NCBI GenBank assembly: GCA_024280755.1
Contig: JAJRPN010000028.1
Location: forward strand, 59,667 to 123,666
DNA length: 64,000 bases
Direction: 5' to 3'
Source of the DNA: Planctomycetota bacterium
Lineage (GTDB): Bacteria > Planctomycetota > Phycisphaerae > Phycisphaerales > UBA1924
Shown here: piece by piece, positions 1 to 64,000 of the stretch
Layout of the letters: every line of letters starts with the position of its first letter
Numbering within the stretch: position 1 is the stretch's first letter
The notes under the pieces: model-generated
What the model saw: the letters and a program-made list of their open reading frames with translations, nothing else
Told to the model about the DNA's origin: nothing
Databases searched by the model: none
Position numbers and translations under genes: made by a program

Positions 1-7
1 TGCATCA

Positions 8-541
8 ATGATGAATACCCGGTATAACTGGCTCGAAGCGTTGAAGGTTGTTGGTCGGCTCGATGCAGAGCATACAGCGATTGGATCGCCTCAGAACGAG
101 CTTGATGTACTGAAAACAAAGTGGCAGAGCGCCGGCTCGGTGCCCAAGCCTTTGCATACACTCGATTTGATTGTGCAATGGATGATCATGGCGGTATGCT
201 GGTCGATCGCTTTGTATATGTTCCTTCATATGCTCAAGGTTCGATCGAAGAAATATGCTTGGAAAGCATCTTCGATGACGCTTACGCTGCCGGGGGGTGC
301 TTCGATTACGCCTGCGGATCTTGAAGAGGTCGACAAGCGCAAGTGGGATAAGTTTATCGTGTTTCTTAAGATCAAATCTTCTCATCCTCAGCTCGGAGGC
401 AAGGAGATATCGGTTGATACCTATCAGCATAATCTGATCGAAGATTGGGTTTTGGCGATGGAAGAGAAGGCGTTTGGTTCCCAAGAAGATGGGGATGATT
501 CAGATTCACCCGCACAATCAGACACAGATTCAGACGATTGA
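8..541 (+). CDS. hypothetical protein with one predicted transmembrane segment
   Basis: 177 aa ORF, hydrophobic stretch LIVQWMIMAVCWSIALYMFL, acidic C-terminus; no family recognised. Confidence 0.6.
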   Translation: MMNTRYNWLEALKVVGRLDAEHTAIGSPQNELDVLKTKWQSAGSVPKPLHTLDLIVQWMIMAVCWSIALYMFLHMLKVRSKKYAWKASSMTLTLPGGASITPADLEEVDKRKWDKFIVFLKIKSSHPQLGGKEISVDTYQHNLIEDWVLAMEEKAFGSQEDGDDSDSPAQSDTDSDD

Positions 542-565
542 TATTCTTCAACAAACGGTGAATGT

Positions 566-1093
566 ATGAGTTGGCCAATCTGGGAAGTTTGGGTGATCGC
601 ATCGGTCGCGCTGCTCACTGGGATCGCTGGGCTGGTGTTTGTTGTGCTGGCGTTGCCGGGCATCTGGTTGATGACCCTGGTATCCGCTTTGTGCATGTGG
701 TGGCAGCCTGAGATTATTTCTTGGAGGGCTGTGCTGACGCTGGCGATCTTGGGCGTGATTTCGGAGATCGCCGATATCGTTGCATCTGCGGTGGGTGTTA
801 AAAAGCTCGGCGGATCTCGCCGGGGTGCGGCCGGCTCGGTCATCGGCACGATGGCTGGGGCGATCGTGGGAACTGTAGCAATCCCGATCCCGATCATCGG
901 CACGATTGTTGGTGGGATTGTTGGCGCCGGGGCTGGGGCGATGTTTGTTGAGCGGACGGTTGTTCAACAGAGCTGGAAAGACTCTGCCAAATCTGGAGGC
1001 GGGGCAGCTGCGGGGCGTGCGGTGTCGATCTTTGTCAAAATGGGATTGACGATTGTTTCCTGGGTGTTCTTTATCGCTGCGGCGTTTGTGTGA
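566..1093 (+). CDS. DUF456 family membrane protein
   Basis: 175 aa, Gly/Ala/Ile-rich transmembrane protein with GSVIGTMAGAIVGT…PIIGTIVGGIVGAGAGA pattern typical of DUF456. Confidence 0.75.
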   Translation: MSWPIWEVWVIASVALLTGIAGLVFVVLALPGIWLMTLVSALCMWWQPEIISWRAVLTLAILGVISEIADIVASAVGVKKLGGSRRGAAGSVIGTMAGAIVGTVAIPIPIIGTIVGGIVGAGAGAMFVERTVVQQSWKDSAKSGGGAAAGRAVSIFVKMGLTIVSWVFFIAAAFV

Positions 1094-1094
1094 T

Positions 1095-2504
1095 TTAGTC
1101 TTCGATCTCGGGGATCAAATCAACATACATGTTTCGGCGGTTTCGATAGAAGTTGAGATGGATCGATTGGTCTCCGTCGCTGTCGGTGATGTATTGGGCG
1201 ATGTCTTGGATCGTTTCAAATTTTTGGCCATCGATGCTGTAGACAAAGTCGTTGACTTGAAGCCCGCGGCGTTCGGCGGGTGAGTCGAGATCGACGCTGG
1301 TGACGATAAACCCTCGGAGCGTTTTGGTCGGTTGGCCTCGGCGTCTGCTTTCGAGCGGGAGGGTTCCTGATGCAAACTTAGCACCGATTTTTTGGAGATA
1401 CAAACCCGGAACGACTTGGCGTTGGGCCAGGTTGATCTCTTCGTCACGATTGGCGACGATCGCTGTAGTTGTTTTGTATCGGCCATCGCGGATGAAGCTG
1501 ATTTCGACGGGTTCGTTCGGCTTGGTGAGCATGATGGCGTTGGAGAGGCGGACGATGTTTTCGGTGGTTCGCCCGCCGAGCGAGATGATGATATCGCCCG
1601 GCTCAAGCCCGGCTTTTTTCGCGGGGCCATCGCCGATGAGTCTTTGGATCACAACCCCGCCATCGATATCGAGCTTATGGGCATCGACTGGTGGGAGAAC
1701 TTGCATGTTGATCCCGAGCCATCCGCGTTCGACGCTTCCGGTCTCGATGATTTGGTTCATGACGGCCTGGGCGATATCTGCGGGGATCGCAAACCCGAGC
1801 CCGTTGTTTGAGCCTGTGCGTGAGATGATGGCGGTGTTGATTCCGATGATGTTGCCGTGAAGATCGACGAGCGGGCCGCCAGAGTTTCCGGGGTTGATTG
1901 CAGCATCGGTCTGGATGAACTCTTGGAGCTTTTGTCCTTTGCTTTTATTGAGCGCTGCGAACTGTGGGCTGGTCGAGCCTCTGCCCTTTGCGCTGACGAT
2001 GCCGGCGGTTACTGTTTGTTCGAATCCAAAGGGTGAGCCGATAGCTAAGACCCATTGCCCAACGCGAATCGCTTCGGAGTCGGCAAAGGTCGCGGCCACA
2101 ATGCCGTCGGCTTCGATTTTGAGAACCGCGAGATCGGTCTCGGCGAAGGTGCCAACGAAGGCGGCGGGGAGCTCCCGTCCGTCTGAGAGTCGGACAGAGA
2201 TGTATCGACCCGCTTCGATGACATGGTTGTTGGTGAGGATGTAGCCTCGGGTGTCGACGATAACGCCCGAGCCGAGTCCTTCGTTCGATCTTGGATCAGC
2301 CCGACGGTTTGAGTTGCGGACGGTGATATGAACAACGGAGGGTTCGATTTTTTCTGCCGCGTATTCGAATGCGTCCGAGATATTGAACGCCATGCTCATC
2401 GCTTGTTTTTGTGTGGAATCTGGTTGTGCCTCGGTGTGTGCGATTGCCAATGGCGAGATCGCTGTGAGGAGGATGAGCGTGATCGTTCGACTTGAGAGTT
2501 TCAT
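1095..2504 (-). CDS. htrA: HtrA/Do-like periplasmic serine protease with PDZ domains
   Basis: GLGSGVIVDTRGYILTNNHVIE, DLAVLKIEA, QTDAAINPGNSGGPLVD catalytic motifs and two PDZ-like regions; start set at MKLSSRTITLILL signal peptide. Confidence 0.93.
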   Translation of the reverse strand: MKLSSRTITLILLTAISPLAIAHTEAQPDSTQKQAMSMAFNISDAFEYAAEKIEPSVVHITVRNSNRRADPRSNEGLGSGVIVDTRGYILTNNHVIEAGRYISVRLSDGRELPAAFVGTFAETDLAVLKIEADGIVAATFADSEAIRVGQWVLAIGSPFGFEQTVTAGIVSAKGRGSTSPQFAALNKSKGQKLQEFIQTDAAINPGNSGGPLVDLHGNIIGINTAIISRTGSNNGLGFAIPADIAQAVMNQIIETGSVERGWLGINMQVLPPVDAHKLDIDGGVVIQRLIGDGPAKKAGLEPGDIIISLGGRTTENIVRLSNAIMLTKPNEPVEISFIRDGRYKTTTAIVANRDEEINLAQRQVVPGLYLQKIGAKFASGTLPLESRRRGQPTKTLRGFIVTSVDLDSPAERRGLQVNDFVYSIDGQKFETIQDIAQYITDSDGDQSIHLNFYRNRRNMYVDLIPEIED

Positions 2505-2616
2505 ACCGCAGCTTCCTTTACATCTATAACCTGCTTCAACCTGTCTGTATACCGAGTCTGCGCATGCCGGTGGCACTCATGGGGCAACCTGTTATTCATT
2601 GGGAATATTCCAGATT

Positions 2617-3084
2617 CTATTGCGAGCCGTATTCTGCCCAGCTTGAGCTGGTTTCGGAGACCCGTACGCGTTCGAGCATGAGATGAGTCGGCAGCGTAAA
2701 GACATTCCCATGAGGATCTGTATACGAACCGCCGGCTTTGATCTGGGCGGACACAAACTCATAGATGCGCCGAGCAAGCACTTCTGTCGTCGGGTCTTCA
2801 TTCTCCAGAACGATCAGACGGGCGGTATATTGCTCGGGGATGGTTTTTAGAAACGGATCGTTGGAGTTGATCATCAGGGCATGATCGTATTGATCAAGGT
2901 AGTCTTCAACAGCCAGTTTGAGGGCTTTGAAGTCGCACACCATGTCGTTGTCATCAAGATGGTCCGAAGCAATGACGAGTTCGACGGTGCGCGAATGCCC
3001 GTGGGGGAGTCGGCAGCGACCCGGGTGCTTGGAGAGCATGTGCCCATTTTCGATTTCGAAGGATTTGCAAACGCGGTAGATCAT
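2617..3084 (-). CDS. queD: 6-carboxytetrahydropterin synthase QueD
   Basis: FEIENGHMLSKHPGRCRLPHGHS zinc/His motifs, DQYDHALMIN; start at MIYRV. The upstream N-terminal extension in the ORF track is translated palindrome. Confidence 0.9.
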   Translation of the reverse strand: MIYRVCKSFEIENGHMLSKHPGRCRLPHGHSRTVELVIASDHLDDNDMVCDFKALKLAVEDYLDQYDHALMINSNDPFLKTIPEQYTARLIVLENEDPTTEVLARRIYEFVSAQIKAGGSYTDPHGNVFTLPTHLMLERVRVSETSSSWAEYGSQ

Positions 3085-3109
3085 GGGGAATGGTAGGAGG
3101 CATTCTCTG

Positions 3110-3186
3110 ACGAGCCGCGACCGTGAGGGAGTGGTCTTGTTGTTTTCAATGGTCTCAAAGACCACTCCCTCACGGTCGCGGCTCGT
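3110..3186. repeat. palindromic repeat, copy 1 (29 bp perfect inverted arms)
   Basis: ACGAGCCGCGACCGTGAGGGAGTGGTCTT (3110-3138) and its exact reverse complement at 3158-3186. Confidence 0.95.
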
Positions 3187-3197
3187 TAAGATATGAT

Positions 3198-3929
3198 TTA
3201 TGTCCCTCGGGTGTCGCCGAAGAGGGCGATGTGGAGGCGGGGGCAGTAGGTCCAACCTCGTTTGAGGCAAACTTCAAGGATCCATTGGATTGATTTACGA
3301 TCTGGGACTGCGACGCCTTCGGGCATGAGCATGATATCGCGGGGGGCATAGCCCTGAATGTGCGCAAGAACCTGGTCAATCTCGATGAGGTCGGCGGGGT
3401 TGCTGACGACGAACTTGAGTTGGCGATCTGGGGTTGATGCGAGGAGTTCATTGATCGAATCAAAGTTGAGTCGGCGTTCTTCATGGCGGATTGCCCAAAC
3501 GCCTGAGTCATCACGAGGGTCATTGGTTGGGGTCGAGTTGGCGAGCTTGGGCGAGAGGCTCATGAGATGGCAGGACACCCCGGGCAGGGTGACGGTGCCT
3601 GCGGTTTCGATGGTGATGTGGAAACCGAGTTGGGCGAGTTGATTGGAGAGGGGGACGAGTTGATCGAAGATCATGGGCTCGCCGCCGGTGAGGACGGCGT
3701 GGTGGGTGCCCGATGCTTTGGCGATGGTTGCTTCATGGATGAGCGATTCAATAGTGCGTTTGGTATGCTCTGGTTTCCAACTTGCATAGGGCGTATCGCA
3801 CCAGGTGCAGCGGAGGTTGCACCCCGAGACACGACAGAACCACGAAGGCACGCCGGCGAGTTTTCCCTCGCCTTGGATCGAGGTGAAGGTTTCGGAGATG
3901 GGGAGTGTGTCGCTCATATGAAGAGTCAT
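3198..3929 (-). CDS. queE: 7-carboxy-7-deazaguanine synthase QueE (radical SAM)
   Basis: [33 protein letters not shown] radical SAM motif, TGGEP; start at MTLHMSDT (or MSDT at 3917). Confidence 0.92.
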
Positions 3930-4609
3930 GCGTAGATCGTCGGGTCGGGGATGTTGGCTTGTTTGAATCCTGCTTTGCGGAGGATGCACGAATCGCAATG
4001 CCCGCATGCGCCGCCTGCGGGTGATGGATCATAACACGAATGGGTCTTGCTGTAGTCCACGCCGAGCATTGTCCCGGCTTGGATGATCTGGGCTTTGGTC
4101 ATCTTAAGTAGCGGGGTGTGGACCTGGATGTTCTTTCCCTCGACGCCGAGCTTGGTGGCGAGGTTGGCGGTTTGTATAAAGGATGCGATGAACTCTGGTC
4201 GGCAGTCTGGGTAGCCTGAGTAGTCGATGGCGTTGACGCCGATGAAGAGATCGGACGAGTTGAGGGTTTCTGCGTAGGCCAGTGCGATCGAGAGGAAGAC
4301 CAGATTTCGTGCGGGGACATAGGTGATCGGGATGTCGGTCATCGCCGACTCATCGCGATCTTTGGGGACTTCGATGTCGGCGGTGAGTGCCGAGCCGCCA
4401 AAGGAACCGATGTCGAGGTTGAAGATTCGATGGGAGGCAGCATTCATGGATGACGCGATGTGTGCGCACGCATCGAGTTCATTGCGATGGCGTTGCCCGT
4501 AGTCAAAGGCGAGTGTGTGGCAGGCGTAGCCTTGCTCTTGGGCCATCGCCAGGACGGTGGAGGAGTCGAGCCCGCCGCTGAGCAGGATGACGGCGGGTGG
4601 TTTGTTCAT
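3926..4609 (-). CDS. queC: 7-cyano-7-deazaguanine synthase QueC
   Basis: [19 protein letters not shown]-loop, [24 protein letters not shown] zinc motif; 4 bp overlap with queE; an alternative start is at 4636. Confidence 0.95.
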
Positions 4610-4947
4610 GGGGTTTTCATGGATCTGATCAGGCATTTGGGAAGGTTATGTCTCATGTTGCGGATTTGTGCAATATCGTGCTGTATTGGGTGACGAAGCA
4701 CTCGCCTCGCAAGCATGTGCGGACCTGGTTGGCGATGGTGTTGCTGCCGATTGATCCGACGCGCGAAGAGTCCGCAAGGCTCGAAGAGAGATGCAGGCCT
4801 CGCGGATCAAGGCGGGTGATTGTATTCGGAGCGAGAAGGTGCTGGCGAAGATGAGGAAGCTGCGCAGGGCTTGAGTCGATTTGACAAGTGCCGTGGGGTG
4901 GGGGTATATTGCTTCTGTTCTCTTTTTAGATTGCCAGGAGCATTATT

Positions 4948-5895
4948 ATGACCAGATCGTTTATGTTGACAGTTGCGATTGCACTCACTTCATTGTTTTC
5001 ATATGCTGGGCAACCGTCATACCTCGTGTATGAACTTGCTGGTATGCCCGCTGATGCGGTATCGAGTTCGGTAGCCGTGGTTATGGATGACGGTCGTTGT
5101 TATGGCGTATGGATTGATGATGCAGGTGAACAACGCGAGTTTGTATGGTGTCTTGAGCCAACGGCAGATTATCCGGCAGGGTTTACAGAAGTTGTGATCG
5201 ACTTTGCCGGTGAAAGTGGAGATATCAACAATGACCGACACTGGGCTAAACAGGTCTGGGGCTGGTCAGAACCGTTACAAGTTTCGATTCCAAATGCAGG
5301 ATTATGGATTCCAGGAGCGGCTCAGTTTACGATCGGTTCACTCGGCGGCGACATGAGTGCCTCTCGCGGGCTCAGCGATGACGGACTCATCGTGGGGTGG
5401 TCGAAGACAAATGAGCTCGATTCCCATGGCAACCAAAGAACTCGAGGCTTTGTTTGGGATGGTGTCAATGGGATGATCGCTGTACCGGATGTTTTAGGGT
5501 TTGAGCATTTGACACTCAATGATGTGCAGCCGAGTGAGTATGTTACGGTAGGTACGGCTTGGAATAACTCGGCAGCCGTCTGGGCGCCGATGGGTGACGA
5601 GATTGTCTATGACGATTCGGTCGGTGTGTATCTTGATGAAAACGATTCGCCAGTATTGCTCGATGGGCTGCTCCCGTCTGGGAGTGTGTGGCAGGTTGCC
5701 GGTGCAAACTCGGTCAACTCACATCGGTGGATTGGTGGTTCAGCGATGGGCAGCGATGGGTTGCTCCACGCGGTGTTGCTTGTGCCCAATAAAGCGGATT
5801 CAAATCAGAATGGGGTGATTGATACGACTGATCTGATCAAAATTTACTCAAGAGATGCTGTCGATCGAGATGTATTGGTTAACTGCATGGATTAA
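4948..5895 (+). CDS. secreted protein with C-terminal half-dockerin-like calcium loop
   Basis: signal peptide MTRSFMLTVAIALTSLFSYAG; C-terminal DSNQNGVIDTTDLIKIYSRD resembles one dockerin repeat. Confidence 0.7.
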   Translation: MTRSFMLTVAIALTSLFSYAGQPSYLVYELAGMPADAVSSSVAVVMDDGRCYGVWIDDAGEQREFVWCLEPTADYPAGFTEVVIDFAGESGDINNDRHWAKQVWGWSEPLQVSIPNAGLWIPGAAQFTIGSLGGDMSASRGLSDDGLIVGWSKTNELDSHGNQRTRGFVWDGVNGMIAVPDVLGFEHLTLNDVQPSEYVTVGTAWNNSAAVWAPMGDEIVYDDSVGVYLDENDSPVLLDGLLPSGSVWQVAGANSVNSHRWIGGSAMGSDGLLHAVLLVPNKADSNQNGVIDTTDLIKIYSRDAVDRDVLVNCMD

Positions 5896-5919
5896 ATAAT
5901 TAGTTATGAATGTGGTAGT

Positions 5920-6561
5920 TTGGTGTGCAAAATAAATCTGCGGGGCTTTGGAAAAATGTGCAGGTGGAGCGGTGAGCATGAATCGGAGTATGTGTTGAAA
6001 TCCTATAGATACCCAAAGACAATCCCTGTCGTCCTCTCGTTTGCTTTGACTGCCGTATTCACTTCTGTCATAGTGGCTTTGTTGAACACGCCAAACTGGG
6101 ACAAGGACGACACGATACTGTCGAGCCTGTTGTTGGTGGGTATCATTTGTATCTGGATATACACGATATTCGTGCTCCGGAAGCGAATCGAAATACACCG
6201 TTCAAGAAAACTGGTCGTGGTGCGTAATTTTTTCTATTCGAAGCACTTCTTTACCATGTTTCCATCTCGGTACGCTGAAATTCGCTTTGATGAAATTGTT
6301 TCTGTATCGCTATGTCCAGTGCCAAGACGCAGAGGAGATCAGTTCTGGGTTGTGTACACCACTCAATCAAAGGTTCGGTTCTCTGAGAGGATTATGGGAG
6401 TGCAATCATTGATCGATGAGTTGAGAGTGATTGCATCGAGCAACTCGCATGGATGTGCTCGACAGGAAAGAATGGACGAGCAGTTTTTGAAATGGGCTTC
6501 GATAGCAATCATTGGTGTGCCGCTAATCTTTGTAGTGATTGCATTGTGGTCATTTATCTGA
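5920..6561 (+). CDS. hypothetical membrane protein (PH-like)
   Basis: 213 aa ORF with three hydrophobic helices; start uncertain (TTG at 5920, ATG at 5956). Confidence 0.55.
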   Translation: MVCKINLRGFGKMCRWSGEHESEYVLKSYRYPKTIPVVLSFALTAVFTSVIVALLNTPNWDKDDTILSSLLLVGIICIWIYTIFVLRKRIEIHRSRKLVVVRNFFYSKHFFTMFPSRYAEIRFDEIVSVSLCPVPRRRGDQFWVVYTTQSKVRFSERIMGVQSLIDELRVIASSNSHGCARQERMDEQFLKWASIAIIGVPLIFVVIALWSFI

Positions 6562-6578
6562 AGCATTGAAATCTGTAA

Positions 6579-7370
6579 TCATCGCTTCCGCAGCACACCC
6601 GCGTTAAAACTTCGGCCTTCGATTCGGAACTTGCGTTCGAAGTTGGTGCCGACGAGTTCGCCTTTACCTGCGGATTCAGGAGCGGCGAAATCAGTGATCT
6701 CGAAGGGGAGTGATTCGCATTGATCGAGGAAAGTGTGAATCGCAGGCGGGGCAGCGGGGATGCTCGGGCGGGTGAAATCTTCGTGGGCTGACGATGAGCC
6801 TGTTGCCCAGAGGTCGAAGTGGGAGAGATCCCAAGCCCAGAGATCATCGTGGTCGGTGACGACGCGGAGCTCGACACCGGGCTGGAGGCAGCGCCAGATA
6901 TCGAACAAGGTTTGATGTTGGATGACCCGTTTTTTGTGGTGCTTTTTCTTGGGCCAAGGGTCGGAGAAGTAGAGGTGGACGACATCGATCGAGTCGTCGG
7001 GGCATCGCCACTTGAGGAGTTGTGATGCGTCGGTGTGCAGCACACGGACATTGGTGTGCGTGTTTTCGTTTTCTTGCTTTCGGCGGATGCGATCGGCGAT
7101 GTAGGCGGCGAACTCGCCGGCCCATTCGATGCCGAGGAAGTTGGTGTCAGGCTCAAGATGAGCTTGCTGGACTAAGAACGCACCTTTGCCGGAGCCGATT
7201 TCGAGCTCGAAGCGTTTGGATGGGTCTTTGAACCATGTGCGGAGATCGAGCCGGGCGGATTCTGGGTCGTTGATGATCGAATCGGGGAGGACGGGGAGTT
7301 CGGTTTCTGAGATAGCGACCACCCCAGGGGCGGTGTCGAGTGCTTTTCCATGGCCGAGTCCGAATGACAT
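6579..7370 (-). CDS. trmB: tRNA (guanine-N7-)-methyltransferase
   Basis: FELEIGSGKGAFLVQQA, NFLGIEWAG, VHLYFSDPWPKKKHHKKRV; start set at MSFGLGHG, excluding translated palindrome. Confidence 0.92.
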   Translation of the reverse strand: MSFGLGHGKALDTAPGVVAISETELPVLPDSIINDPESARLDLRTWFKDPSKRFELEIGSGKGAFLVQQAHLEPDTNFLGIEWAGEFAAYIADRIRRKQENENTHTNVRVLHTDASQLLKWRCPDDSIDVVHLYFSDPWPKKKHHKKRVIQHQTLFDIWRCLQPGVELRVVTDHDDLWAWDLSHFDLWATGSSSAHEDFTRPSIPAAPPAIHTFLDQCESLPFEITDFAAPESAGKGELVGTNFERKFRIEGRSFNAGVLRKR

Positions 7371-7385
7371 GGTGGGAGTGTATCC

Positions 7386-7465
7386 CAACGAGCCGCGACC
7401 GTGAGGGAGCGGTCTTTGGATTTTTAATAAAGAGAAGACCACTCCCTCACGGTCGCGGCTCGTTG
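7386..7465. repeat. palindromic repeat, copy 2 (31 bp arms, one mismatch)
   Basis: CAACGAGCCGCGACCGTGAGGGAGCGGTCTT (7386-7416) versus AAGACCACTCCCTCACGGTCGCGGCTCGTTG (7435-7465); same family as 3110-3186. Confidence 0.95.
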
Positions 7466-7493
7466 AAGAGGAATAGGGAACCTAAGATCAGGG

Positions 7494-7922
7494 ATGCCAG
7501 AATCACAACAAGCAACGCCTCCAGTAACAGGTTCGTTCCAACTCCGTGTTCGGTATGTCGAGTGCGATCCGATGGGGGTGGTGCATCATTCGAGCTATCT
7601 GCCTTGGATGGAGATGGGGCGGACGGAGTTGTTGCGCGAGGCTGGGCAGAACTATGCCCAGCTTGAAGCCGACGGGGTGTTCTTGGTGGTGACGAGGGTC
7701 GAGGTGAAATACCGTCGGCCGATCAAGTATGATGATCTTGTTGAGATTCGCACGAAGGTCGAGAAGTCGAGTAAGGTCAAGCTGCACCATTCATATGAGA
7801 TTGTACTGGTCGAGCGAGGCGGAGAAACGAGCGAGCAGGTCTGTGCGATCGCAACGACGGAGCTGGCGTGTGTGGGGGAAGATGGCCGACCGAGGGCGCT
7901 GCCGGGGTGGTTGGGAGCATGA
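7494..7922 (+). CDS. acyl-CoA thioesterase, hot-dog fold (YbgC-like)
   Basis: VRYVECDPMGVVHHSSYLPWMEMGRTELLREAG, VEVKYRRPIKYDDLVEI. Confidence 0.88.
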   Translation: MPESQQATPPVTGSFQLRVRYVECDPMGVVHHSSYLPWMEMGRTELLREAGQNYAQLEADGVFLVVTRVEVKYRRPIKYDDLVEIRTKVEKSSKVKLHHSYEIVLVERGGETSEQVCAIATTELACVGEDGRPRALPGWLGA

Positions 7923-7923
7923 A

Positions 7924-8462
7924 CACTCTCCTCCCCCGGGCTTCCGGGGGAGGTGGCACGCGCAGCGTGACGGAGGGGGTCTTATTCCTGCGTTCTTGCT
8001 TGCTCTCTCATAGCCATCTGCTTTTCCGCAACGCGGCGAATCATGTGCAACACGCCTTCCAAATGATCACGCACATCAGAAGCGGGGAACCGAACGATTT
8101 TGATTCCGTGTTCACGCATCCATGCGTCACGGCTCTGGTCTCGTATGAGTTGTTTGCCCGAATGCATCGAGCCATCGACTTCGACAACCAGTCTCGCAGC
8201 GTGGCAGTAGAAATCTGCGATGTATGGGCCGACGGCGACTTGTTTGCGAAAGTGAAGTTCGTTGAGTTTCTTCGTTTTGATCGCGAGCCAGAGCCGGCAT
8301 TCTGGAGGCGTGAGTTTTCGGCGGAGTTGCTTTGCTTGTGACTGAGATCTTGAGGTTGATTTTATTTGTGATCGGTAGGTGCGGGGTTCATTCATGGTTT
8401 TTAAGACCCCCTCCGCCTCACTTCGTTCGGCACCTCCCCCGGAGGCCCGGGGGAGGAGAGTT
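7924..8462. mobile_element. putative DUF559-carrying inverted-repeat element
   Basis: left ACTCTCCTCCCCCGGGCTTCCGGGGGAGGTG…GGAGGGGGTCTTA and inverted right TAAGACCCCCTCC…CACCTCCCCCGGAGGCCCGGGGGAGGAGAG flank one ORF. Confidence 0.75.
7982..8395 (-). CDS. DUF559 endonuclease domain-containing protein (Vsr/PD-(D/E)XK-like)
   Basis: LRRKLTPPECRLWLAIKTKKLNELHFRKQVAVGPYIADFYCHAARLVVEVDGSMHS…RDAWMREHGIKIVRFPASDV. Confidence 0.9.
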   Translation of the reverse strand: MNEPRTYRSQIKSTSRSQSQAKQLRRKLTPPECRLWLAIKTKKLNELHFRKQVAVGPYIADFYCHAARLVVEVDGSMHSGKQLIRDQSRDAWMREHGIKIVRFPASDVRDHLEGVLHMIRRVAEKQMAMREQARTQE

Positions 8463-8501
8463 GTCAATCGCTCGATTGGCTGTGACATCTTGGCACCTAG
8501 C

Positions 8502-8825
8502 TCAAATAGTTCTAGGTATAAAGAACCAGTAAGCAAATCCGACTAACAAGCTGATACACCAGATCGCAGCAAGGCAGGCAAAAAAGATATCGTGAGAATT
8601 TCGTTTCTTTGATCCCTTTCGGAGACGAAGAGAGTTTGTGACGAGCGGCACATTTAGCAGGCAGACCACAGATGCTAAAAACAGAAATGCGAGCACACGA
8701 AACGCAAGGCCTAGGCTGGATAGTGTGGTGAAGAGTATTCCAAGGGACGCCAATCCAAACAATAAGCGCATTCGGCCTTTGGAGTAAGTTGGACCTGCTG
8801 AATTTTGGCGATTTGGAGCCATCAC
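8502..8825 (-). CDS. hypothetical small membrane protein
   Basis: 107 aa with hydrophobic helices; 4 bp overlap with radA stop/start. Confidence 0.55.
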   Translation of the reverse strand: MMAPNRQNSAGPTYSKGRMRLLFGLASLGILFTTLSSLGLAFRVLAFLFLASVVCLLNVPLVTNSLRLRKGSKKRNSHDIFFACLAAIWCISLLVGFAYWFFIPRTI

Positions 8826-10270
8826 ATCAACCTCTCAATCGCCTGCGACACATTGCGGATCGGGATCAGTTCCATCCCTTTAATCCTCGGCAGCTTCGAC
8901 GATCCCATATCGGGAACGAAGCTGTGGGTGTAGCCTAAGCGGGCGGATTCGCGGAGGCGTTGTTCGAGTTGGGTGGCGGGGCGGAGTTCGCCGCCGAGGC
9001 CGATTTCGCCGATGGCGATGGTGGTTGGGGGGAGTGATCGTTTGTAGTGGGCGCCGGCGATGGCGATGGCTAAGGCGAGATCGCTGGCGGGTTCGATGAT
9101 TTTTAAGCCTCCGACTGCGGAGCAGAAGACATCGCGGTCGGCGAGGCGTAAGCCGCCGTGTTGTTCTAATACGGCGATGAGCATTGACAAGCGGTTGGAA
9201 TCTAAGCCTGAGGATTTTCGCTTTGCGCTGCCGACGAAGCCGGTGGCCGTTAAGGCTTGGAGTTCGACGAGTACGCAGCGCGAGCCGTGCATCGCGGGGC
9301 ATGCGACGGAGCCCGGGCGGTGTTCGGTGCCGGATTGGAGGGCGGCCAGCGACATGCCGCCGGGGAGTTGTTGTAAGCCTTTTCCGGTCATCTCGAAGAT
9401 GCCCAGTTCGAGCGTGGTGCCGAAACGGTTTTTGATGGCGCGGACGATGCGAACGGAGTGGTAGCGATCGCCTTCGAAGTACAGCACGGCATCGACCATG
9501 TGTTCGAGCATGCGTGGCCCGGCGAGTGTGCCTTCTTTGGTGACATGCCCGACGAGGACGATCGCGATGCCGGTGGCTTTGGCGAAGTAGACGAGTTCGG
9601 CGCAGCATCGGCGGAGCTGGGTGACCGAACCCGGTGCGGCTTCGAGATCAGCCTTGTAGATCATCTGGATGGAATCGATCACGCAGACATCGGGTTTGAT
9701 TTTGCGTGCTTGGTCGAGGATTCTCGCGAGGTTGGTGTCGGCGAGGACGAAGAGGCCGTCGGCATCAGCAACGCCAAGGCGATCGGCACGCATTTGGATC
9801 TGCTGGGCGGATTCTTCGGACGAGACATAGAGGACTTTGCTTGTCCAATCTCGTTTGGCTGAATCCATGTTAATCGGCGATGCCCACGCGCCGGCTGCCT
9901 GCAAGAGCAGGGTTGATTTGCCGATTCCCGGTTCGCCGCCGACGAGGATGACGGAGCCGGGGACGAGACCTTTATGGGTGTCGGTTTCTGAGCCTCCGAG
10001 GACGCGGTCGAACTCGGAGATGCCGGTGGGGAGTCTGCGCATCGGGGCGCGGTTGGTCATGATCTCGGTGATCGGCGTGGCGGCGGGGGAGTTGCCGATG
10101 CCTTTGGTTTCGATGAATCCGCCGCCACGGTGTGGGTCGGATTTGGCGGATTTGTCGAACTGTGTTTCTTCGAGCGAGTCCCATTGGTCACAATCGGGGC
10201 ATTTGCCCATCCATCGGTGGTGTGTTGAGCCGCAGGCGGTGCAGACGAAGATGGTGCGTGTTTTGCTCAT
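8822..10270 (-). CDS. radA: DNA repair protein RadA
   Basis: CTACGSTHHRWMGKCPDCDQWDSL zinc finger, GGEPGIGKSTLLLQAAG Walker A, KNRFG motif, Lon-like C-terminal domain. Confidence 0.96.
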   Translation of the reverse strand: MSKTRTIFVCTACGSTHHRWMGKCPDCDQWDSLEETQFDKSAKSDPHRGGGFIETKGIGNSPAATPITEIMTNRAPMRRLPTGISEFDRVLGGSETDTHKGLVPGSVILVGGEPGIGKSTLLLQAAGAWASPINMDSAKRDWTSKVLYVSSEESAQQIQMRADRLGVADADGLFVLADTNLARILDQARKIKPDVCVIDSIQMIYKADLEAAPGSVTQLRRCCAELVYFAKATGIAIVLVGHVTKEGTLAGPRMLEHMVDAVLYFEGDRYHSVRIVRAIKNRFGTTLELGIFEMTGKGLQQLPGGMSLAALQSGTEHRPGSVACPAMHGSRCVLVELQALTATGFVGSAKRKSSGLDSNRLSMLIAVLEQHGGLRLADRDVFCSAVGGLKIIEPASDLALAIAIAGAHYKRSLPPTTIAIGEIGLGGELRPATQLEQRLRESARLGYTHSFVPDMGSSKLPRIKGMELIPIRNVSQAIERLM

Positions 10271-10389
10271 GGAGTGAGTATAGCCCAAAGGCCTGTTTGG
10301 GCGGGTAGTGTTCGGGTGTTTTATTGGGGGATTTGGTTGCAGGGTACCTATAGTGATGGCGGGATTAGATTATTCGAGTTGTATGCGAG

Positions 10390-13300
10390 GTGTGTGTGGG
10401 CCAAGAAGAACGATTAGCGATTCAGGATGCGGTGAAGAAGCCTCGGCGGAAATGGCGTCGGCGTGCGCTATGGGTGTTGTTCATTTTTCCTTTGGGATTG
10501 ATCGCAGGGGTATTGGTTATCGGACAAACATCGGTGATGCAGATGATCGTTGAGCCGATCTTGGAGGATCAGCTTGGGGTGAAGGTGTCGTCTGGGTCGA
10601 TTCATCTGATGCCTACGGGTGAGATTGTGATCAACGATGCGGTATGCAGAACAGTCACGATCGACAATCGTGCGGGTTCTTTGATCGAGTTCGAGCAGGC
10701 GACGATCTTGGTAAACTGGTGGGGTGTGGTCAAGGGGAGCGGGCAGGTGCGATCTATTTTGATCGACAAGCCTACGGTTCGGGTGAGCCAGGATATTGAA
10801 TCCGGTGCGCTCAATCTTGCCGCGATGAAGTTTAAATCTGGTGGCGGCGGCGGAGCGACGCCTGCGATGGAAATCCGCAATGGTCTCTTGCAGATTGGCG
10901 AGCATGATCAAGATTCGTATCGGGTGCTGAAAGAGCTTTCGATCACTGGGCAGCTCACTGAGCAAACAAACAGCGGCGTGTCGGCGTTTGATTTTATCGC
11001 GTTGCCGATCGAAGCGAGTTTGTCGAGTTCGATGGCCAATACAAGAGGGTCCTTTGGTCTTACTGGGCAGATTTCTAAAGATGGGATTGATGGCGTGCTC
11101 GATGGTGTGCGCCTTGAGGACTGGCCCGCCGAGATTGTGCCAAGCCGATCGCGTGGGATGTATGATCGGCTCGGGCTTTCGGGCGATCTTGCTCCGACAC
11201 GGTTTCATGTGTCACCCGATGGGTTAGTCGATATTGTGCTGACGCTCGAAGGTGTCTCGCTCAATCTTCCTTTCGATGATACTGGTTCGATGTCGGGCTC
11301 TGTGGAAGCGGGTGATTTGCTTCGGATGCGCCAAACGCGAGGGAAGATCCGGTTTGGGACCACCGGGCTTGTTGCCGATCTCAAGGGCGTGATCGACGAG
11401 CTTGAGTATGATGTTGTGCTTGATTTTCAGGGCTTAGAGAAGGACAGCCCGTTTGATGCGACGCTGGTGACCGATTTTCGACTCGACGAACATTTTAAGC
11501 CCGCCAAGTTCTTGCCTCCCAATGTAATGTCCAAGCTCGATCGATTTGAGAATCCGATTGCGGATGTCCATGCGGTGGTGCAGGTCTCGCGTGGCAAAGC
11601 ACGGAACGCAGAGATCAAGGTTTCGGGTAAGGCGATCTTGTCCAACGGCAGCGCGATCTATAAGAAGTTTCGATATCCGTTTTACAATATGAGCGGCGTG
11701 ATTGAGTTCGATCCTGATCAGTTGATCATTCGCGATATCAAAGGCACCGGCCCAACTGGAGCGATGCTTGTTGCCAACGGCGTGTTCTCGCCCTTGGGCG
11801 AGCAGTCGGTTGTCAAGCTGGTGCTGCGGGTTGATGGTGTGGCGATGGATGAGCATTTGATCGCGGCACTTGATGAGGATAAACGCAAACTGGTCGATGC
11901 GCTTTTTAGCGAACAGAGTTATGCCAAGTTGCTCAGCGAGGGTTTGGTGTTGACGCGGGGCGACGCGGATGGATTAGGGCAGTTGCGCAGGCAGGCGTGG
12001 GATCGGCTCGATGAGTTGAAGGATCAGCCTCAGAGTGCTGTTCGCGCCGAGTTGGCCAAAGAGCTTGCCGCGATTGACCACCAGCTTGAATCGCCGGTGT
12101 TTGACTTTGGGGGCGTTGCCAATGTGGTTGTCGAGTTGGTTCGTCATCCAGAGCGTCCATCGGATAATCGATGGACGACGGATGTGCTTGTCAAGTTGCC
12201 CAGTGCCGGGTTGGTCTCGAAGCATTTTCCGCTGCCAATTCTTGCCAAAGATGTCGAGATCAAGATTAACGAAAAACGCGTCGCACTCACCGGGGGCGAA
12301 TATCGCGGGCTGCATGGCGGGTGGGCGAAGGTCGATGTTCAGATCGATCTGACCAAGGAGAAAGCAAAGCCGATTATTGAGATCGTGGCGCGCGATTTTC
12401 CGATTGAGCAATCATTGATTGCTGCGATTCCTGGGTATTACGACACGCCGAGCGATGATCCGGATGATATCTCGATGCGTCGGATTCTCGATCGGCTCAA
12501 CTTGTCGGGGATGCTCGAATGCGATGGGATCATCGGCCCGCGCGGCGATGGTCGGCTCGGGTATGACATCGAGGCGACCGTGCTGAGCGGGAATGCGCGT
12601 CCCAAGATGCTCAAGGGTGGCGATGGGATTGCATCAGAGCCGATCTCGCTCGATGATATATATGGCACGGTGTATATCACCGAAGAGCTGATTATCGTAT
12701 CGCTCGACGGGTTGCTCTCTTCGCCAGAGCAGCCTTTGGCGCCGACACCGATCGAGATATTGACTCAGCTAACGCTGCCAAGCAAGAAACGGGGCGAGAA
12801 TGGTGAGCGAAGGGTCAATGGGTTGTTGCCGATGGAGTTTGGCCCGGCGTTGCCAGGTCCGGTGTTGTATGCGACGGCGTATGCCGACGGTGTTGATTTG
12901 GCGATGCCTTTGGAGCATGCGATTGCGGTGATCTCGCCGAGGGTTGCGCGGGATTTGTTGGAAAAGAAATCGGTCTATTCACCCGATGGTCTTTTGGGAA
13001 TGGGTGCGGTGCTCGAGGGTGTTGTTGGCGGCTCGATTGACGCGACGATCATGGTGGACCGGATTGATGAGCTTGGGTTTGATTTTGATGGCACAAGGTA
13101 TCGGGTTGGGTCTTCTTGGGGGCAAACCGAGTTTGTGCTTTCGAGTGAGCCAACACTTGGGTTTGATGGGTTCCGGGTTTCGATTCAGGCGGATGGGCAG
13201 AGTGCTGGTGTGCTTTCGCTCGATGGTTCGTTGCCATTAGCGAGGAGGGGGAGATATATTGAAATCACCAAGCCGAGCGCGTTGACGATTGCGTTTGATG

Positions 13301-14928
13301 ATGGGACATTTGAGTCGCCGATTACGCAGTATGTGATTGATCGTTTTTCGAGCTCGCAGAAGGAATCATGGTTCAAGGCCCATGCCTTGGGCGGGCGGTT
13401 TGATCTGGGTGTAACGCTCACGCCCAAGCTCGGGACACACAAGATCAAGGGCAATAGCAAAGGCAGCGGGCAAGTGGTTAAGCTTGTGCCCACCATGATC
13501 AACGGCTCGCTCTCTCCCAAGTCGGTCTCGCTGATGATGGGTGATGAGCGGGCAGCGTTTGATGATGTGTCGGGCGAGTTGATCTTTGAAGGGTTCGATG
13601 GCAGGGTTAGTCGGCTTCGAGCGGTGAATGGCGAAACAAGCGTTGGGGTTGATGGCAGATGGTCAATGAGTCCAAATCAAGGAATTGAGTTTGATCTCAA
13701 TGTTGATGCAAAGGGTGATTTGCTCACTGGCCCGATTCGGGCGATTATGCCCGGCGCGGTTGGTTCGGTGATTGATCGTTTGGAGATCAAAGCAGAGGGG
13801 CCCGTCGAGGTTGAAGGCTTGCGGATTACCGGCTCAGGAATTGGTCAAGACGACGCGGTATATGACATCTTTGGGAGCGCGAGCCTCAAGAATGGGAGCG
13901 CTGTGATTGGGCTGGCGATCACTGGGATTGTTGGAGACCTTGGGTTTGCAGTGCATGGCACGAACGATACGCTTGGGTATGAGATCACCCTCGATGCCCA
14001 GAGGCTCCGGGCCGGCTCGATGCGTGTGCATGATGCACAAGTGACGATTATTGGCGATGCCCACAATCCGGGCGTGGTGCTGATTCCAGAGATCCGCGCT
14101 GGGATGCACGGCGGGCAAATCGCAGGGAGCGCACAGATCCGTCCAGACGCAGATGGCGAAGCAAACTATTGGCTTGAACTCCACGCTTCTGGTGTTCGGG
14201 CGGCGCCGGTGTTTAATGATTTGTTGTTGCCACCCGAGGGGCTTGCGGGCCCGCCTTTGCCTGGCGAGACCTCGGTGTTGTCTGTTTGGAGCCTGGGCGA
14301 TGATCTTTCACGCGGGGCGATGATTGGTGATCTGACGATGACGGGCCCGGTTGGTGATCCGTCGAGACGCTCTGGGCGTGGGCTTGTGCGTATCGCGGGG
14401 GGGTCGGTGGTCGCGATGCCAGGATTGATTCAGCTCATCGAAGCGAGTAATTTGTCATTGCCTGCAGGATCCCCTTTGGACTTTGTCGAGGCGGCGTTTT
14501 ATATCGATGGACAGGTCATGGCGTTCGAGCAGTTGAGCGCATCGTCGAAACGCGTTGAGATCCTTGGGTATGGCACGATGGACTGGAGCACGCAAGAGGT
14601 TGATCTGCGATTCCGTTCGCGTTCGGTGCATCCGATCCCGATTATATCTCAGTTCATCGAGCAGCTCCGCGACGAGCTGATCACGACGCGCGTGACGGGG
14701 ACGCTCGGCGATCCGAAATATTCTGCTCAGCAGTTCGGATCGACGCGCCGGGTGATCAGTGCGATGCTTGGGAATCAGGTTTCGGAACAACAAAGCCGAT
14801 TGCGCGAGGTTGAAACGCAGGTTCAGGCGAGCCAGAACCGGGCCGAGCGGGGCCGGCTAGACACGGTGCATCAGCCTGTGGAACCGAGCAAGGGCAGCGG
14901 GTGGGATTGGGCACAGGATGGTTCATGA
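10390..14928 (+). CDS. very large AsmA/TamB-like membrane-anchored protein
   Basis: 1512 aa, N-terminal TM helix (ALWVLFIFPLGLIAGVLVIG), C-terminal AsmA-like region (IRIAGGSVVAMPGLIQLIEASNLSLPAG…FRSRSVHPIPIISQF); fold assignment is inference. Confidence 0.7.
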   Translation: MCVGQEERLAIQDAVKKPRRKWRRRALWVLFIFPLGLIAGVLVIGQTSVMQMIVEPILEDQLGVKVSSGSIHLMPTGEIVINDAVCRTVTIDNRAGSLIEFEQATILVNWWGVVKGSGQVRSILIDKPTVRVSQDIESGALNLAAMKFKSGGGGGATPAMEIRNGLLQIGEHDQDSYRVLKELSITGQLTEQTNSGVSAFDFIALPIEASLSSSMANTRGSFGLTGQISKDGIDGVLDGVRLEDWPAEIVPSRSRGMYDRLGLSGDLAPTRFHVSPDGLVDIVLTLEGVSLNLPFDDTGSMSGSVEAGDLLRMRQTRGKIRFGTTGLVADLKGVIDELEYDVVLDFQGLEKDSPFDATLVTDFRLDEHFKPAKFLPPNVMSKLDRFENPIADVHAVVQVSRGKARNAEIKVSGKAILSNGSAIYKKFRYPFYNMSGVIEFDPDQLIIRDIKGTGPTGAMLVANGVFSPLGEQSVVKLVLRVDGVAMDEHLIAALDEDKRKLVDALFSEQSYAKLLSEGLVLTRGDADGLGQLRRQAWDRLDELKDQPQSAVRAELAKELAAIDHQLESPVFDFGGVANVVVELVRHPERPSDNRWTTDVLVKLPSAGLVSKHFPLPILAKDVEIKINEKRVALTGGEYRGLHGGWAKVDVQIDLTKEKAKPIIEIVARDFPIEQSLIAAIPGYYDTPSDDPDDISMRRILDRLNLSGMLECDGIIGPRGDGRLGYDIEATVLSGNARPKMLKGGDGIASEPISLDDIYGTVYITEELIIVSLDGLLSSPEQPLAPTPIEILTQLTLPSKKRGENGERRVNGLLPMEFGPALPGPVLYATAYADGVDLAMPLEHAIAVISPRVARDLLEKKSVYSPDGLLGMGAVLEGVVGGSIDATIMVDRIDELGFDFDGTRYRVGSSWGQTEFVLSSEPTLGFDGFRVSIQADGQSAGVLSLDGSLPLARRGRYIEITKPSALTIAFDDGTFESPITQYVIDRFSSSQKESWFKAHALGGRFDLGVTLTPKLGTHKIKGNSKGSGQVVKLVPTMINGSLSPKSVSLMMGDERAAFDDVSGELIFEGFDGRVSRLRAVNGETSVGVDGRWSMSPNQGIEFDLNVDAKGDLLTGPIRAIMPGAVGSVIDRLEIKAEGPVEVEGLRITGSGIGQDDAVYDIFGSASLKNGSAVIGLAITGIVGDLGFAVHGTNDTLGYEITLDAQRLRAGSMRVHDAQVTIIGDAHNPGVVLIPEIRAGMHGGQIAGSAQIRPDADGEANYWLELHASGVRAAPVFNDLLLPPEGLAGPPLPGETSVLSVWSLGDDLSRGAMIGDLTMTGPVGDPSRRSGRGLVRIAGGSVVAMPGLIQLIEASNLSLPAGSPLDFVEAAFYIDGQVMAFEQLSASSKRVEILGYGTMDWSTQEVDLRFRSRSVHPIPIISQFIEQLRDELITTRVTGTLGDPKYSAQQFGSTRRVISAMLGNQVSEQQSRLREVETQVQASQNRAERGRLDTVHQPVEPSKGSGWDWAQDGS

Positions 14929-15075
14929 GCGGGCTGAGATGCTCAGAATCGAGCTTTCTGCCCAAAGATGACACCGCGCGTTGGGCGACATAGAATCCTT
15001 ATTCAACACGAATGACAAGAAGAGCAAAAGCAGATAGATCGTCGAGCAAAATCGGCATCAGGAAATGGAAAATCA

Positions 15076-16212
15076 ATGGCCAAAGAACATAACCGCGTAG
15101 AACTCGATCCGCCTAGCAGCACCCAACCCAAGAATGAACTCGCAGCCCCGCCAGAGCAGGCGCAGGTTCGCCGAGCGGACGATGGTGAGGTGCAAGATCG
15201 GATTTGCGAACTTCTTGACATGGTCGCGGGCACTTCGGAGAGCTACGACGCAAAGCTCATCGGCGAACTCATCACCGCGGGTTTGAAACTGATCCCCGAT
15301 GGGCGAGACACCGGGGAACTCAAGCTGATGACCGCTGCGATGAAAGAGCTTCGATATGCGTATCGTGTGTTTGGTGAATATCCAAATGTACACAAGGTGA
15401 CGATCTTTGGGTCGGCGCGCACGCCTGAGGATCACCCGGATTATTTGTCGGCCGTCGAGTTCTCGAAGCTGATGGCCGAGGCTGGTTGGATGTCGATTAC
15501 CGGCGCAGGCAACGGGATCATGAAGGCCGGACACGAAGGGCCAGGGCGCGAAGCAAGCTTTGGCGTGGCGATTCACTTGCCATTCGAGACGAGCGCGAAT
15601 GAGTATATCGTTGGCGACGAAAAGCTGATCAACTTCCGCTACTTCTTCACCCGCAAGCTGATGTTCCTTTCGCAGGCTGAAGCGGTTGTGTGTTATCCTG
15701 GCGGGTTTGGTACGCTCGACGAGACATTCGAGACGCTGACCTTGATCCAGACCGGCAAGGCGAGCATGGTGCCGATCGTGTTTATTGATGGCGACCGTGA
15801 AGGTCAGAACGGATCATACTGGGAAGGCTGGGATCGGTATGTCCGCCAGCAGCTCGCTGGGCGTGGCTGGATTAGTGAAGAAGATTTTCATCTGTACTAC
15901 ATCGCCAAAGATCCGCAGGACGCTGCGGATCATGTGATTAATTTCTATAAGAACTATCACTCGTCGCGGTATGTGCGTGATGATCTGATCATTCGGATCA
16001 ACAAGAAGCTCCGCGAGGAGGACATCGCGATTCTCAATGATGAGTTCTCGGTGCTGGTCAAGACCGGCAAGATTGTACAGTGCGAAGCGTATCCACAGGA
16101 GCGTGATCATTTGGATCTGCCTCGGATCGTGTTTACGCATACACGGTACAAGTTTGGACTTGTGCGCGCGTTCATTGATCGGATCAACTCGTTTGACGCA
16201 CCCGATGCCTAA
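15076..16212 (+). CDS. LOG family protein / TIGR00730 Rossmann fold
   Basis: VTIFGSARTPEDHPDY, SITGAGNGIMKAGHEG, VCYPGGFGTLDETFE motifs. Confidence 0.9.
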   Translation: MAKEHNRVELDPPSSTQPKNELAAPPEQAQVRRADDGEVQDRICELLDMVAGTSESYDAKLIGELITAGLKLIPDGRDTGELKLMTAAMKELRYAYRVFGEYPNVHKVTIFGSARTPEDHPDYLSAVEFSKLMAEAGWMSITGAGNGIMKAGHEGPGREASFGVAIHLPFETSANEYIVGDEKLINFRYFFTRKLMFLSQAEAVVCYPGGFGTLDETFETLTLIQTGKASMVPIVFIDGDREGQNGSYWEGWDRYVRQQLAGRGWISEEDFHLYYIAKDPQDAADHVINFYKNYHSSRYVRDDLIIRINKKLREEDIAILNDEFSVLVKTGKIVQCEAYPQERDHLDLPRIVFTHTRYKFGLVRAFIDRINSFDAPDA

Positions 16213-17341
16213 GTTGTGTTTGAACTATTCTGTTCGATTGCTCGGCAGCGTGTTGTGCGCTGCTGTGCTGTGCGCTGGCGGCTGTAGTTCTGGCGGAGCA
16301 GATGCTTCTGATGGGATTGAGTTTTCGCCGGGGAACAATGCGCCTGCGCCGATCGATTCAGCATCGACGCGTGGGCTTGAGGTTCGGCTTTGGGTCGTGG
16401 ACGATACCGACTGGTCGGCGGCTCGCTTGCTGGCAGATCAGGCGGGGACGCTTATCGATGAACAGACCCGTGCGCGTTGGGCGGATTGGGGGTTTCGGCT
16501 TGTCGCGATCCCGGTGGATGAGGTGGACGGGTTGCTCGAAGGGTTAAGGCCAGTCCAGCCGATCAATGTGCAATGGCTCGGCGAGTTTGGCAAGTGGCGA
16601 GCGATTATTCGAACGGGTAGTTTGCGGACTGAAACTGTCCGTGTTGGGCAGCGTGCAGTGCAGGTAGATCAAGGTCGCCCGCGTTTGATTGCGCGATCTT
16701 GGATCGAGCCGATGCTGACGAGTGCTGATGTGGTCCCAGGGTTGCGTTTAGACTTTGGTGTACAGATCGAAACCAAAGATCGCAAAGGCTACGCTGCTCG
16801 GCTCCGCGATGAGGGATACCTTGGGGTGACCCGCGAACGCACGATTGAAGACAATGGTCCGGTGTTTGATGAGTTGTTGATGTCGATGATGTTTGACGGC
16901 TCGCAGGCGTTGGTCATTTTGGGCGAAGCACCAGAGACCAACTGGAACGATTTGCCCGAGCCTGTTTCGTTGATTGTTGTTGATGATTCTGATAACCATG
17001 TCGATCCTGAAAATCCGAAAAACGAGGAGGCACCACCCAAGCTGAGCCCGGCGTTTGGTCCTGGCGGGGATGATCAGGGTGGATATCGGGAAGTGCCGGC
17101 CGATCGTGATGAGCAAGCATCGTTTGATGGTTCAACATCGCGCGGGCGCCAAGCACATGAGCCGAGCAAGCCGATGGGTAAAACGCTTGGCGAGCTGATG
17201 CTGATGAGCGATGGATCGCGCATTGTGCAAGCGGGCAAGACGCGGATTATTCCCAAGCGGGTCATTGTTGTCTTAATCCCGCGCGTCGAAGGCGGGTTTC
17301 GGCTTGTGCCTATGGCGCAAGCGATGGGGGGGAATCCATGA
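16205..17341 (+). CDS. hypothetical lipoprotein
   Basis: lipobox-like LCAGGCSSGG after signal peptide; start at MPKLCLNYS overlapping LOG gene by 8 bp. Confidence 0.7.
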   Translation: MPKLCLNYSVRLLGSVLCAAVLCAGGCSSGGADASDGIEFSPGNNAPAPIDSASTRGLEVRLWVVDDTDWSAARLLADQAGTLIDEQTRARWADWGFRLVAIPVDEVDGLLEGLRPVQPINVQWLGEFGKWRAIIRTGSLRTETVRVGQRAVQVDQGRPRLIARSWIEPMLTSADVVPGLRLDFGVQIETKDRKGYAARLRDEGYLGVTRERTIEDNGPVFDELLMSMMFDGSQALVILGEAPETNWNDLPEPVSLIVVDDSDNHVDPENPKNEEAPPKLSPAFGPGGDDQGGYREVPADRDEQASFDGSTSRGRQAHEPSKPMGKTLGELMLMSDGSRIVQAGKTRIIPKRVIVVLIPRVEGGFRLVPMAQAMGGNP

Positions 17342-18303
17342 GCATGCTGATTGCTATTTTGAGCCTTGTTGTTGGCTTGGTTGTGCTGATTGTTGGTGCG
17401 GATCTGCTTGTGCGCGGTGCCGCCCAGCTTGCGCGGGTGATGGGGCTGAGCCCGTTTGCGATTGGCGTGACGGTGGTTGCCTTTGGAACAAGCGCGCCAG
17501 AACTGTTTGCCTCGATCGGTGCTGCGTTGCAGAATGTGCCTGATCTTGCGGTGGGCAATGTGGTTGGGTCAAACATCGCCAATATTTTGTTGATCTTAGG
17601 CGTGGGTGCGATCATGGTGCCTATTTCGGTGCATCGCAGGGTGCGCAAGATCGAGCTGCCGATCATGCTCGCGATTACGGTTGGTGCGTCGATGTTGATG
17701 ATCGATCATAAGATTACTCGAATCGAAGGCGGGATCTTGGTTGGTGGGCTTGTTGCGTATGTCTTATTTATCATCAAGGCTCACCGGATTGATATTGAGC
17801 ATGAAGGCGACGAGGTCGCGACGCATCCAAAGTCATTGCGTACAGATATTTTGATGATCCTGATCGGGATCGCAGGACTTGGGCTTGGTGCCAAAGGGTT
17901 GGTCTATGGCGCGACAGAACTTGCGAGCTGGGCCAATGTGAGCGCGGGGATTGTCGGAACGACGATCGTGGCGTTTGGGACGAGCCTGCCCGAGTTGGCT
18001 GCGACAGTTCGGGCTGCGATAAGCAAAGAGTCCGATATGGCGGTGGGTAATGTTGTTGGGTCCAATATTTTTAATCTGCTCAGTGTGCTTGGGATCACCT
18101 CGTTGATTCGTCCATTGACGATGCCTGCCACGATTGAGATTCATATATGGACCATGTTGGCGGTGAGCATCTCGCTGGTGGTGCTCGTGGCGTTCCGTCC
18201 TGCGTTGGGTCGAGCGATCGGGATTGTGTTTGTTATGGTCTATGTTGGTTATATCATTGCCTCGTTTATGCGTCCAGATATCGTTTCTATGCCCAGTCCC
18301 TAA
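17338..18303 (+). CDS. calcium/sodium antiporter (CaCA family, YrbG-like)
   Basis: two repeats GVTVVAFGTSAPELFASIGAAL…VGNVVGSNIANI and TTIVAFGTSLPELAATVRAAI…VGNVVGSNIFNL. Confidence 0.95.
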   Translation: MSMLIAILSLVVGLVVLIVGADLLVRGAAQLARVMGLSPFAIGVTVVAFGTSAPELFASIGAALQNVPDLAVGNVVGSNIANILLILGVGAIMVPISVHRRVRKIELPIMLAITVGASMLMIDHKITRIEGGILVGGLVAYVLFIIKAHRIDIEHEGDEVATHPKSLRTDILMILIGIAGLGLGAKGLVYGATELASWANVSAGIVGTTIVAFGTSLPELAATVRAAISKESDMAVGNVVGSNIFNLLSVLGITSLIRPLTMPATIEIHIWTMLAVSISLVVLVAFRPALGRAIGIVFVMVYVGYIIASFMRPDIVSMPSP

Positions 18304-18368
18304 GTCCAGATGAACTCTTCTCCAGCGACGCCCGATGATGAGTACGCTGTCTTTATTGAGGAGAACTG

Positions 18369-19667
18369 ATGCTTCGGGTTCCGATTTCACATACCAAGCC
18401 GGGGATGGAACTGGCGATGCCGGTGTATAACCCGCGTGTGTCATCGAGGCTTTTGCTACGAACTGGTGCGGTGCTTGAGCAGAGCACGATCGAGCGATTG
18501 ATCGAACTCCAACTCCCCGAGCTTTGGATAAAGTATCCGAATATGGAGATGATCTCGAAGTTTGTTTCACCCAAGATCATTTCATCACGGGCCGAGATCG
18601 CTTCGGATGTGTCGAGCGCGTTCGATCAAGCGGGCAAAGGCATGCACGCGCGGATGGACTTTGTGAAGTACAAAACAGCGATGAACAAGCTGATGGGTCG
18701 GTTGATTGATGATCCTGAAGCTGCGGTTTTTATTGGGGATATCGCAGATACCGGCTCGCCCGCGATTCGTCACGGAGCCAATGTTGGATTCTTGAGCATG
18801 CTCATGGGGCTTCGCTTGGGGTTCTACCTGCTCAAAGAACGCAAGCGGCTTTCGTCGCGCCGGGCGAAGGATGTCACAGGCTTGGGTGTTGCGGCGATGC
18901 TTCACGATGTGGGGATGACCAGGCTCAAGGCATCGGTACTCGATCGGTGGACACGCGAGCATGATACAACAGATCCGCAATGGCAAGAGCATGTCCAGAT
19001 TGGATATCATATGCTTCGCGGGCAGGTCGAGCCGTCGGCTGCTGCTGCTGTGCTGCACCATCATCAACGCTTCGATGGTTCAGGGTTCCCAAAGCGAAAG
19101 AAGAACGCAGACAAACCAGTTGGGCTTGCAGGATCGCGGATTCATATCTTTGCAAGGATCTTACTTGTCGCAGATTTGTACGATCGGCTGGTGCATCCGG
19201 CATATACCATCGGGGACTCTGAGGAGACGATGAAATCTCGCCCGCCGGTGTATGCGATGCACACTTTGCTTCAAGAGAAGTACCAATCTTGGATTGATCC
19301 GATCGTATTCCGATCGTTGATGTCTGTGTGCCCGGCCTATTCGCCGGGGACTCGGGTGTTGCTGTCCAATGGGATGCAGGGTGCTGTGATCGATTGGTGC
19401 TCGCTCGACCCATGTCGACCAACGGTGACCGAGATATCACACTTCGAAGACGATGATGATGCAGAGACGATTGATCTGCGTAAGCACCACGAGATTTCGA
19501 TTATCGAAGCGGACGGGCATGATGTTCGGGCGTTCAATTTTTATCCAGAGAACAAGCGTTCGTTTGATTTGTACGCGATTGAGAAGAGCATGAGCAACGG
19601 GGCGTATGCGTTTGATCTTGAAGAAACGAACAAGCTCAGGATTGACGATGATCAAAGTGCTGCCTGA
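18369..19667 (+). CDS. HD-GYP domain-containing protein
   Basis: AAMLHDVGMTRL, EHVQIGYHMLRG, VLHHHQRFDGSGFP. Confidence 0.88.
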   Translation: MLRVPISHTKPGMELAMPVYNPRVSSRLLLRTGAVLEQSTIERLIELQLPELWIKYPNMEMISKFVSPKIISSRAEIASDVSSAFDQAGKGMHARMDFVKYKTAMNKLMGRLIDDPEAAVFIGDIADTGSPAIRHGANVGFLSMLMGLRLGFYLLKERKRLSSRRAKDVTGLGVAAMLHDVGMTRLKASVLDRWTREHDTTDPQWQEHVQIGYHMLRGQVEPSAAAAVLHHHQRFDGSGFPKRKKNADKPVGLAGSRIHIFARILLVADLYDRLVHPAYTIGDSEETMKSRPPVYAMHTLLQEKYQSWIDPIVFRSLMSVCPAYSPGTRVLLSNGMQGAVIDWCSLDPCRPTVTEISHFEDDDDAETIDLRKHHEISIIEADGHDVRAFNFYPENKRSFDLYAIEKSMSNGAYAFDLEETNKLRIDDDQSAA

Positions 19668-19692
19668 GTGACAGGCCGATTCATGGCTACCA

Positions 19693-20430
19693 TTGCTTGT
19701 GCCTGCTCAAGATAATAATACAGATGCTCAAACATGGTTGATCGCTGTCGCTGCTCCGCGCGAGCTCGATGCGGTGCTTTGCGCGATGAATTATATTGGT
19801 GAGTATCCTGCCCTTTGGCAATGTGTTTCGTGCGAGAACGGCTTTGATGTGGTCTGGACAGGGGTTGGAAAATCAAACGCAGCCGGGGCAATCGCGCGGG
19901 TGATCGATGTTTTTCGTCATATTGGTGTGCTGAGTGTGGGGATCGCGGGGGCTTTGCCGGGGAGTTCTCAGGTGCAAGTTGGCGAGGTGGTGTGCGCATC
20001 GCGGTCATACTTTGGTGATGAAGGCGTGATGGCACCCGATGGGTTCATCTCCTGTGCGCAGATGGGCTTTGCACCCTTCAATGGGCAAGAGGATTGGATC
20101 GAGCATCCCCAGCGTATGGTTGAATGGCTTGGTGAGCTGGCAGATCATATCGGACCCGTCGCATGTGTTTCGATGTGTTCGGGAACGGACGCGCTCGCTG
20201 AGCGCACAGCGAGTGTTGTTTCAGGGCAGTTCGAGCGTGGAATTGCTGAAGCGATGGAGGGTGCAGCTGTGGCATTGGCTGCGCACCGGATAGATGAGCG
20301 TTTGTTGACGGGCGAGCTTCGGGTGATCTCGAACACGACCGGCGATCGAAGCAAACAGATATGGGATCTCGACGGCGCACTCAAAAAGCTCGAAAAGATT
20401 CTCGGACGGATGACCACAACCCAGAGTTGA
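19693..20430 (+). CDS. mqnB: futalosine hydrolase / MTAN-like nucleosidase
   Basis: WTGVGKSNAAGAIARV, GIAGALPGSSQVQVGEVV, AEAMEGAAVALAA; TTG start. Confidence 0.75.
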   Translation: MLVPAQDNNTDAQTWLIAVAAPRELDAVLCAMNYIGEYPALWQCVSCENGFDVVWTGVGKSNAAGAIARVIDVFRHIGVLSVGIAGALPGSSQVQVGEVVCASRSYFGDEGVMAPDGFISCAQMGFAPFNGQEDWIEHPQRMVEWLGELADHIGPVACVSMCSGTDALAERTASVVSGQFERGIAEAMEGAAVALAAHRIDERLLTGELRVISNTTGDRSKQIWDLDGALKKLEKILGRMTTTQS

Positions 20431-20623
20431 GAACTTAGTCTGTATGTGCGGGTTGGGCCGGTCTGTTGTGCCTGCCTGTGCCCATGATTTGCATGTGTTT
20501 GTAAGCGAGTTAATCCAAGCTATAGATCGGTCGATCCCCCATTTGAAGGGCGGTTCTTGATGCAGTGTTTGCTGATCGAGGATTCGTCCACACCGACGCC
20601 GGGTGGGAAGGGAATCGAGTTTG

Positions 20624-21877
20624 ATGAAACGCACACAAAGGTTTGGAAAGCTCGGTGCAAAGATGGGCAAGGGTAAGCTCGGGTCATCGCTGTCATCTGT
20701 TGGATCAATGCGTCCCGGCGCGATCCCTCTGTCGATCGAGTTTGGCGTATCTGGGATCAAAGTCCTGTCCATTTCTGGAACAAACCCGAGTTCGATTGTG
20801 GCCGCAGCTTTCATGCCAACGCCCGACGACTTGCTCGATAACGCAGCAAAGCGGTTGTTGTTCCAGATGGATGCGTTGCCCAAGTTTCTCAAAGGCGAAA
20901 AAATCAATGCAGCCCGCGCCACGACCATGATCCCAAGCGGGCAGATGATGTGCAAGCATCTCCAACTTGTTCCAGCCGACGGCGTGCCGATCGAACAGGT
21001 TGCAGGCGCACAGTTGAGCGCACAGCTTGGTTGCTCGCCGGGCGAGCTGCTGGTTCGGTGCCGGGTTGTCAAGGGCGCGAGCGTCAACGGCAAGGTCGAG
21101 GTGATCTGCTTCGCAGCATCACGCGAGTTTGTTGGTCGATTGATGGGGTCATTGAAAAATGCAAAGCTTGAACCGGTTGGGATTCAAACCGAGTTTGATG
21201 CGATAGCCAAGGCTGTCGAACTTCGTGATGGGACCCCTGGCGGGGTTGGATCGGTCAAGCCAACGCTTGTACTTGATCTTGGCAGCGGGTCGACAAAAGT
21301 GTTGATCATGCACGGCCAAAATATGGCGTTTGCTCGCAATATCGAACTCGGTGCTCGCCACTTCGACGAAACGATTTGTCATCAGCTTCGTTGCACGACG
21401 ATGGAAGCCCGGCAGATGCGCGAGGAACTCATGGTGCTTATGCCCCAGAAAGTGGGAGCCTCGACCGCGTCTGCATCTATGCCCGGCATGCCAAACATGC
21501 CGCCAATTTCTACATCGGAAGAGGAATCGGCTGAAAATGAAGCATCATCTACGGAAGCGTTTCAGCGTGGCCCTCAGATTGATCTGAGTGAACCGCTTGA
21601 GATTATGGTCGATGAGATTTCGATGTGCTTGCGATATCACAGCGCGTTGTTCCCATCGACGCGCGTCGAGCGATTAATCTTTGTAGGCGGGCAATCACGA
21701 AATCATCTTGTGTGCGAGCATCTCGCCCGCACGCTCAAGCTCGAAGCGCAGATGCTCGATCCGCTCGCGTGTCTTGCTCGTTCGGGCAAGGTTCCGACGA
21801 GCGGCGTTGATCTGCGAACGCCTCAACCTGGGTGGGCAGGGGTTGTTGGTTCAGCATTGTGCCCGATGGATTTGTAA
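20624..21877 (+). CDS. pilM: type IV pilus assembly protein PilM
   Basis: actin-like ATPase motifs (SIEFGVSGIKVLSI, LVLDLGSGSTKVLIM), first gene of a pilMNO-like operon. Confidence 0.85.
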   Translation: MKRTQRFGKLGAKMGKGKLGSSLSSVGSMRPGAIPLSIEFGVSGIKVLSISGTNPSSIVAAAFMPTPDDLLDNAAKRLLFQMDALPKFLKGEKINAARATTMIPSGQMMCKHLQLVPADGVPIEQVAGAQLSAQLGCSPGELLVRCRVVKGASVNGKVEVICFAASREFVGRLMGSLKNAKLEPVGIQTEFDAIAKAVELRDGTPGGVGSVKPTLVLDLGSGSTKVLIMHGQNMAFARNIELGARHFDETICHQLRCTTMEARQMREELMVLMPQKVGASTASASMPGMPNMPPISTSEEESAENEASSTEAFQRGPQIDLSEPLEIMVDEISMCLRYHSALFPSTRVERLIFVGGQSRNHLVCEHLARTLKLEAQMLDPLACLARSGKVPTSGVDLRTPQPGWAGVVGSALCPMDL

Positions 21878-21952
21878 GAACAGATTCATTGGGCCGACAG
21901 GGTGATGATGACAAGTGTTTGATTGAATGAAGTTGACTTTGGAGGCGAATGA

Positions 21953-22735
21953 ATGAGTAATCCCAAGGAAAGCCAGGCGCAGGGCGGCAGCTTCTTGCCT
22001 CAGGAGTATGTCAAAGGCAAAGGCCAGCTTCGAGCAAACATACTCGTGCTGATGCTTTTCACGCTTGTACTTGCAGGCGTGATCGGTGCATTTGTCGTGA
22101 ACCATCAACGATGGAACCGCGTGCATGAGCAGCAAAAACTTGTCGCAGCCGAGTATGAAGAAGAAGCAGCAAAGATCAGCCAGCTTCAATCGCTCGAAAA
22201 GCAACGCGTCGATCTGATCGAACGGGCTGAAGTCGTGACCGCGCTCAAAGACCGCGTTCCGCGCTCGGTATTGCTCGGCGAGGTGATCCGATCGGTCCCC
22301 GAGGGTTTGACACTTACCACCGTGAATCTCGAAGGTGAACGCGTAAAGATTGTCGCTCCAGCACCAGATCCCAAGGCTGCTAAAAAAACGCGAGCACTCA
22401 AAGGAAAGAGCGTAGGCAAGGGCAAGGACATCAAGAAGGAAGCAGTCAAGGTGCTTCCTCCAAAGTTCAAGTTCACGCTGTCTGCCCAGGGCATTGCTCA
22501 AGAGAATGATTTGATTGCTGATTTCTTATCGTCGATTAAGGCATCGCCATTGTTTGGAGATGTTGAGCTTCAGTACATCAAGGAAACAACGATCGACAAG
22601 CTTCAGTATCGCAAGTTCAAAGTGACGATGAAGTTGCTTGAGAACAGCGATGCTCGCCTGGTCGATGGGACAGAAGAGTATGAAATTGGCACGGTAGATT
22701 TCGGGATTGCCGGCTCTGGGACTGATACAGAATAA
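21953..22735 (+). CDS. pilN: PilN-like type IV pilus assembly protein
   Basis: N-terminal TM helix, PRSVLLGEVIRSVPEGLTLTTVNLEG typical of PilN; gene order. Confidence 0.75.
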   Translation: MSNPKESQAQGGSFLPQEYVKGKGQLRANILVLMLFTLVLAGVIGAFVVNHQRWNRVHEQQKLVAAEYEEEAAKISQLQSLEKQRVDLIERAEVVTALKDRVPRSVLLGEVIRSVPEGLTLTTVNLEGERVKIVAPAPDPKAAKKTRALKGKSVGKGKDIKKEAVKVLPPKFKFTLSAQGIAQENDLIADFLSSIKASPLFGDVELQYIKETTIDKLQYRKFKVTMKLLENSDARLVDGTEEYEIGTVDFGIAGSGTDTE

Positions 22736-22755
22736 TTGCTAGGGAGAGCATACTT

Positions 22756-23313
22756 ATGCGATTTGGAACACGAGAACTCGTACTATTTTTAGCGGTGTTG
22801 ATGCTACCGATCGTGAGTTATTTTTTGGTTTTTCAGCCTCAGAGTAAGAACATCGAACAGGCCAAAGGCGAGATTGCGCACAAAAAAGAAATGCTTACCT
22901 TGTTGCGTATCGAAACAAGCCGAAACGAGGATCTCAAGAATGCAAACGAGATTATCAAAGCCCGAATCGATGAAATGGAAGATCTGTTGCCATCGAATAA
23001 GGAAATGGATCTGATTGTCCGCCAGGTTTCCGCATTGGCGATCGAAGCCGGGCTGACTTCACCGACACTTAAGAGCGCAAAGCCGGTCGCAGCAGCCCGT
23101 TTCCGCGAGCAGCCTTTGGAGATGTCGACAAAGGGATCATTTGAAGGGTTCTATGCGTTCCTTCTTGAGATCGAACGCTTGCCTCGGATTACTCGGATCG
23201 TTGATATGGTCATCAAGGATTCGCTCGAAGAAGATATGGAGATTAGTGCGGAGTTCACATTGAGTATCTATTTCCAGGCTGACGAGCAGGTCGCTCAAGG
23301 AGCAACTCCATGA
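22756..23313 (+). CDS. pilO: PilO-like type IV pilus assembly protein
   Basis: single TM plus coiled coil, LEMSTKGSFEGFYAFLLEIERLPRITRI typical of PilO. Confidence 0.85.
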   Translation: MRFGTRELVLFLAVLMLPIVSYFLVFQPQSKNIEQAKGEIAHKKEMLTLLRIETSRNEDLKNANEIIKARIDEMEDLLPSNKEMDLIVRQVSALAIEAGLTSPTLKSAKPVAAARFREQPLEMSTKGSFEGFYAFLLEIERLPRITRIVDMVIKDSLEEDMEISAEFTLSIYFQADEQVAQGATP

Positions 23314-24050
23314 GTGAGTTTAACGATTCAATGAGCGATCCATCTGGCTCATCCGATCAGCCCGAAGCGTCAAAGAGCATCTTTCTCAATATGGCCGAGA
23401 CAGATAGCACGGGGATTCCTTCGCTCAAACAAGCACCGATGTCCGCGATCTCAGCGACCGAGCAGTCGAAGACAAATACACAGCTCGTTATTACTGCGTG
23501 CGTACTTGCGATCGGTGCGGGTGCGATCTACGGCATGCGGTATGTCGGGATGAAAGCGGGGCTCGATGAGGGGATGGTCTCGATTGATTACGCAGCAGAC
23601 GAAAACTCTGCGAGCTTTGCAAGACGATTTGGCTCAGTGATGAGAGAACTTGACAAAAGCACAATCTCGGTACATCTCTCGAATACGGATGAGTTCGCGA
23701 GCAATCCGTTTTCACGCCCACAGATTGAGACTGATGAGTATGTTGAGCCGATCGATCCGGGGATGTCTGAAGCCGAGCGGCTTGCGCATCAGCGCGAACG
23801 CGAAGAACAACGCAACATCGAGCAACGCCGAGAAGATGTTATTGGCGAAGCGATGCGATTTAGACTCCAAGGAATTATCGGTGGCTCTCGCCCAGCAGCT
23901 CGTATCTCGGGCAAGCCTGTTCGCGCTGGCATGCAACTCGGTGAGTTCTTTACCGTGATCGAAATCGGAAGTCAGATCGTGATTATCGAAGCCGACGGGA
24001 TGCGGTTCGAGCTTTCTATGCGGGACGAAACAACACAAATCAGCGAGTGA
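23310..24050 (+). CDS. PilP-like protein of pilus operon
   Basis: TM helix and C-terminal RLQGIIGGSRPAARISGKPVRAGMQLGEFFTVIEIGSQIVIIEADG; position between pilO and pilB. Confidence 0.55.
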   Translation: MSEFNDSMSDPSGSSDQPEASKSIFLNMAETDSTGIPSLKQAPMSAISATEQSKTNTQLVITACVLAIGAGAIYGMRYVGMKAGLDEGMVSIDYAADENSASFARRFGSVMRELDKSTISVHLSNTDEFASNPFSRPQIETDEYVEPIDPGMSEAERLAHQREREEQRNIEQRREDVIGEAMRFRLQGIIGGSRPAARISGKPVRAGMQLGEFFTVIEIGSQIVIIEADGMRFELSMRDETTQISE

Positions 24051-24063
24051 GTGAAGGGGTACG

Positions 24064-26073
24064 ATGTCAGATATTGATGACATTTTGAGCGAGCTCGGGG
24101 TCGGATCGGATTCGAACGAGACCAAACGCCAGCCAAGGCGTGGGCGTTCGTCGATGCCCAAGGATCAGCATACGCTTGATAAGCGTCCGGGCTCATTTAG
24201 CCCGTTGCCTTCGATGCCTTCGAGCCAGACACGCTATGGCGAAGAGGATGGTTCGAGTGTTGACGAAGATCCATCGGTTATTCAACGCCGAAAGAAAGAT
24301 TCGTCGGCTCCAATCAAAAACGCAATGCTCGATGTGTATAGCCCAGGAAATGGTGATGCAACCGTAGACTCGGTGCTCTCAGAAATGCTCATCGAAAGCG
24401 AAGCAATCACCGCTGAGCAACTGACAACAGCAGAAGGTGTGCTCAAACAATCACCGGGCCGAGAGCTTATCGAAATCCTCTTTGAACAAGGTGCAGACGA
24501 AGAAGCAGTTCAGATCGTGATCGCTCAACGGGCAGGCATCCCGTTTGAGCGTGTTGATCTTGAGAAGGGACTCGATGGCGGGTTCGATGGCAAGCTTATG
24601 CAGCGCCTAGGGCTCGAGTTCTGTCATGCTCATCAAGCATTGCCATTGAGAACCGAAGGTTCTCGCGTGGTCGTGGGGATGATCAACCCGAGCGATGTAT
24701 TCACGATCGACGAGATCCGAACGCGATTGCGGGTATCGAGCATTAAGATCTCGCTCACGACTCCAAGCGATGTTCGCGCAGCGCTTGAACTTGTTGGCGG
24801 CGAAAAAGTATCCGATATCAACCTTTCCGAAATCCTTGCAGATGTCGAAGAATCAGATGTTGAAGTAACAACAACCCAAAGTACCGAAGCGGTCGATCTT
24901 GAATCACAGGCGGGCGAATCACCTGTTATTCGGTATGTGAACTACATTATTCAGAACGCAGTAAAAGAAGGCGCGTCTGATATTCACATCGAGCCGGGCG
25001 AAAAGAAGATCAAGGTGCGATTGCGCATCGACGGCATCTTGTTCGAGTCAATGAACCCGCCTCCGGGTATGGCCGCCGCGATTACATCGCGTCTTAAGAT
25101 CATGGCGGACTTGGATATTTCCGAGCGTCGTGTGCCTCAAGATGGGCGCATCCGATGTGTGGTACAAGGGCGAAAGCTCGATCTTCGTGTGTCGTCATTG
25201 CCGACGGGGTATGGCGAGAAGATCGTAATGCGTATCCTCGATACCAAGTCGATTAATGTAAAGCTCGAAGATTTGGGCTTCGATCAAAAAACGCTCGATA
25301 TCTGGAAAGCACAGATCGTTGTGCCTCATGGTATTTTATTGGTGACCGGGCCAACGGGGTCTGGTAAAACAACCACGCTGTATTCGTCGCTGCGTCAGAT
25401 TGATAAAGCCAAGCTCAATGTGTCAACGGTTGAAGACCCGATCGAATACCACCTTGATGGAATCACCCAGACCCAGACCCACGCCAAGATCGATATGACC
25501 TTCGCAAAGGCACTCAAGGCCCTGCTTCGCCAGGACCCTGATGTGATCATGCTCGGTGAAATTCGTGATCATGAGACCGCACATACTGCCGTGCAGGCTG
25601 CGCTCACTGGTCATTTGGTATTGTCTACTCTGCATACAAATGATGCACCGAGTTCGGTCACACGATTGGTCAATGTTGGTCTTGAGCCGTTCTTGGTCGG
25701 CGCTGCACTCAACGGCGTGCTCGCCCAGCGATTGCTCCGCCGACTGTGTCAACATTGCAAAGCGCAAGAAGCTCCATCCGAAGAGATGGGTGAGTTCTTA
25801 GAGATGAACGGGTTGCCCAGCGATGAGATGTGGATGCCTCAGGGTTGCGATAAGTGTCGCAATACCGGGTATTCTGGTCGAGTTGGTATTTACGAGATGC
25901 TCGCCGTCGATGATACCCTGCGCGATGTGATCGCTCGGAATCCCAATGTGTCCGAGTTTCGTAGGCTGTGCCTTGAACGCGGTATGAGTTCGTTGCGATC
26001 CGACGGCATCAACAAAGCGACTGATGGCTTGACGAGTATCCAAGAGGTGCTTCGCGTAACCTCGGCTCACTAA
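24064..26073 (+). CDS. pilB: type IV pilus / type II secretion ATPase (GspE/PilB family)
   Basis: ASDIHIEP, GPTGSGKTTTLYSSL, LRQDPDVIMLGEIRD, TGHLVLSTLHTNDAPS, tetracysteine CQHC…CDKC. Confidence 0.95.
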   Translation: MSDIDDILSELGVGSDSNETKRQPRRGRSSMPKDQHTLDKRPGSFSPLPSMPSSQTRYGEEDGSSVDEDPSVIQRRKKDSSAPIKNAMLDVYSPGNGDATVDSVLSEMLIESEAITAEQLTTAEGVLKQSPGRELIEILFEQGADEEAVQIVIAQRAGIPFERVDLEKGLDGGFDGKLMQRLGLEFCHAHQALPLRTEGSRVVVGMINPSDVFTIDEIRTRLRVSSIKISLTTPSDVRAALELVGGEKVSDINLSEILADVEESDVEVTTTQSTEAVDLESQAGESPVIRYVNYIIQNAVKEGASDIHIEPGEKKIKVRLRIDGILFESMNPPPGMAAAITSRLKIMADLDISERRVPQDGRIRCVVQGRKLDLRVSSLPTGYGEKIVMRILDTKSINVKLEDLGFDQKTLDIWKAQIVVPHGILLVTGPTGSGKTTTLYSSLRQIDKAKLNVSTVEDPIEYHLDGITQTQTHAKIDMTFAKALKALLRQDPDVIMLGEIRDHETAHTAVQAALTGHLVLSTLHTNDAPSSVTRLVNVGLEPFLVGAALNGVLAQRLLRRLCQHCKAQEAPSEEMGEFLEMNGLPSDEMWMPQGCDKCRNTGYSGRVGIYEMLAVDDTLRDVIARNPNVSEFRRLCLERGMSSLRSDGINKATDGLTSIQEVLRVTSAH

Positions 26074-26188
26074 ACTAGGTATAACTTTCGTCAAGATTCA
26101 ATACAGTCAGCGTAATGGATATTGCGTGCGCCTGTGATTTTGCATAGAATGACTCATATCGCCCTAAGCGACCATTGAGGAGTTCAAC

Positions 26189-27790
26189 ATGTCAGACCAA
26201 AATACAAACAACGCAATCGAATCCGTCCTTCAGGAAAACCGCGTCTTCAATCCGCCATCCGCAGCCGAGGTCGGTGCGAGCAAATGGTTGATCTCCTCAC
26301 TCGATCAGTATCACGAGATGTATAAGGAGTCGATCGATTCGCCCGAGACCTTCTGGGGGAATATCGCCAAGGATTTTCATTGGTTTAAAAAATGGGACAC
26401 CGTTCTTGAGTGGGACGCTCCCGATGCCAAATGGTTCAACGGCGGCACAACCAATGTCTGCTACAACTGCGTCGATCGACAGGTCGAACAGGGGTTCGGC
26501 GATGATGTTGCGATTATCTGGGAAGGCGAGCCGGTGGATGATTCTGGCGCACCAATCGATCAACGCACGCTGAGCTATAAGGATCTTCAAACCGAAGTTT
26601 CCAAGCTCGCCAATGTGCTCAAATCCAAAGGCATCACTAAGTGCGACATTGTGACTATTTATATGGGCATGGTGCCCGAGCTGGCCATCGCGATGCTTGC
26701 CTGTGCTCGTATCGGTGCGCCCCATTCCGTGATCTTTGGCGGGTTCAGCGCTCAAGCAATCGCCGACCGTGTGGGCGATGCCAAATCCAAGATGATCATC
26801 ACCTGCGACGGCTCATGGCGTCGCGGTAAGGTTGTGCCCCTCAAGAAAAATGTTGATGATGCGATCGTCATGCTGAAAGAATCAGGTGGTCAACCCGTCG
26901 AGCATGTGCTGTGCTTAGGTCGATGCCATAACGATATTGCATGGGGCGAACTCGATCGGTGCTGGAAAGAAGAGATGGAAAAAGCATCGCCCGACTGCCC
27001 ATGCGAAGAACTCGAAGCAGAGGACATGCTCTTCTTGCTCTACACCTCCGGCTCGACCGGAAAACCAAAGGGCATCGTCCACACCGTCGCCGGGTACATG
27101 ATCTTCACGGCAACAACCGCCAAGTATACTTTTAACCTCATTCCCGATACCAACCAAACCTTCTGGTGCACCGCAGATTGCGGGTGGATCACCGGGCACT
27201 CCTACATCGTCTATGGCATCCTCCCAAACCGCGTCCCGACATTGATGTTCGAGGGCGGCCCAGACTACCCAACCCCGGCCCGCTTCTGGCAGATCGTCGA
27301 TCGCCATCAGGTGACGCAGTTCTACACCGCACCGACCGCCATCCGTGCGTTTATGAAGTGGGGCGATGAGCATCCTGCATCGTGCGATCTCTCATCCATC
27401 CAAGTGCTCGGCACCGTCGGCGAGCCAATCAATCCGGAAGCATGGATGTGGTACCGCGAAAAGATCGGCCGCAATATTTGCCCGATTGTCGATACCTATT
27501 GGCAAACCGAGACCGGCGGACATGTCCTGACCCCGTTCCCCGGCGCGACTCCGACCAAGCCCGGCTCTTGCACGCTCCCGATGTTCGGGATCGACGCAGC
27601 CGTGTGTGATGAAGCGGGCAATGCCGCCAAAGAAAATGTCGGCGGGTTGATGACCATCCGCAAGCCTTGGCCCGGCATGCTCCGCGGCGTCTACGGCGAT
27701 CGCCAACGATTCATCGACACCTATTGGAGCACCGTCGCCAAAGACGGCGAGCCGTATTATGCCGCCGGCGACAATACAAGGCGCGACTAA
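26189..27790 (+). CDS. acs: acetyl-CoA synthetase, N-terminal (adenylation) domain, terminated by in-frame TAA at hinge
   Basis: LLYTSGSTGKPKGIVH, YWQTETGG, ends …YYAAGDNTRRD-stop. Confidence 0.93.
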   Translation: MSDQNTNNAIESVLQENRVFNPPSAAEVGASKWLISSLDQYHEMYKESIDSPETFWGNIAKDFHWFKKWDTVLEWDAPDAKWFNGGTTNVCYNCVDRQVEQGFGDDVAIIWEGEPVDDSGAPIDQRTLSYKDLQTEVSKLANVLKSKGITKCDIVTIYMGMVPELAIAMLACARIGAPHSVIFGGFSAQAIADRVGDAKSKMIITCDGSWRRGKVVPLKKNVDDAIVMLKESGGQPVEHVLCLGRCHNDIAWGELDRCWKEEMEKASPDCPCEELEAEDMLFLLYTSGSTGKPKGIVHTVAGYMIFTATTAKYTFNLIPDTNQTFWCTADCGWITGHSYIVYGILPNRVPTLMFEGGPDYPTPARFWQIVDRHQVTQFYTAPTAIRAFMKWGDEHPASCDLSSIQVLGTVGEPINPEAWMWYREKIGRNICPIVDTYWQTETGGHVLTPFPGATPTKPGSCTLPMFGIDAAVCDEAGNAAKENVGGLMTIRKPWPGMLRGVYGDRQRFIDTYWSTVAKDGEPYYAAGDNTRRD

Positions 27791-28213
27791 ATGGGCAACT
27801 TCTGGATCATGGGTCGAACCGATGATGTGATCAATGTCTCCGGGCATCGCCTGGGCACGATGGAAGTCGAGAGTGCATTGGTTTCGCACGAGAGCGTGGT
27901 CGAGGCTGCCGTCGTCGGCATGCCTCACGAAATCAAAGGCACCGGCATCGCCGCCTTCGTCACCCCCGCGCCCGGTTTCGAAGCAAGCGACGAACTCAAG
28001 GCCGCCCTCCGCGCCCATGTCGCCAAAGAAATCGGCGCCATCGCCAAGCCCGACATGATCCGGTTTACAGGCTCCCTCCCCAAAACCCGCTCCGGCAAGA
28101 TCATGCGAAGATTGCTCCGTTCAATTGCTGCGGGCGATACCAACATCACCCAAGATATGAGCACCCTCGAAGATTTGTCCGTCGTCGCGAAGCTGTCGGA
28201 GAGTGAAGAGTAA
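27791..28213 (+). CDS. acs: acetyl-CoA synthetase, C-terminal domain in same frame, starting with ATG immediately after TAA
   Basis: [30 protein letters not shown]…[16 protein letters not shown]; (27791-26189) is divisible by 3. Confidence 0.9.
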
Positions 28214-28331
28214 TCAGTCGAAACGGAATCAAGCCCGGCTGTTTCCCAATAACCAAGATGACGCATGGAGTATGATTCATATTGCAAGTAGCGTTGTACT
28301 AAGCGGTGTCTGACGGCTCGTGTTTGATGAC

Positions 28332-28477
28332 ATACTCTCCTCCCCCGGGCCTCCGGGGGAGGTGGCTGCGCAGCAGACGGAGGGGGTCTTCTGATGCTGA
28401 AACAAAGGGTAAAGCGAAGCAAGACCCCCTCCGCCTCACTTCGATCGGCACCTCCCCCGGAGGCCCGGGGGAGGAGA
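28332..28477. repeat. gene-less copy of the DUF559-associated inverted repeat pair (MITE-like)
   Basis: ACTCTCCTCCCCCGGGCCTCCGGGGGAGGTG…GGAGGGGGTCTT and inverted AAGACCCCCTCCGCCTCACTTCGATCGGCACCTCCCCCGGAGGCCCGGGGGAGGAG separated by ~30 bp. Confidence 0.9.
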
Positions 28478-28542
28478 AAAGAATGGCGTTCTTGTATGGA
28501 ACTGAGCCGACAGACACGGCCTAGTAAAGGGGAGGGCAAAGA

Positions 28543-30120
28543 GTGATTCATATCGAACGGTCGGCTGCGGGTCTGTGTGCATTGAGCCTGCTGGCAGCGA
28601 GTGGCTGTTCATCAACGCAGCACACAGCCGAACAGCCCGTTGAAATAGCTCCGTTTGATGTACCAACCTCCGCCCCCCGCCCAGAGGCCGACGAACCCAT
28701 CGAGCGGTTTGTTGCACGCTGGAACGCATGGGCGGATTCGGTGCCTGAGGATCAACGAGTTGGCGATGCGATAGAACAGGCGAACAATCGGATGATAGAA
28801 AAGCTCAAGCAGATCCCTGATTTGTATGAGGGCTACGACGCATGCACAGTGACATATATGGCCACGCCCGGAGATTTTTTATGGGAAGAAGCGGGGCGTA
28901 TTTATGAATCAATGGCCCCCGAGCTCGACCTGATGCGTGAACTGGTACAACGCGAGGCCATTGGTGTTCAGCTTGATCCTCATGAGGTTGCAGATCCGCT
29001 CTATTCCATGCTTATGTACTCCTCGCCAGTGAGTTCGGCTGCATACGCACTTGGAGTCAGAGTGAGGTATCTGGTCCTTGCAGGGCGAGCCCAAGAATCG
29101 GTCGATGATGTACGGGCGATCTTCGAATCACAAAGGCTCAGGCTGGAATCGCCGGGCCTTCTCGGTTGGCTCGGTGCGGGTGCCATTCGAGACTTGGCAT
29201 GGAACACATTGAATAAAACACTCGTGGTTGACCCAGACGCGTACACCGATGATCAACTCGCCGAGTTCCAAGACCGGTTGGTCAATTGGGTTGATGAGGA
29301 CATGACCCCGATGGTCAAAGCCGAAGAATACTTCGGGATCCTTGGGCTCCGTGACCTCTACTTAGAATCGATCGATGGCAATCTGTCTGAAGAAGCAACC
29401 CAAATGATTGTCGAGGAGTTCGGCGCGATAGCTGGGTTTCGGGTAGCAGTCGATCTCTCACCTGTATTCGGGATGGAGAAGGGATACAAACTATCAAAGA
29501 TAGAGTTTGCCCCTCTCGATCAACAGATCGTCATGCTCAAAGAGTACAACGCAGCACTCATCGCAGACTATAAAGCGTATCCGCCACTGGTTTGCACAAG
29601 TCATTTCAAGCTGCTCGCCAACGACCTGAGCATCAACAAAGACACGATTTCATTCCTTCCCGCATTCCAGTTCACCGGCTTGAATGACATCTTGGCAAGC
29701 GTCAACATATTGGACACTATCGAAGTCAGATCGACCATCATTATCCTCGCAATCCACCGCCACCGCCTCGCCACCGGCGAGTGGCCAAAATCACTCGAAG
29801 ACATCTCATCCGAACATCTCCGAGTCGATCCCATCGACATGCACACCGGCGATCCGTTCGGATACACCGTAATGAATAACAGGCCTCGGCTATGGTCGGG
29901 AGGCCCGGATGGTGATGACGATGACGGCACTTCGGTGAAGCCAGTGATGAAAAAATCGCCCATCGAACCCTATGACGAGTATGAGGTCGATCCTGTCCGA
30001 ACTTGGTTCACCCTCGACCAATGGGATGCGCTCAGCGAAGAAGACCAAGCCAAATATGACGGCGACTGGATCCTCTACCCGCCCAAATGGAAAGATCGCT
30101 GGGGCAATGAGGAATATTGA
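28543..30120 (+). CDS. hypothetical lipoprotein
   Basis: lipobox LLAASGCSS; GTG start; 525 aa, no family recognised with certainty. Confidence 0.7.
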   Translation: MIHIERSAAGLCALSLLAASGCSSTQHTAEQPVEIAPFDVPTSAPRPEADEPIERFVARWNAWADSVPEDQRVGDAIEQANNRMIEKLKQIPDLYEGYDACTVTYMATPGDFLWEEAGRIYESMAPELDLMRELVQREAIGVQLDPHEVADPLYSMLMYSSPVSSAAYALGVRVRYLVLAGRAQESVDDVRAIFESQRLRLESPGLLGWLGAGAIRDLAWNTLNKTLVVDPDAYTDDQLAEFQDRLVNWVDEDMTPMVKAEEYFGILGLRDLYLESIDGNLSEEATQMIVEEFGAIAGFRVAVDLSPVFGMEKGYKLSKIEFAPLDQQIVMLKEYNAALIADYKAYPPLVCTSHFKLLANDLSINKDTISFLPAFQFTGLNDILASVNILDTIEVRSTIIILAIHRHRLATGEWPKSLEDISSEHLRVDPIDMHTGDPFGYTVMNNRPRLWSGGPDGDDDDGTSVKPVMKKSPIEPYDEYEVDPVRTWFTLDQWDALSEEDQAKYDGDWILYPPKWKDRWGNEEY

Positions 30121-30141
30121 ACTTTGGATTATCTTGAGTGA

Positions 30142-31278
30142 ATGAATAATCCCATTCGGCGCGCCAAGTTGGAAAAAACACTATATTGTATGACCATGCA
30201 AACACGCCACCTTCTCGCATTGAGTGTCTGCACAGCTTCGCTGTGGGCGCAGACGGATTCACCAACGATTGCAGCCCCTGAAGCAGAATCGTCAGCGAGC
30301 GACATCATTGATGAATCGTCATCGCGCTGGTCGTTCAAAGACATCGCACGCAGAGATCTCACATTCTACTGGGAAAACGACGGCACAGCCCCCAACCTCG
30401 TCAGCAACACCGACCGCTTCTACACCAACGGCTTCGGCGTCGAGCTTTCGTTCGATCCAGGCTTGAGCGACAGCCTAAAAGCCAAACTCGCACCCGCAGG
30501 CGAATGGACCGATCCACGCTTTGGCTTTGGGCTTGCGATTAAACAACGAATTTTTACCGGGATCGATATCACCGATCCTGCCCCGGCCATCGGCGATCAT
30601 CCCTATAGCGGCTACCTCTACTTCGGGTTCTCCTTCCAACGGGCCGACGCGAAGAAGCATGACCACTTCGAGCTTGATCTCGGTGTTGTCGGCGAGCGAT
30701 CACAAGCCGAGGGGGTCCAGCGATTTGTTCATAACCTCTTCCCAGATCAAGATACCCCCCAAGGCTGGTCGAGCCAGCACGCCAACGAGATGACCATCAA
30801 CTTCAGCTATGACCGAACCTGGAAAAGCGAGCCGGGCAATATCGCAGGCGTCGAGTTCGAGATGCTTCCATCCGTTGGGTTTGATCTGGGCAATGTGTCG
30901 ACCCGCGCACGCGGGCGATTGACCTTCCGCGCCGGGTACAACATCCCCGACGATTTTGGTCCAGCATCACTCCTCGGGTTCAAAGATCACACGATCAGTA
31001 GGTATTCCCAAGACGCCCCGGCTTGTTCAATCTATGGCTACTTCACCGTTGGAATCGACGCGGTCGCCCATTCCATTTTCCTCGATGGCAACACCTTCGC
31101 CACCAGCCGATCGGTCGATTCCGAACCATTCCTTGCACAAGCCAAGTTCGGGATAGCAGCACGATACAAAGCGTTCTATCTCGGCTGGTCCCAATCCTTC
31201 GAGACCGAATCTTACGAGACCCAACCCGACGCCCAAACCTGGGGCTCGTTCGTCGTTGGGTGCTCATTTGGTTTTTAA
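30142..31278 (+). CDS. lipid A deacylase LpxR family protein (DUF2219)
   Basis: FYWENDGTAPNLVSNTDRFYTNGFGVELS, DHPYSGYLYFGFSFQ, LGVVGERSQAEGVQRFVHNLF typical of LpxR/DUF2219. Confidence 0.85.
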   Translation: MNNPIRRAKLEKTLYCMTMQTRHLLALSVCTASLWAQTDSPTIAAPEAESSASDIIDESSSRWSFKDIARRDLTFYWENDGTAPNLVSNTDRFYTNGFGVELSFDPGLSDSLKAKLAPAGEWTDPRFGFGLAIKQRIFTGIDITDPAPAIGDHPYSGYLYFGFSFQRADAKKHDHFELDLGVVGERSQAEGVQRFVHNLFPDQDTPQGWSSQHANEMTINFSYDRTWKSEPGNIAGVEFEMLPSVGFDLGNVSTRARGRLTFRAGYNIPDDFGPASLLGFKDHTISRYSQDAPACSIYGYFTVGIDAVAHSIFLDGNTFATSRSVDSEPFLAQAKFGIAARYKAFYLGWSQSFETESYETQPDAQTWGSFVVGCSFGF

Positions 31279-31284
31279 TGCAGG

Positions 31285-32925
31285 ATGTCTTCAATCATGA
31301 CTGATCAACAAACATCGAGCGAGTTCGGCTATCGTCAATCTCTAGCCGAGGAATCTCGCGGGTCTATCCCGTGGTTCCTCCTACCCTTCATGATTCTCAT
31401 TCGTCCAGGCAAGTTCATGCTCTCTTGGGGCATCCATGCGAGAGTCGGCTGGGTTTTGTTGGCCGCGTGGGTTGTCGGGTCATCAGGGATGATCAATATC
31501 GTCACCAACTGGACCAGATTCAGACCGGATTCATTGCCGATCGTAATCGATTCGTGGGTAACCGTGTGGATGATTATCCTCAGCTTGGGGATCCTTCACG
31601 GGGCGATCGGCTACGGTCTTGGCGGGCTCTGGACATGGCTTCGGTTGAGAGTTTGTGGCGTGCGAGGCAACGAGTGACATCGATCCACACGGATAGTTTG
31701 TCTCTCAAGGGTCTTCGATGAACTTCCCTCACTGTTGGCGCTGGCGTATTTCTCGATCCGGTACGACACGATCAGCGACATCATGGGTCTGCCGGTGGAT
31801 TTAGTGAACTTGTTCGTGGGGCTGTTCATGCTCTTGGCGCCGATCATTGCCTTCCTCGGCGTGCTTGCGTGCTACAAGGTACGAACAATCTGGGCAACAA
31901 TCTTGTTTTTACTGATCCCAATGTCTTGGCGGTTGACACTCGTCTGGGCCATACTTACAACCACCGGCGGCGTGCTTCTTCCCGATACCCAGCATCCTAT
32001 TGCTCACACCGACGATCGCTTCATATTTGATCATCCCGCAGATTGGTCTGTGGTACCACCCAAGCCACTCGATGAGCACACGATCGATCAGATCGAAGTC
32101 AAATCAGAAACCGCCGACGCCTCAGTGCTTATCCGAGTGCTACGCCTAGATGGAATTGATCCAAACGAGCACGATCTAGCATTCATCGAAACGATGGGGT
32201 ATGACATCGGGAAGAAAACCGTTCATCCCAAGGTATATTTAGGTGAGTTGTATGGGTATGGCGAAGAGTATGAACTTCAAAAAGAGGGCAAGAAATACAA
32301 AATATTCCATCTGCTCGCAGGATTAGACCATGACCATTGGGTTTTGGTCCGCTCATTGGCGAGCCAGCATTACGAAGATGCATCTTTCTATGCGGTGAAG
32401 CAGATCGTCAACTCATTGATCATATCAAGCGTTGATGTTGTGGCACCAGATGTGGAGTATCCAAAGCAGATCACCCGAAACTGGTTCACCCACCAAGCAC
32501 CGGGAAACTGGGCAGAAGTTCTCGATAACCACGCTCAGTTTCAGGCCGTCGAACAACTGGCCTTTGGCAAATCCTACATCCGTTTCACGATCTATGATCG
32601 AACCGGCGGCAATGGCGGTAAGGATGATCCTCAGAAAGAACTCTCGGCTGTTTTAGAGAATGGCAAGCATGCCAAGCCAAAGAGTTCTCACACGCCGATG
32701 AATAGTTGGCTCGGCTTCGAAGGAGTCGGAGCCAAAGGGACCGTTTGGCAACCACTCTGGGGAGCGCATGATTTTCAGGTGCTCTTTGTCCCTCTTGAAG
32801 ATGGCCGAACTTTGGGGATCAAAAAATACCAAGCCCAATCCTCCGCCGAGCTCACCGATCCCGGATTCGAACTCATCGAATCAACATTCAAGCTCCTCGT
32901 CGAACCGGCTTCGTCCGAGCCCTAA
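31285..32925 (+). pseudogene. membrane protein (Yip1-like architecture) reading frame interrupted by a single in-frame TGA at 31675-31677
   Basis: ORFs 31285-31677 and 31735-32925 are in the same frame; after TGA the frame stays open (HRSTRIVCLSRVFDELPSLLALAYFSIRYDTI…). Confidence 0.6.
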
Positions 32926-32951
32926 CCCAATCGACTGGCATATCATCACCC

Positions 32952-33455
32952 ATGACCACCCCAAGCACTCCACTCGTCAGCGTCATCATGGGTTCCAAAT
33001 CCGATTGGCCCGATGTCATGGAGCACACAGCCGCGGCTCTTGATCAACTCGGTATCCCCCACGAGGTCAAAGTCGTCTCTGCCCATCGAACACCCGATTT
33101 GCTCGTTTCTCATGCCAAAGAGGCCAAAGCTCGCGGGATTGAGGTCATCATCGCTGGCGCTGGCGGGGCGGCTCATCTCCCCGGCATGGTCGCCGCGATG
33201 ACCACGCTGCCCGTCATCGGGGTGCCCGTCATGAGCAAAGCACTCAAAGGCATGGACTCCCTGCTTTCGATCGCCCAGATGCCCGCCGGGGTTCCGGTCG
33301 CCACCGTCGCTATTGGCAAAGCCGGGGCGGCCAACGCCGGGTTGCTTGCAGGCTCGATCTTGGCAAATAAGTACCCAGAGATCGACACCAAGCTCGGAGC
33401 CTTCCGCGCCAAACAAACGCAAACCGTGCTCGATAATCCTGATCCTCGTTCATAA
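32952..33455 (+). CDS. purE: 5-(carboxyamino)imidazole ribonucleotide mutase PurE
   Basis: [43 protein letters not shown]. Confidence 0.97.
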
Positions 33456-33468
33456 GGCATTCGTCACC

Positions 33469-34587
33469 ATCACTACCAATCAGCCCATCCAACGCGTCGG
33501 AATCATCGGAGGCGGGCAGCTCGCCCAAATGCTCGCCCAATCGGTCAAGCACCTCGGGATCCAATGCACCGTGCTCGACCCAAGCACCGAGTGCTGCGCG
33601 CGATCCGTCTGCGAACAGATCGTGGGCGACTACGACGATGTCGAATCACTCAAGGCCCTCGCCGACTGGTCGGATGTGGTGAGCTATGAGTTTGAAAATG
33701 TCTCCGCGTCGGCTGCCGTGATCGAAGACATCGCCGAGATCCATCCAAGCACCCAAGCGTTAGCCGTCGCGCAGGATCGTCATATCGAACGGTCGATGTT
33801 CCAAGAGCTTGGGATTGCGATCCCAGCGTATCAACCCGTCGATGATGTTGAGTCGCTCAACGCTGCCTTGCAATCCATAGGCACCCCGTCGATCCTCAAA
33901 GCTCGGCGTCTGGGATACGACGGCAAAGGGCAGGTCCTCATCAACGATGCCAACCATGCAGCCGACGCCCTAAAGACCATCGGCTCCGTCCCCGCGATCC
34001 TCGACAAGTTCGTCGAGTTCCAACGCGAGCTCTCGATCGTCGCGGCCCGTGATAAACACGGAAACATCGCGTTTTATCCGCTCGCCCAAAATGTCCATCG
34101 CGGAGGCATCCTCCGTGTATCCAAAGCCCCCGCCCGCGATGTTTCTGATGCGTTGGCGACCCAGGCTCAAGAAGCCGCCCGCAAGATTCTCGAAAAGTTT
34201 GACTATGTCGGAGTGTTGGCTGTCGAGTTCTTCCAGATCGGCAAGGGTGACAACGCTCACCTCGTCGCCAACGAGATCGCCCCGCGCGTGCACAACACCG
34301 GGCACTGGACAATCGAAGGCTCAAAGACCAGCCAGTTTGAGAACCACATGCGTGCGGTAATGGGCATGGAACTGGGCTCAACCGATTCTGTCGGCCATAG
34401 CGCGATGGTGAACATCATCAGCAACGAACCTCGCCCCGGCGCCCTCGATGCACTCCCCGAGGCGCATGTCCACATGTACGGCAAAGAACCCCGGGCCGGG
34501 CGAAAAATCGGGCATGTCACCCTCAACGCCGACACCCCCGACAAGCTCGACGCCCTATTAGAACGCTTTACCCGCGTGGTGGGTTAA
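33469..34587 (+). CDS. purK: 5-(carboxyamino)imidazole ribonucleotide synthase PurK; start codon uncertain
   Basis: RVGIIGGGQLAQMLAQS, LDPSTECCARSVCEQIVGDYDD, NEIAPRVHNTGHWTIEGSKTSQFENH; no ATG/GTG/TTG near the conserved N-terminus. Confidence 0.93.
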   Translation: MTTNQPIQRVGIIGGGQLAQMLAQSVKHLGIQCTVLDPSTECCARSVCEQIVGDYDDVESLKALADWSDVVSYEFENVSASAAVIEDIAEIHPSTQALAVAQDRHIERSMFQELGIAIPAYQPVDDVESLNAALQSIGTPSILKARRLGYDGKGQVLINDANHAADALKTIGSVPAILDKFVEFQRELSIVAARDKHGNIAFYPLAQNVHRGGILRVSKAPARDVSDALATQAQEAARKILEKFDYVGVLAVEFFQIGKGDNAHLVANEIAPRVHNTGHWTIEGSKTSQFENHMRAVMGMELGSTDSVGHSAMVNIISNEPRPGALDALPEAHVHMYGKEPRAGRKIGHVTLNADTPDKLDALLERFTRVVG

Positions 34588-34598
34588 TCTCTGGGTGC

Positions 34599-34627
34599 CA
34601 CGGCTTGACCGTCTTCGGCAAGCCGTG
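34599..34627 (+). terminator. stem-loop downstream of purK
   Basis: CACGGCTTG/CAAGCCGTG 9 bp perfect stem followed by TCTTGTGTTCTTGTT. Confidence 0.5.
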
Positions 34628-34706
34628 TCTTGTGTTCTTGTTCCTCCACCGCCCCAGCGCAAGAGATGACCGCATCTTTGCAGATGGAGTGGGCCTCTAC
34701 CTTTTC

Positions 34707-35462
34707 TCAGAATAAGTTGTATTTGAGAATGCACCAGATTGCCTCGAACCCGTCCTTCCAGCCAATCTTTTTTCCCTCTTCATAAGTACGCCCAGCGTAT
34801 GAAATTGGGACCTCGTAGATCCGCAGCGGGCGAGGGGTATTGGTCGTTGCATCAACAACACGGGCTTTGGCCAGCTTGGCGATCAGCTCGGGCTCGACCC
34901 CAAAGCGGAGTTCGGTGATCTGGATATCTTCGATCGCTTCGCGTGTGAACGCCTTGAATCCGCATTCGATATCCGTCAGGTTCAGGTTGCTCATCATGTT
35001 TGAGGTGAGCGTGATCAACCGATTCGCGATTGAGTGCCAGTAGTAGAGCACCCGGTGGGTCTGCCCAAGAAACCGCGTCCCGATCACCGCATCCGCTCGC
35101 CCGTCAAGAATCGGTTTGAGCATCGCATCGTGCTCGTGCGGGTCATACTCAAGATCAGCATCTTGGATAATCATCGCGTCGGCGTTGTCGTCGAGCGCAG
35201 CCTTGATCCCGGCTTTGAGCGCAGATCCTTTGCCGAGGTTCATCGGCAGGTGGAGAGCTGTGGTGTCGTCGCGTTTGGCGAAATGATCGATGATTGATTT
35301 TGTCTGATCAGTTGAGCCATCGTTGACCAGATAGATCATGCGTTGGCAGGGTGTACCGTCTTTGGCCGTCGGCACGGGGGTGTTGATCAGCCGATTGAAA
35401 AGCAAAGGCACCAAAGCCTCTTCGTTATACACCGGGATGATCACTGCGATACGCATACTCAA
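34707..35462 (-). CDS. family 2 glycosyltransferase (DPM1-like)
   Basis: IAVIIPVYNEEALVPLLFNRL, YLVNDGSTDQTKSII, MIIQDADLEYDP. Confidence 0.92.
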   Translation of the reverse strand: MSMRIAVIIPVYNEEALVPLLFNRLINTPVPTAKDGTPCQRMIYLVNDGSTDQTKSIIDHFAKRDDTTALHLPMNLGKGSALKAGIKAALDDNADAMIIQDADLEYDPHEHDAMLKPILDGRADAVIGTRFLGQTHRVLYYWHSIANRLITLTSNMMSNLNLTDIECGFKAFTREAIEDIQITELRFGVEPELIAKLAKARVVDATTNTPRPLRIYEVPISYAGRTYEEGKKIGWKDGFEAIWCILKYNLF

Positions 35463-36499
35463 AGGATACCCGCGAGTGCCATCGCCTTCCGCTGAGCGTT
35501 GGAAATTGCAACCTGATCAAGGGCTTCAAGTGTTCGATAGGCTCTGGATGGTGTACTTTGCACGCCGATTGCACCATACACCACAAACTCGACGATTCGA
35601 TGGGTGGTGATATGGGTAAATCGCCCGAGTTCGGTAAGCTGTTGATGATCTATGCTCAGAACCTCGCCAATCTCGGCTGGGGTCGGGTGATGGTCATCGC
35701 GTTCGATGGTGGGGGCTTGAAACATATTGGCCCACATCCCCGATGACGGGCGTTGTTCGAGTAAGACCGATTCGTCTTGAGTCGAAATGATCGTAGAGCA
35801 ATACATCCGTTTCTGTTTGGCGCGAGGCTTGGGCAACGGGATCGATTCGGTTGTGCCAGCCTCCAACGCCTGGCAGTGCGATCGTAATGGGCATTGATCG
35901 CATCGTATATTCTTAGGCGTGCAGCAAGTCGCGCCCAGTTCCATCATCGCCTCGTTCAATACATTGGGTTTATCCGCTACAATGACCAACTCCGTCGCCC
36001 GTTGCCATGCCCATTTGATAGTTTCTTTCTCCGCCTGAGGCACCGATTTATTATGCAATCGAAGCAGTACGCGGGTGACATTCCCATCGACAATCGGTTC
36101 ACGCTGATGGAACACCATCGAGGCAATTGCTCCGGCGGTATATCTCCCGATGCCGGGGAGGGATTCGAGTTGTTTCACATCATCAGGCACAACGCTGTTG
36201 TGATGTTCGACGATCGCTTGGGCGCAGGCGTGGAGCATTCTTGCCCGGCGGTAATATCCAAGCCCGGCCCACAGCGCAAGCACTTCTTCCTCGGGAGCTT
36301 GGGCGAGGGATTGAACGGTTGGGAACCGATCGATAAAAGGCTGATATTTTTCAAGCACCCGAGAGACCTGCGTTTGCTGAAGCATGCACTCGGAAACGAG
36401 CGCGTGGTAGGGATCGCGGGCTTCGAGACGCCAAGGCAGATCGCGGGCATTGGCTCTGAACCAGGTTTCGAGTTGGCGGGTGAGCTTAGCGTCGTTCAT
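35459..36499 (-). CDS. mutY: A/G-specific adenine glycosylase
   Basis: LPWRLEARDPYHALVSECMLQQTQVSRV, LPGIGRYTAGAIAS, CTPKNIRCDQCPLRSHC FeS motif; start at MNDAKLTRQ. Confidence 0.95.
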   Translation of the reverse strand: MNDAKLTRQLETWFRANARDLPWRLEARDPYHALVSECMLQQTQVSRVLEKYQPFIDRFPTVQSLAQAPEEEVLALWAGLGYYRRARMLHACAQAIVEHHNSVVPDDVKQLESLPGIGRYTAGAIASMVFHQREPIVDGNVTRVLLRLHNKSVPQAEKETIKWAWQRATELVIVADKPNVLNEAMMELGATCCTPKNIRCDQCPLRSHCQALEAGTTESIPLPKPRAKQKRMYCSTIISTQDESVLLEQRPSSGMWANMFQAPTIERDDHHPTPAEIGEVLSIDHQQLTELGRFTHITTHRIVEFVVYGAIGVQSTPSRAYRTLEALDQVAISNAQRKAMALAGIL

Positions 36500-36759
36500 A
36501 GGGTCTTTGCGAGGGTGCTCTCGATGGCTTTGGTGACCGATTTCCAGTTTGTTCCTGGCGAGACACAGACCGAAATGAACCCGGTGTGAATTAACACATT
36601 GGTGACCCCCGGGATCGCAAAGAGCGCATGCCCGAGGGGGTCGTCGATCGCATCGTCTGCCTTGAAATAGGAACGGATCGCGCCCGGCGAAGGCTCGACA
36701 ATCAGCTTTCGGGCGTTGGGGTTGGGGGTTGTTTCGATTTTGGTGATCGTATAGGGCAT
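36496..36759 (-). CDS. NifU N-terminal (Nfu_N) domain protein
   Basis: TPNPNARKLIVEPSP…HALFAIPGVTNVLIHTGFISVCVSPGTNW; 4 bp overlap with mutY. Confidence 0.8.
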   Translation of the reverse strand: MPYTITKIETTPNPNARKLIVEPSPGAIRSYFKADDAIDDPLGHALFAIPGVTNVLIHTGFISVCVSPGTNWKSVTKAIESTLAKTL

Positions 36760-36838
36760 ATTGATCCGCTTTGGGCAACAGTTTGAATGCACAGCGTGCG
36801 ATAAATGGTTAGAATCAATGATAATCGCACACAATGCG

Positions 36839-37825
36839 ATGGTGAAGGATAGCAATTTGGGATCATCAGATCGGTTCAATGACCTGCTTAATCGGCTCAG
36901 CTCCTACTCATGGTGGGAGGTCGCTGTCGAACTGGTCTTGATCTGGCTGGTTGTGTATGCGGTTTTTCGCTTTGTTCAAGGCACCAGGGCAGCCCGTGCG
37001 CTCAAAGGGCTCCTTTTTATCCTCATTGTCGGGACGCTCTTCGTCCGGTTCTTTGGCGATGATATCTTTGTCCGCATGTCGTATTTGTATGATCGCATGC
37101 TCGCGGTCATTGCCATTGCCCTCGTGGTGATCTTTCAGCCTGAGCTTCGCAGGGCACTTATCAGACTCGGCGAGACCCGGTTTTTGCAAGGCGGGTACGA
37201 GGGCGCTGCCAAAGTTGCGGGCGAACTGGCTCCTGCATGTGCTTTTCTCTCCAAAGCGAGATTCGGTGCCATTATTGTCATCGAAAGGCGTGTCGGGCTC
37301 AAAGCAGTCATCGAGGGCGGCACTATTCTCAATGCGGATATCTCCGCCGCACTCATCCAGACCATTTTTCATCCCGGGTCCGCCTTGCATGATCTCGCGG
37401 TAGTGATCCGTAATGAGACGGTCCATTCGGCGGGCGTCCAGCTTCCGATGGCTGGGCCGACCGAAGTTCCAGACCAATCGCTCGGTTCGCGCCATCGTGC
37501 AGCTGTCGGGGTGACCAAAGATTCGGATGCGATCGTCGTGGTAGTCTCGGAAGAATCTGGGCTGATCCGAATTGCCCAGCGAGGCGTACTCAGTGCGCCC
37601 ATCAATCCCAACGATCTTGAATCTGTGCTTCGTGAGAAACTCGGACACCACGAAACACTCGATGATGTGCATACAGAGGAAACCGCTTCGGTCGTCGACG
37701 ATGAGCAGTCAGGGTTTGCCAACGATCAAGATGCTATCTCGCGTGAGGAGATCGCTCCTGACGAATCACTTATGGTTAGCGATCTCAAAGCTGGGGACAC
37801 CAAGCAGACGGGGGGGGCAAGCTGA
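36839..37825 (+). CDS. cdaA: diadenylate cyclase CdaA
   Basis: three N-terminal TM helices; GTILNADISAALIQTIFHPGSALHDLAVVI, LGSRHRAAVGVTKDSDAIVVVVSEESG DAC domain motifs. Confidence 0.92.
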   Translation: MVKDSNLGSSDRFNDLLNRLSSYSWWEVAVELVLIWLVVYAVFRFVQGTRAARALKGLLFILIVGTLFVRFFGDDIFVRMSYLYDRMLAVIAIALVVIFQPELRRALIRLGETRFLQGGYEGAAKVAGELAPACAFLSKARFGAIIVIERRVGLKAVIEGGTILNADISAALIQTIFHPGSALHDLAVVIRNETVHSAGVQLPMAGPTEVPDQSLGSRHRAAVGVTKDSDAIVVVVSEESGLIRIAQRGVLSAPINPNDLESVLREKLGHHETLDDVHTEETASVVDDEQSGFANDQDAISREEIAPDESLMVSDLKAGDTKQTGGAS

Positions 37826-38919
37826 TGAAAGAATCAGGCTCCTTCGTTGGGCATCTCAAAACATTTATCTCAGTAACACTCATCGCTGTAATGGTCTGGT
37901 TGCTTGCCGAATCAAAGATGGTGCGTACACAAACATTCGAGGCGCAAGTCGTTCTCACGACGGTGCCGATGGCGAATGATTCGCTTGAAGAAGCATCTTT
38001 GGTTGTACGCCAGGCGTCGCGATCAACCGACGGGTTGATCCAGAGTCTTGTACGAACGGTCTCGATCGAGATCGAAGGCTCGACTTCGGGGATTGATCGG
38101 TTCAGCCGAAGGCTGCAAAATCGCATCGAGCTGCGCATCGGGCGAGAGATCCCCGCCAATCCGGGCATGCACACGCTCGATCTTCGTTCGATCTTACGAG
38201 ATTCAGCCGACATGGCGATTCAAGGTGTCGTGATCTCAAAGGTCACACCCGAAGTTATCTTCGTGCAGGTTGATGAACTGGTGACCCGTGAGTTCCCGAT
38301 TCGGGTCGATATGCCCGCGGGTGTCGAGCTTGATGGCGCACCAAGGACCGATCCGCCGACCGTTCGGGTGGTCGCGCCTTCGAGCGTGCTTGCCGGGGTG
38401 GATGCCAATGAAGCTGTTGTTCGGGTCGAGGCGATCAAGCTTGCCCAGCTTGCCCAAGGGCGACGAGAAACGATCCCGGATATTGCGATCGAGATCGCTG
38501 GAATTGGCAGCAATAACTGGGCGACGGTCATCGAACCTGCTCATGTTGATGTCTTTGTCACGCTCCACACCCTGAGCGAGACCATGAGGCTCGATCGCTT
38601 GCCAGTCCAGGTGCTGATTGCTCCTGCCGAGATCGGAAAATGGCGAGTCCAGATCGCAGATGCGGACAAAGACCTGGTCAATATCGAGATTTCTGGACCC
38701 GCAGCCGCGATTGAACTGCTCAAATCGGGAGCAGTTTCGCCCAGAGCCTTTGTCATGTTGGGCTTTGAAGAGCTTGAGCGAGGGGTTGGCTCCAAGCCCG
38801 CCCAGATCCTCGGGCTCCCAGTGGGATGCCGAATCGAGAGTGCCGAATTTACGGTCAATTTACAGATTTCTCGGCTCGTCGGGGCGAATCCTGCTTCGGG
38901 CGAGCCGGTGGATGAATAA
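37825..38919 (+). CDS. cdaR: YbbR-domain protein (CdaR-like)
   Basis: N-terminal TM plus YbbR-like repeats, overlaps cdaA by 1 bp (TGATG). Confidence 0.8.
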   Translation: MKESGSFVGHLKTFISVTLIAVMVWLLAESKMVRTQTFEAQVVLTTVPMANDSLEEASLVVRQASRSTDGLIQSLVRTVSIEIEGSTSGIDRFSRRLQNRIELRIGREIPANPGMHTLDLRSILRDSADMAIQGVVISKVTPEVIFVQVDELVTREFPIRVDMPAGVELDGAPRTDPPTVRVVAPSSVLAGVDANEAVVRVEAIKLAQLAQGRRETIPDIAIEIAGIGSNNWATVIEPAHVDVFVTLHTLSETMRLDRLPVQVLIAPAEIGKWRVQIADADKDLVNIEISGPAAAIELLKSGAVSPRAFVMLGFEELERGVGSKPAQILGLPVGCRIESAEFTVNLQISRLVGANPASGEPVDE

Positions 38920-39095
38920 TCGGGCGAATAGCCGATTTGTCTCTGAGTCTCAATAATTTCAACTGCTGACAATTGCAAGACTTCCAGCTCTGACTTCTGG
39001 TCTTTGGTGCCCTACCCTTCCCTCCCATATCGATCGGGATTCTTTCCGATCTTGGGACATTTGAAACCCCTTTTTCACGCACCGTACGCCCAAAA

Positions 39096-39116
39096 AGCAC
39101 CCGGCTGTCGGGTGCT
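39096..39116 (+). other. stem-loop in atpA leader
   Basis: AGCACCCG-GCTGT-CGGGTGCT perfect 8 bp stem about 15 nt upstream of AGGAGAG Shine-Dalgarno. Confidence 0.6.
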
Positions 39117-39143
39117 GAGTTGGACAACGCAGGAGAGCTTCCC

Positions 39144-40718
39144 GTGAAGATCAAGACCGATGAAATCGTCTCAGTAATCAAGCAAGAAATTGAAAACTTT
39201 TCCAGCGAGCTGGAGATCTCAGAAGTAGGGCGCGTTGTCGAAGTCGGCGACGGTATTGCTCGCATCTATGGTCTCTCAAAGGCGATGGCTGGTGAACTTA
39301 TCGAGTTCGAATCCTCAGAAGGCGCCGTCATGGGCCAGGTGATGAACCTCGAAGAAGACACCGTCGGTGCCATCATCTACGGCAACTTCCTCACGGTCAA
39401 AGAAGGCGACACCGTCAAAGCGACTGGTAAGCTTCTTGAAGTGCCTGTTGGCGAAGAACTCCTCGGGCGCGTGGTTGACCCATTGGGCAATCCCATCGAT
39501 GGCGGCCCCGCACTAGGCCACACCAAAACCGCACTCGTTGACATCATCGCTCCGGGCATCGCTGCTCGTCAGCCAGTTCACGAACCACTGCAAACCGGCA
39601 TCAAAGCGATCGACGCGATGATCCCTGTTGGCCGCGGGCAGCGCGAGTTGATCATTGGTGACCGCAAGACTGGGAAGACCGCGGTTTCACTCGACGCGAT
39701 CATCAACCAGAAGCAATACTGGGGCACAGACGACGCGGTTGTTTGTATCTATGTTGCGGTTGGTCAGAAAGAATCAACGGTTGCAGGCGTGGTCCAGACG
39801 CTGCGTGATGCCGGCGCGATGGATTACACCATCGTCGTCAACGCGGGTTCATCTGACCCTGCACCATTGCAGTACATCGCTCCCTACTCGGGCACCGCGA
39901 TGGGTGAGCACTTCATGTGGTCGGGCAAAGAAGAGGGCAAGACTCTCACCAGTGGTGCGAAGTATCCTAAGCATGTGTTGGTTGTTTATGATGACCTTTC
40001 TAAGCAGGCTGTTGCCTATCGCCAGCTTTCGCTCTTGCTCCGTCGTCCTCCAGGGCGTGAAGCATTCCCAGGCGATGTGTTCTACCTGCATAGCCGATTG
40101 CTCGAACGCTCAACCAAGCTCTCCGATGAGCATGGTGCGGGTTCATTGACTGCGTTGCCAATTATTGAAACACAGGAAGGCGATGTTTCTGCATACATCC
40201 CAACCAATGTAATCTCGATTACCGATGGCCAGATCTACCTCGAACCAGAACTCTTCTTCTCAGGCGTTCGTCCTGCGATTAATGTGGGTATCTCGGTTTC
40301 GCGTGTAGGCGGTGCTGCTCAGGTGAAAGCCATGAAGAAGATCGCGGGTTCACTGCGATTGGACTTGGCTGCGTATCGTGAGCTCGAAGCATTTGCTCAG
40401 CTTGGTACTGATCTTGACAAAGCGACCAAGGCTCAGCTCGATCGCGGTGCTCGTATGGTGGAGTTGCTCAAGCAGCCTCAGTATGTGCCTCAGAATGTAA
40501 CCAACCAGATCATCTCGATCTATGCGGGGACTAAGGGTTTCCTTGATACTGTCGAGTTGACCAAGGTCGCCGCATTCGAAAAAGCAATGCACGAATACTT
40601 CCAAACTTCAGCCAAGGGTGTGTGGGATGCCATCAACGAAGCGAAGGCGCTCAATGATGATATTGAGAAGCAACTTGTTGAGGCGTTGAACAATTTTAAG
40701 GCGGGTTGGAACGGGTAA
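39144..40718 (+). CDS. atpA: F0F1 ATP synthase subunit alpha
   Basis: [17 protein letters not shown] Walker [22 protein letters not shown] start after AGGAGAG; ORF track extends to 39120. Confidence 0.96.
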
Positions 40719-40749
40719 AACCTTCTTTTTTCAAACAATAGATTCATAG

Positions 40750-40776
40750 AAAACGCCCCGGACCGGGGCGTTTTTG
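40750..40776 (+). terminator. Rho-independent terminator after atpA
   Basis: AAAACGCCCCGGACCGGGGCGTTTTT. Confidence 0.92.
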
Positions 40777-40879
40777 CTGTTGACAGCGAGTTCTCGGACG
40801 GGTATGGTGGGTTGCAAACTGCGAGCGATTGGTGTCGATGGCTGTGGTTTTGAATAGAGGGACTCGTAAGGGGATAGAG

Positions 40880-42547
40880 ATGAAGAAAATGTTTTTACAG
40901 AGTAAGACTATTGCGAGACTTGGTTTCTTTGTCGTTGGCGGTGCTGTGACAGCAGGAGCTTACGGACAACAGAGTCTCGCATCGAGTAGATTTGACACTG
41001 ATACAGAAGGTTGGGTTGGGCAAGATTTCACTGGTTTATGTTCGACACTGACTCCTCAAGGGGGCTTCAGCGGGTCATTTGTGGCATCGGGTGGATTGCC
41101 CGGAGGATATTTTACTTATCGTGAACCCGCGTCTTCTGGAATTAAGCCTTTCTTTCGTGCGAGTTTGCTATTTCAGGGCGATTTTTCAAACGCATATGGT
41201 GGATTTCTAAAGTACGACAGGCGGATGTTTCCTGGCGCTAGTTTTTTTAGTGCCCGAGATGTCCATTTGCAAGGAGTTGTAGAGGGGCAAGTGGTAACAC
41301 TTATTGGTGATTCAAAGGCTCGCCCATCGTGGGCGTGGCGTGCGTCGTGGGTGCCACTAATTGAAGGTGCTTGGAGATTCGAAACATGTGAGGGGGCTTA
41401 TGCTACGGAGAGTCAGGTTCGTGATGTACTTGCCAATTTGACTGAGGTTTTTATAAATGCTGAGTATCGTCAAGGGGTTGAAGATCTTGATATCGATAAT
41501 GTTATAATTCTTGGCCCGCCAATCGGTCCGATGAGTACCTTTGAACAGGATGTCGATGGGTGGACAATAGCTGGTAGTGCAACTCTCAGTTGGTATGATT
41601 CTCCTGGAGATAGCCCGCAATGTATTCAAGCAGAAGATAACACTGCAGGCGTGGAGCATATTTTTGTTGCGCCAGAAAAATTCAGTGGCGATCAATCAAG
41701 CGCTATCGGTCGAACATTAGAGTTGGATTTTTGGGCAAGCCCGGGTGGTTCAACTGTGCCAGACGGTGGGGCTCCGGGCTTTGTTCGTGTTTTGGGTGCC
41801 AACGGGGAAGTCTTGCTTTATCACAATGCAAAGTTGCCTATTACGGGTGGAGAGTGGAGACATCATTCAATACCGCTTTTACCTTCTCCGGCATGGACAA
41901 GGGGAAGCGATCAAGAACTGGCTACTGCTGAGGACTTTGAGCAAGTATTTGGTAATATTGATAAACTTGCGATTCGAGGCGAGTATGCATCTGGCGATGA
42001 AACCGAGCGCCTAGATAATGTTGTGTTTGGTATCAGTACTCCATCTGTGGTCATCTCGGTTAATGGGGTGATTGACAGCTTGGTGTGCATGTCTAGTTCG
42101 TTGTCAGTTGAATCAGTCATAGGTGGGGAGGGGCCCTTTGATTTTTTCTGGCAAGTTGAGTCGCCTGAGAATAGCGGGATTTATGTGAATTTAGCTGATG
42201 GCATATTCACTGAACTTGTCACGGGGTTTGAAATAAATGTTCAGGGAGTTGGTGCCGAAACTCTCGATGTATCCGGATTTGATCGAGGAGATAGAGTGAG
42301 TAATGCCCGATTTGTGGTGATTGTTTCAAATCCTATTGGGAGTGTGAGGAGCAATCGAGTTACGGTTGATCTAGATTGTTGTCCCGCCGATTTGACCGGC
42401 GATGGGTTATTGAACTTCTTCGATATCTCTGCTTTCCTGATGGCCTTTGCGGATGCAGATCCATCTGCCGATTTTACGGGCGATGGGTTGTTCAACTTCT
42501 TTGATATCTCCGACTTCCTCGCAGCCTTTGCTGCCGGGTGTCCATAA
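40880..42547 (+). CDS. secreted protein with C-terminal GC-type dockerin domain
   Basis: signal peptide MKKMFLQSKTIARLGFFVVGG; C-terminus ADLTGDGLLNFFDISAFLMAFADADPSADFTGDGLFNFFDISDFLAAFAAGCP. Confidence 0.88.
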   Translation: MKKMFLQSKTIARLGFFVVGGAVTAGAYGQQSLASSRFDTDTEGWVGQDFTGLCSTLTPQGGFSGSFVASGGLPGGYFTYREPASSGIKPFFRASLLFQGDFSNAYGGFLKYDRRMFPGASFFSARDVHLQGVVEGQVVTLIGDSKARPSWAWRASWVPLIEGAWRFETCEGAYATESQVRDVLANLTEVFINAEYRQGVEDLDIDNVIILGPPIGPMSTFEQDVDGWTIAGSATLSWYDSPGDSPQCIQAEDNTAGVEHIFVAPEKFSGDQSSAIGRTLELDFWASPGGSTVPDGGAPGFVRVLGANGEVLLYHNAKLPITGGEWRHHSIPLLPSPAWTRGSDQELATAEDFEQVFGNIDKLAIRGEYASGDETERLDNVVFGISTPSVVISVNGVIDSLVCMSSSLSVESVIGGEGPFDFFWQVESPENSGIYVNLADGIFTELVTGFEINVQGVGAETLDVSGFDRGDRVSNARFVVIVSNPIGSVRSNRVTVDLDCCPADLTGDGLLNFFDISAFLMAFADADPSADFTGDGLFNFFDISDFLAAFAAGCP

Positions 42548-42664
42548 CCATTTGAATTGTGCCATTTTGCTCCTTCAGAGGCCAAAATTAGTATTCTGGC
42601 ATCGAATTTCGTGTGAAACTTGTTGCTGTTGTGGTACACTTGGGGCGAAAGAGGGAAATGAACT

Positions 42665-43099
42665 ATGAGATCGAATATGAATACTCGTCGTCTTGTTGCT
42701 GGAGCTTTGGCTTCGATTGCCATCGCGGCCGCCGGTGCAACCGCCGGCCCGAGCGGTGGGGCGTTTGAAATTGTTTCGTACACCATCGACGCGGGGGGCA
42801 CAAGCTCAACCGCCGGCGGCTCGTACGAACTCGCAGGCACCATCGGCCAGCCAGATGCTGGCGCCGAGATGACTGGCGGCTCGTTCTCGCTTACCGGCGG
42901 GTTCTGGGCAGGGGTGAGTTCTGCTGTCGTTTGTGATGCAGATCTCAATGGTGATGGCTTCCTCAACTTCTTTGATATCTCCGCGTTCTTGGGCTTGTTC
43001 TCTGCGATGGATCCGATTGCCGATTTTAATGACGACGGTTTATTCAACTTCTTCGATATCTCGGCCTTCCTCGTCGCGTTCTCGGCAGGGTGTCCGTAA
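42665..43099 (+). CDS. small secreted protein with C-terminal GC-type dockerin domain
   Basis: signal peptide; C-terminus ADLNGDGFLNFFDISAFLGLFSAMDPIADFNDDGLFNFFDISAFLVAFSAGCP. Confidence 0.9.
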   Translation: MRSNMNTRRLVAGALASIAIAAAGATAGPSGGAFEIVSYTIDAGGTSSTAGGSYELAGTIGQPDAGAEMTGGSFSLTGGFWAGVSSAVVCDADLNGDGFLNFFDISAFLGLFSAMDPIADFNDDGLFNFFDISAFLVAFSAGCP

Positions 43100-43165
43100 G
43101 ATCGATGGTTGAAAACTTGGTTTTATCTTTCGGCATCCATTGAGTATGGGTGCCGATTTTTATGT

Positions 43166-43203
43166 AAAAAAACACCCCTTGAATCAACCGATCCAAGGGG
43201 TGT
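43166..43203 (-). terminator. Rho-independent terminator for the minus-strand dockerin gene
   Basis: ACACCCCTTG…CAAGGGGTGT stem followed on the minus strand by a T7 tract. Confidence 0.85.
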
Positions 43204-43233
43204 GAGGTTGTATTCGCAGAAGCGATCGATGTG

Positions 43234-45384
43234 TTATGGACAGCCTTGGCTGAAGAGCCCGAGGAATGCCGAGACATCGAAGAAGTTGATCACGCCATCA
43301 CTGTTGAAATCTGCTGCAAGATCGCCAGCACTAAACAGGCTGAGGAACGCGGAGATATCAAAGAAGTTCAATACGCCATCGCTGTTGAGATCGGCCAGGC
43401 AAGTTGTGCCGTTGGGGCAATCTGGTGCGATGACACAAACTTCGATCGAGCAGCACTCTTCAAGCGATGCGTCGTGCATGGTCATCAAGAAGCAGACTTC
43501 TTCGCCGGGGTTTGCACCACAGATAGTCAGTGTTACGGTTTCTGTGCCGTAGCTGAGCATCGGCGGGTAGTCCCATCGGCTCGAATCAACATTGCCAGTA
43601 TCGATGGTGATCCCGGCGGGTGATATTGGAACGAAATACGAGTAGAAAATGTCGTCGCCGGTGAGGTTGTCGACATCAAATGTATAAGTGAAGCAGCCTG
43701 CGACGCCATCAACCGTACAGTCGATTTGTTCGTCATGAATCTGGGCACAGTCACAATCGGGGACGATGATACAGTGTTCAATCGAACAACATTCTTCAAA
43801 GTCTGCGGTGTTGAGGCTCAGCGTGAAGCAGAGCTCATCGCCGGGCAGCCCGCCGTTGAATGTGAGCGTGACCTGTGTGGTGTCGCCATCAAGAAGCAGG
43901 CTCGGTAGTGTGATGATCCCGAAGGGGACGATACTAAAGCCGGCATCTGGAAGCACGAGCAGGTATTGCACATCTTGACCCGAGTTGTTCGTCAGGTCGA
44001 AGGTGAGTGTGTAGTTGCCTGATGTATCGAGATCACACAAGAGTTCTTCATTGGTGATGGTTGCACATGGGCCTTGGATTGGTCCGGGGCATGAGATTTC
44101 GACCGAGCCGATTCCTCGTTTGTCTTGATCGATAGTGTCTTCGTCCATGTCGATCAGGATTGAATCTGGCATATCGCCGCCACCTTGTGGGAGCCCTTGG
44201 ATGCCGTAGATATTGTTTGGCACGCCAAGTGTGAGTGCGTCACCAGTTACCCAGACGCGATCGTCTGGAGCCCCAGCGTATGAATAGTCACACCCGCCTG
44301 CGCTGTCTGCACTCGGTACGCCTGCGCCGACATTGTAAATATCTGGCGATGGGATCCATCGCCCTTGATCATCACAGATGTATTCGAGCGCCCGCGATTG
44401 ATGCGGAATGGTGTTGAATCGTCCGGTATCCAAATCGGTTTGCATCGAGCGTTCAGCGACCATCATTCTGCCGGTGGACGAGAATGCGATGTCGGAAACA
44501 GGGTTCGAATAATTACCTAAGTATGCGGGGATGGTGATTTCGAGTTGCTCTGTTCCGCCAATAAAATCGCCCAATGCGTCATAGGCAACCGACCAGACTT
44601 GATTGGCACCTGCGACTGATTGAGCACCTTGGTCTTCTACCCAGATGGAGTAGTACACGCGCCCGTTGAAAGACTGAACCGCCCAAACTCGCTCACCAAG
44701 GGGGGCTGCGCCCGGGAGATCTCCAGCTTCAGGGGTACAGTCCGAGACTATACCCGTTGCATGATCCCAGGTGCTCAGGCATACGCCCGAAGCATCGATG
44801 CGATAGATCCGCCCGTCTTCAAAGTTTGAGACATAGACCATCTGCTTGACCACATCAAAGCAGAGATTGCCAAGCCCAGGATATGATTCTGCAACACCAA
44901 ACGGCGAGGCTGCGATCAGCGGGGCACTGGTGTTGGGCAGGGTGGCGAAGACGGTGGGGACGCCGGTGACGGAATCGATCTTGAACACCTGTGCGGGGGT
45001 TCCACCGATTGCACCAATAATGTCGACGCCATAGATCGACGAGTTGGCAGCAAAGATGTTGCCTTGGTCATCGAGTGCGACGCCAAAGATTTGCCCCATC
45101 TGCGAGCGAATCCAATCTGGATGAGAGTAGACATTGGTGAGCCAGCTCACACCAAGCGGTGCGGTTGTCTGATCGGTAAGGTCGTACACATTGAGCACGC
45201 CTTGTAGATTATCTGCTCGCCATTGCGAACCCACGGCGATCTGGCCGCCTCCGAAGAGTTGATACTTATCATCTTGAAACTGTGGCCGTTCTCCGTCGCA
45301 ATCTCCTGGTCCAACATCGGCCAATGTCGGTGAGATCGCTGTCGCGACTGCTGCTGCAGCCACGATCCATGTGTTCTTGAACAT
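43234..45384 (-). CDS. large secreted protein with beta-propeller-like region and C-terminal GC-type dockerin domain
   Basis: start at MFKNTWIVAAAAVATAISPTLAD; C-terminus ADLNSDGVLNFFDISAFLSLFSAGDLAADFNSDGVINFFDVSAFLGLFSQGCP. Confidence 0.87.
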   Translation of the reverse strand: MFKNTWIVAAAAVATAISPTLADVGPGDCDGERPQFQDDKYQLFGGGQIAVGSQWRADNLQGVLNVYDLTDQTTAPLGVSWLTNVYSHPDWIRSQMGQIFGVALDDQGNIFAANSSIYGVDIIGAIGGTPAQVFKIDSVTGVPTVFATLPNTSAPLIAASPFGVAESYPGLGNLCFDVVKQMVYVSNFEDGRIYRIDASGVCLSTWDHATGIVSDCTPEAGDLPGAAPLGERVWAVQSFNGRVYYSIWVEDQGAQSVAGANQVWSVAYDALGDFIGGTEQLEITIPAYLGNYSNPVSDIAFSSTGRMMVAERSMQTDLDTGRFNTIPHQSRALEYICDDQGRWIPSPDIYNVGAGVPSADSAGGCDYSYAGAPDDRVWVTGDALTLGVPNNIYGIQGLPQGGGDMPDSILIDMDEDTIDQDKRGIGSVEISCPGPIQGPCATITNEELLCDLDTSGNYTLTFDLTNNSGQDVQYLLVLPDAGFSIVPFGIITLPSLLLDGDTTQVTLTFNGGLPGDELCFTLSLNTADFEECCSIEHCIIVPDCDCAQIHDEQIDCTVDGVAGCFTYTFDVDNLTGDDIFYSYFVPISPAGITIDTGNVDSSRWDYPPMLSYGTETVTLTICGANPGEEVCFLMTMHDASLEECCSIEVCVIAPDCPNGTTCLADLNSDGVLNFFDISAFLSLFSAGDLAADFNSDGVINFFDVSAFLGLFSQGCP

Positions 45385-45665
45385 GGTGAATACCCCTCTT
45401 CTGTTGTCGGGTTCCCCTCTTAGGGGCAACCCCTCTCCATATTTCTGTCTCGCATACGGTACGCGAGAACTGGTGTTGGCTCAGAAGCCAAGCTCAATAC
45501 GCCAAATCGAATGCTGGCGATTGATTGGGCGACTGTACCAAAAAAAGCCAGCTATTGCAAACTTGAGAGTGTTGGTTCGTAAATGCTTTTTAGAAAGCGA
45601 GTTGCTGGGATGTGCTGTTTTGAGAACGCGGTTTTTGATCGTTCATTCGTGTCTATACTTTCCAG

Positions 45666-47210
45666 ATGAAGAGGGATTTATCTCAGGCAACTCGATCGAA
45701 TGCCCAAGATTCATCTCCGCGAGTCGGTTGTCCATCGGCTATGAACGAAGATCTTGATCCTGAAGTTGCGTTTGAGTGGCCTCGTGATGCGATGCGCGAT
45801 GGGGATTGGTCTGTTGCTGGTGTGCGTTGGCGTGTGATGCGCAAGGTCTATCCAGATCATCCTGCACCCTGGTTCCAGGGCATCGCTTCTCATTTGCGTG
45901 CTGGCGAGCTCGATCAGGCTCAAGGCTTGATCGATATTGCCAAAGACAAATATCCAAATCATCCCAGTGCGTTGATTCTTCCAGCAGAACTCGCCATCAA
46001 ACATAAGCAATGGCCGATTGCTCAAGGCCTTGTTTCGCAGGCTCAAGAACTGCATGCAGCAAACCCGCAAACATGGATTATCAGTGCAGACCTTGCCGAG
46101 CTTCGTGAAGACTTTGAAGAAGCATCGGCATGCCTATGCAAGGCGATTGAATGCGCGCCCGATCGCCCCAACCTACTCAAGCGATACGCCGAGTTGGCGA
46201 TGGATGCTGAAAAGTATGAAGAAGCCCAAAGGCGGTGGGGGATCTTGCGTGATCGGTTTCCAGAAGTGCAAGCCGGGTATCAACGCGGGGCGCAGGCTGC
46301 GAGTTTGGATGGAGACAATGCGCTTTCCAAGGATTTGCTTCTCAAGCTCAAATATGGCCCAGAATATATATCACCAGATGAGCATATCGAAACGAACCAA
46401 GCGAATCAAGCTGACCAAGCTGTTCATGCCAAGCCTAGCCAGTCGCCTTTGATGATGTTGTTCGGGTTGATCTGGACGAAGGCGATGTTTAATCTGCATT
46501 CTGAGGTTCGGCGAAACTACCTGAGCTTTGGGTGGTGGGTGATTGAGCCTTTGATGTATATGGCGGTCTATCAGCTTGTTTTTGGGTTGTTGCTCAATCG
46601 TGGGGGCGAGAACTATTCGGTTCTGTTGATGACCGGATTAATCCCCTGGATGTGGACGCTCAAAGCGATCAGCGCATCGAGCGGGAGTATTTTCGGCGGG
46701 CAGAGTTTGATGCTTCAGGTCGGGGTGCATCCGATCATGTTCCCAATGGTGATGCTTGTGCAGGCGACGGTCAAACAGATCCCGGTTTTTATCTTGCTCA
46801 TGGGCTTTGTGTGGTTTAACGGGATCGGGCCGGGCTCGCATTGGCTGATGCTTTTACCGATCATGCTTGTCCAACTCTTGTTTACCACAGCTGCGTCGTT
46901 GGCGGTCGCGGGGATCATGCCCTTTGTGCGAGATTTATTGAATCTTGTGCCCACAGGGCTCACGCTGTTGATGTTCTTGTCTGGTATTTTTTATGACTAT
47001 CGCACCATCGACGAAAAATGGCACAGCCTATTCTTGCTCAACCCGGTCGCGTTTTTGATTAAGTGCTATCGGGAGGTGCTTGTTGATCAGGCTGCTCCAG
47101 ATTTCTCGGGACTCGCATGGCGAGGCGTGTTGTGTGCGATCGCTTGCGGCTTGCTCGTGGTGATGTATCACCGATTACGGTATGTGTATCCTCGTGCGGT
47201 GATGGAGTAA
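45666..47210 (+). CDS. TPR-domain/ABC-2 type polysaccharide export permease fusion
   Basis: N-terminal helical TPR-like repeats (about 240 aa), then LHSEVRRNYLSFGWWVIEPLMYMAVYQLVFGLL…PIMFPMVMLVQATVKQIP…LNPVAFLIKCYREVL. Confidence 0.85.
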   Translation: MKRDLSQATRSNAQDSSPRVGCPSAMNEDLDPEVAFEWPRDAMRDGDWSVAGVRWRVMRKVYPDHPAPWFQGIASHLRAGELDQAQGLIDIAKDKYPNHPSALILPAELAIKHKQWPIAQGLVSQAQELHAANPQTWIISADLAELREDFEEASACLCKAIECAPDRPNLLKRYAELAMDAEKYEEAQRRWGILRDRFPEVQAGYQRGAQAASLDGDNALSKDLLLKLKYGPEYISPDEHIETNQANQADQAVHAKPSQSPLMMLFGLIWTKAMFNLHSEVRRNYLSFGWWVIEPLMYMAVYQLVFGLLLNRGGENYSVLLMTGLIPWMWTLKAISASSGSIFGGQSLMLQVGVHPIMFPMVMLVQATVKQIPVFILLMGFVWFNGIGPGSHWLMLLPIMLVQLLFTTAASLAVAGIMPFVRDLLNLVPTGLTLLMFLSGIFYDYRTIDEKWHSLFLLNPVAFLIKCYREVLVDQAAPDFSGLAWRGVLCAIACGLLVVMYHRLRYVYPRAVME

Positions 47211-47216
47211 GTGGTC

Positions 47217-47873
47217 ATGGAGCCTGTCGTTTCACTTGTTGATGTTGGTGTGCGGTACAAACGCAAGGGGAGTATTTTTCGCCGATCGTCCTACTACCAA
47301 GCGTTGGAATCGGTGAATCTTGAAATCTTCCCTGGCGAAACGCTTGGCGTGCTTGGCCGAAATGGTGCAGGAAAATCGACGCTCTTGCGTGTGCTCGCCG
47401 GGATATTGCATCCTGATCAAGGCGAAGTCATCAACAACGGCCACTCCGTATCGCTCTTGGCGTTGCAAGCCGGTTTTGATCCTGTACTCAACGGACACGA
47501 AAACGCGATTCTGAGCGGAATGCTCCAAGGGCTCACCCGCAAAGAGGTGACGAGCCGAGTCGATGAGATCCGTGAGTACGCAGACATCGGCGAGTTCTTC
47601 AACGAGCCGGTGCGGACTTATTCGACAGGGATGCGTGCTCGGCTCGGTTTCGCGATCGCTACGATTACGCGTCCCGATGTGCTGTTGATCGATGAGGTGC
47701 TTGGGGTGGGTGATCAAGAGTTTCGTGAGAAGTCGGAGCAGACACTGACTACAAGAATTAAATCTGGGCAATCGGTTGTGCTTGTTACGCATTCACAGGC
47801 TCAGACAAGGCATTTGTGCGATCGTCTCGTGGAGCTAGAGCACGGTCTGGTACATGCGGTGGAGCGGGTATAG
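47217..47873 (+). CDS. ABC transporter ATP-binding protein, polysaccharide export (Wzt/KpsT-like)
   Basis: VLGRNGAGKSTLLRVLAGI, YSTGMRARLGFAIAT, DVLLIDEVLGVGD. Confidence 0.95.
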   Translation: MEPVVSLVDVGVRYKRKGSIFRRSSYYQALESVNLEIFPGETLGVLGRNGAGKSTLLRVLAGILHPDQGEVINNGHSVSLLALQAGFDPVLNGHENAILSGMLQGLTRKEVTSRVDEIREYADIGEFFNEPVRTYSTGMRARLGFAIATITRPDVLLIDEVLGVGDQEFREKSEQTLTTRIKSGQSVVLVTHSQAQTRHLCDRLVELEHGLVHAVERV

Positions 47874-47944
47874 GCATTCCTTGTGCTCGATGACTAGTAT
47901 CGAGAGCCTCTGCTTGAGTGCGTTTTTAAAGGATTTTACATCAA

Positions 47945-48874
47945 ATGATCAGCAGTTTTATCAATTCCAAGTTTGAGAGTCAGGTCCAAGATCGCATTGC
48001 GCAACTGCCTGAGGATGCCTCGTTGCATGATCTCTTTGGCGGCTGCTCTGATGAGCTCTGGCTTTGGGTGCTCACCCAAGGACGCAGGACAATACCTCAG
48101 ATTACAAGTTTGCTCCCGACTCTTCCCGATGAGCAGCTTCAGATGCAGTACACCGGCAAGAGCGGCGACGATGGATTGAATCAAGCACTTAGCGCGATCA
48201 GTGTTATGCGTGACGGGGCCGAGCGGTGCGGGTTTGATCTGAGTAAACCTGACATGAACATTTTGGACTTTGGGTGTGGTTGGGGACGGATCACCCAGAC
48301 TTTGCTCAGAGATACACAAATCAAGAATCTTGCCGGGGCTGATGTACAGCAGGGAGTGCTCGATATGTGCGTACAGAGCGGGCTGAGTTGTCAGTTCTCG
48401 TGTGTTGAGCCATGGCCTCCAACGAAGCTCGAGTCGGCGTCCTTTGATCTGATCTTTGCATATTCTGTATTTAGTCATCTTTCCCAAGAGAATCACATGG
48501 CGTGGGTTGAAGAGTTGGCATCGAAGCTCAAGCCTGGCGGCGTGCTCGCGGTCACCACTCGTCCTCGATCATTTATCACGATGGTCAAAGAGTTGCGATC
48601 TCGCAAGGATCTGCCGGCGCATGCCAATGGTGCCGCAGCGGCGTTCATGGATACCTCGGCATGGTTGGGTCGATATGATGCGGGCGAGTTTTGCTTTGAT
48701 ATCGCCGGAAGCGGGGGGAAGAATCTCGCAGGCGGATATTATGGTGAGGCGATCGTACCCAAACAGTTTATCGAGCGTCATTGGAGCAAGTTCTTTGATC
48801 GCATCGAGTTCATCCATGCTCATGAGCACGGCAAGTTCGATCAGAGTGTGATCATCGCTCGGCGAAGCTTGTAA
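47945..48874 (+). CDS. class I SAM-dependent methyltransferase
   Basis: MNILDFGCGWGRITQTLL, DLIFAYSVFSHLSQENHMAWVEELASKLKPGGVLAVTTRP. Confidence 0.9.
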   Translation: MISSFINSKFESQVQDRIAQLPEDASLHDLFGGCSDELWLWVLTQGRRTIPQITSLLPTLPDEQLQMQYTGKSGDDGLNQALSAISVMRDGAERCGFDLSKPDMNILDFGCGWGRITQTLLRDTQIKNLAGADVQQGVLDMCVQSGLSCQFSCVEPWPPTKLESASFDLIFAYSVFSHLSQENHMAWVEELASKLKPGGVLAVTTRPRSFITMVKELRSRKDLPAHANGAAAAFMDTSAWLGRYDAGEFCFDIAGSGGKNLAGGYYGEAIVPKQFIERHWSKFFDRIEFIHAHEHGKFDQSVIIARRSL

Positions 48875-48912
48875 GAGTCATCAACTGAGTGTCTGAAAAT
48901 TGAGGGCGACCA

Positions 48913-49839
48913 ATCGAAGTTTCCATTCTCATCCCGGTGCGCAATGGCGTTTCTTATACGCGCGCATGTCTTGAATCGCTATTCGAGTCGATGCCTACAG
49001 ATTGGACGATCGGGCAAGACTTTGAAGTGATCGTATTCGACGATGCAAGCACCGATTCCACGAGTGCGCTCCTCGCAGAGTATGAAGATCGGATCACGGT
49101 TATTGTCGGCGATGGGCACGGCTGGTATGCACACAACAATAATGCGATGGCTAAGCTGGCGAACGGGCGATGGCTGTGCATGCTCAATAACGACACTATT
49201 CTCGAACCGGGCTGGCTTGAGCCGATGCTTGAACTGGCAGAGTCCAAGCCAAGTGTTGGTGTTGTTGGCAATATTCATGTGTTTCCAAACCGGAAAACCG
49301 TGAATCATGCTGGGGTGGTGTTTAATGAACATCGCATTCCACGCAACCTGTATGACGGGCTTGCGATCACGACACCTGGTATCCAACAAGATCGCCAACT
49401 CCAAGCTGCGATGGCTGCCTGTTGGATTACGCCAAAGTCGCTCTATGATCAGCTCGACGGCTTCGATGAAGGGTATCGAACAGGCTCGGAAGATGTTGAT
49501 TATTGCCAGCGTGTGCGCGAGGCAGGTTCTCAGGTTTGGATCGCAGGACAAAGCGTAATCGTCCATCACGGCGGCTCCACCCCAGGGCGATATGCACACG
49601 AAGCAATCAATGAACGCAGGTTTCTTGATCGATGGGCAGAGACAATCGAAGTTGACTGGCGAACCGTGGGTTCAAACGAAGGAGTCAACTGGCCTTGCCG
49701 AACCGTTGTTTATCGGTTTGCGAGGGCTGTTTGGCGGAATCCATTGGTGAAGGTGCTGATGGGGCCGGTGATGAACACTGCGGCGGGCGTTCGATTTCGT
49801 CAGTGTATTGTTCGTAAGCTCGTCAATAGTTCAAGCTGA
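48913..49839 (+). CDS. family 2 glycosyltransferase; start codon uncertain
   Basis: frame opens at 48904; VSILIPVRNGVSYTRACLESL, VIVFDDASTDSTSALL, CMLNNDTILEPGWLEPM. Confidence 0.9.
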   Translation: MEVSILIPVRNGVSYTRACLESLFESMPTDWTIGQDFEVIVFDDASTDSTSALLAEYEDRITVIVGDGHGWYAHNNNAMAKLANGRWLCMLNNDTILEPGWLEPMLELAESKPSVGVVGNIHVFPNRKTVNHAGVVFNEHRIPRNLYDGLAITTPGIQQDRQLQAAMAACWITPKSLYDQLDGFDEGYRTGSEDVDYCQRVREAGSQVWIAGQSVIVHHGGSTPGRYAHEAINERRFLDRWAETIEVDWRTVGSNEGVNWPCRTVVYRFARAVWRNPLVKVLMGPVMNTAAGVRFRQCIVRKLVNSSS

Positions 49840-49871
49840 ATCATGATCCCTATTTGAGGCTATGATTCCCT

Positions 49872-51782
49872 ATGAATACTGATCATCTTGTTGCTCATGG
49901 GCATTGCCCGGCATGCGGGCAGGACACGACATTCCGATCCAAAGAACATTGGCTCAGCGATCACTTTCTCTGTGACAACTGCGGTTCAATCCCCCGAGAA
50001 CGGGCGTTGATGCGTGTGATCGAGATGTATTATCCCAACTGGCGAGACTTACGGATTCATGAATCATCGCCTGGAAATCGGGGAACAAGTGTGACTTTGC
50101 GGCGAGAGTGCAAGAACTACACAGCGTCTCAATATGATACAAAGATTGCGTTTGGTAAAAAGCATCGGAGTGGTTCGTATCAGAGTGAGGATCTTGAGAA
50201 TCAAACATTTGAGGACGAGGCCTTTGATCTTGTGATTACGCAAGATGTGATGGAGCATGTGTTTGACCCTGATGCAGCATTTCGTGAGATTTCAAGAACG
50301 CTGCGTCCTGGTGGGGCGCATATTTTTACGACGCCTTTGGTCAATAAGGGTGATCAGACTCAACGATGCGCGATACTGCATGAAGACGGGGTAGTCGAGC
50401 ATCTCCGTGAACCAGAGTATCACGGGAACCCAATCGATTCATCGGGCTCGCTGGTGACCTTTCGCTGGGGCTATGACATCACCCGGCGGGTCATGGATGC
50501 GTGCGGCTTGATGACGACGATGATCTGTATTGATGATCTGAGCATGGGGATCCGTGCGGAGTATATCGAGGTGTGTGTGACACACAAGCCTGCGTTGATT
50601 GGCGAGTGTACGAAAGAGAAAGAGCCAACCCAGGACAAAGCCCCTGAACGGATCAACTTCGATCTTCATCGTCCCGGAGTAACGCCGGGGAATCTTCATG
50701 CTGGGAGTTGTCGGTGGTCAGAGCCTCATGAGCGTTCGGCTATTGGGACGATCCCTGAGAGTCTCGACGAGCATCCTCGTCGAGATGAGTTGCTCGAGGC
50801 GTTCGATGCACAGGCGTATCTGAAGATGAACAGCGATTTGGCTCGAGCTGGGATTACAGTTGAAACCGCACGCGAGCACTTTCTAGAGTATGGATATCGG
50901 CAGCGCCGGGTATTCTCAAAGCATCTCTATGACACGCTCGATGCAAAGTTTTATCGACAGCGGTATCCGCAGCTCGAGCTATCTAATCGGCATGATGCCA
51001 ATGTCCATTATGCGTATGTTGGTCGGTATGAGGACAAGATCCCCAACAAGATCACCGATGAGCACATGAACGCGAGGGTTCATTTGTTTCAGATGGGAAA
51101 GGTCGGGTCGATCTCGATCCGCGACGCGATCAAACAGGCCGGCGGGGGGGAGAGTGTTCATGTCCATTGGGCGGATCACTATCACAAAACTATGCCAACG
51201 CTTGGGGTGCATTACAGCCGAGTGCTCAACCATCATCGATCAAAGCCTGCAGCGGTAGTTGTTGGCGTTCGTGATCCATTTGAACGGGTGATCTCGGGGT
51301 TTTTCCAAGAGGCGGAATCAAACGGGATTGAAAAACAACTCGCCGATGACCAGGGGGTGGTCGCCGAGATTCAAAGCCGATTGAAGCGTGATGCATGGGT
51401 GATTTGCAACTGGTTTGACCATCAGTTCTATTCAGGGCTCGATATCTACGACAAGCCATTTGATCATCAAGCGGGGTTTGTGGTGATGGAGAATCAGAGT
51501 CTTCGGGTCTTTGTGTATCGGCTCGATGCGCTCGATCGCCTTGAGCAGCCGCTTGCTTCATTTCTCGGGCTTAGTAAGTTGAAGATGTTACAAAAGAATA
51601 CAAGCAAGGGCAAGGGGTACGCATCGCAGTACCAGAGGGTTGCTCAGCAGTTTCAGGTTCCTGATCAAGTTGCCAATAGTCTTGCTGAATCTGTGTACAC
51701 CAAGCATTTCTTTACAGATCAAGAGCGAGAGCAAATGCTCAAACGGTGGTCTTCATCGCACGAAGATATCTGTATGCTATAA
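49872..51782 (+). CDS. multidomain protein: methyltransferase, YLxxNxDLAxAG-type repeat and sulfotransferase-like domain
   Basis: CPACGQDTTFRS…CDNCGS zinc motif; VITQDVMEHVFDPDAAFREISRTLRPGGAHIFTTP; AYLKMNSDLARAGITVETAREHFLEYGYRQRRVF; HLFQMGKVGSISIRDAIKQAGG…VVGVRDPFERVISGFFQE. Confidence 0.88.
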   Translation: MNTDHLVAHGHCPACGQDTTFRSKEHWLSDHFLCDNCGSIPRERALMRVIEMYYPNWRDLRIHESSPGNRGTSVTLRRECKNYTASQYDTKIAFGKKHRSGSYQSEDLENQTFEDEAFDLVITQDVMEHVFDPDAAFREISRTLRPGGAHIFTTPLVNKGDQTQRCAILHEDGVVEHLREPEYHGNPIDSSGSLVTFRWGYDITRRVMDACGLMTTMICIDDLSMGIRAEYIEVCVTHKPALIGECTKEKEPTQDKAPERINFDLHRPGVTPGNLHAGSCRWSEPHERSAIGTIPESLDEHPRRDELLEAFDAQAYLKMNSDLARAGITVETAREHFLEYGYRQRRVFSKHLYDTLDAKFYRQRYPQLELSNRHDANVHYAYVGRYEDKIPNKITDEHMNARVHLFQMGKVGSISIRDAIKQAGGGESVHVHWADHYHKTMPTLGVHYSRVLNHHRSKPAAVVVGVRDPFERVISGFFQEAESNGIEKQLADDQGVVAEIQSRLKRDAWVICNWFDHQFYSGLDIYDKPFDHQAGFVVMENQSLRVFVYRLDALDRLEQPLASFLGLSKLKMLQKNTSKGKGYASQYQRVAQQFQVPDQVANSLAESVYTKHFFTDQEREQMLKRWSSSHEDICML

Positions 51783-51788
51783 TTTCAT

Positions 51789-52595
51789 ATGGTCCACGAG
51801 TTTTCTAATTGCCACAACTCTTTGGCATTTCAAGAGCATCCGCATCCCCTGATATTTGTGCACATTCCAAAGACAGGTGGGACTTCGTTTGGGAACGCTC
51901 TGCGAGTAGCCTTGCTTAGGCAGTCTGTTGTCATGTTCACCAGCAATAAATCTCTTGATAAATTTCGGTCTGCCCCGAAAAAAATTAACCAATCTCAGGT
52001 GCAAGTCGTTGGGGGGCATATTCCATTTCCTGAATTCCGTAACCACGGATTCGATGGTTGGGCATTTACCGTTATTCGGGAGCCACGAGATCGAATTATT
52101 TCGCAGTATCATTTTTTTAACAGCAGTAGGCATCGAGACCATAAAGATCTTTGTGTGTCAACGCCGGGTGATTACTTAGGTTACTTGCGTAAAAATTCTG
52201 TGTATTCAAATATCCAGTGTCGGTTTGTATCGGGTGAGCCTACTGCACGAGCAGCAATTGAGAAGCTTAAAAATGACCGCCTAATAGCGGTGTCGCTGGA
52301 TCAAATAGATAAACTGGCGAAATCAATAAGCTCAAACTGGACAAAGTCACTTGAGATCCCTCGGGATAATGTTTCTTTAGATGAGCCTCAGGGAGTTTTG
52401 TCTGATTTGCTCAATGAGGCGCCGGATCTCTATGATGAAGATCTTAAGCTTTATGAATATGTACAGGCGAACAGTGAAGGCATGATTGCTCGGGTTTCGC
52501 GGGCAGTCAACGAGGGCCAGATCTGCTTGACGCCTAGGGTTGGGTATTGGCAAAGTCTTTGTGGAATGTTTCGGAGCAATAAGCCATCAGCTTAG
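51789..52595 (+). CDS. sulfotransferase family 2 domain protein
   Basis: PLIFVHIPKTGGTSFGNALR PAPS-binding-like motif, TVIREPRDRIISQYHFF. Confidence 0.87.
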   Translation: MVHEFSNCHNSLAFQEHPHPLIFVHIPKTGGTSFGNALRVALLRQSVVMFTSNKSLDKFRSAPKKINQSQVQVVGGHIPFPEFRNHGFDGWAFTVIREPRDRIISQYHFFNSSRHRDHKDLCVSTPGDYLGYLRKNSVYSNIQCRFVSGEPTARAAIEKLKNDRLIAVSLDQIDKLAKSISSNWTKSLEIPRDNVSLDEPQGVLSDLLNEAPDLYDEDLKLYEYVQANSEGMIARVSRAVNEGQICLTPRVGYWQSLCGMFRSNKPSA

Positions 52596-53458
52596 AGTGA
52601 TTGGATGGGATGTTTTTTGAGTTGAGTATTCCAGAACGCTTTTCGCGTGGTGACAAAGCGGTTGAAAAAATGTTCCCAGTGATCAGGGTGCGGGGCAAGC
52701 GAGTTGGCGGGCGTACCCAGGCATTCGCACATGTCGTGATACCGTTGGATCACCTCATCGCACTCTTTTTCGAGCAGCGGGCGAACTTGTTCGGTCGTGT
52801 TTGAATCATGCGTGCGATAGGCCATCAACTCTTGGTCGATCAAAACTGGTTCAGTGTGCCATAGACTGCGGATCAAGAAATCCCAATCATGCACAAACTT
52901 GTGTTCGCTAAAGCCGCCGAGCTTTTTGTAGAGGGACCGCGTAAACACAAAGTTGCCGCTGGTGACCGTGAAGTTTGCTTCGAGGAGCGCGAAGCCGAGC
53001 GTTGGGTTTGTGTTGATGTATTCCAGCGATTCGCTGTACCATTTTGCCCAGGCCGAATCGTTCGCTAAGGGTCTGCTCTGGTCATCTATCAGCTCAAGCT
53101 TGCTAAACGCGAGCGCAAACTCGTGGGTTTCTACTTCTGGGAGCATCGCAGAAAACCGACCAGGAAGATAAAAATCATCCGAGTTGAGGATACTCAATAC
53201 TGGCGAAGATGATGCCTCGATGCCTCGCATGATTGCATGATGGGCGCCGTGGTTCTCTTGCTCAATCAACTGAGTGTTTCGATCGGGATACTGCTCGAAC
53301 ACCGATCGAATCACGGCAACACTCTCGTCGGCCGATCCATCATCAACGATCACGAGTTCAAGATCATCAACATCTTGATCGAGTGCAGAGCGAATCGCTT
53401 GGGCGATGTATGGGCTGTGGTTATAGCTCGGGATGACAACGCTTACGCGGGGGGGCAT
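52592..53458 (-). CDS. family 2 glycosyltransferase
   Basis: VSVVIPSYNHSPYIAQAIRSALDQD, ELVIVDDGSADESVAVI, ILNSDDFYLPGR. Confidence 0.93.
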   Translation of the reverse strand: MPPRVSVVIPSYNHSPYIAQAIRSALDQDVDDLELVIVDDGSADESVAVIRSVFEQYPDRNTQLIEQENHGAHHAIMRGIEASSSPVLSILNSDDFYLPGRFSAMLPEVETHEFALAFSKLELIDDQSRPLANDSAWAKWYSESLEYINTNPTLGFALLEANFTVTSGNFVFTRSLYKKLGGFSEHKFVHDWDFLIRSLWHTEPVLIDQELMAYRTHDSNTTEQVRPLLEKECDEVIQRYHDMCECLGTPANSLAPHPDHWEHFFNRFVTTRKAFWNTQLKKHPIQSL

Positions 53459-53460
53459 AA

Positions 53461-54513
53461 TTATGCACCTCCAGCGATTGGCCCGGCTATTGGCCCAGCA
53501 GTTGGCAAGGTTGATGTCGGGCTTGGCTCAATCGTTGAGGCGGTGTGATAAGACTTCATCCACTGATATGCGGTGTGAAGTCCGTCCTCAAACTTGATCT
53601 TCGACTCCCATCCAAGTTCCACTTTGGCGCGTGTGCCGTCGAGTATGCTCGCAGAGATATCTATTTTTCGTGCTTTGTGTCGGGTGATTTGTATCTTTCG
53701 GCCAAGAACCGTTTCGATGGATTCAAGAACTTCGTTCACGCTCCTGCCTTGTCCGCTGCCAACATTAAACACGCGTTGCGATCCTCGATAGCTCCCGGTT
53801 TGAAGCATTGCTTCAACAACATCGCTGATATGAACAAAGTCGCGGATCGTCTCGCCATCGCCATAGATATCGACGGGTTTGTCGCTAAGCAATCGATCCA
53901 GTACGGTTGCGATGAGCCCTTGTCCAGAACGCGGAAGTTGGTACGGCCCATACGGATTGGCAACACGCAGCGAGAACCCTTGGATATCACCTCGCTTATC
54001 AAACAACGAAAGATACTGTTCAATCGCGACCTTGGCGAGTGCATAGCTATTTGAAGGGTTCGTCGTTGAAGCTTCTTGTGAAGGCAACTCAGCATTCGGG
54101 CCATAGACCATTCCGCCGGAAGAAACGGATATGACCTTTGACACTTTGTTCTGAACGCACTGCTCGAAGAACCGGACCGCGCCGAGGACATTGGTTTGAA
54201 CATGATCCGAGATGCTGCGTTCGGCATCCATAGGCGAGGCGTTCCCCGCGAGGTAGTACACAACATCAACATCTTGAAGCACCGCGTTGATCGCGATTGT
54301 GTTCTCTAGATCGCCTTGGACCCACTTTGCATCTTTGATCGCAGCAGGGAACCTTGGCAATCGGCCATAGCCAACAACATTGGCGCCCTGGGCGAGCAAT
54401 GCACGGATCAGGTTTGTGCCAATGAACCCGCCGCCGCCAGCAACGACAACGCGCATCCCCTCAAGCGAAGAGTCCGCTTGCGATTGCTCGTGTTGTTTGG
54501 CGTGTGTGTTCAT
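53461..54513 (-). CDS. NAD-dependent epimerase/dehydratase (UDP-glucose 4-epimerase-like)
   Basis: VVVAGGGGFIGTNLIRALLAQG, YYLAGNASP, SYALAKVAIEQYL. Confidence 0.93.
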   Translation of the reverse strand: MNTHAKQHEQSQADSSLEGMRVVVAGGGGFIGTNLIRALLAQGANVVGYGRLPRFPAAIKDAKWVQGDLENTIAINAVLQDVDVVYYLAGNASPMDAERSISDHVQTNVLGAVRFFEQCVQNKVSKVISVSSGGMVYGPNAELPSQEASTTNPSNSYALAKVAIEQYLSLFDKRGDIQGFSLRVANPYGPYQLPRSGQGLIATVLDRLLSDKPVDIYGDGETIRDFVHISDVVEAMLQTGSYRGSQRVFNVGSGQGRSVNEVLESIETVLGRKIQITRHKARKIDISASILDGTRAKVELGWESKIKFEDGLHTAYQWMKSYHTASTIEPSPTSTLPTAGPIAGPIAGGA

Positions 54514-57500
54514 AGGTGTGCCGCTTGGGTCATGCCCTCGATCAGCGAATGGAGCTGATCCATATAGTAGTTAAAGTGTGTGCGTTCGTGTGCCTTTGTG
54601 CGGGCAGCCAATGACGCAGAGGCGTAGGCCGAATCATCGGTGAGCAAATGATCGAGTGCTTTTTCCATCGCCTCGATATCGAGATAGGGAACGATCGCGC
54701 CCGCATCCTCTTCAACAATCTCAGGTGCGCCCCCTGCGCCATCAAAGCAAAGCATCGGCACACCCCGCGAGAGGGCCTCAAGCCCGACAAGCGGGAAAGG
54801 ATCTTCGCGAGAAGTCAGCGCAAATACATCACACGCTTCAAACGCCGAGCCGACTTCAGGCAACTGCCCAACAAATAAACACCGATCCTCAATGCCTGCG
54901 CTCTCAACATCATGGCGAGCCCAACGCATATCCGCCGGGTCGCCAGCACCGATCCATACAAACCATGTGTTACAAAGTTCATTGCTCGCAAGATGCTTAG
55001 CCGCTAGGCGGATGAAGAGGTCTGGTCCTTTGCGCGGGTGTACTGTGCCGCACCCGAGTACAAGTTTGGCATTTTGCGGGATGCCATGCTTTGCTCGAAA
55101 CTTCGCACTGGCCTTCGAGTCATTGAGTGGCGTCGAGTTGTGCGGCAGATACCCTGGATAGACCACGTTGACCTTGTCCTTGTCCAAATCAAACGCATTG
55201 ATCATCGCAGTGCGCGAGAAGTTACTCACACACACACATCGTTGCGACGCGTCTACAGCGTTGCGAACATTCTCTGTTCCATACGCTTCCATCGAGGTGA
55301 CGAGCTCGTTGATTAGTGTCAGCACCGGGATGTTCTGGGCCGAGAGTGCTTGGGCTGCGGGCGAAGAAACAACACTTGCGCAGATCGCAAAGGCTGGGTC
55401 AAGAGGGGCGATCGATCGGACAACGCCCTCAAGTGCAGCTTGAGTCGATCCAAACTTTGAAACCTCATCGGTGATCGTGATGCACCGCGCGACTTTGCAG
55501 AACTCTGGTTCAAGCTCGCCGCCACCAAGCAGGATGACATACGGCTCGTACTGCCCCTTAGCAGCAACATGGCGCACGATTTCAAGAAGTAAAAGCTGCG
55601 ACCCTGCGCGGGCAGCATCGTGCGAAACAAACACGGCAGGGGTGCGTGTTCCTGTTTGATTACGCCCCGAGTCTCGCCATTGAACCTGCGGGCTATCTTC
55701 GACAATCGCAGCCTCAACATGCCCGTTCGATGCAGGCTTGCTGTGTGTTGGTTGAACTGTTTCGATCGCTCGAAGCACGCTCTGGGCAAGCTTTGGCTGT
55801 CGGCAGGCGATGGTGTTGAGCGTTTGGTTACGCCGAACAAAACGCTTGAGCCGATCGGTCAAGACCGGGTCTTCCTTGACTGGGGAAGCTTCGATGACAA
55901 CATCACTTTTAACGATCCCATTTGAGATTGAGGATTCACTTGCCGATTCATCGATCGGTTCAGCCGCGATGCTGGGTTCAAGCCCCATTGCCCGAGCGGT
56001 CGCCTTGAGCATGCCCATGTTGCAAGTAGAGGTTGGTTCAAGCACCGCGCCCTCTGCCCATTCATTCCATGCGTTGATAAACACAAGGTTGTCATGCACG
56101 CCGTCGTCGGGTTGGCGTTGGTTGATCGCGCTGCGTAACCACGCTTCATATCGCAAAGGCGTCGCGCCGGTAAAAATCGATGCCGAGCTCATTCGCCTTG
56201 CGGTATTGTCCCAGCCAGGGTTCACACATCGGTACAGCCGATAGTCCGCTTTGATCGGATTGCGAATCAGCTCCGCGGCTCCCGTTGCCCAATCCAAAAC
56301 ACGCCCGTCAAACGCCGGATCTAGATTCGTCACCTTGTGTGTGATCTCGGGTGCCGGGAAATGGTGAGGCGGGAACTCAATCGCCGCATCAAACCCGAGC
56401 GGGCGAGGGTCATCGGTTCGGAATCGCACCGCACAAAGATGGATATCGCCAAGCCCCGCTCGTCGCGCTTCGTCGCGCCAGACCGCAGCCGTGTCTTGGG
56501 CGTTGGCCATCAAATCAGCACGGTAGACAACGATCACAGGCTTGCCATCGACACGCAAATATCGCTTATCTTCAAGCGTCGGGATCAGATCCAAGAAGAA
56601 CTGGCGGTCTGATTGGAGCGTGTGCTTCTGGTGCAAAAGCACCTCTTGCTCAAGCCCATCCCATCGTCGCGTCCAGTTTTCGTTCGCCCAGCAAATACAA
56701 AACGGCATCGAAGGCTTATCAGAACTGAGCAGATCATTAAGCGGTCGTTCAAGAACCCGTCGGCCATTAAACCAATAGTAGTGATAGCAGAACGCGCCGA
56801 TCCCGTGCTTCTGCGCGAGTTGGGCCTGGTGTTGGCGCACCTCAGGCAAGCGAAGATCGTAATAGCCAAGCTCGCCAGGGACGATCGGCTGATCATGGCC
56901 GCCAAACTGAGCCTTGGCACGCACAACATTGCGCCACTCGGTGAACCCTTTGCCCCACCATTGATCATTCTCAGGAATCGGATGAAACTGAGGGAGATAA
57001 AAAGCAACCGCAGTCGTCTTCGCCCGCTGAACCGGATCAACCTCCACAAGCGGGAAATCAGCAGATGAACGGTCACGGATATCAACCAATACCTGCGAGA
57101 GCGATGAGCCATTCGATGATTCGGCCGGGCGCTGGTTCGCCGGCGCATCTTCAGTAGCTGGTGCAAGGTAGGCTTGACGAATGGCTCGTTTTTCAAGCCA
57201 TCCTGTCCGTAAATAATGCACAAGCGGATTCAGCCCTGATGCAGCAACATCGCGGTGGGTTTCAAGATACCACGCAGCATCAAACCACTGCGAAGGCTCG
57301 CGCCCCTCGGTGCATCCTTGCCCAACATAATGCATTGCAGGGTTAGCACCCGCAGCAGCAACATCAGGATACTTGGCAATATACCACTGCGCATCGAACA
57401 AACTCGAAGCGGATACAAGTCGAACATCTTCAGTAAGTCGTCGGCTATGACGCGAAGGCCAGCGTACGAAACTCATCGCGAGTTTCATGGGGATACGCCA

Positions 57501-59075
57501 AGGCGAAACGGTTCGCTTGTTGAGCTCCCGAATTTGCTCAGCCAAAATGATCTGGTCATGCTCCTGTTGGGCTTGGCGAACCTCATGGGCGTGCTTGTTC
57601 AGCTTAAGCTGGACATCTTGCGATTCAAATCGAACTGCGGCTTCTTGAGCAAGTGCTTGCGCATGCTTTTCAACCTGCTCCCTCGCATTCGATTCTATTT
57701 GAGCTTGGGCCTTTGCAGAATCACGAGCGTGTTGAGCGTCAGCAGATGCTTGGGAGAGTGCCTCTTCAAGATCGCGAGCTTGATCGAGCATTGTTTGATG
57801 CTCGATGTTCATTGCCTTGATTTGCTTTTCCAGTTTTTCGAGCTTGGCGGCTTGTGCCTTGGAGTTGCGAACCGATTCTTTATGTTCGCCAGCCTGCTCA
57901 CCGAGTTGTTTGCTAAAGCGTTGGGTCTGAAGAAGCAGCTTCGATTCGGTATGCTTGAGCTCTTTGGCAAGCGTCCTATTTGTTTGACGCAGCGATTGCA
58001 GTATCGCCTGTCCCGCAGCGATCTTGGCTGTGTATTGCGTGTTGGTTGTTTCAGCTTGTCGAACAGATTTATCGAGTTTGCTTTGAACTACTTGAGCTTG
58101 CGCAACAAGCGTTTGGTTGTGCGTGTGTGCATCATCAGCACGATGTTCCGTATCAATCAGCCACTGGGCCGAGAGCTGGCGGACCTCATCAAACGCTTCG
58201 GACACATGATCAAACCCATCGGTATCAATCCCTTGGGTTGACGCCGCAGCCTGTTCAAACAAACCGAGCGCATCCCCGACCACATTGGGCAGCGTTTGAT
58301 GATCGGTCGTTCTTGCTTTATGATGCTGATATCGGGCGGAGATAAATCGATCAACTTCATCCCCGCGTTGTTCAATCTGTAAATCCAGCCCGAGCGCATC
58401 ATTGATCCGAGTCATCGTTGTTCGCCAGTTCGTGAGCAGTTGTGAATACTCCACTACCACACGAGTCATCCCCCGCGTGTCATGCTCGGCCCGAAGCACA
58501 TGATCCATCCAAAGCCACATCGATCGCCCAGCGTCAAACGAATCTCTTGCTTTGAGCGAGCCGATGACTTCTGCTGGGTGCCGAATCGGAATCACAAAGC
58601 TCGGCTCCAGATCAAGCTCCTCAAACACACGAAGCCACAAAGGCATCAGTCGGCACATCCGAGGGTCTTTAATCACGATCACCGGAGCAGGGTCGTATTC
58701 GTTTTCGACACATTCAACAAGCTTCTCGACCCAGTGTGCGATCTTCGTTTCTGATCCGAGCTGATCAAGAACATTGCGAGCACTCGCCGGGTCAACAAAC
58801 GGCAAGCTCCACCCAAGCCCAAGCTCCGCGAACAACGCGTCATGAACCGTTCCAATCGAGCCCGGCTCCCAATAGCCAGTCTGGTTTTCGTCCGCTGCCG
58901 GGATCGGCTCGCGAGGCATCCCCGCACCGAGCAATCCAAGCGTGCCCGTAAGCACACTCGTCCCGCTGCGGTGCATCCCAAGCACAACCACCACCTTGCG
59001 TTTGGCGCCCAAGTGTTGCGGGTTCAACCCACGATTCGATTTGTCCCCCGACCCACTCGTCGGCTGATTGCCCAT
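54510..59075 (-). CDS. giant multidomain glycan enzyme: sulfotransferase, coiled coil, DVAxAGxNPxxHY repeats, WbsX/GH99-like, GT4
   Basis: VVVVLGMHRSGTSVLTGTLGLLG; long coiled coil; WYIAKYPDVAAAGANPAMHYVGQGCTEGREPSQWFDAAWYLETHRDVAASGLNPLVHYLRTGWLEKR; AFYLPQFHPIPENDQWWGKGFTEWRNV; LVLGCGTVHPRKGPDLFIRLAAKHL…FALTSREDPFPLVGLEALSRGVPMLCFD. Confidence 0.9.
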   Translation of the reverse strand: MGNQPTSGSGDKSNRGLNPQHLGAKRKVVVVLGMHRSGTSVLTGTLGLLGAGMPREPIPAADENQTGYWEPGSIGTVHDALFAELGLGWSLPFVDPASARNVLDQLGSETKIAHWVEKLVECVENEYDPAPVIVIKDPRMCRLMPLWLRVFEELDLEPSFVIPIRHPAEVIGSLKARDSFDAGRSMWLWMDHVLRAEHDTRGMTRVVVEYSQLLTNWRTTMTRINDALGLDLQIEQRGDEVDRFISARYQHHKARTTDHQTLPNVVGDALGLFEQAAASTQGIDTDGFDHVSEAFDEVRQLSAQWLIDTEHRADDAHTHNQTLVAQAQVVQSKLDKSVRQAETTNTQYTAKIAAGQAILQSLRQTNRTLAKELKHTESKLLLQTQRFSKQLGEQAGEHKESVRNSKAQAAKLEKLEKQIKAMNIEHQTMLDQARDLEEALSQASADAQHARDSAKAQAQIESNAREQVEKHAQALAQEAAVRFESQDVQLKLNKHAHEVRQAQQEHDQIILAEQIRELNKRTVSPWRIPMKLAMSFVRWPSRHSRRLTEDVRLVSASSLFDAQWYIAKYPDVAAAGANPAMHYVGQGCTEGREPSQWFDAAWYLETHRDVAASGLNPLVHYLRTGWLEKRAIRQAYLAPATEDAPANQRPAESSNGSSLSQVLVDIRDRSSADFPLVEVDPVQRAKTTAVAFYLPQFHPIPENDQWWGKGFTEWRNVVRAKAQFGGHDQPIVPGELGYYDLRLPEVRQHQAQLAQKHGIGAFCYHYYWFNGRRVLERPLNDLLSSDKPSMPFCICWANENWTRRWDGLEQEVLLHQKHTLQSDRQFFLDLIPTLEDKRYLRVDGKPVIVVYRADLMANAQDTAAVWRDEARRAGLGDIHLCAVRFRTDDPRPLGFDAAIEFPPHHFPAPEITHKVTNLDPAFDGRVLDWATGAAELIRNPIKADYRLYRCVNPGWDNTARRMSSASIFTGATPLRYEAWLRSAINQRQPDDGVHDNLVFINAWNEWAEGAVLEPTSTCNMGMLKATARAMGLEPSIAAEPIDESASESSISNGIVKSDVVIEASPVKEDPVLTDRLKRFVRRNQTLNTIACRQPKLAQSVLRAIETVQPTHSKPASNGHVEAAIVEDSPQVQWRDSGRNQTGTRTPAVFVSHDAARAGSQLLLLEIVRHVAAKGQYEPYVILLGGGELEPEFCKVARCITITDEVSKFGSTQAALEGVVRSIAPLDPAFAICASVVSSPAAQALSAQNIPVLTLINELVTSMEAYGTENVRNAVDASQRCVCVSNFSRTAMINAFDLDKDKVNVVYPGYLPHNSTPLNDSKASAKFRAKHGIPQNAKLVLGCGTVHPRKGPDLFIRLAAKHLASNELCNTWFVWIGAGDPADMRWARHDVESAGIEDRCLFVGQLPEVGSAFEACDVFALTSREDPFPLVGLEALSRGVPMLCFDGAGGAPEIVEEDAGAIVPYLDIEAMEKALDHLLTDDSAYASASLAARTKAHERTHFNYYMDQLHSLIEGMTQAAHL

Positions 59076-59313
59076 AAATAACTCTCAACTACGATGACAA
59101 AGCCACAAACACACCCCAAAGCCACTGGGCCTATCAGAGAAGCCTCAAGAAGTATAAGCACACTGATAAGAGATAGTTGCGCATCGTGTACCCTCGAACC
59201 AACATACACCGACCCCCATTTCGCCGACGAGTACGGCAAACACATCGCGAACACACCCACGAGTGTCCGATAAGTATAAAGTTCAGAAGCGAGTTTCAAG
59301 CCAGGAGAAGCGT

Positions 59314-60447
59314 ATGAGAAAGCAAATGGTCAGTATGAGCATGTTCGCCATTTGCCTATCTGCAAACGCAGCCATCGCTCAAGATGCCCCCGATTACGGG
59401 TTTGACTTCGTCACGATCGGAGATCCAGGGAACCGAGATACGATTCCAAGTGAAACGCCTCACTCATCGGATTTTCAGTTTGGAAGTGTAGATTATGTGT
59501 TTCGTATGGCAACGACAGAGGTTACGCTTGGGCAATATCTTGAGTTTGTTCAGGCCTATTACCCTATTGAAGTGAAGAACACTGGCAATCCTATAGCTTC
59601 TTTGGGATTGACCGGGTTTGGTATTCGTGCAGCATTTGGGCAGGTGCATATTCGTGACGGACACACGGAGCATGAGCCAACATCTATGTCGTGGGAGTAT
59701 GCAGCAAGGTATATCAATTGGCTGCATAACGGAAAGGTTCAGGAAGAATGGGCGTATGAGAACGGAGTGTATGATACTTCTACATTTGTGCAAGATGAAA
59801 AAGGAAACTGGTTGCATCAACAAGTACATAATCCGCATTCGCGATATTGGATGCCAACATACAATGAATGGATGAAGGCGGGGTATTGGGATCCGAATAA
59901 AAATGATGGAAAAGGGGGGTATTGGATTTTTCCAAACACATCCGATATTGAACCGATTCCAAGACTACTTCCCAATGAAGGTGGTGGGCGGAACTCGGGG
60001 CGTTCATCTGAAGGGTGGCCGATTGATGTCGGCTCTTTTGAGAATGTCGCAAGCCCTTGGGGGATTTACGATATGGCGGGCGGGGTATCGGAGTTTACGG
60101 AGAGTGTGTGGTGGTTCAGAGATCCTGTTAGGCTTCAAGAACGAATCGTTTGTGGATCTTACTTCTTGTATGATGATTATGGTGATATTTTTTCGAATGA
60201 TATCATCGGGTTTGCCGTGGGTTACTCTGTGTCCTTTGCGGCATTTAACGGTCTTCGGTTGGTGAGGGGTATGGAGCATCCTGCGGATCTGAACCATGAT
60301 GGGCATATGAATTATTTTGATGTCTCGCTGTTCATGCGATGGTATATCAGCGGTGATGATCGTGCGGATTTCCGGCTTGATGGCGAGCTCGATCTTGACG
60401 ATGCGCGTGTTTTTTTAGGTTTAATGGGTTTTCACTCCTCTTTGTAA
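59314..60447 (+). CDS. secreted SUMF1/formylglycine-generating-enzyme-like protein with dockerin-like C-terminus (paralog 1)
   Basis: VYDTS…WMPTYNEWMKAGYWDPNKNDGKGGYWIFP…SPWGIYDMAGGVSEFTESVWW; C-terminus ADLNHDGHMNYFDVSLFMRWYISGDDRADFRLDGELDLDDARVFLGLMG. Confidence 0.87.
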   Translation: MRKQMVSMSMFAICLSANAAIAQDAPDYGFDFVTIGDPGNRDTIPSETPHSSDFQFGSVDYVFRMATTEVTLGQYLEFVQAYYPIEVKNTGNPIASLGLTGFGIRAAFGQVHIRDGHTEHEPTSMSWEYAARYINWLHNGKVQEEWAYENGVYDTSTFVQDEKGNWLHQQVHNPHSRYWMPTYNEWMKAGYWDPNKNDGKGGYWIFPNTSDIEPIPRLLPNEGGGRNSGRSSEGWPIDVGSFENVASPWGIYDMAGGVSEFTESVWWFRDPVRLQERIVCGSYFLYDDYGDIFSNDIIGFAVGYSVSFAAFNGLRLVRGMEHPADLNHDGHMNYFDVSLFMRWYISGDDRADFRLDGELDLDDARVFLGLMGFHSSL

Positions 60448-60533
60448 GAAATGATCTGAGTATCGACTACAACGCCGACGGCGATCTCGATATTGACGAT
60501 GTGTTAATATTCTTAGAGCTGGCCGGACAATAA
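60435..60533 (+). pseudogene. out-of-frame dockerin-module remnant
   Basis: shifted frame reads …SLLFVRNDLSIDYNADGDLDIDDVLIFLELAGQ-stop immediately after the 60447 stop. Confidence 0.75.
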
Positions 60534-60614
60534 GCCCCCGGTCGGCAGTAACGCAAGCAATAGCCGAGCGCCAACTCCACAAACCATCAGCAACAAAGCA
60601 TCTCGACACACAAA

Positions 60615-60648
60615 GACGGGTCCTGTCATATCCAGACAGAACCCGTCT
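60615..60648 (-). terminator. stem-loop downstream of tRNA/tmRNA 3' fragment
   Basis: minus strand AGACGGGTTCTGTCTGGATATGACAGGACCCGTCTTTGTG. Confidence 0.7.
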
Positions 60649-60653
60649 CATAA

Positions 60654-60676
60654 TGGAGCCGGGGGGAATCGAACCC
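60654..60676 (-). other. tRNA or tmRNA 3'-end fragment (putative att site)
   Basis: minus strand GGGTTCGATTCCCCCCGGCTCCA resembles T-loop plus acceptor 3' strand; no matching 5' half adjacent. Confidence 0.75.
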
Positions 60677-60848
60677 TACAGAAATCGGGCCTTACGGCTA
60701 CGCCAGTGGGGTTGCGCACAGAAAAGCGCACAGTCGATCTGCATGATCCCATTCTGTCGCAGGTAGTCACAGCGTGGCCATCGCTGCCTGAGCATGTCCG
60801 CTTAACAATCTCGCTTCTGATTCAGAACTCATCCAAAGGGGGTGAGGC

Positions 60849-61079
60849 ATGAACCAGCAAGAATCGAAGCAAGTTCATTTCGCGATTCCAGATTCGTTGT
60901 ACACACAACTCATCGAACTCCTCGACACACGCATCAGAAGCGAGCGAGCCAGAGCATCGGCTTACCGCTGTCGTGCAGATCCATCAAACGAAATGATCGC
61001 TCAAGGTAATATGGCCCGCCTGATCACTTTACGAAACACAATCGTAGAGAGTTGCCGGATCGAGGTGGATGATGTCTGA
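60849..61079 (+). CDS. small hypothetical protein of Rep element
   Basis: 76 aa, helical; overlaps downstream rep start. Confidence 0.55.
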   Translation: MNQQESKQVHFAIPDSLYTQLIELLDTRIRSERARASAYRCRADPSNEMIAQGNMARLITLRNTIVESCRIEVDDV

Positions 61080-62307
61080 GCATCTGCCCAAATCAGCTAT
61101 GGAGAGCGATGAGCAGGCCCTCGCGGAGCGCGGGCCTGCCTGCTCTCCTTGTGATCTTGGCTGTGTGTCCTTGCCCGCCCGTCGGTCGCCGTCGGAGTCT
61201 CGCCCCTCGCAAGAGCAAGGGGGCGGGACGGAGCGGCGTCCAGAGGGTGGGCACCCCGCCCGTCGGGAGCCTGAGGGGTTCAGCCCTGAACAAACGGTGG
61301 GTATCCATCCCCGCTTTGTAACACCGGGGATAGAAAACCAAAACCGCCCTGATCAAGTCCCAGAGCCGGGTATGTGGTGCCGTCCAGACTGGATCAGATT
61401 GGTCGGATTGAGCAGCATGGAAAGGCGAGTCACAAGAGTAATCCGAAAATGGTTTGGGCATCCGACAGGCTCAAATCATGGTGCCAAGTTCTTCGATGCC
61501 GGGGTTGAGTGGTATCCGGGAGTGCTGCTGAGCAAAGGGCATTCATCCAATATCGTGATGGTCGATCTGCAAGGCAGCCGACTCGCCATAATGGAGCCAA
61601 TGGATGCGATCAAACTGATGACTGAGATTATGATGATGGGATTTCATTGCACAAGGATAGATTTGGCGGTCGATCATGTCATGCAAGGCGTAGATCTTTA
61701 TAACAAAGCACTCGCATCTTGCGAGGCCAAAGAGTTGTGCATGATGAGAAGATACTCGCCAGATCCTGAGTTTGATTCGCACGGCAAGCCGTTACGAAAA
61801 CTGCTCAAACTCGGCAAAAGAGATTCCGATGTCTGCGCACGAATCTACGATAAAGGGCTCGAAACAAAGACGCTGCCCGAAGGTCTATGGGAGCGTTTCG
61901 AGGTCGAGTTCAAAGGCGACCGGGCCAACGAAGTGTGCATGACACTCATCGAGACCGGCGACACTTTCAACGAAACGCTCTGGCAAATAATCATCGGTTC
62001 TGTCGATTTTCGCCTGTGTAATGGCCGAAGCGAACTCAAACGCCGCCCTCGTTCCAAGTGGTGGAGCGACTACATCGGGCAGTCATACCCATTGAAAATC
62101 AAACCGATGCCCAAGGAGTCGAGTCTGGATCAATGGTGCGAGTGGTTCCGTTTGTCAGCCGCAAGAAGACTGCTCCAACTTGCAGAGATCATGGGCCAGC
62201 CACCACAAGAGTTCTTCGCACAACTCATCGTCGGCTTAGAGCCTGCAAACACCGTCGTCCCTGCCACGGTCGAGGCGCATGCCCTATCAAACAGAGGCAA
62301 GAAGTAG
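61072..62307 (+). CDS. replication initiation factor domain protein (Rep_trans-like)
   Basis: DWIRLVGLSSM…AGVEWYPGVLLSKGHSSNIVMVDLQGSRL…FHCTRIDLAVDH…ARIYDKGLETKTLPEGLWERFEVEFKGDRA, typical of phage/IME rolling-circle initiators. Confidence 0.8.
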   Translation: MSEHLPKSAMESDEQALAERGPACSPCDLGCVSLPARRSPSESRPSQEQGGGTERRPEGGHPARREPEGFSPEQTVGIHPRFVTPGIENQNRPDQVPEPGMWCRPDWIRLVGLSSMERRVTRVIRKWFGHPTGSNHGAKFFDAGVEWYPGVLLSKGHSSNIVMVDLQGSRLAIMEPMDAIKLMTEIMMMGFHCTRIDLAVDHVMQGVDLYNKALASCEAKELCMMRRYSPDPEFDSHGKPLRKLLKLGKRDSDVCARIYDKGLETKTLPEGLWERFEVEFKGDRANEVCMTLIETGDTFNETLWQIIIGSVDFRLCNGRSELKRRPRSKWWSDYIGQSYPLKIKPMPKESSLDQWCEWFRLSAARRLLQLAEIMGQPPQEFFAQLIVGLEPANTVVPATVEAHALSNRGKK

Positions 62308-62441
62308 TCACTTAATCGTATAATACGAAACAGTAGGGTATTGTGTTCGTTTTGCCCATTTGTCCGATAATTACAGGAACTTAGGAGGCTCAGGCAATGT
62401 ATAAGAATGAAGACAGCCGTATTTTGAATCAGGGGAAGCGT

Positions 62442-63521
62442 ATGAGACAGCAAATGATTAGCGTAAGTGTATTAACCATCGGTATTTGTGCTGGTGTGGC
62501 GATTTCTCAAGATGACCCTGATTTCGTGATCATTGGTGATCCTGGGAACAGAAACACGATTGACGAAGAGATGGATGAGTGGGCTATGGGGCAGGCTGTT
62601 GGTGCGGTGGGCTATGAGTTTCGTATGGCCACGCTGGAAGTGACTGTTGGACAATATTTTGAATTTGCAGAGCAGTATCACCCCTACTACACAATAAACA
62701 CAGGGAATATACTAGGGCATTCCGATTTTACTGGGGGGGATATCCGTCTTGCCTCGGGTGTGATCCAAATCCGCGATGGCGTTTCATCCAATAAACCTAT
62801 CAGTCTCGGCTGGGAATACGCGACTCGCTATGTCAATTGGCTTCATCACGGCAAGGTGAATGAAGAGTGGGCTTTTGAAACAGGTGTCTACGACACATCA
62901 ACCTATACACAAAATGAAGATGAAACTTGGAATCATCAGATAGAGCGCAGTCCAGACGCTCGGGTTTGGCTTTCTACCAGAGACGAATGGACGAAAGCTG
63001 GGTATTGGGATCCTGATCTCAATGATGGCGATGGCGGATATCATCGTTTTCCCAATGGATCCAGTGTTGAATCATTGCCAACAATCGAACGCAATAGCGG
63101 ATTCACTGAGGATTATCCATTAGATGTCGGCATGTTCCCAGGCTCGCGAAGCCCATGGGGAATCATGGATATGGCGGGAGGCGTAACCGAGTGGACTGGA
63201 AGTATAATCGGCGACAATCAGCACCGTCGATACCTCATGGGGTCAGCGTATTGGAATAACTCATACGACTATCTTTTTCAGGAAGATCGGATTGGTGGGA
63301 GCCGAGGCGGGACGGTTTATTTTAGTTCTGATGGTGGAATACGCCTTGTTGCTCCTGTGTACGCATCCGCAGATCTCAACCAAGACGGGCATGTGAACTT
63401 CTTCGATGTCTCGCTCTTCATCCGGCGGTTTGTCGCTGGGGATGGTCGCGTTGATTTTCATAAAGACAATGTTCTTAACATCGATGATGTAAGAGTGTTC
63501 ATAGGGCTGATTGGCATGTGA
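62442..63521 (+). CDS. secreted SUMF1-like protein with dockerin-like C-terminus (paralog 2)
   Basis: close similarity to 59314-60447 (GDPGNRNTI, YEFRMATLEVTVGQYFEFAEQYHP, SPWGIMDMAGGVTEWTGS); C-terminus ADLNQDGHVNFFDVSLFIRRFVAGDGRVDF…. Confidence 0.87.
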   Translation: MRQQMISVSVLTIGICAGVAISQDDPDFVIIGDPGNRNTIDEEMDEWAMGQAVGAVGYEFRMATLEVTVGQYFEFAEQYHPYYTINTGNILGHSDFTGGDIRLASGVIQIRDGVSSNKPISLGWEYATRYVNWLHHGKVNEEWAFETGVYDTSTYTQNEDETWNHQIERSPDARVWLSTRDEWTKAGYWDPDLNDGDGGYHRFPNGSSVESLPTIERNSGFTEDYPLDVGMFPGSRSPWGIMDMAGGVTEWTGSIIGDNQHRRYLMGSAYWNNSYDYLFQEDRIGGSRGGTVYFSSDGGIRLVAPVYASADLNQDGHVNFFDVSLFIRRFVAGDGRVDFHKDNVLNIDDVRVFIGLIGM

Positions 63522-63649
63522 GAATTGCGAGTATGTCTCGCAAGAAAATATGCAGTTGTAATTGTGGTTTAGGTAAAAAAACATGTTTTAGATTAAGAAA
63601 TGGAGTGTGGAATGAAGTTTAAGAAAATATCAATCTCAACAGTCGCTTG

Positions 63650-64000
63650 TGACCTGCCCCCCAATAACTAGTCCATTCCTTATGCGAGTATCCTCGTAGA
63701 ATGGGCGTATTTGGAAGGCAGACAATCATGGCCAGGAAACGGCATTCAGCAGAACAGATCATCAACAAGCTTCGTGAGGCCGAGGTCCACCTCGGGCAAG
63801 GGATGAGCGTCCCCGAAGTTGCACGCAAGCTCGGGGTCACCGAGCAGACCTACTACCGATGGCGGAAAGAGTACGGCGGCTTAAAAACCGACCAAGCTCG
63901 CAAGCTCAAGGATCTCGAAAAGGAAAACGCACGGCTCAAGAAGCTGGTCGCTGATCTTTCACTCGACAAAGCGATGCTGCAGGAAGTCGCTTCGGGAAAC
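63650..64000 (+). mobile_element. IS3-family insertion sequence, left end, truncated by window
   Basis: terminal TGACCTGCCCCCC followed 78 bp later by an OrfA-type transposase. Confidence 0.85.
63728..64000 (+). CDS. IS3-family transposase OrfA (partial at window end)
   Basis: MARKRHSAEQIINKLREAEVHLGQGMSVPEVARKLGVTEQTYYRWRKEYGGLKTDQARKLKDLEKENARLKKLVADLSLDKAMLQEVAS. Confidence 0.95.
   Translation, partial: MARKRHSAEQIINKLREAEVHLGQGMSVPEVARKLGVTEQTYYRWRKEYGGLKTDQARKLKDLEKENARLKKLVADLSLDKAMLQEVASGN

Follow-up and report, generated by a model that had tools for sequence, protein, structure and literature searches.

In this work we have analysed an acetyl-CoA synthetase gene, acs, whose reading frame is broken by an in-frame TAA directly followed by an ATG. 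It lies in a stretch of 64,000 nucleotides (the window) from a Planctomycetota genome of 3.02 Mb, which is assembled in 41 contigs and 94% complete. The break is most probably a single sporadic nonsense substitution, unique to this lineage, in an otherwise ordinary acs; such a substitution would have arisen very recently as a true mutation, or else be a wrong or minor-allele base in the assembly. An earlier note on this DNA had listed four options; of these, a recent nonsense mutation and an assembly error are now favoured, a two-polypeptide enzyme has lost ground and stop readthrough is left unsupported.

The frame at 26189-28213 of the forward strand is a true acs ortholog, since the surrounding gene order, pilM-N-O-P-gspE-acs-...-purE-purK, is conserved and no other acs occurs in this genome. 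The named relatives of the gene are Phycisphaerales MAGs, the closest being NVSM01000030 with 91% identity. All three Pfam domains of an AMP-forming acetyl-CoA synthetase score above their curated cut-offs (ACAS_N 85, AMP-binding 258 and AMP-binding_C 90 bits) and the catalytic Lys motif PKTRSGK is present in the C-terminal domain, with P631-K637 invariant; what the gene lacks is a single uninterrupted frame, owing to the TAA at codon 534. In a search of the host genome for a backup, neither a second acs copy nor an acetate kinase was found, and PF13607 gave one weak match (34 bits), which probably marks a succinyl-CoA ligase and not an ADP-forming acetyl-CoA synthetase. Translation bore out the earlier reading that the TAA and the ATG follow one another in frame with no indel and that the C-terminal frame stays open to 28213. 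The features of the split frame are as follows.

26177..26182, forward strand: acs Shine-Dalgarno sequence GAGGAG, strong (duplex energy -8.8 kcal/mol)
26189..27790, forward strand: N-terminal ORF, 533 aa plus TAA, with the ACAS_N and AMP-binding domains up to RRD
27778..27781, forward strand: AAGG, weakly Shine-Dalgarno-like, 9 nt 5' of the internal ATG, with a duplex energy at background for internal ATGs
27788..27790, forward strand: in-frame TAA, codon 534, seen on translation; a sense codon in all genus relatives whose sequence extends over it
27791-27793, forward strand: internal ATG, adjoining the TAA (0 nt spacing)
27791..28213, forward strand: C-terminal ORF of 140 aa, counted from the ATG, with the NFWIMGR strand, the hinge, AMP-binding_C and the catalytic Lys of PKTRSGK
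27812..27823, forward strand: codons G542-R543-T544-D545, where the A8 hinge is placed by PMC8383264 and by the alignment with S. enterica Acs

What has changed at the junction? Among genus relatives the codon aligned with the stop is mostly GAG or GAA (Glu), in a few AAG or GAC, and never a stop, while the next codon is ATG in three of them (G019, G008 and G004) and encodes Ile, Leu, His, Asn or Gln in others. It had been proposed that two variable codons became stop and start; only the stop codon has changed, the Met being a sense codon already present in relatives. Because the relatives carry Glu followed by Met or another sense codon, a single base change, GAA to TAA, suffices for the stop, and the apparent start is, to judge from these alignments, an ancestral ordinary Met codon. 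The coincidence of stop and start is modest and was picked out after the fact: the gene offers 224 one-step opportunities for a nonsense codon, 12 of which (about 5%) directly precede an ATG and nine of which (about 4%) fall within residues 520-556.

Nor does the break fall at the A8 hinge, as was first thought. When the frame is aligned with S. enterica Acs, the stop falls on E506, whereas the hinge there, G514-R515/D517 (D517 being the hinge residue), corresponds to G542-R543/D545 here, so that the stop lies 8-11 residues N-terminal of the hinge. It sits in a variable turn of the last beta-hairpin of the large domain. In fungal (Cryptococcus) Acs structures the domain boundary is likewise placed at Gly541 (PMC8383264), the equivalent of G542 here. 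An AlphaFold model of low confidence (mean pLDDT 62) lends weak support to a turn at residues 533-537, predicted between strands 521-532 and 538-543. The N-terminal ORF thus lacks both the large domain's final beta-strand (NFWIMGR) and the small C-terminal domain, and any C-terminal product would include that strand.

The same TAA-ATG, sought in related genomes as the earlier note had suggested, was absent from all those compared. No internal acs stop was found in the 20 other genomes searched in the genus (21 with the host) or elsewhere in the family, where 143 of 145 genomes gave a match, and of the 80 named public loci none has a stop at codon 534 wherever that site can be read. An exact-match scan of viral_contigs for the TAA-ATG junction also returned nothing. 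A wider sample across the class comprised 198 genomes, of which 161 gave an acs match; among the matches listed, two others were flagged with a stop. One of these, a TAA in G305, was rejected as an interruption, the stop lying upstream of the start codon. The other, in the distant class member G279, is real and lies at a different place in the gene: its acs (L182, contig C49, about 1.26 kb) has one in-frame TGA near codon 66, which is either a sporadic interruption or a recoded TGA. As this is the only other case among the matches listed, and is elsewhere in the gene, sporadic interruption of acs in MAGs is well under 1% and the stop in the window is not shared by other genomes.

The two halves otherwise look intact, as noted before, with a single lesion and a constrained C-terminal half. 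Compared with G003, 135 of 138 residues of the C-terminal half are identical and its dN/dS is 0.055 (about 0.05), that of the N-terminal half being 0.071; both halves are therefore under purifying selection (dN/dS about 0.05-0.08), which is also expected for a very recent lesion. On the host's terminal branch the C-terminal half shows no acceleration (0.019 vs 0.049 for the N-terminal half), and a like bias is seen on the G003 branch (0.007 vs 0.025). Under neutrality the C-terminal half would have gathered roughly 70-120 nonsynonymous changes over the whole branch, an estimate from a dS to G003 of 0.33-0.58 and about 315 sites. Since neutral drift would give tens of changes, any loss of function occupies no more than a few percent of the branch. 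A loss of function, if there was one, must then be very recent; failing that, the two halves are still active or the base call is mistaken. Of the two observations that were to speak against the split gene, intact acs in close relatives was indeed made, with no stop in genus or family, while decay of the C-terminal ORF was not. Intact relatives together with a constrained C-terminal half fit a recent nonsense mutation, an assembly or minor-strain error or a functional split, and do not fit an old pseudogene.

That last reading, of a gene already some way into decay, draws on the internal stop at a place where all comparable relatives are intact, and it is nearly refuted: there is no second lesion, neither multiple lesions nor relaxed constraint is seen, and three amino-acid differences from G003 in 138 residues at that dS leave very little room for it. 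Still more improbable is readthrough of the TAA, whether programmed or driven by a suppressor, to give full-length Acs. The frame does continue without an indel into a conserved downstream part, but no ochre-suppressor tRNA (UUA anticodon) is among the 40 tRNAs found in this 94% complete genome. TAA is moreover a normal stop here and the commonest, with 105 TAA against 95 TGA and 29 TAG in a 463-kb sample (n=229), which makes general reassignment or strong suppression implausible.

Could the enzyme instead work as two chains? Termination at the TAA and restart at the ATG would yield an adenylation chain of 533 aa and a second chain of 140 aa, which together would form the active enzyme, a natural Acs divided by one base change in the beta-turn before the A8 hinge. 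We regard this as unlikely, although it is the foremost of the alternatives and several observations agree with it. The stop and start are 0 nt apart, and termination-reinitiation in bacteria is favoured by very short spacing (PMC10666635); both halves are constrained, the break is in a variable turn, and the genome has a single acs, no acetate kinase having been found. Split halves of firefly luciferase, also an ANL enzyme, can complement each other, but they are joined via fused interacting partners (PMC3626928). Against two chains it also counts that the split occurs in no relative, so that it is no established gene pair conserved in another lineage, and that the C-terminal half carries no signal of adaptation after a split. 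The AAGG 9 nt upstream of the ATG, pointed out in the earlier note, is where it was said to be, yet it does not stand out as a Shine-Dalgarno sequence: its duplex energy with the canonical anti-Shine-Dalgarno is -3.2 kcal/mol, a strength reached or surpassed at 29% of the 2455 internal ATGs in the host genome, and G017 carries the identical AAGGCGCGAC sequence with no stop. A long-established split Acs is unlikely; residual two-chain expression by termination-reinitiation is possible.

Is the stop then a mutation or an error of assembly? In 463 kb of the host genome we found 12 same-frame candidate pairs. No domain spans the stop in the six that were checked against Pfam, and the remaining pairs were rejected by eye as adjacent genes or antisense shadows. 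Since acs is the only convincingly split gene in the 463 kb examined, false stops are not a general feature of this assembly; one wrong or minor-allele base at this particular stop is possible. The sporadic nonsense substitution that we prefer would have come about by one base change, Glu GAA to TAA, in the variable beta-turn of the large domain, either very recently, as a mutation of the lineage or strain that was sampled, or as a wrong or minor-allele base in the assembly. Should the stop be genuine, ribosomes that terminate there could start again at some rate on the adjoining, pre-existing Met, and both halves may then be made and may partly complement each other. Some points do count against this explanation. 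The stop lies in a non-conserved loop near a domain boundary, directly 5' of an ATG, both halves look fully intact, and without its one acs the cell would be deprived of something useful, as no acetate kinase was found. That no second gene in the 463 kb is convincingly split belongs among these points too.

Two further observations concern other features of this genome. About 120 bp 3' of acs lies a nested palindrome of 142 nt (window 28336-28477) with outer arms of 29 nt, 100% complementary, and inner arms of 16 nt. It belongs to a dispersed, REP/MITE-like repeat family with 91 matches in the host genome, and is represented in 17 of the 21 genus genomes; a search of the 500 nt 3' of acs in six relatives turned up none. 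The valyl-tRNA synthetase gene (L183/L184, G000 contig C27, about 31.6-32.1 kb) has a Y1_Tnp domain (HUH/RAYT-like transposase) in frame within the part that encodes the catalytic region, flanked by SDQWYCKV and WCISRQLWWGHRIP. The domain is found at the same site in genomes of two other genera of the family (G096 and G127; L185, L186; 64-69% identity), and a search for it in the same-genus G019 gave no match. In-frame peptides of this synthetase such as RAATVRERS and PLPHGRGSF look like translated dispersed repeats. This case seems to merit a study of its own.

If the acs stop is ordinary, it is a caution that a stop-start junction in a MAG can arise by one substitution before a pre-existing Met. 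A two-chain enzyme, if proven, would mean that a gene for an ANL enzyme had undergone fission naturally and in a single step, and nature would have its own counterpart of split luciferase. The gene is homologous to S. enterica Acs (PDB 1pg3/1pg4/2p20) over its full length, residues 34-673, and the two have ACAS_N, AMP-binding, AMP-binding_C and the catalytic Lys motif in common; the gene in the window differs in being divided by one in-frame stop at the E506 equivalent. In split firefly luciferase the ANL fold is likewise divided near the boundary of the large and small domains, but that division was engineered and its complementation is driven by the fused binding partners (PMC3626928). With the gene pairs that use termination-reinitiation (PMC6728339, PMC10666635) the acs site shares a stop and a start close enough for coupling. 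Those pairs are usually separate, conserved genes with a 4- or 1-nt overlap, whereas the acs junction is seen in one genome only, and comparison with relatives makes its ATG an ancestral internal Met.
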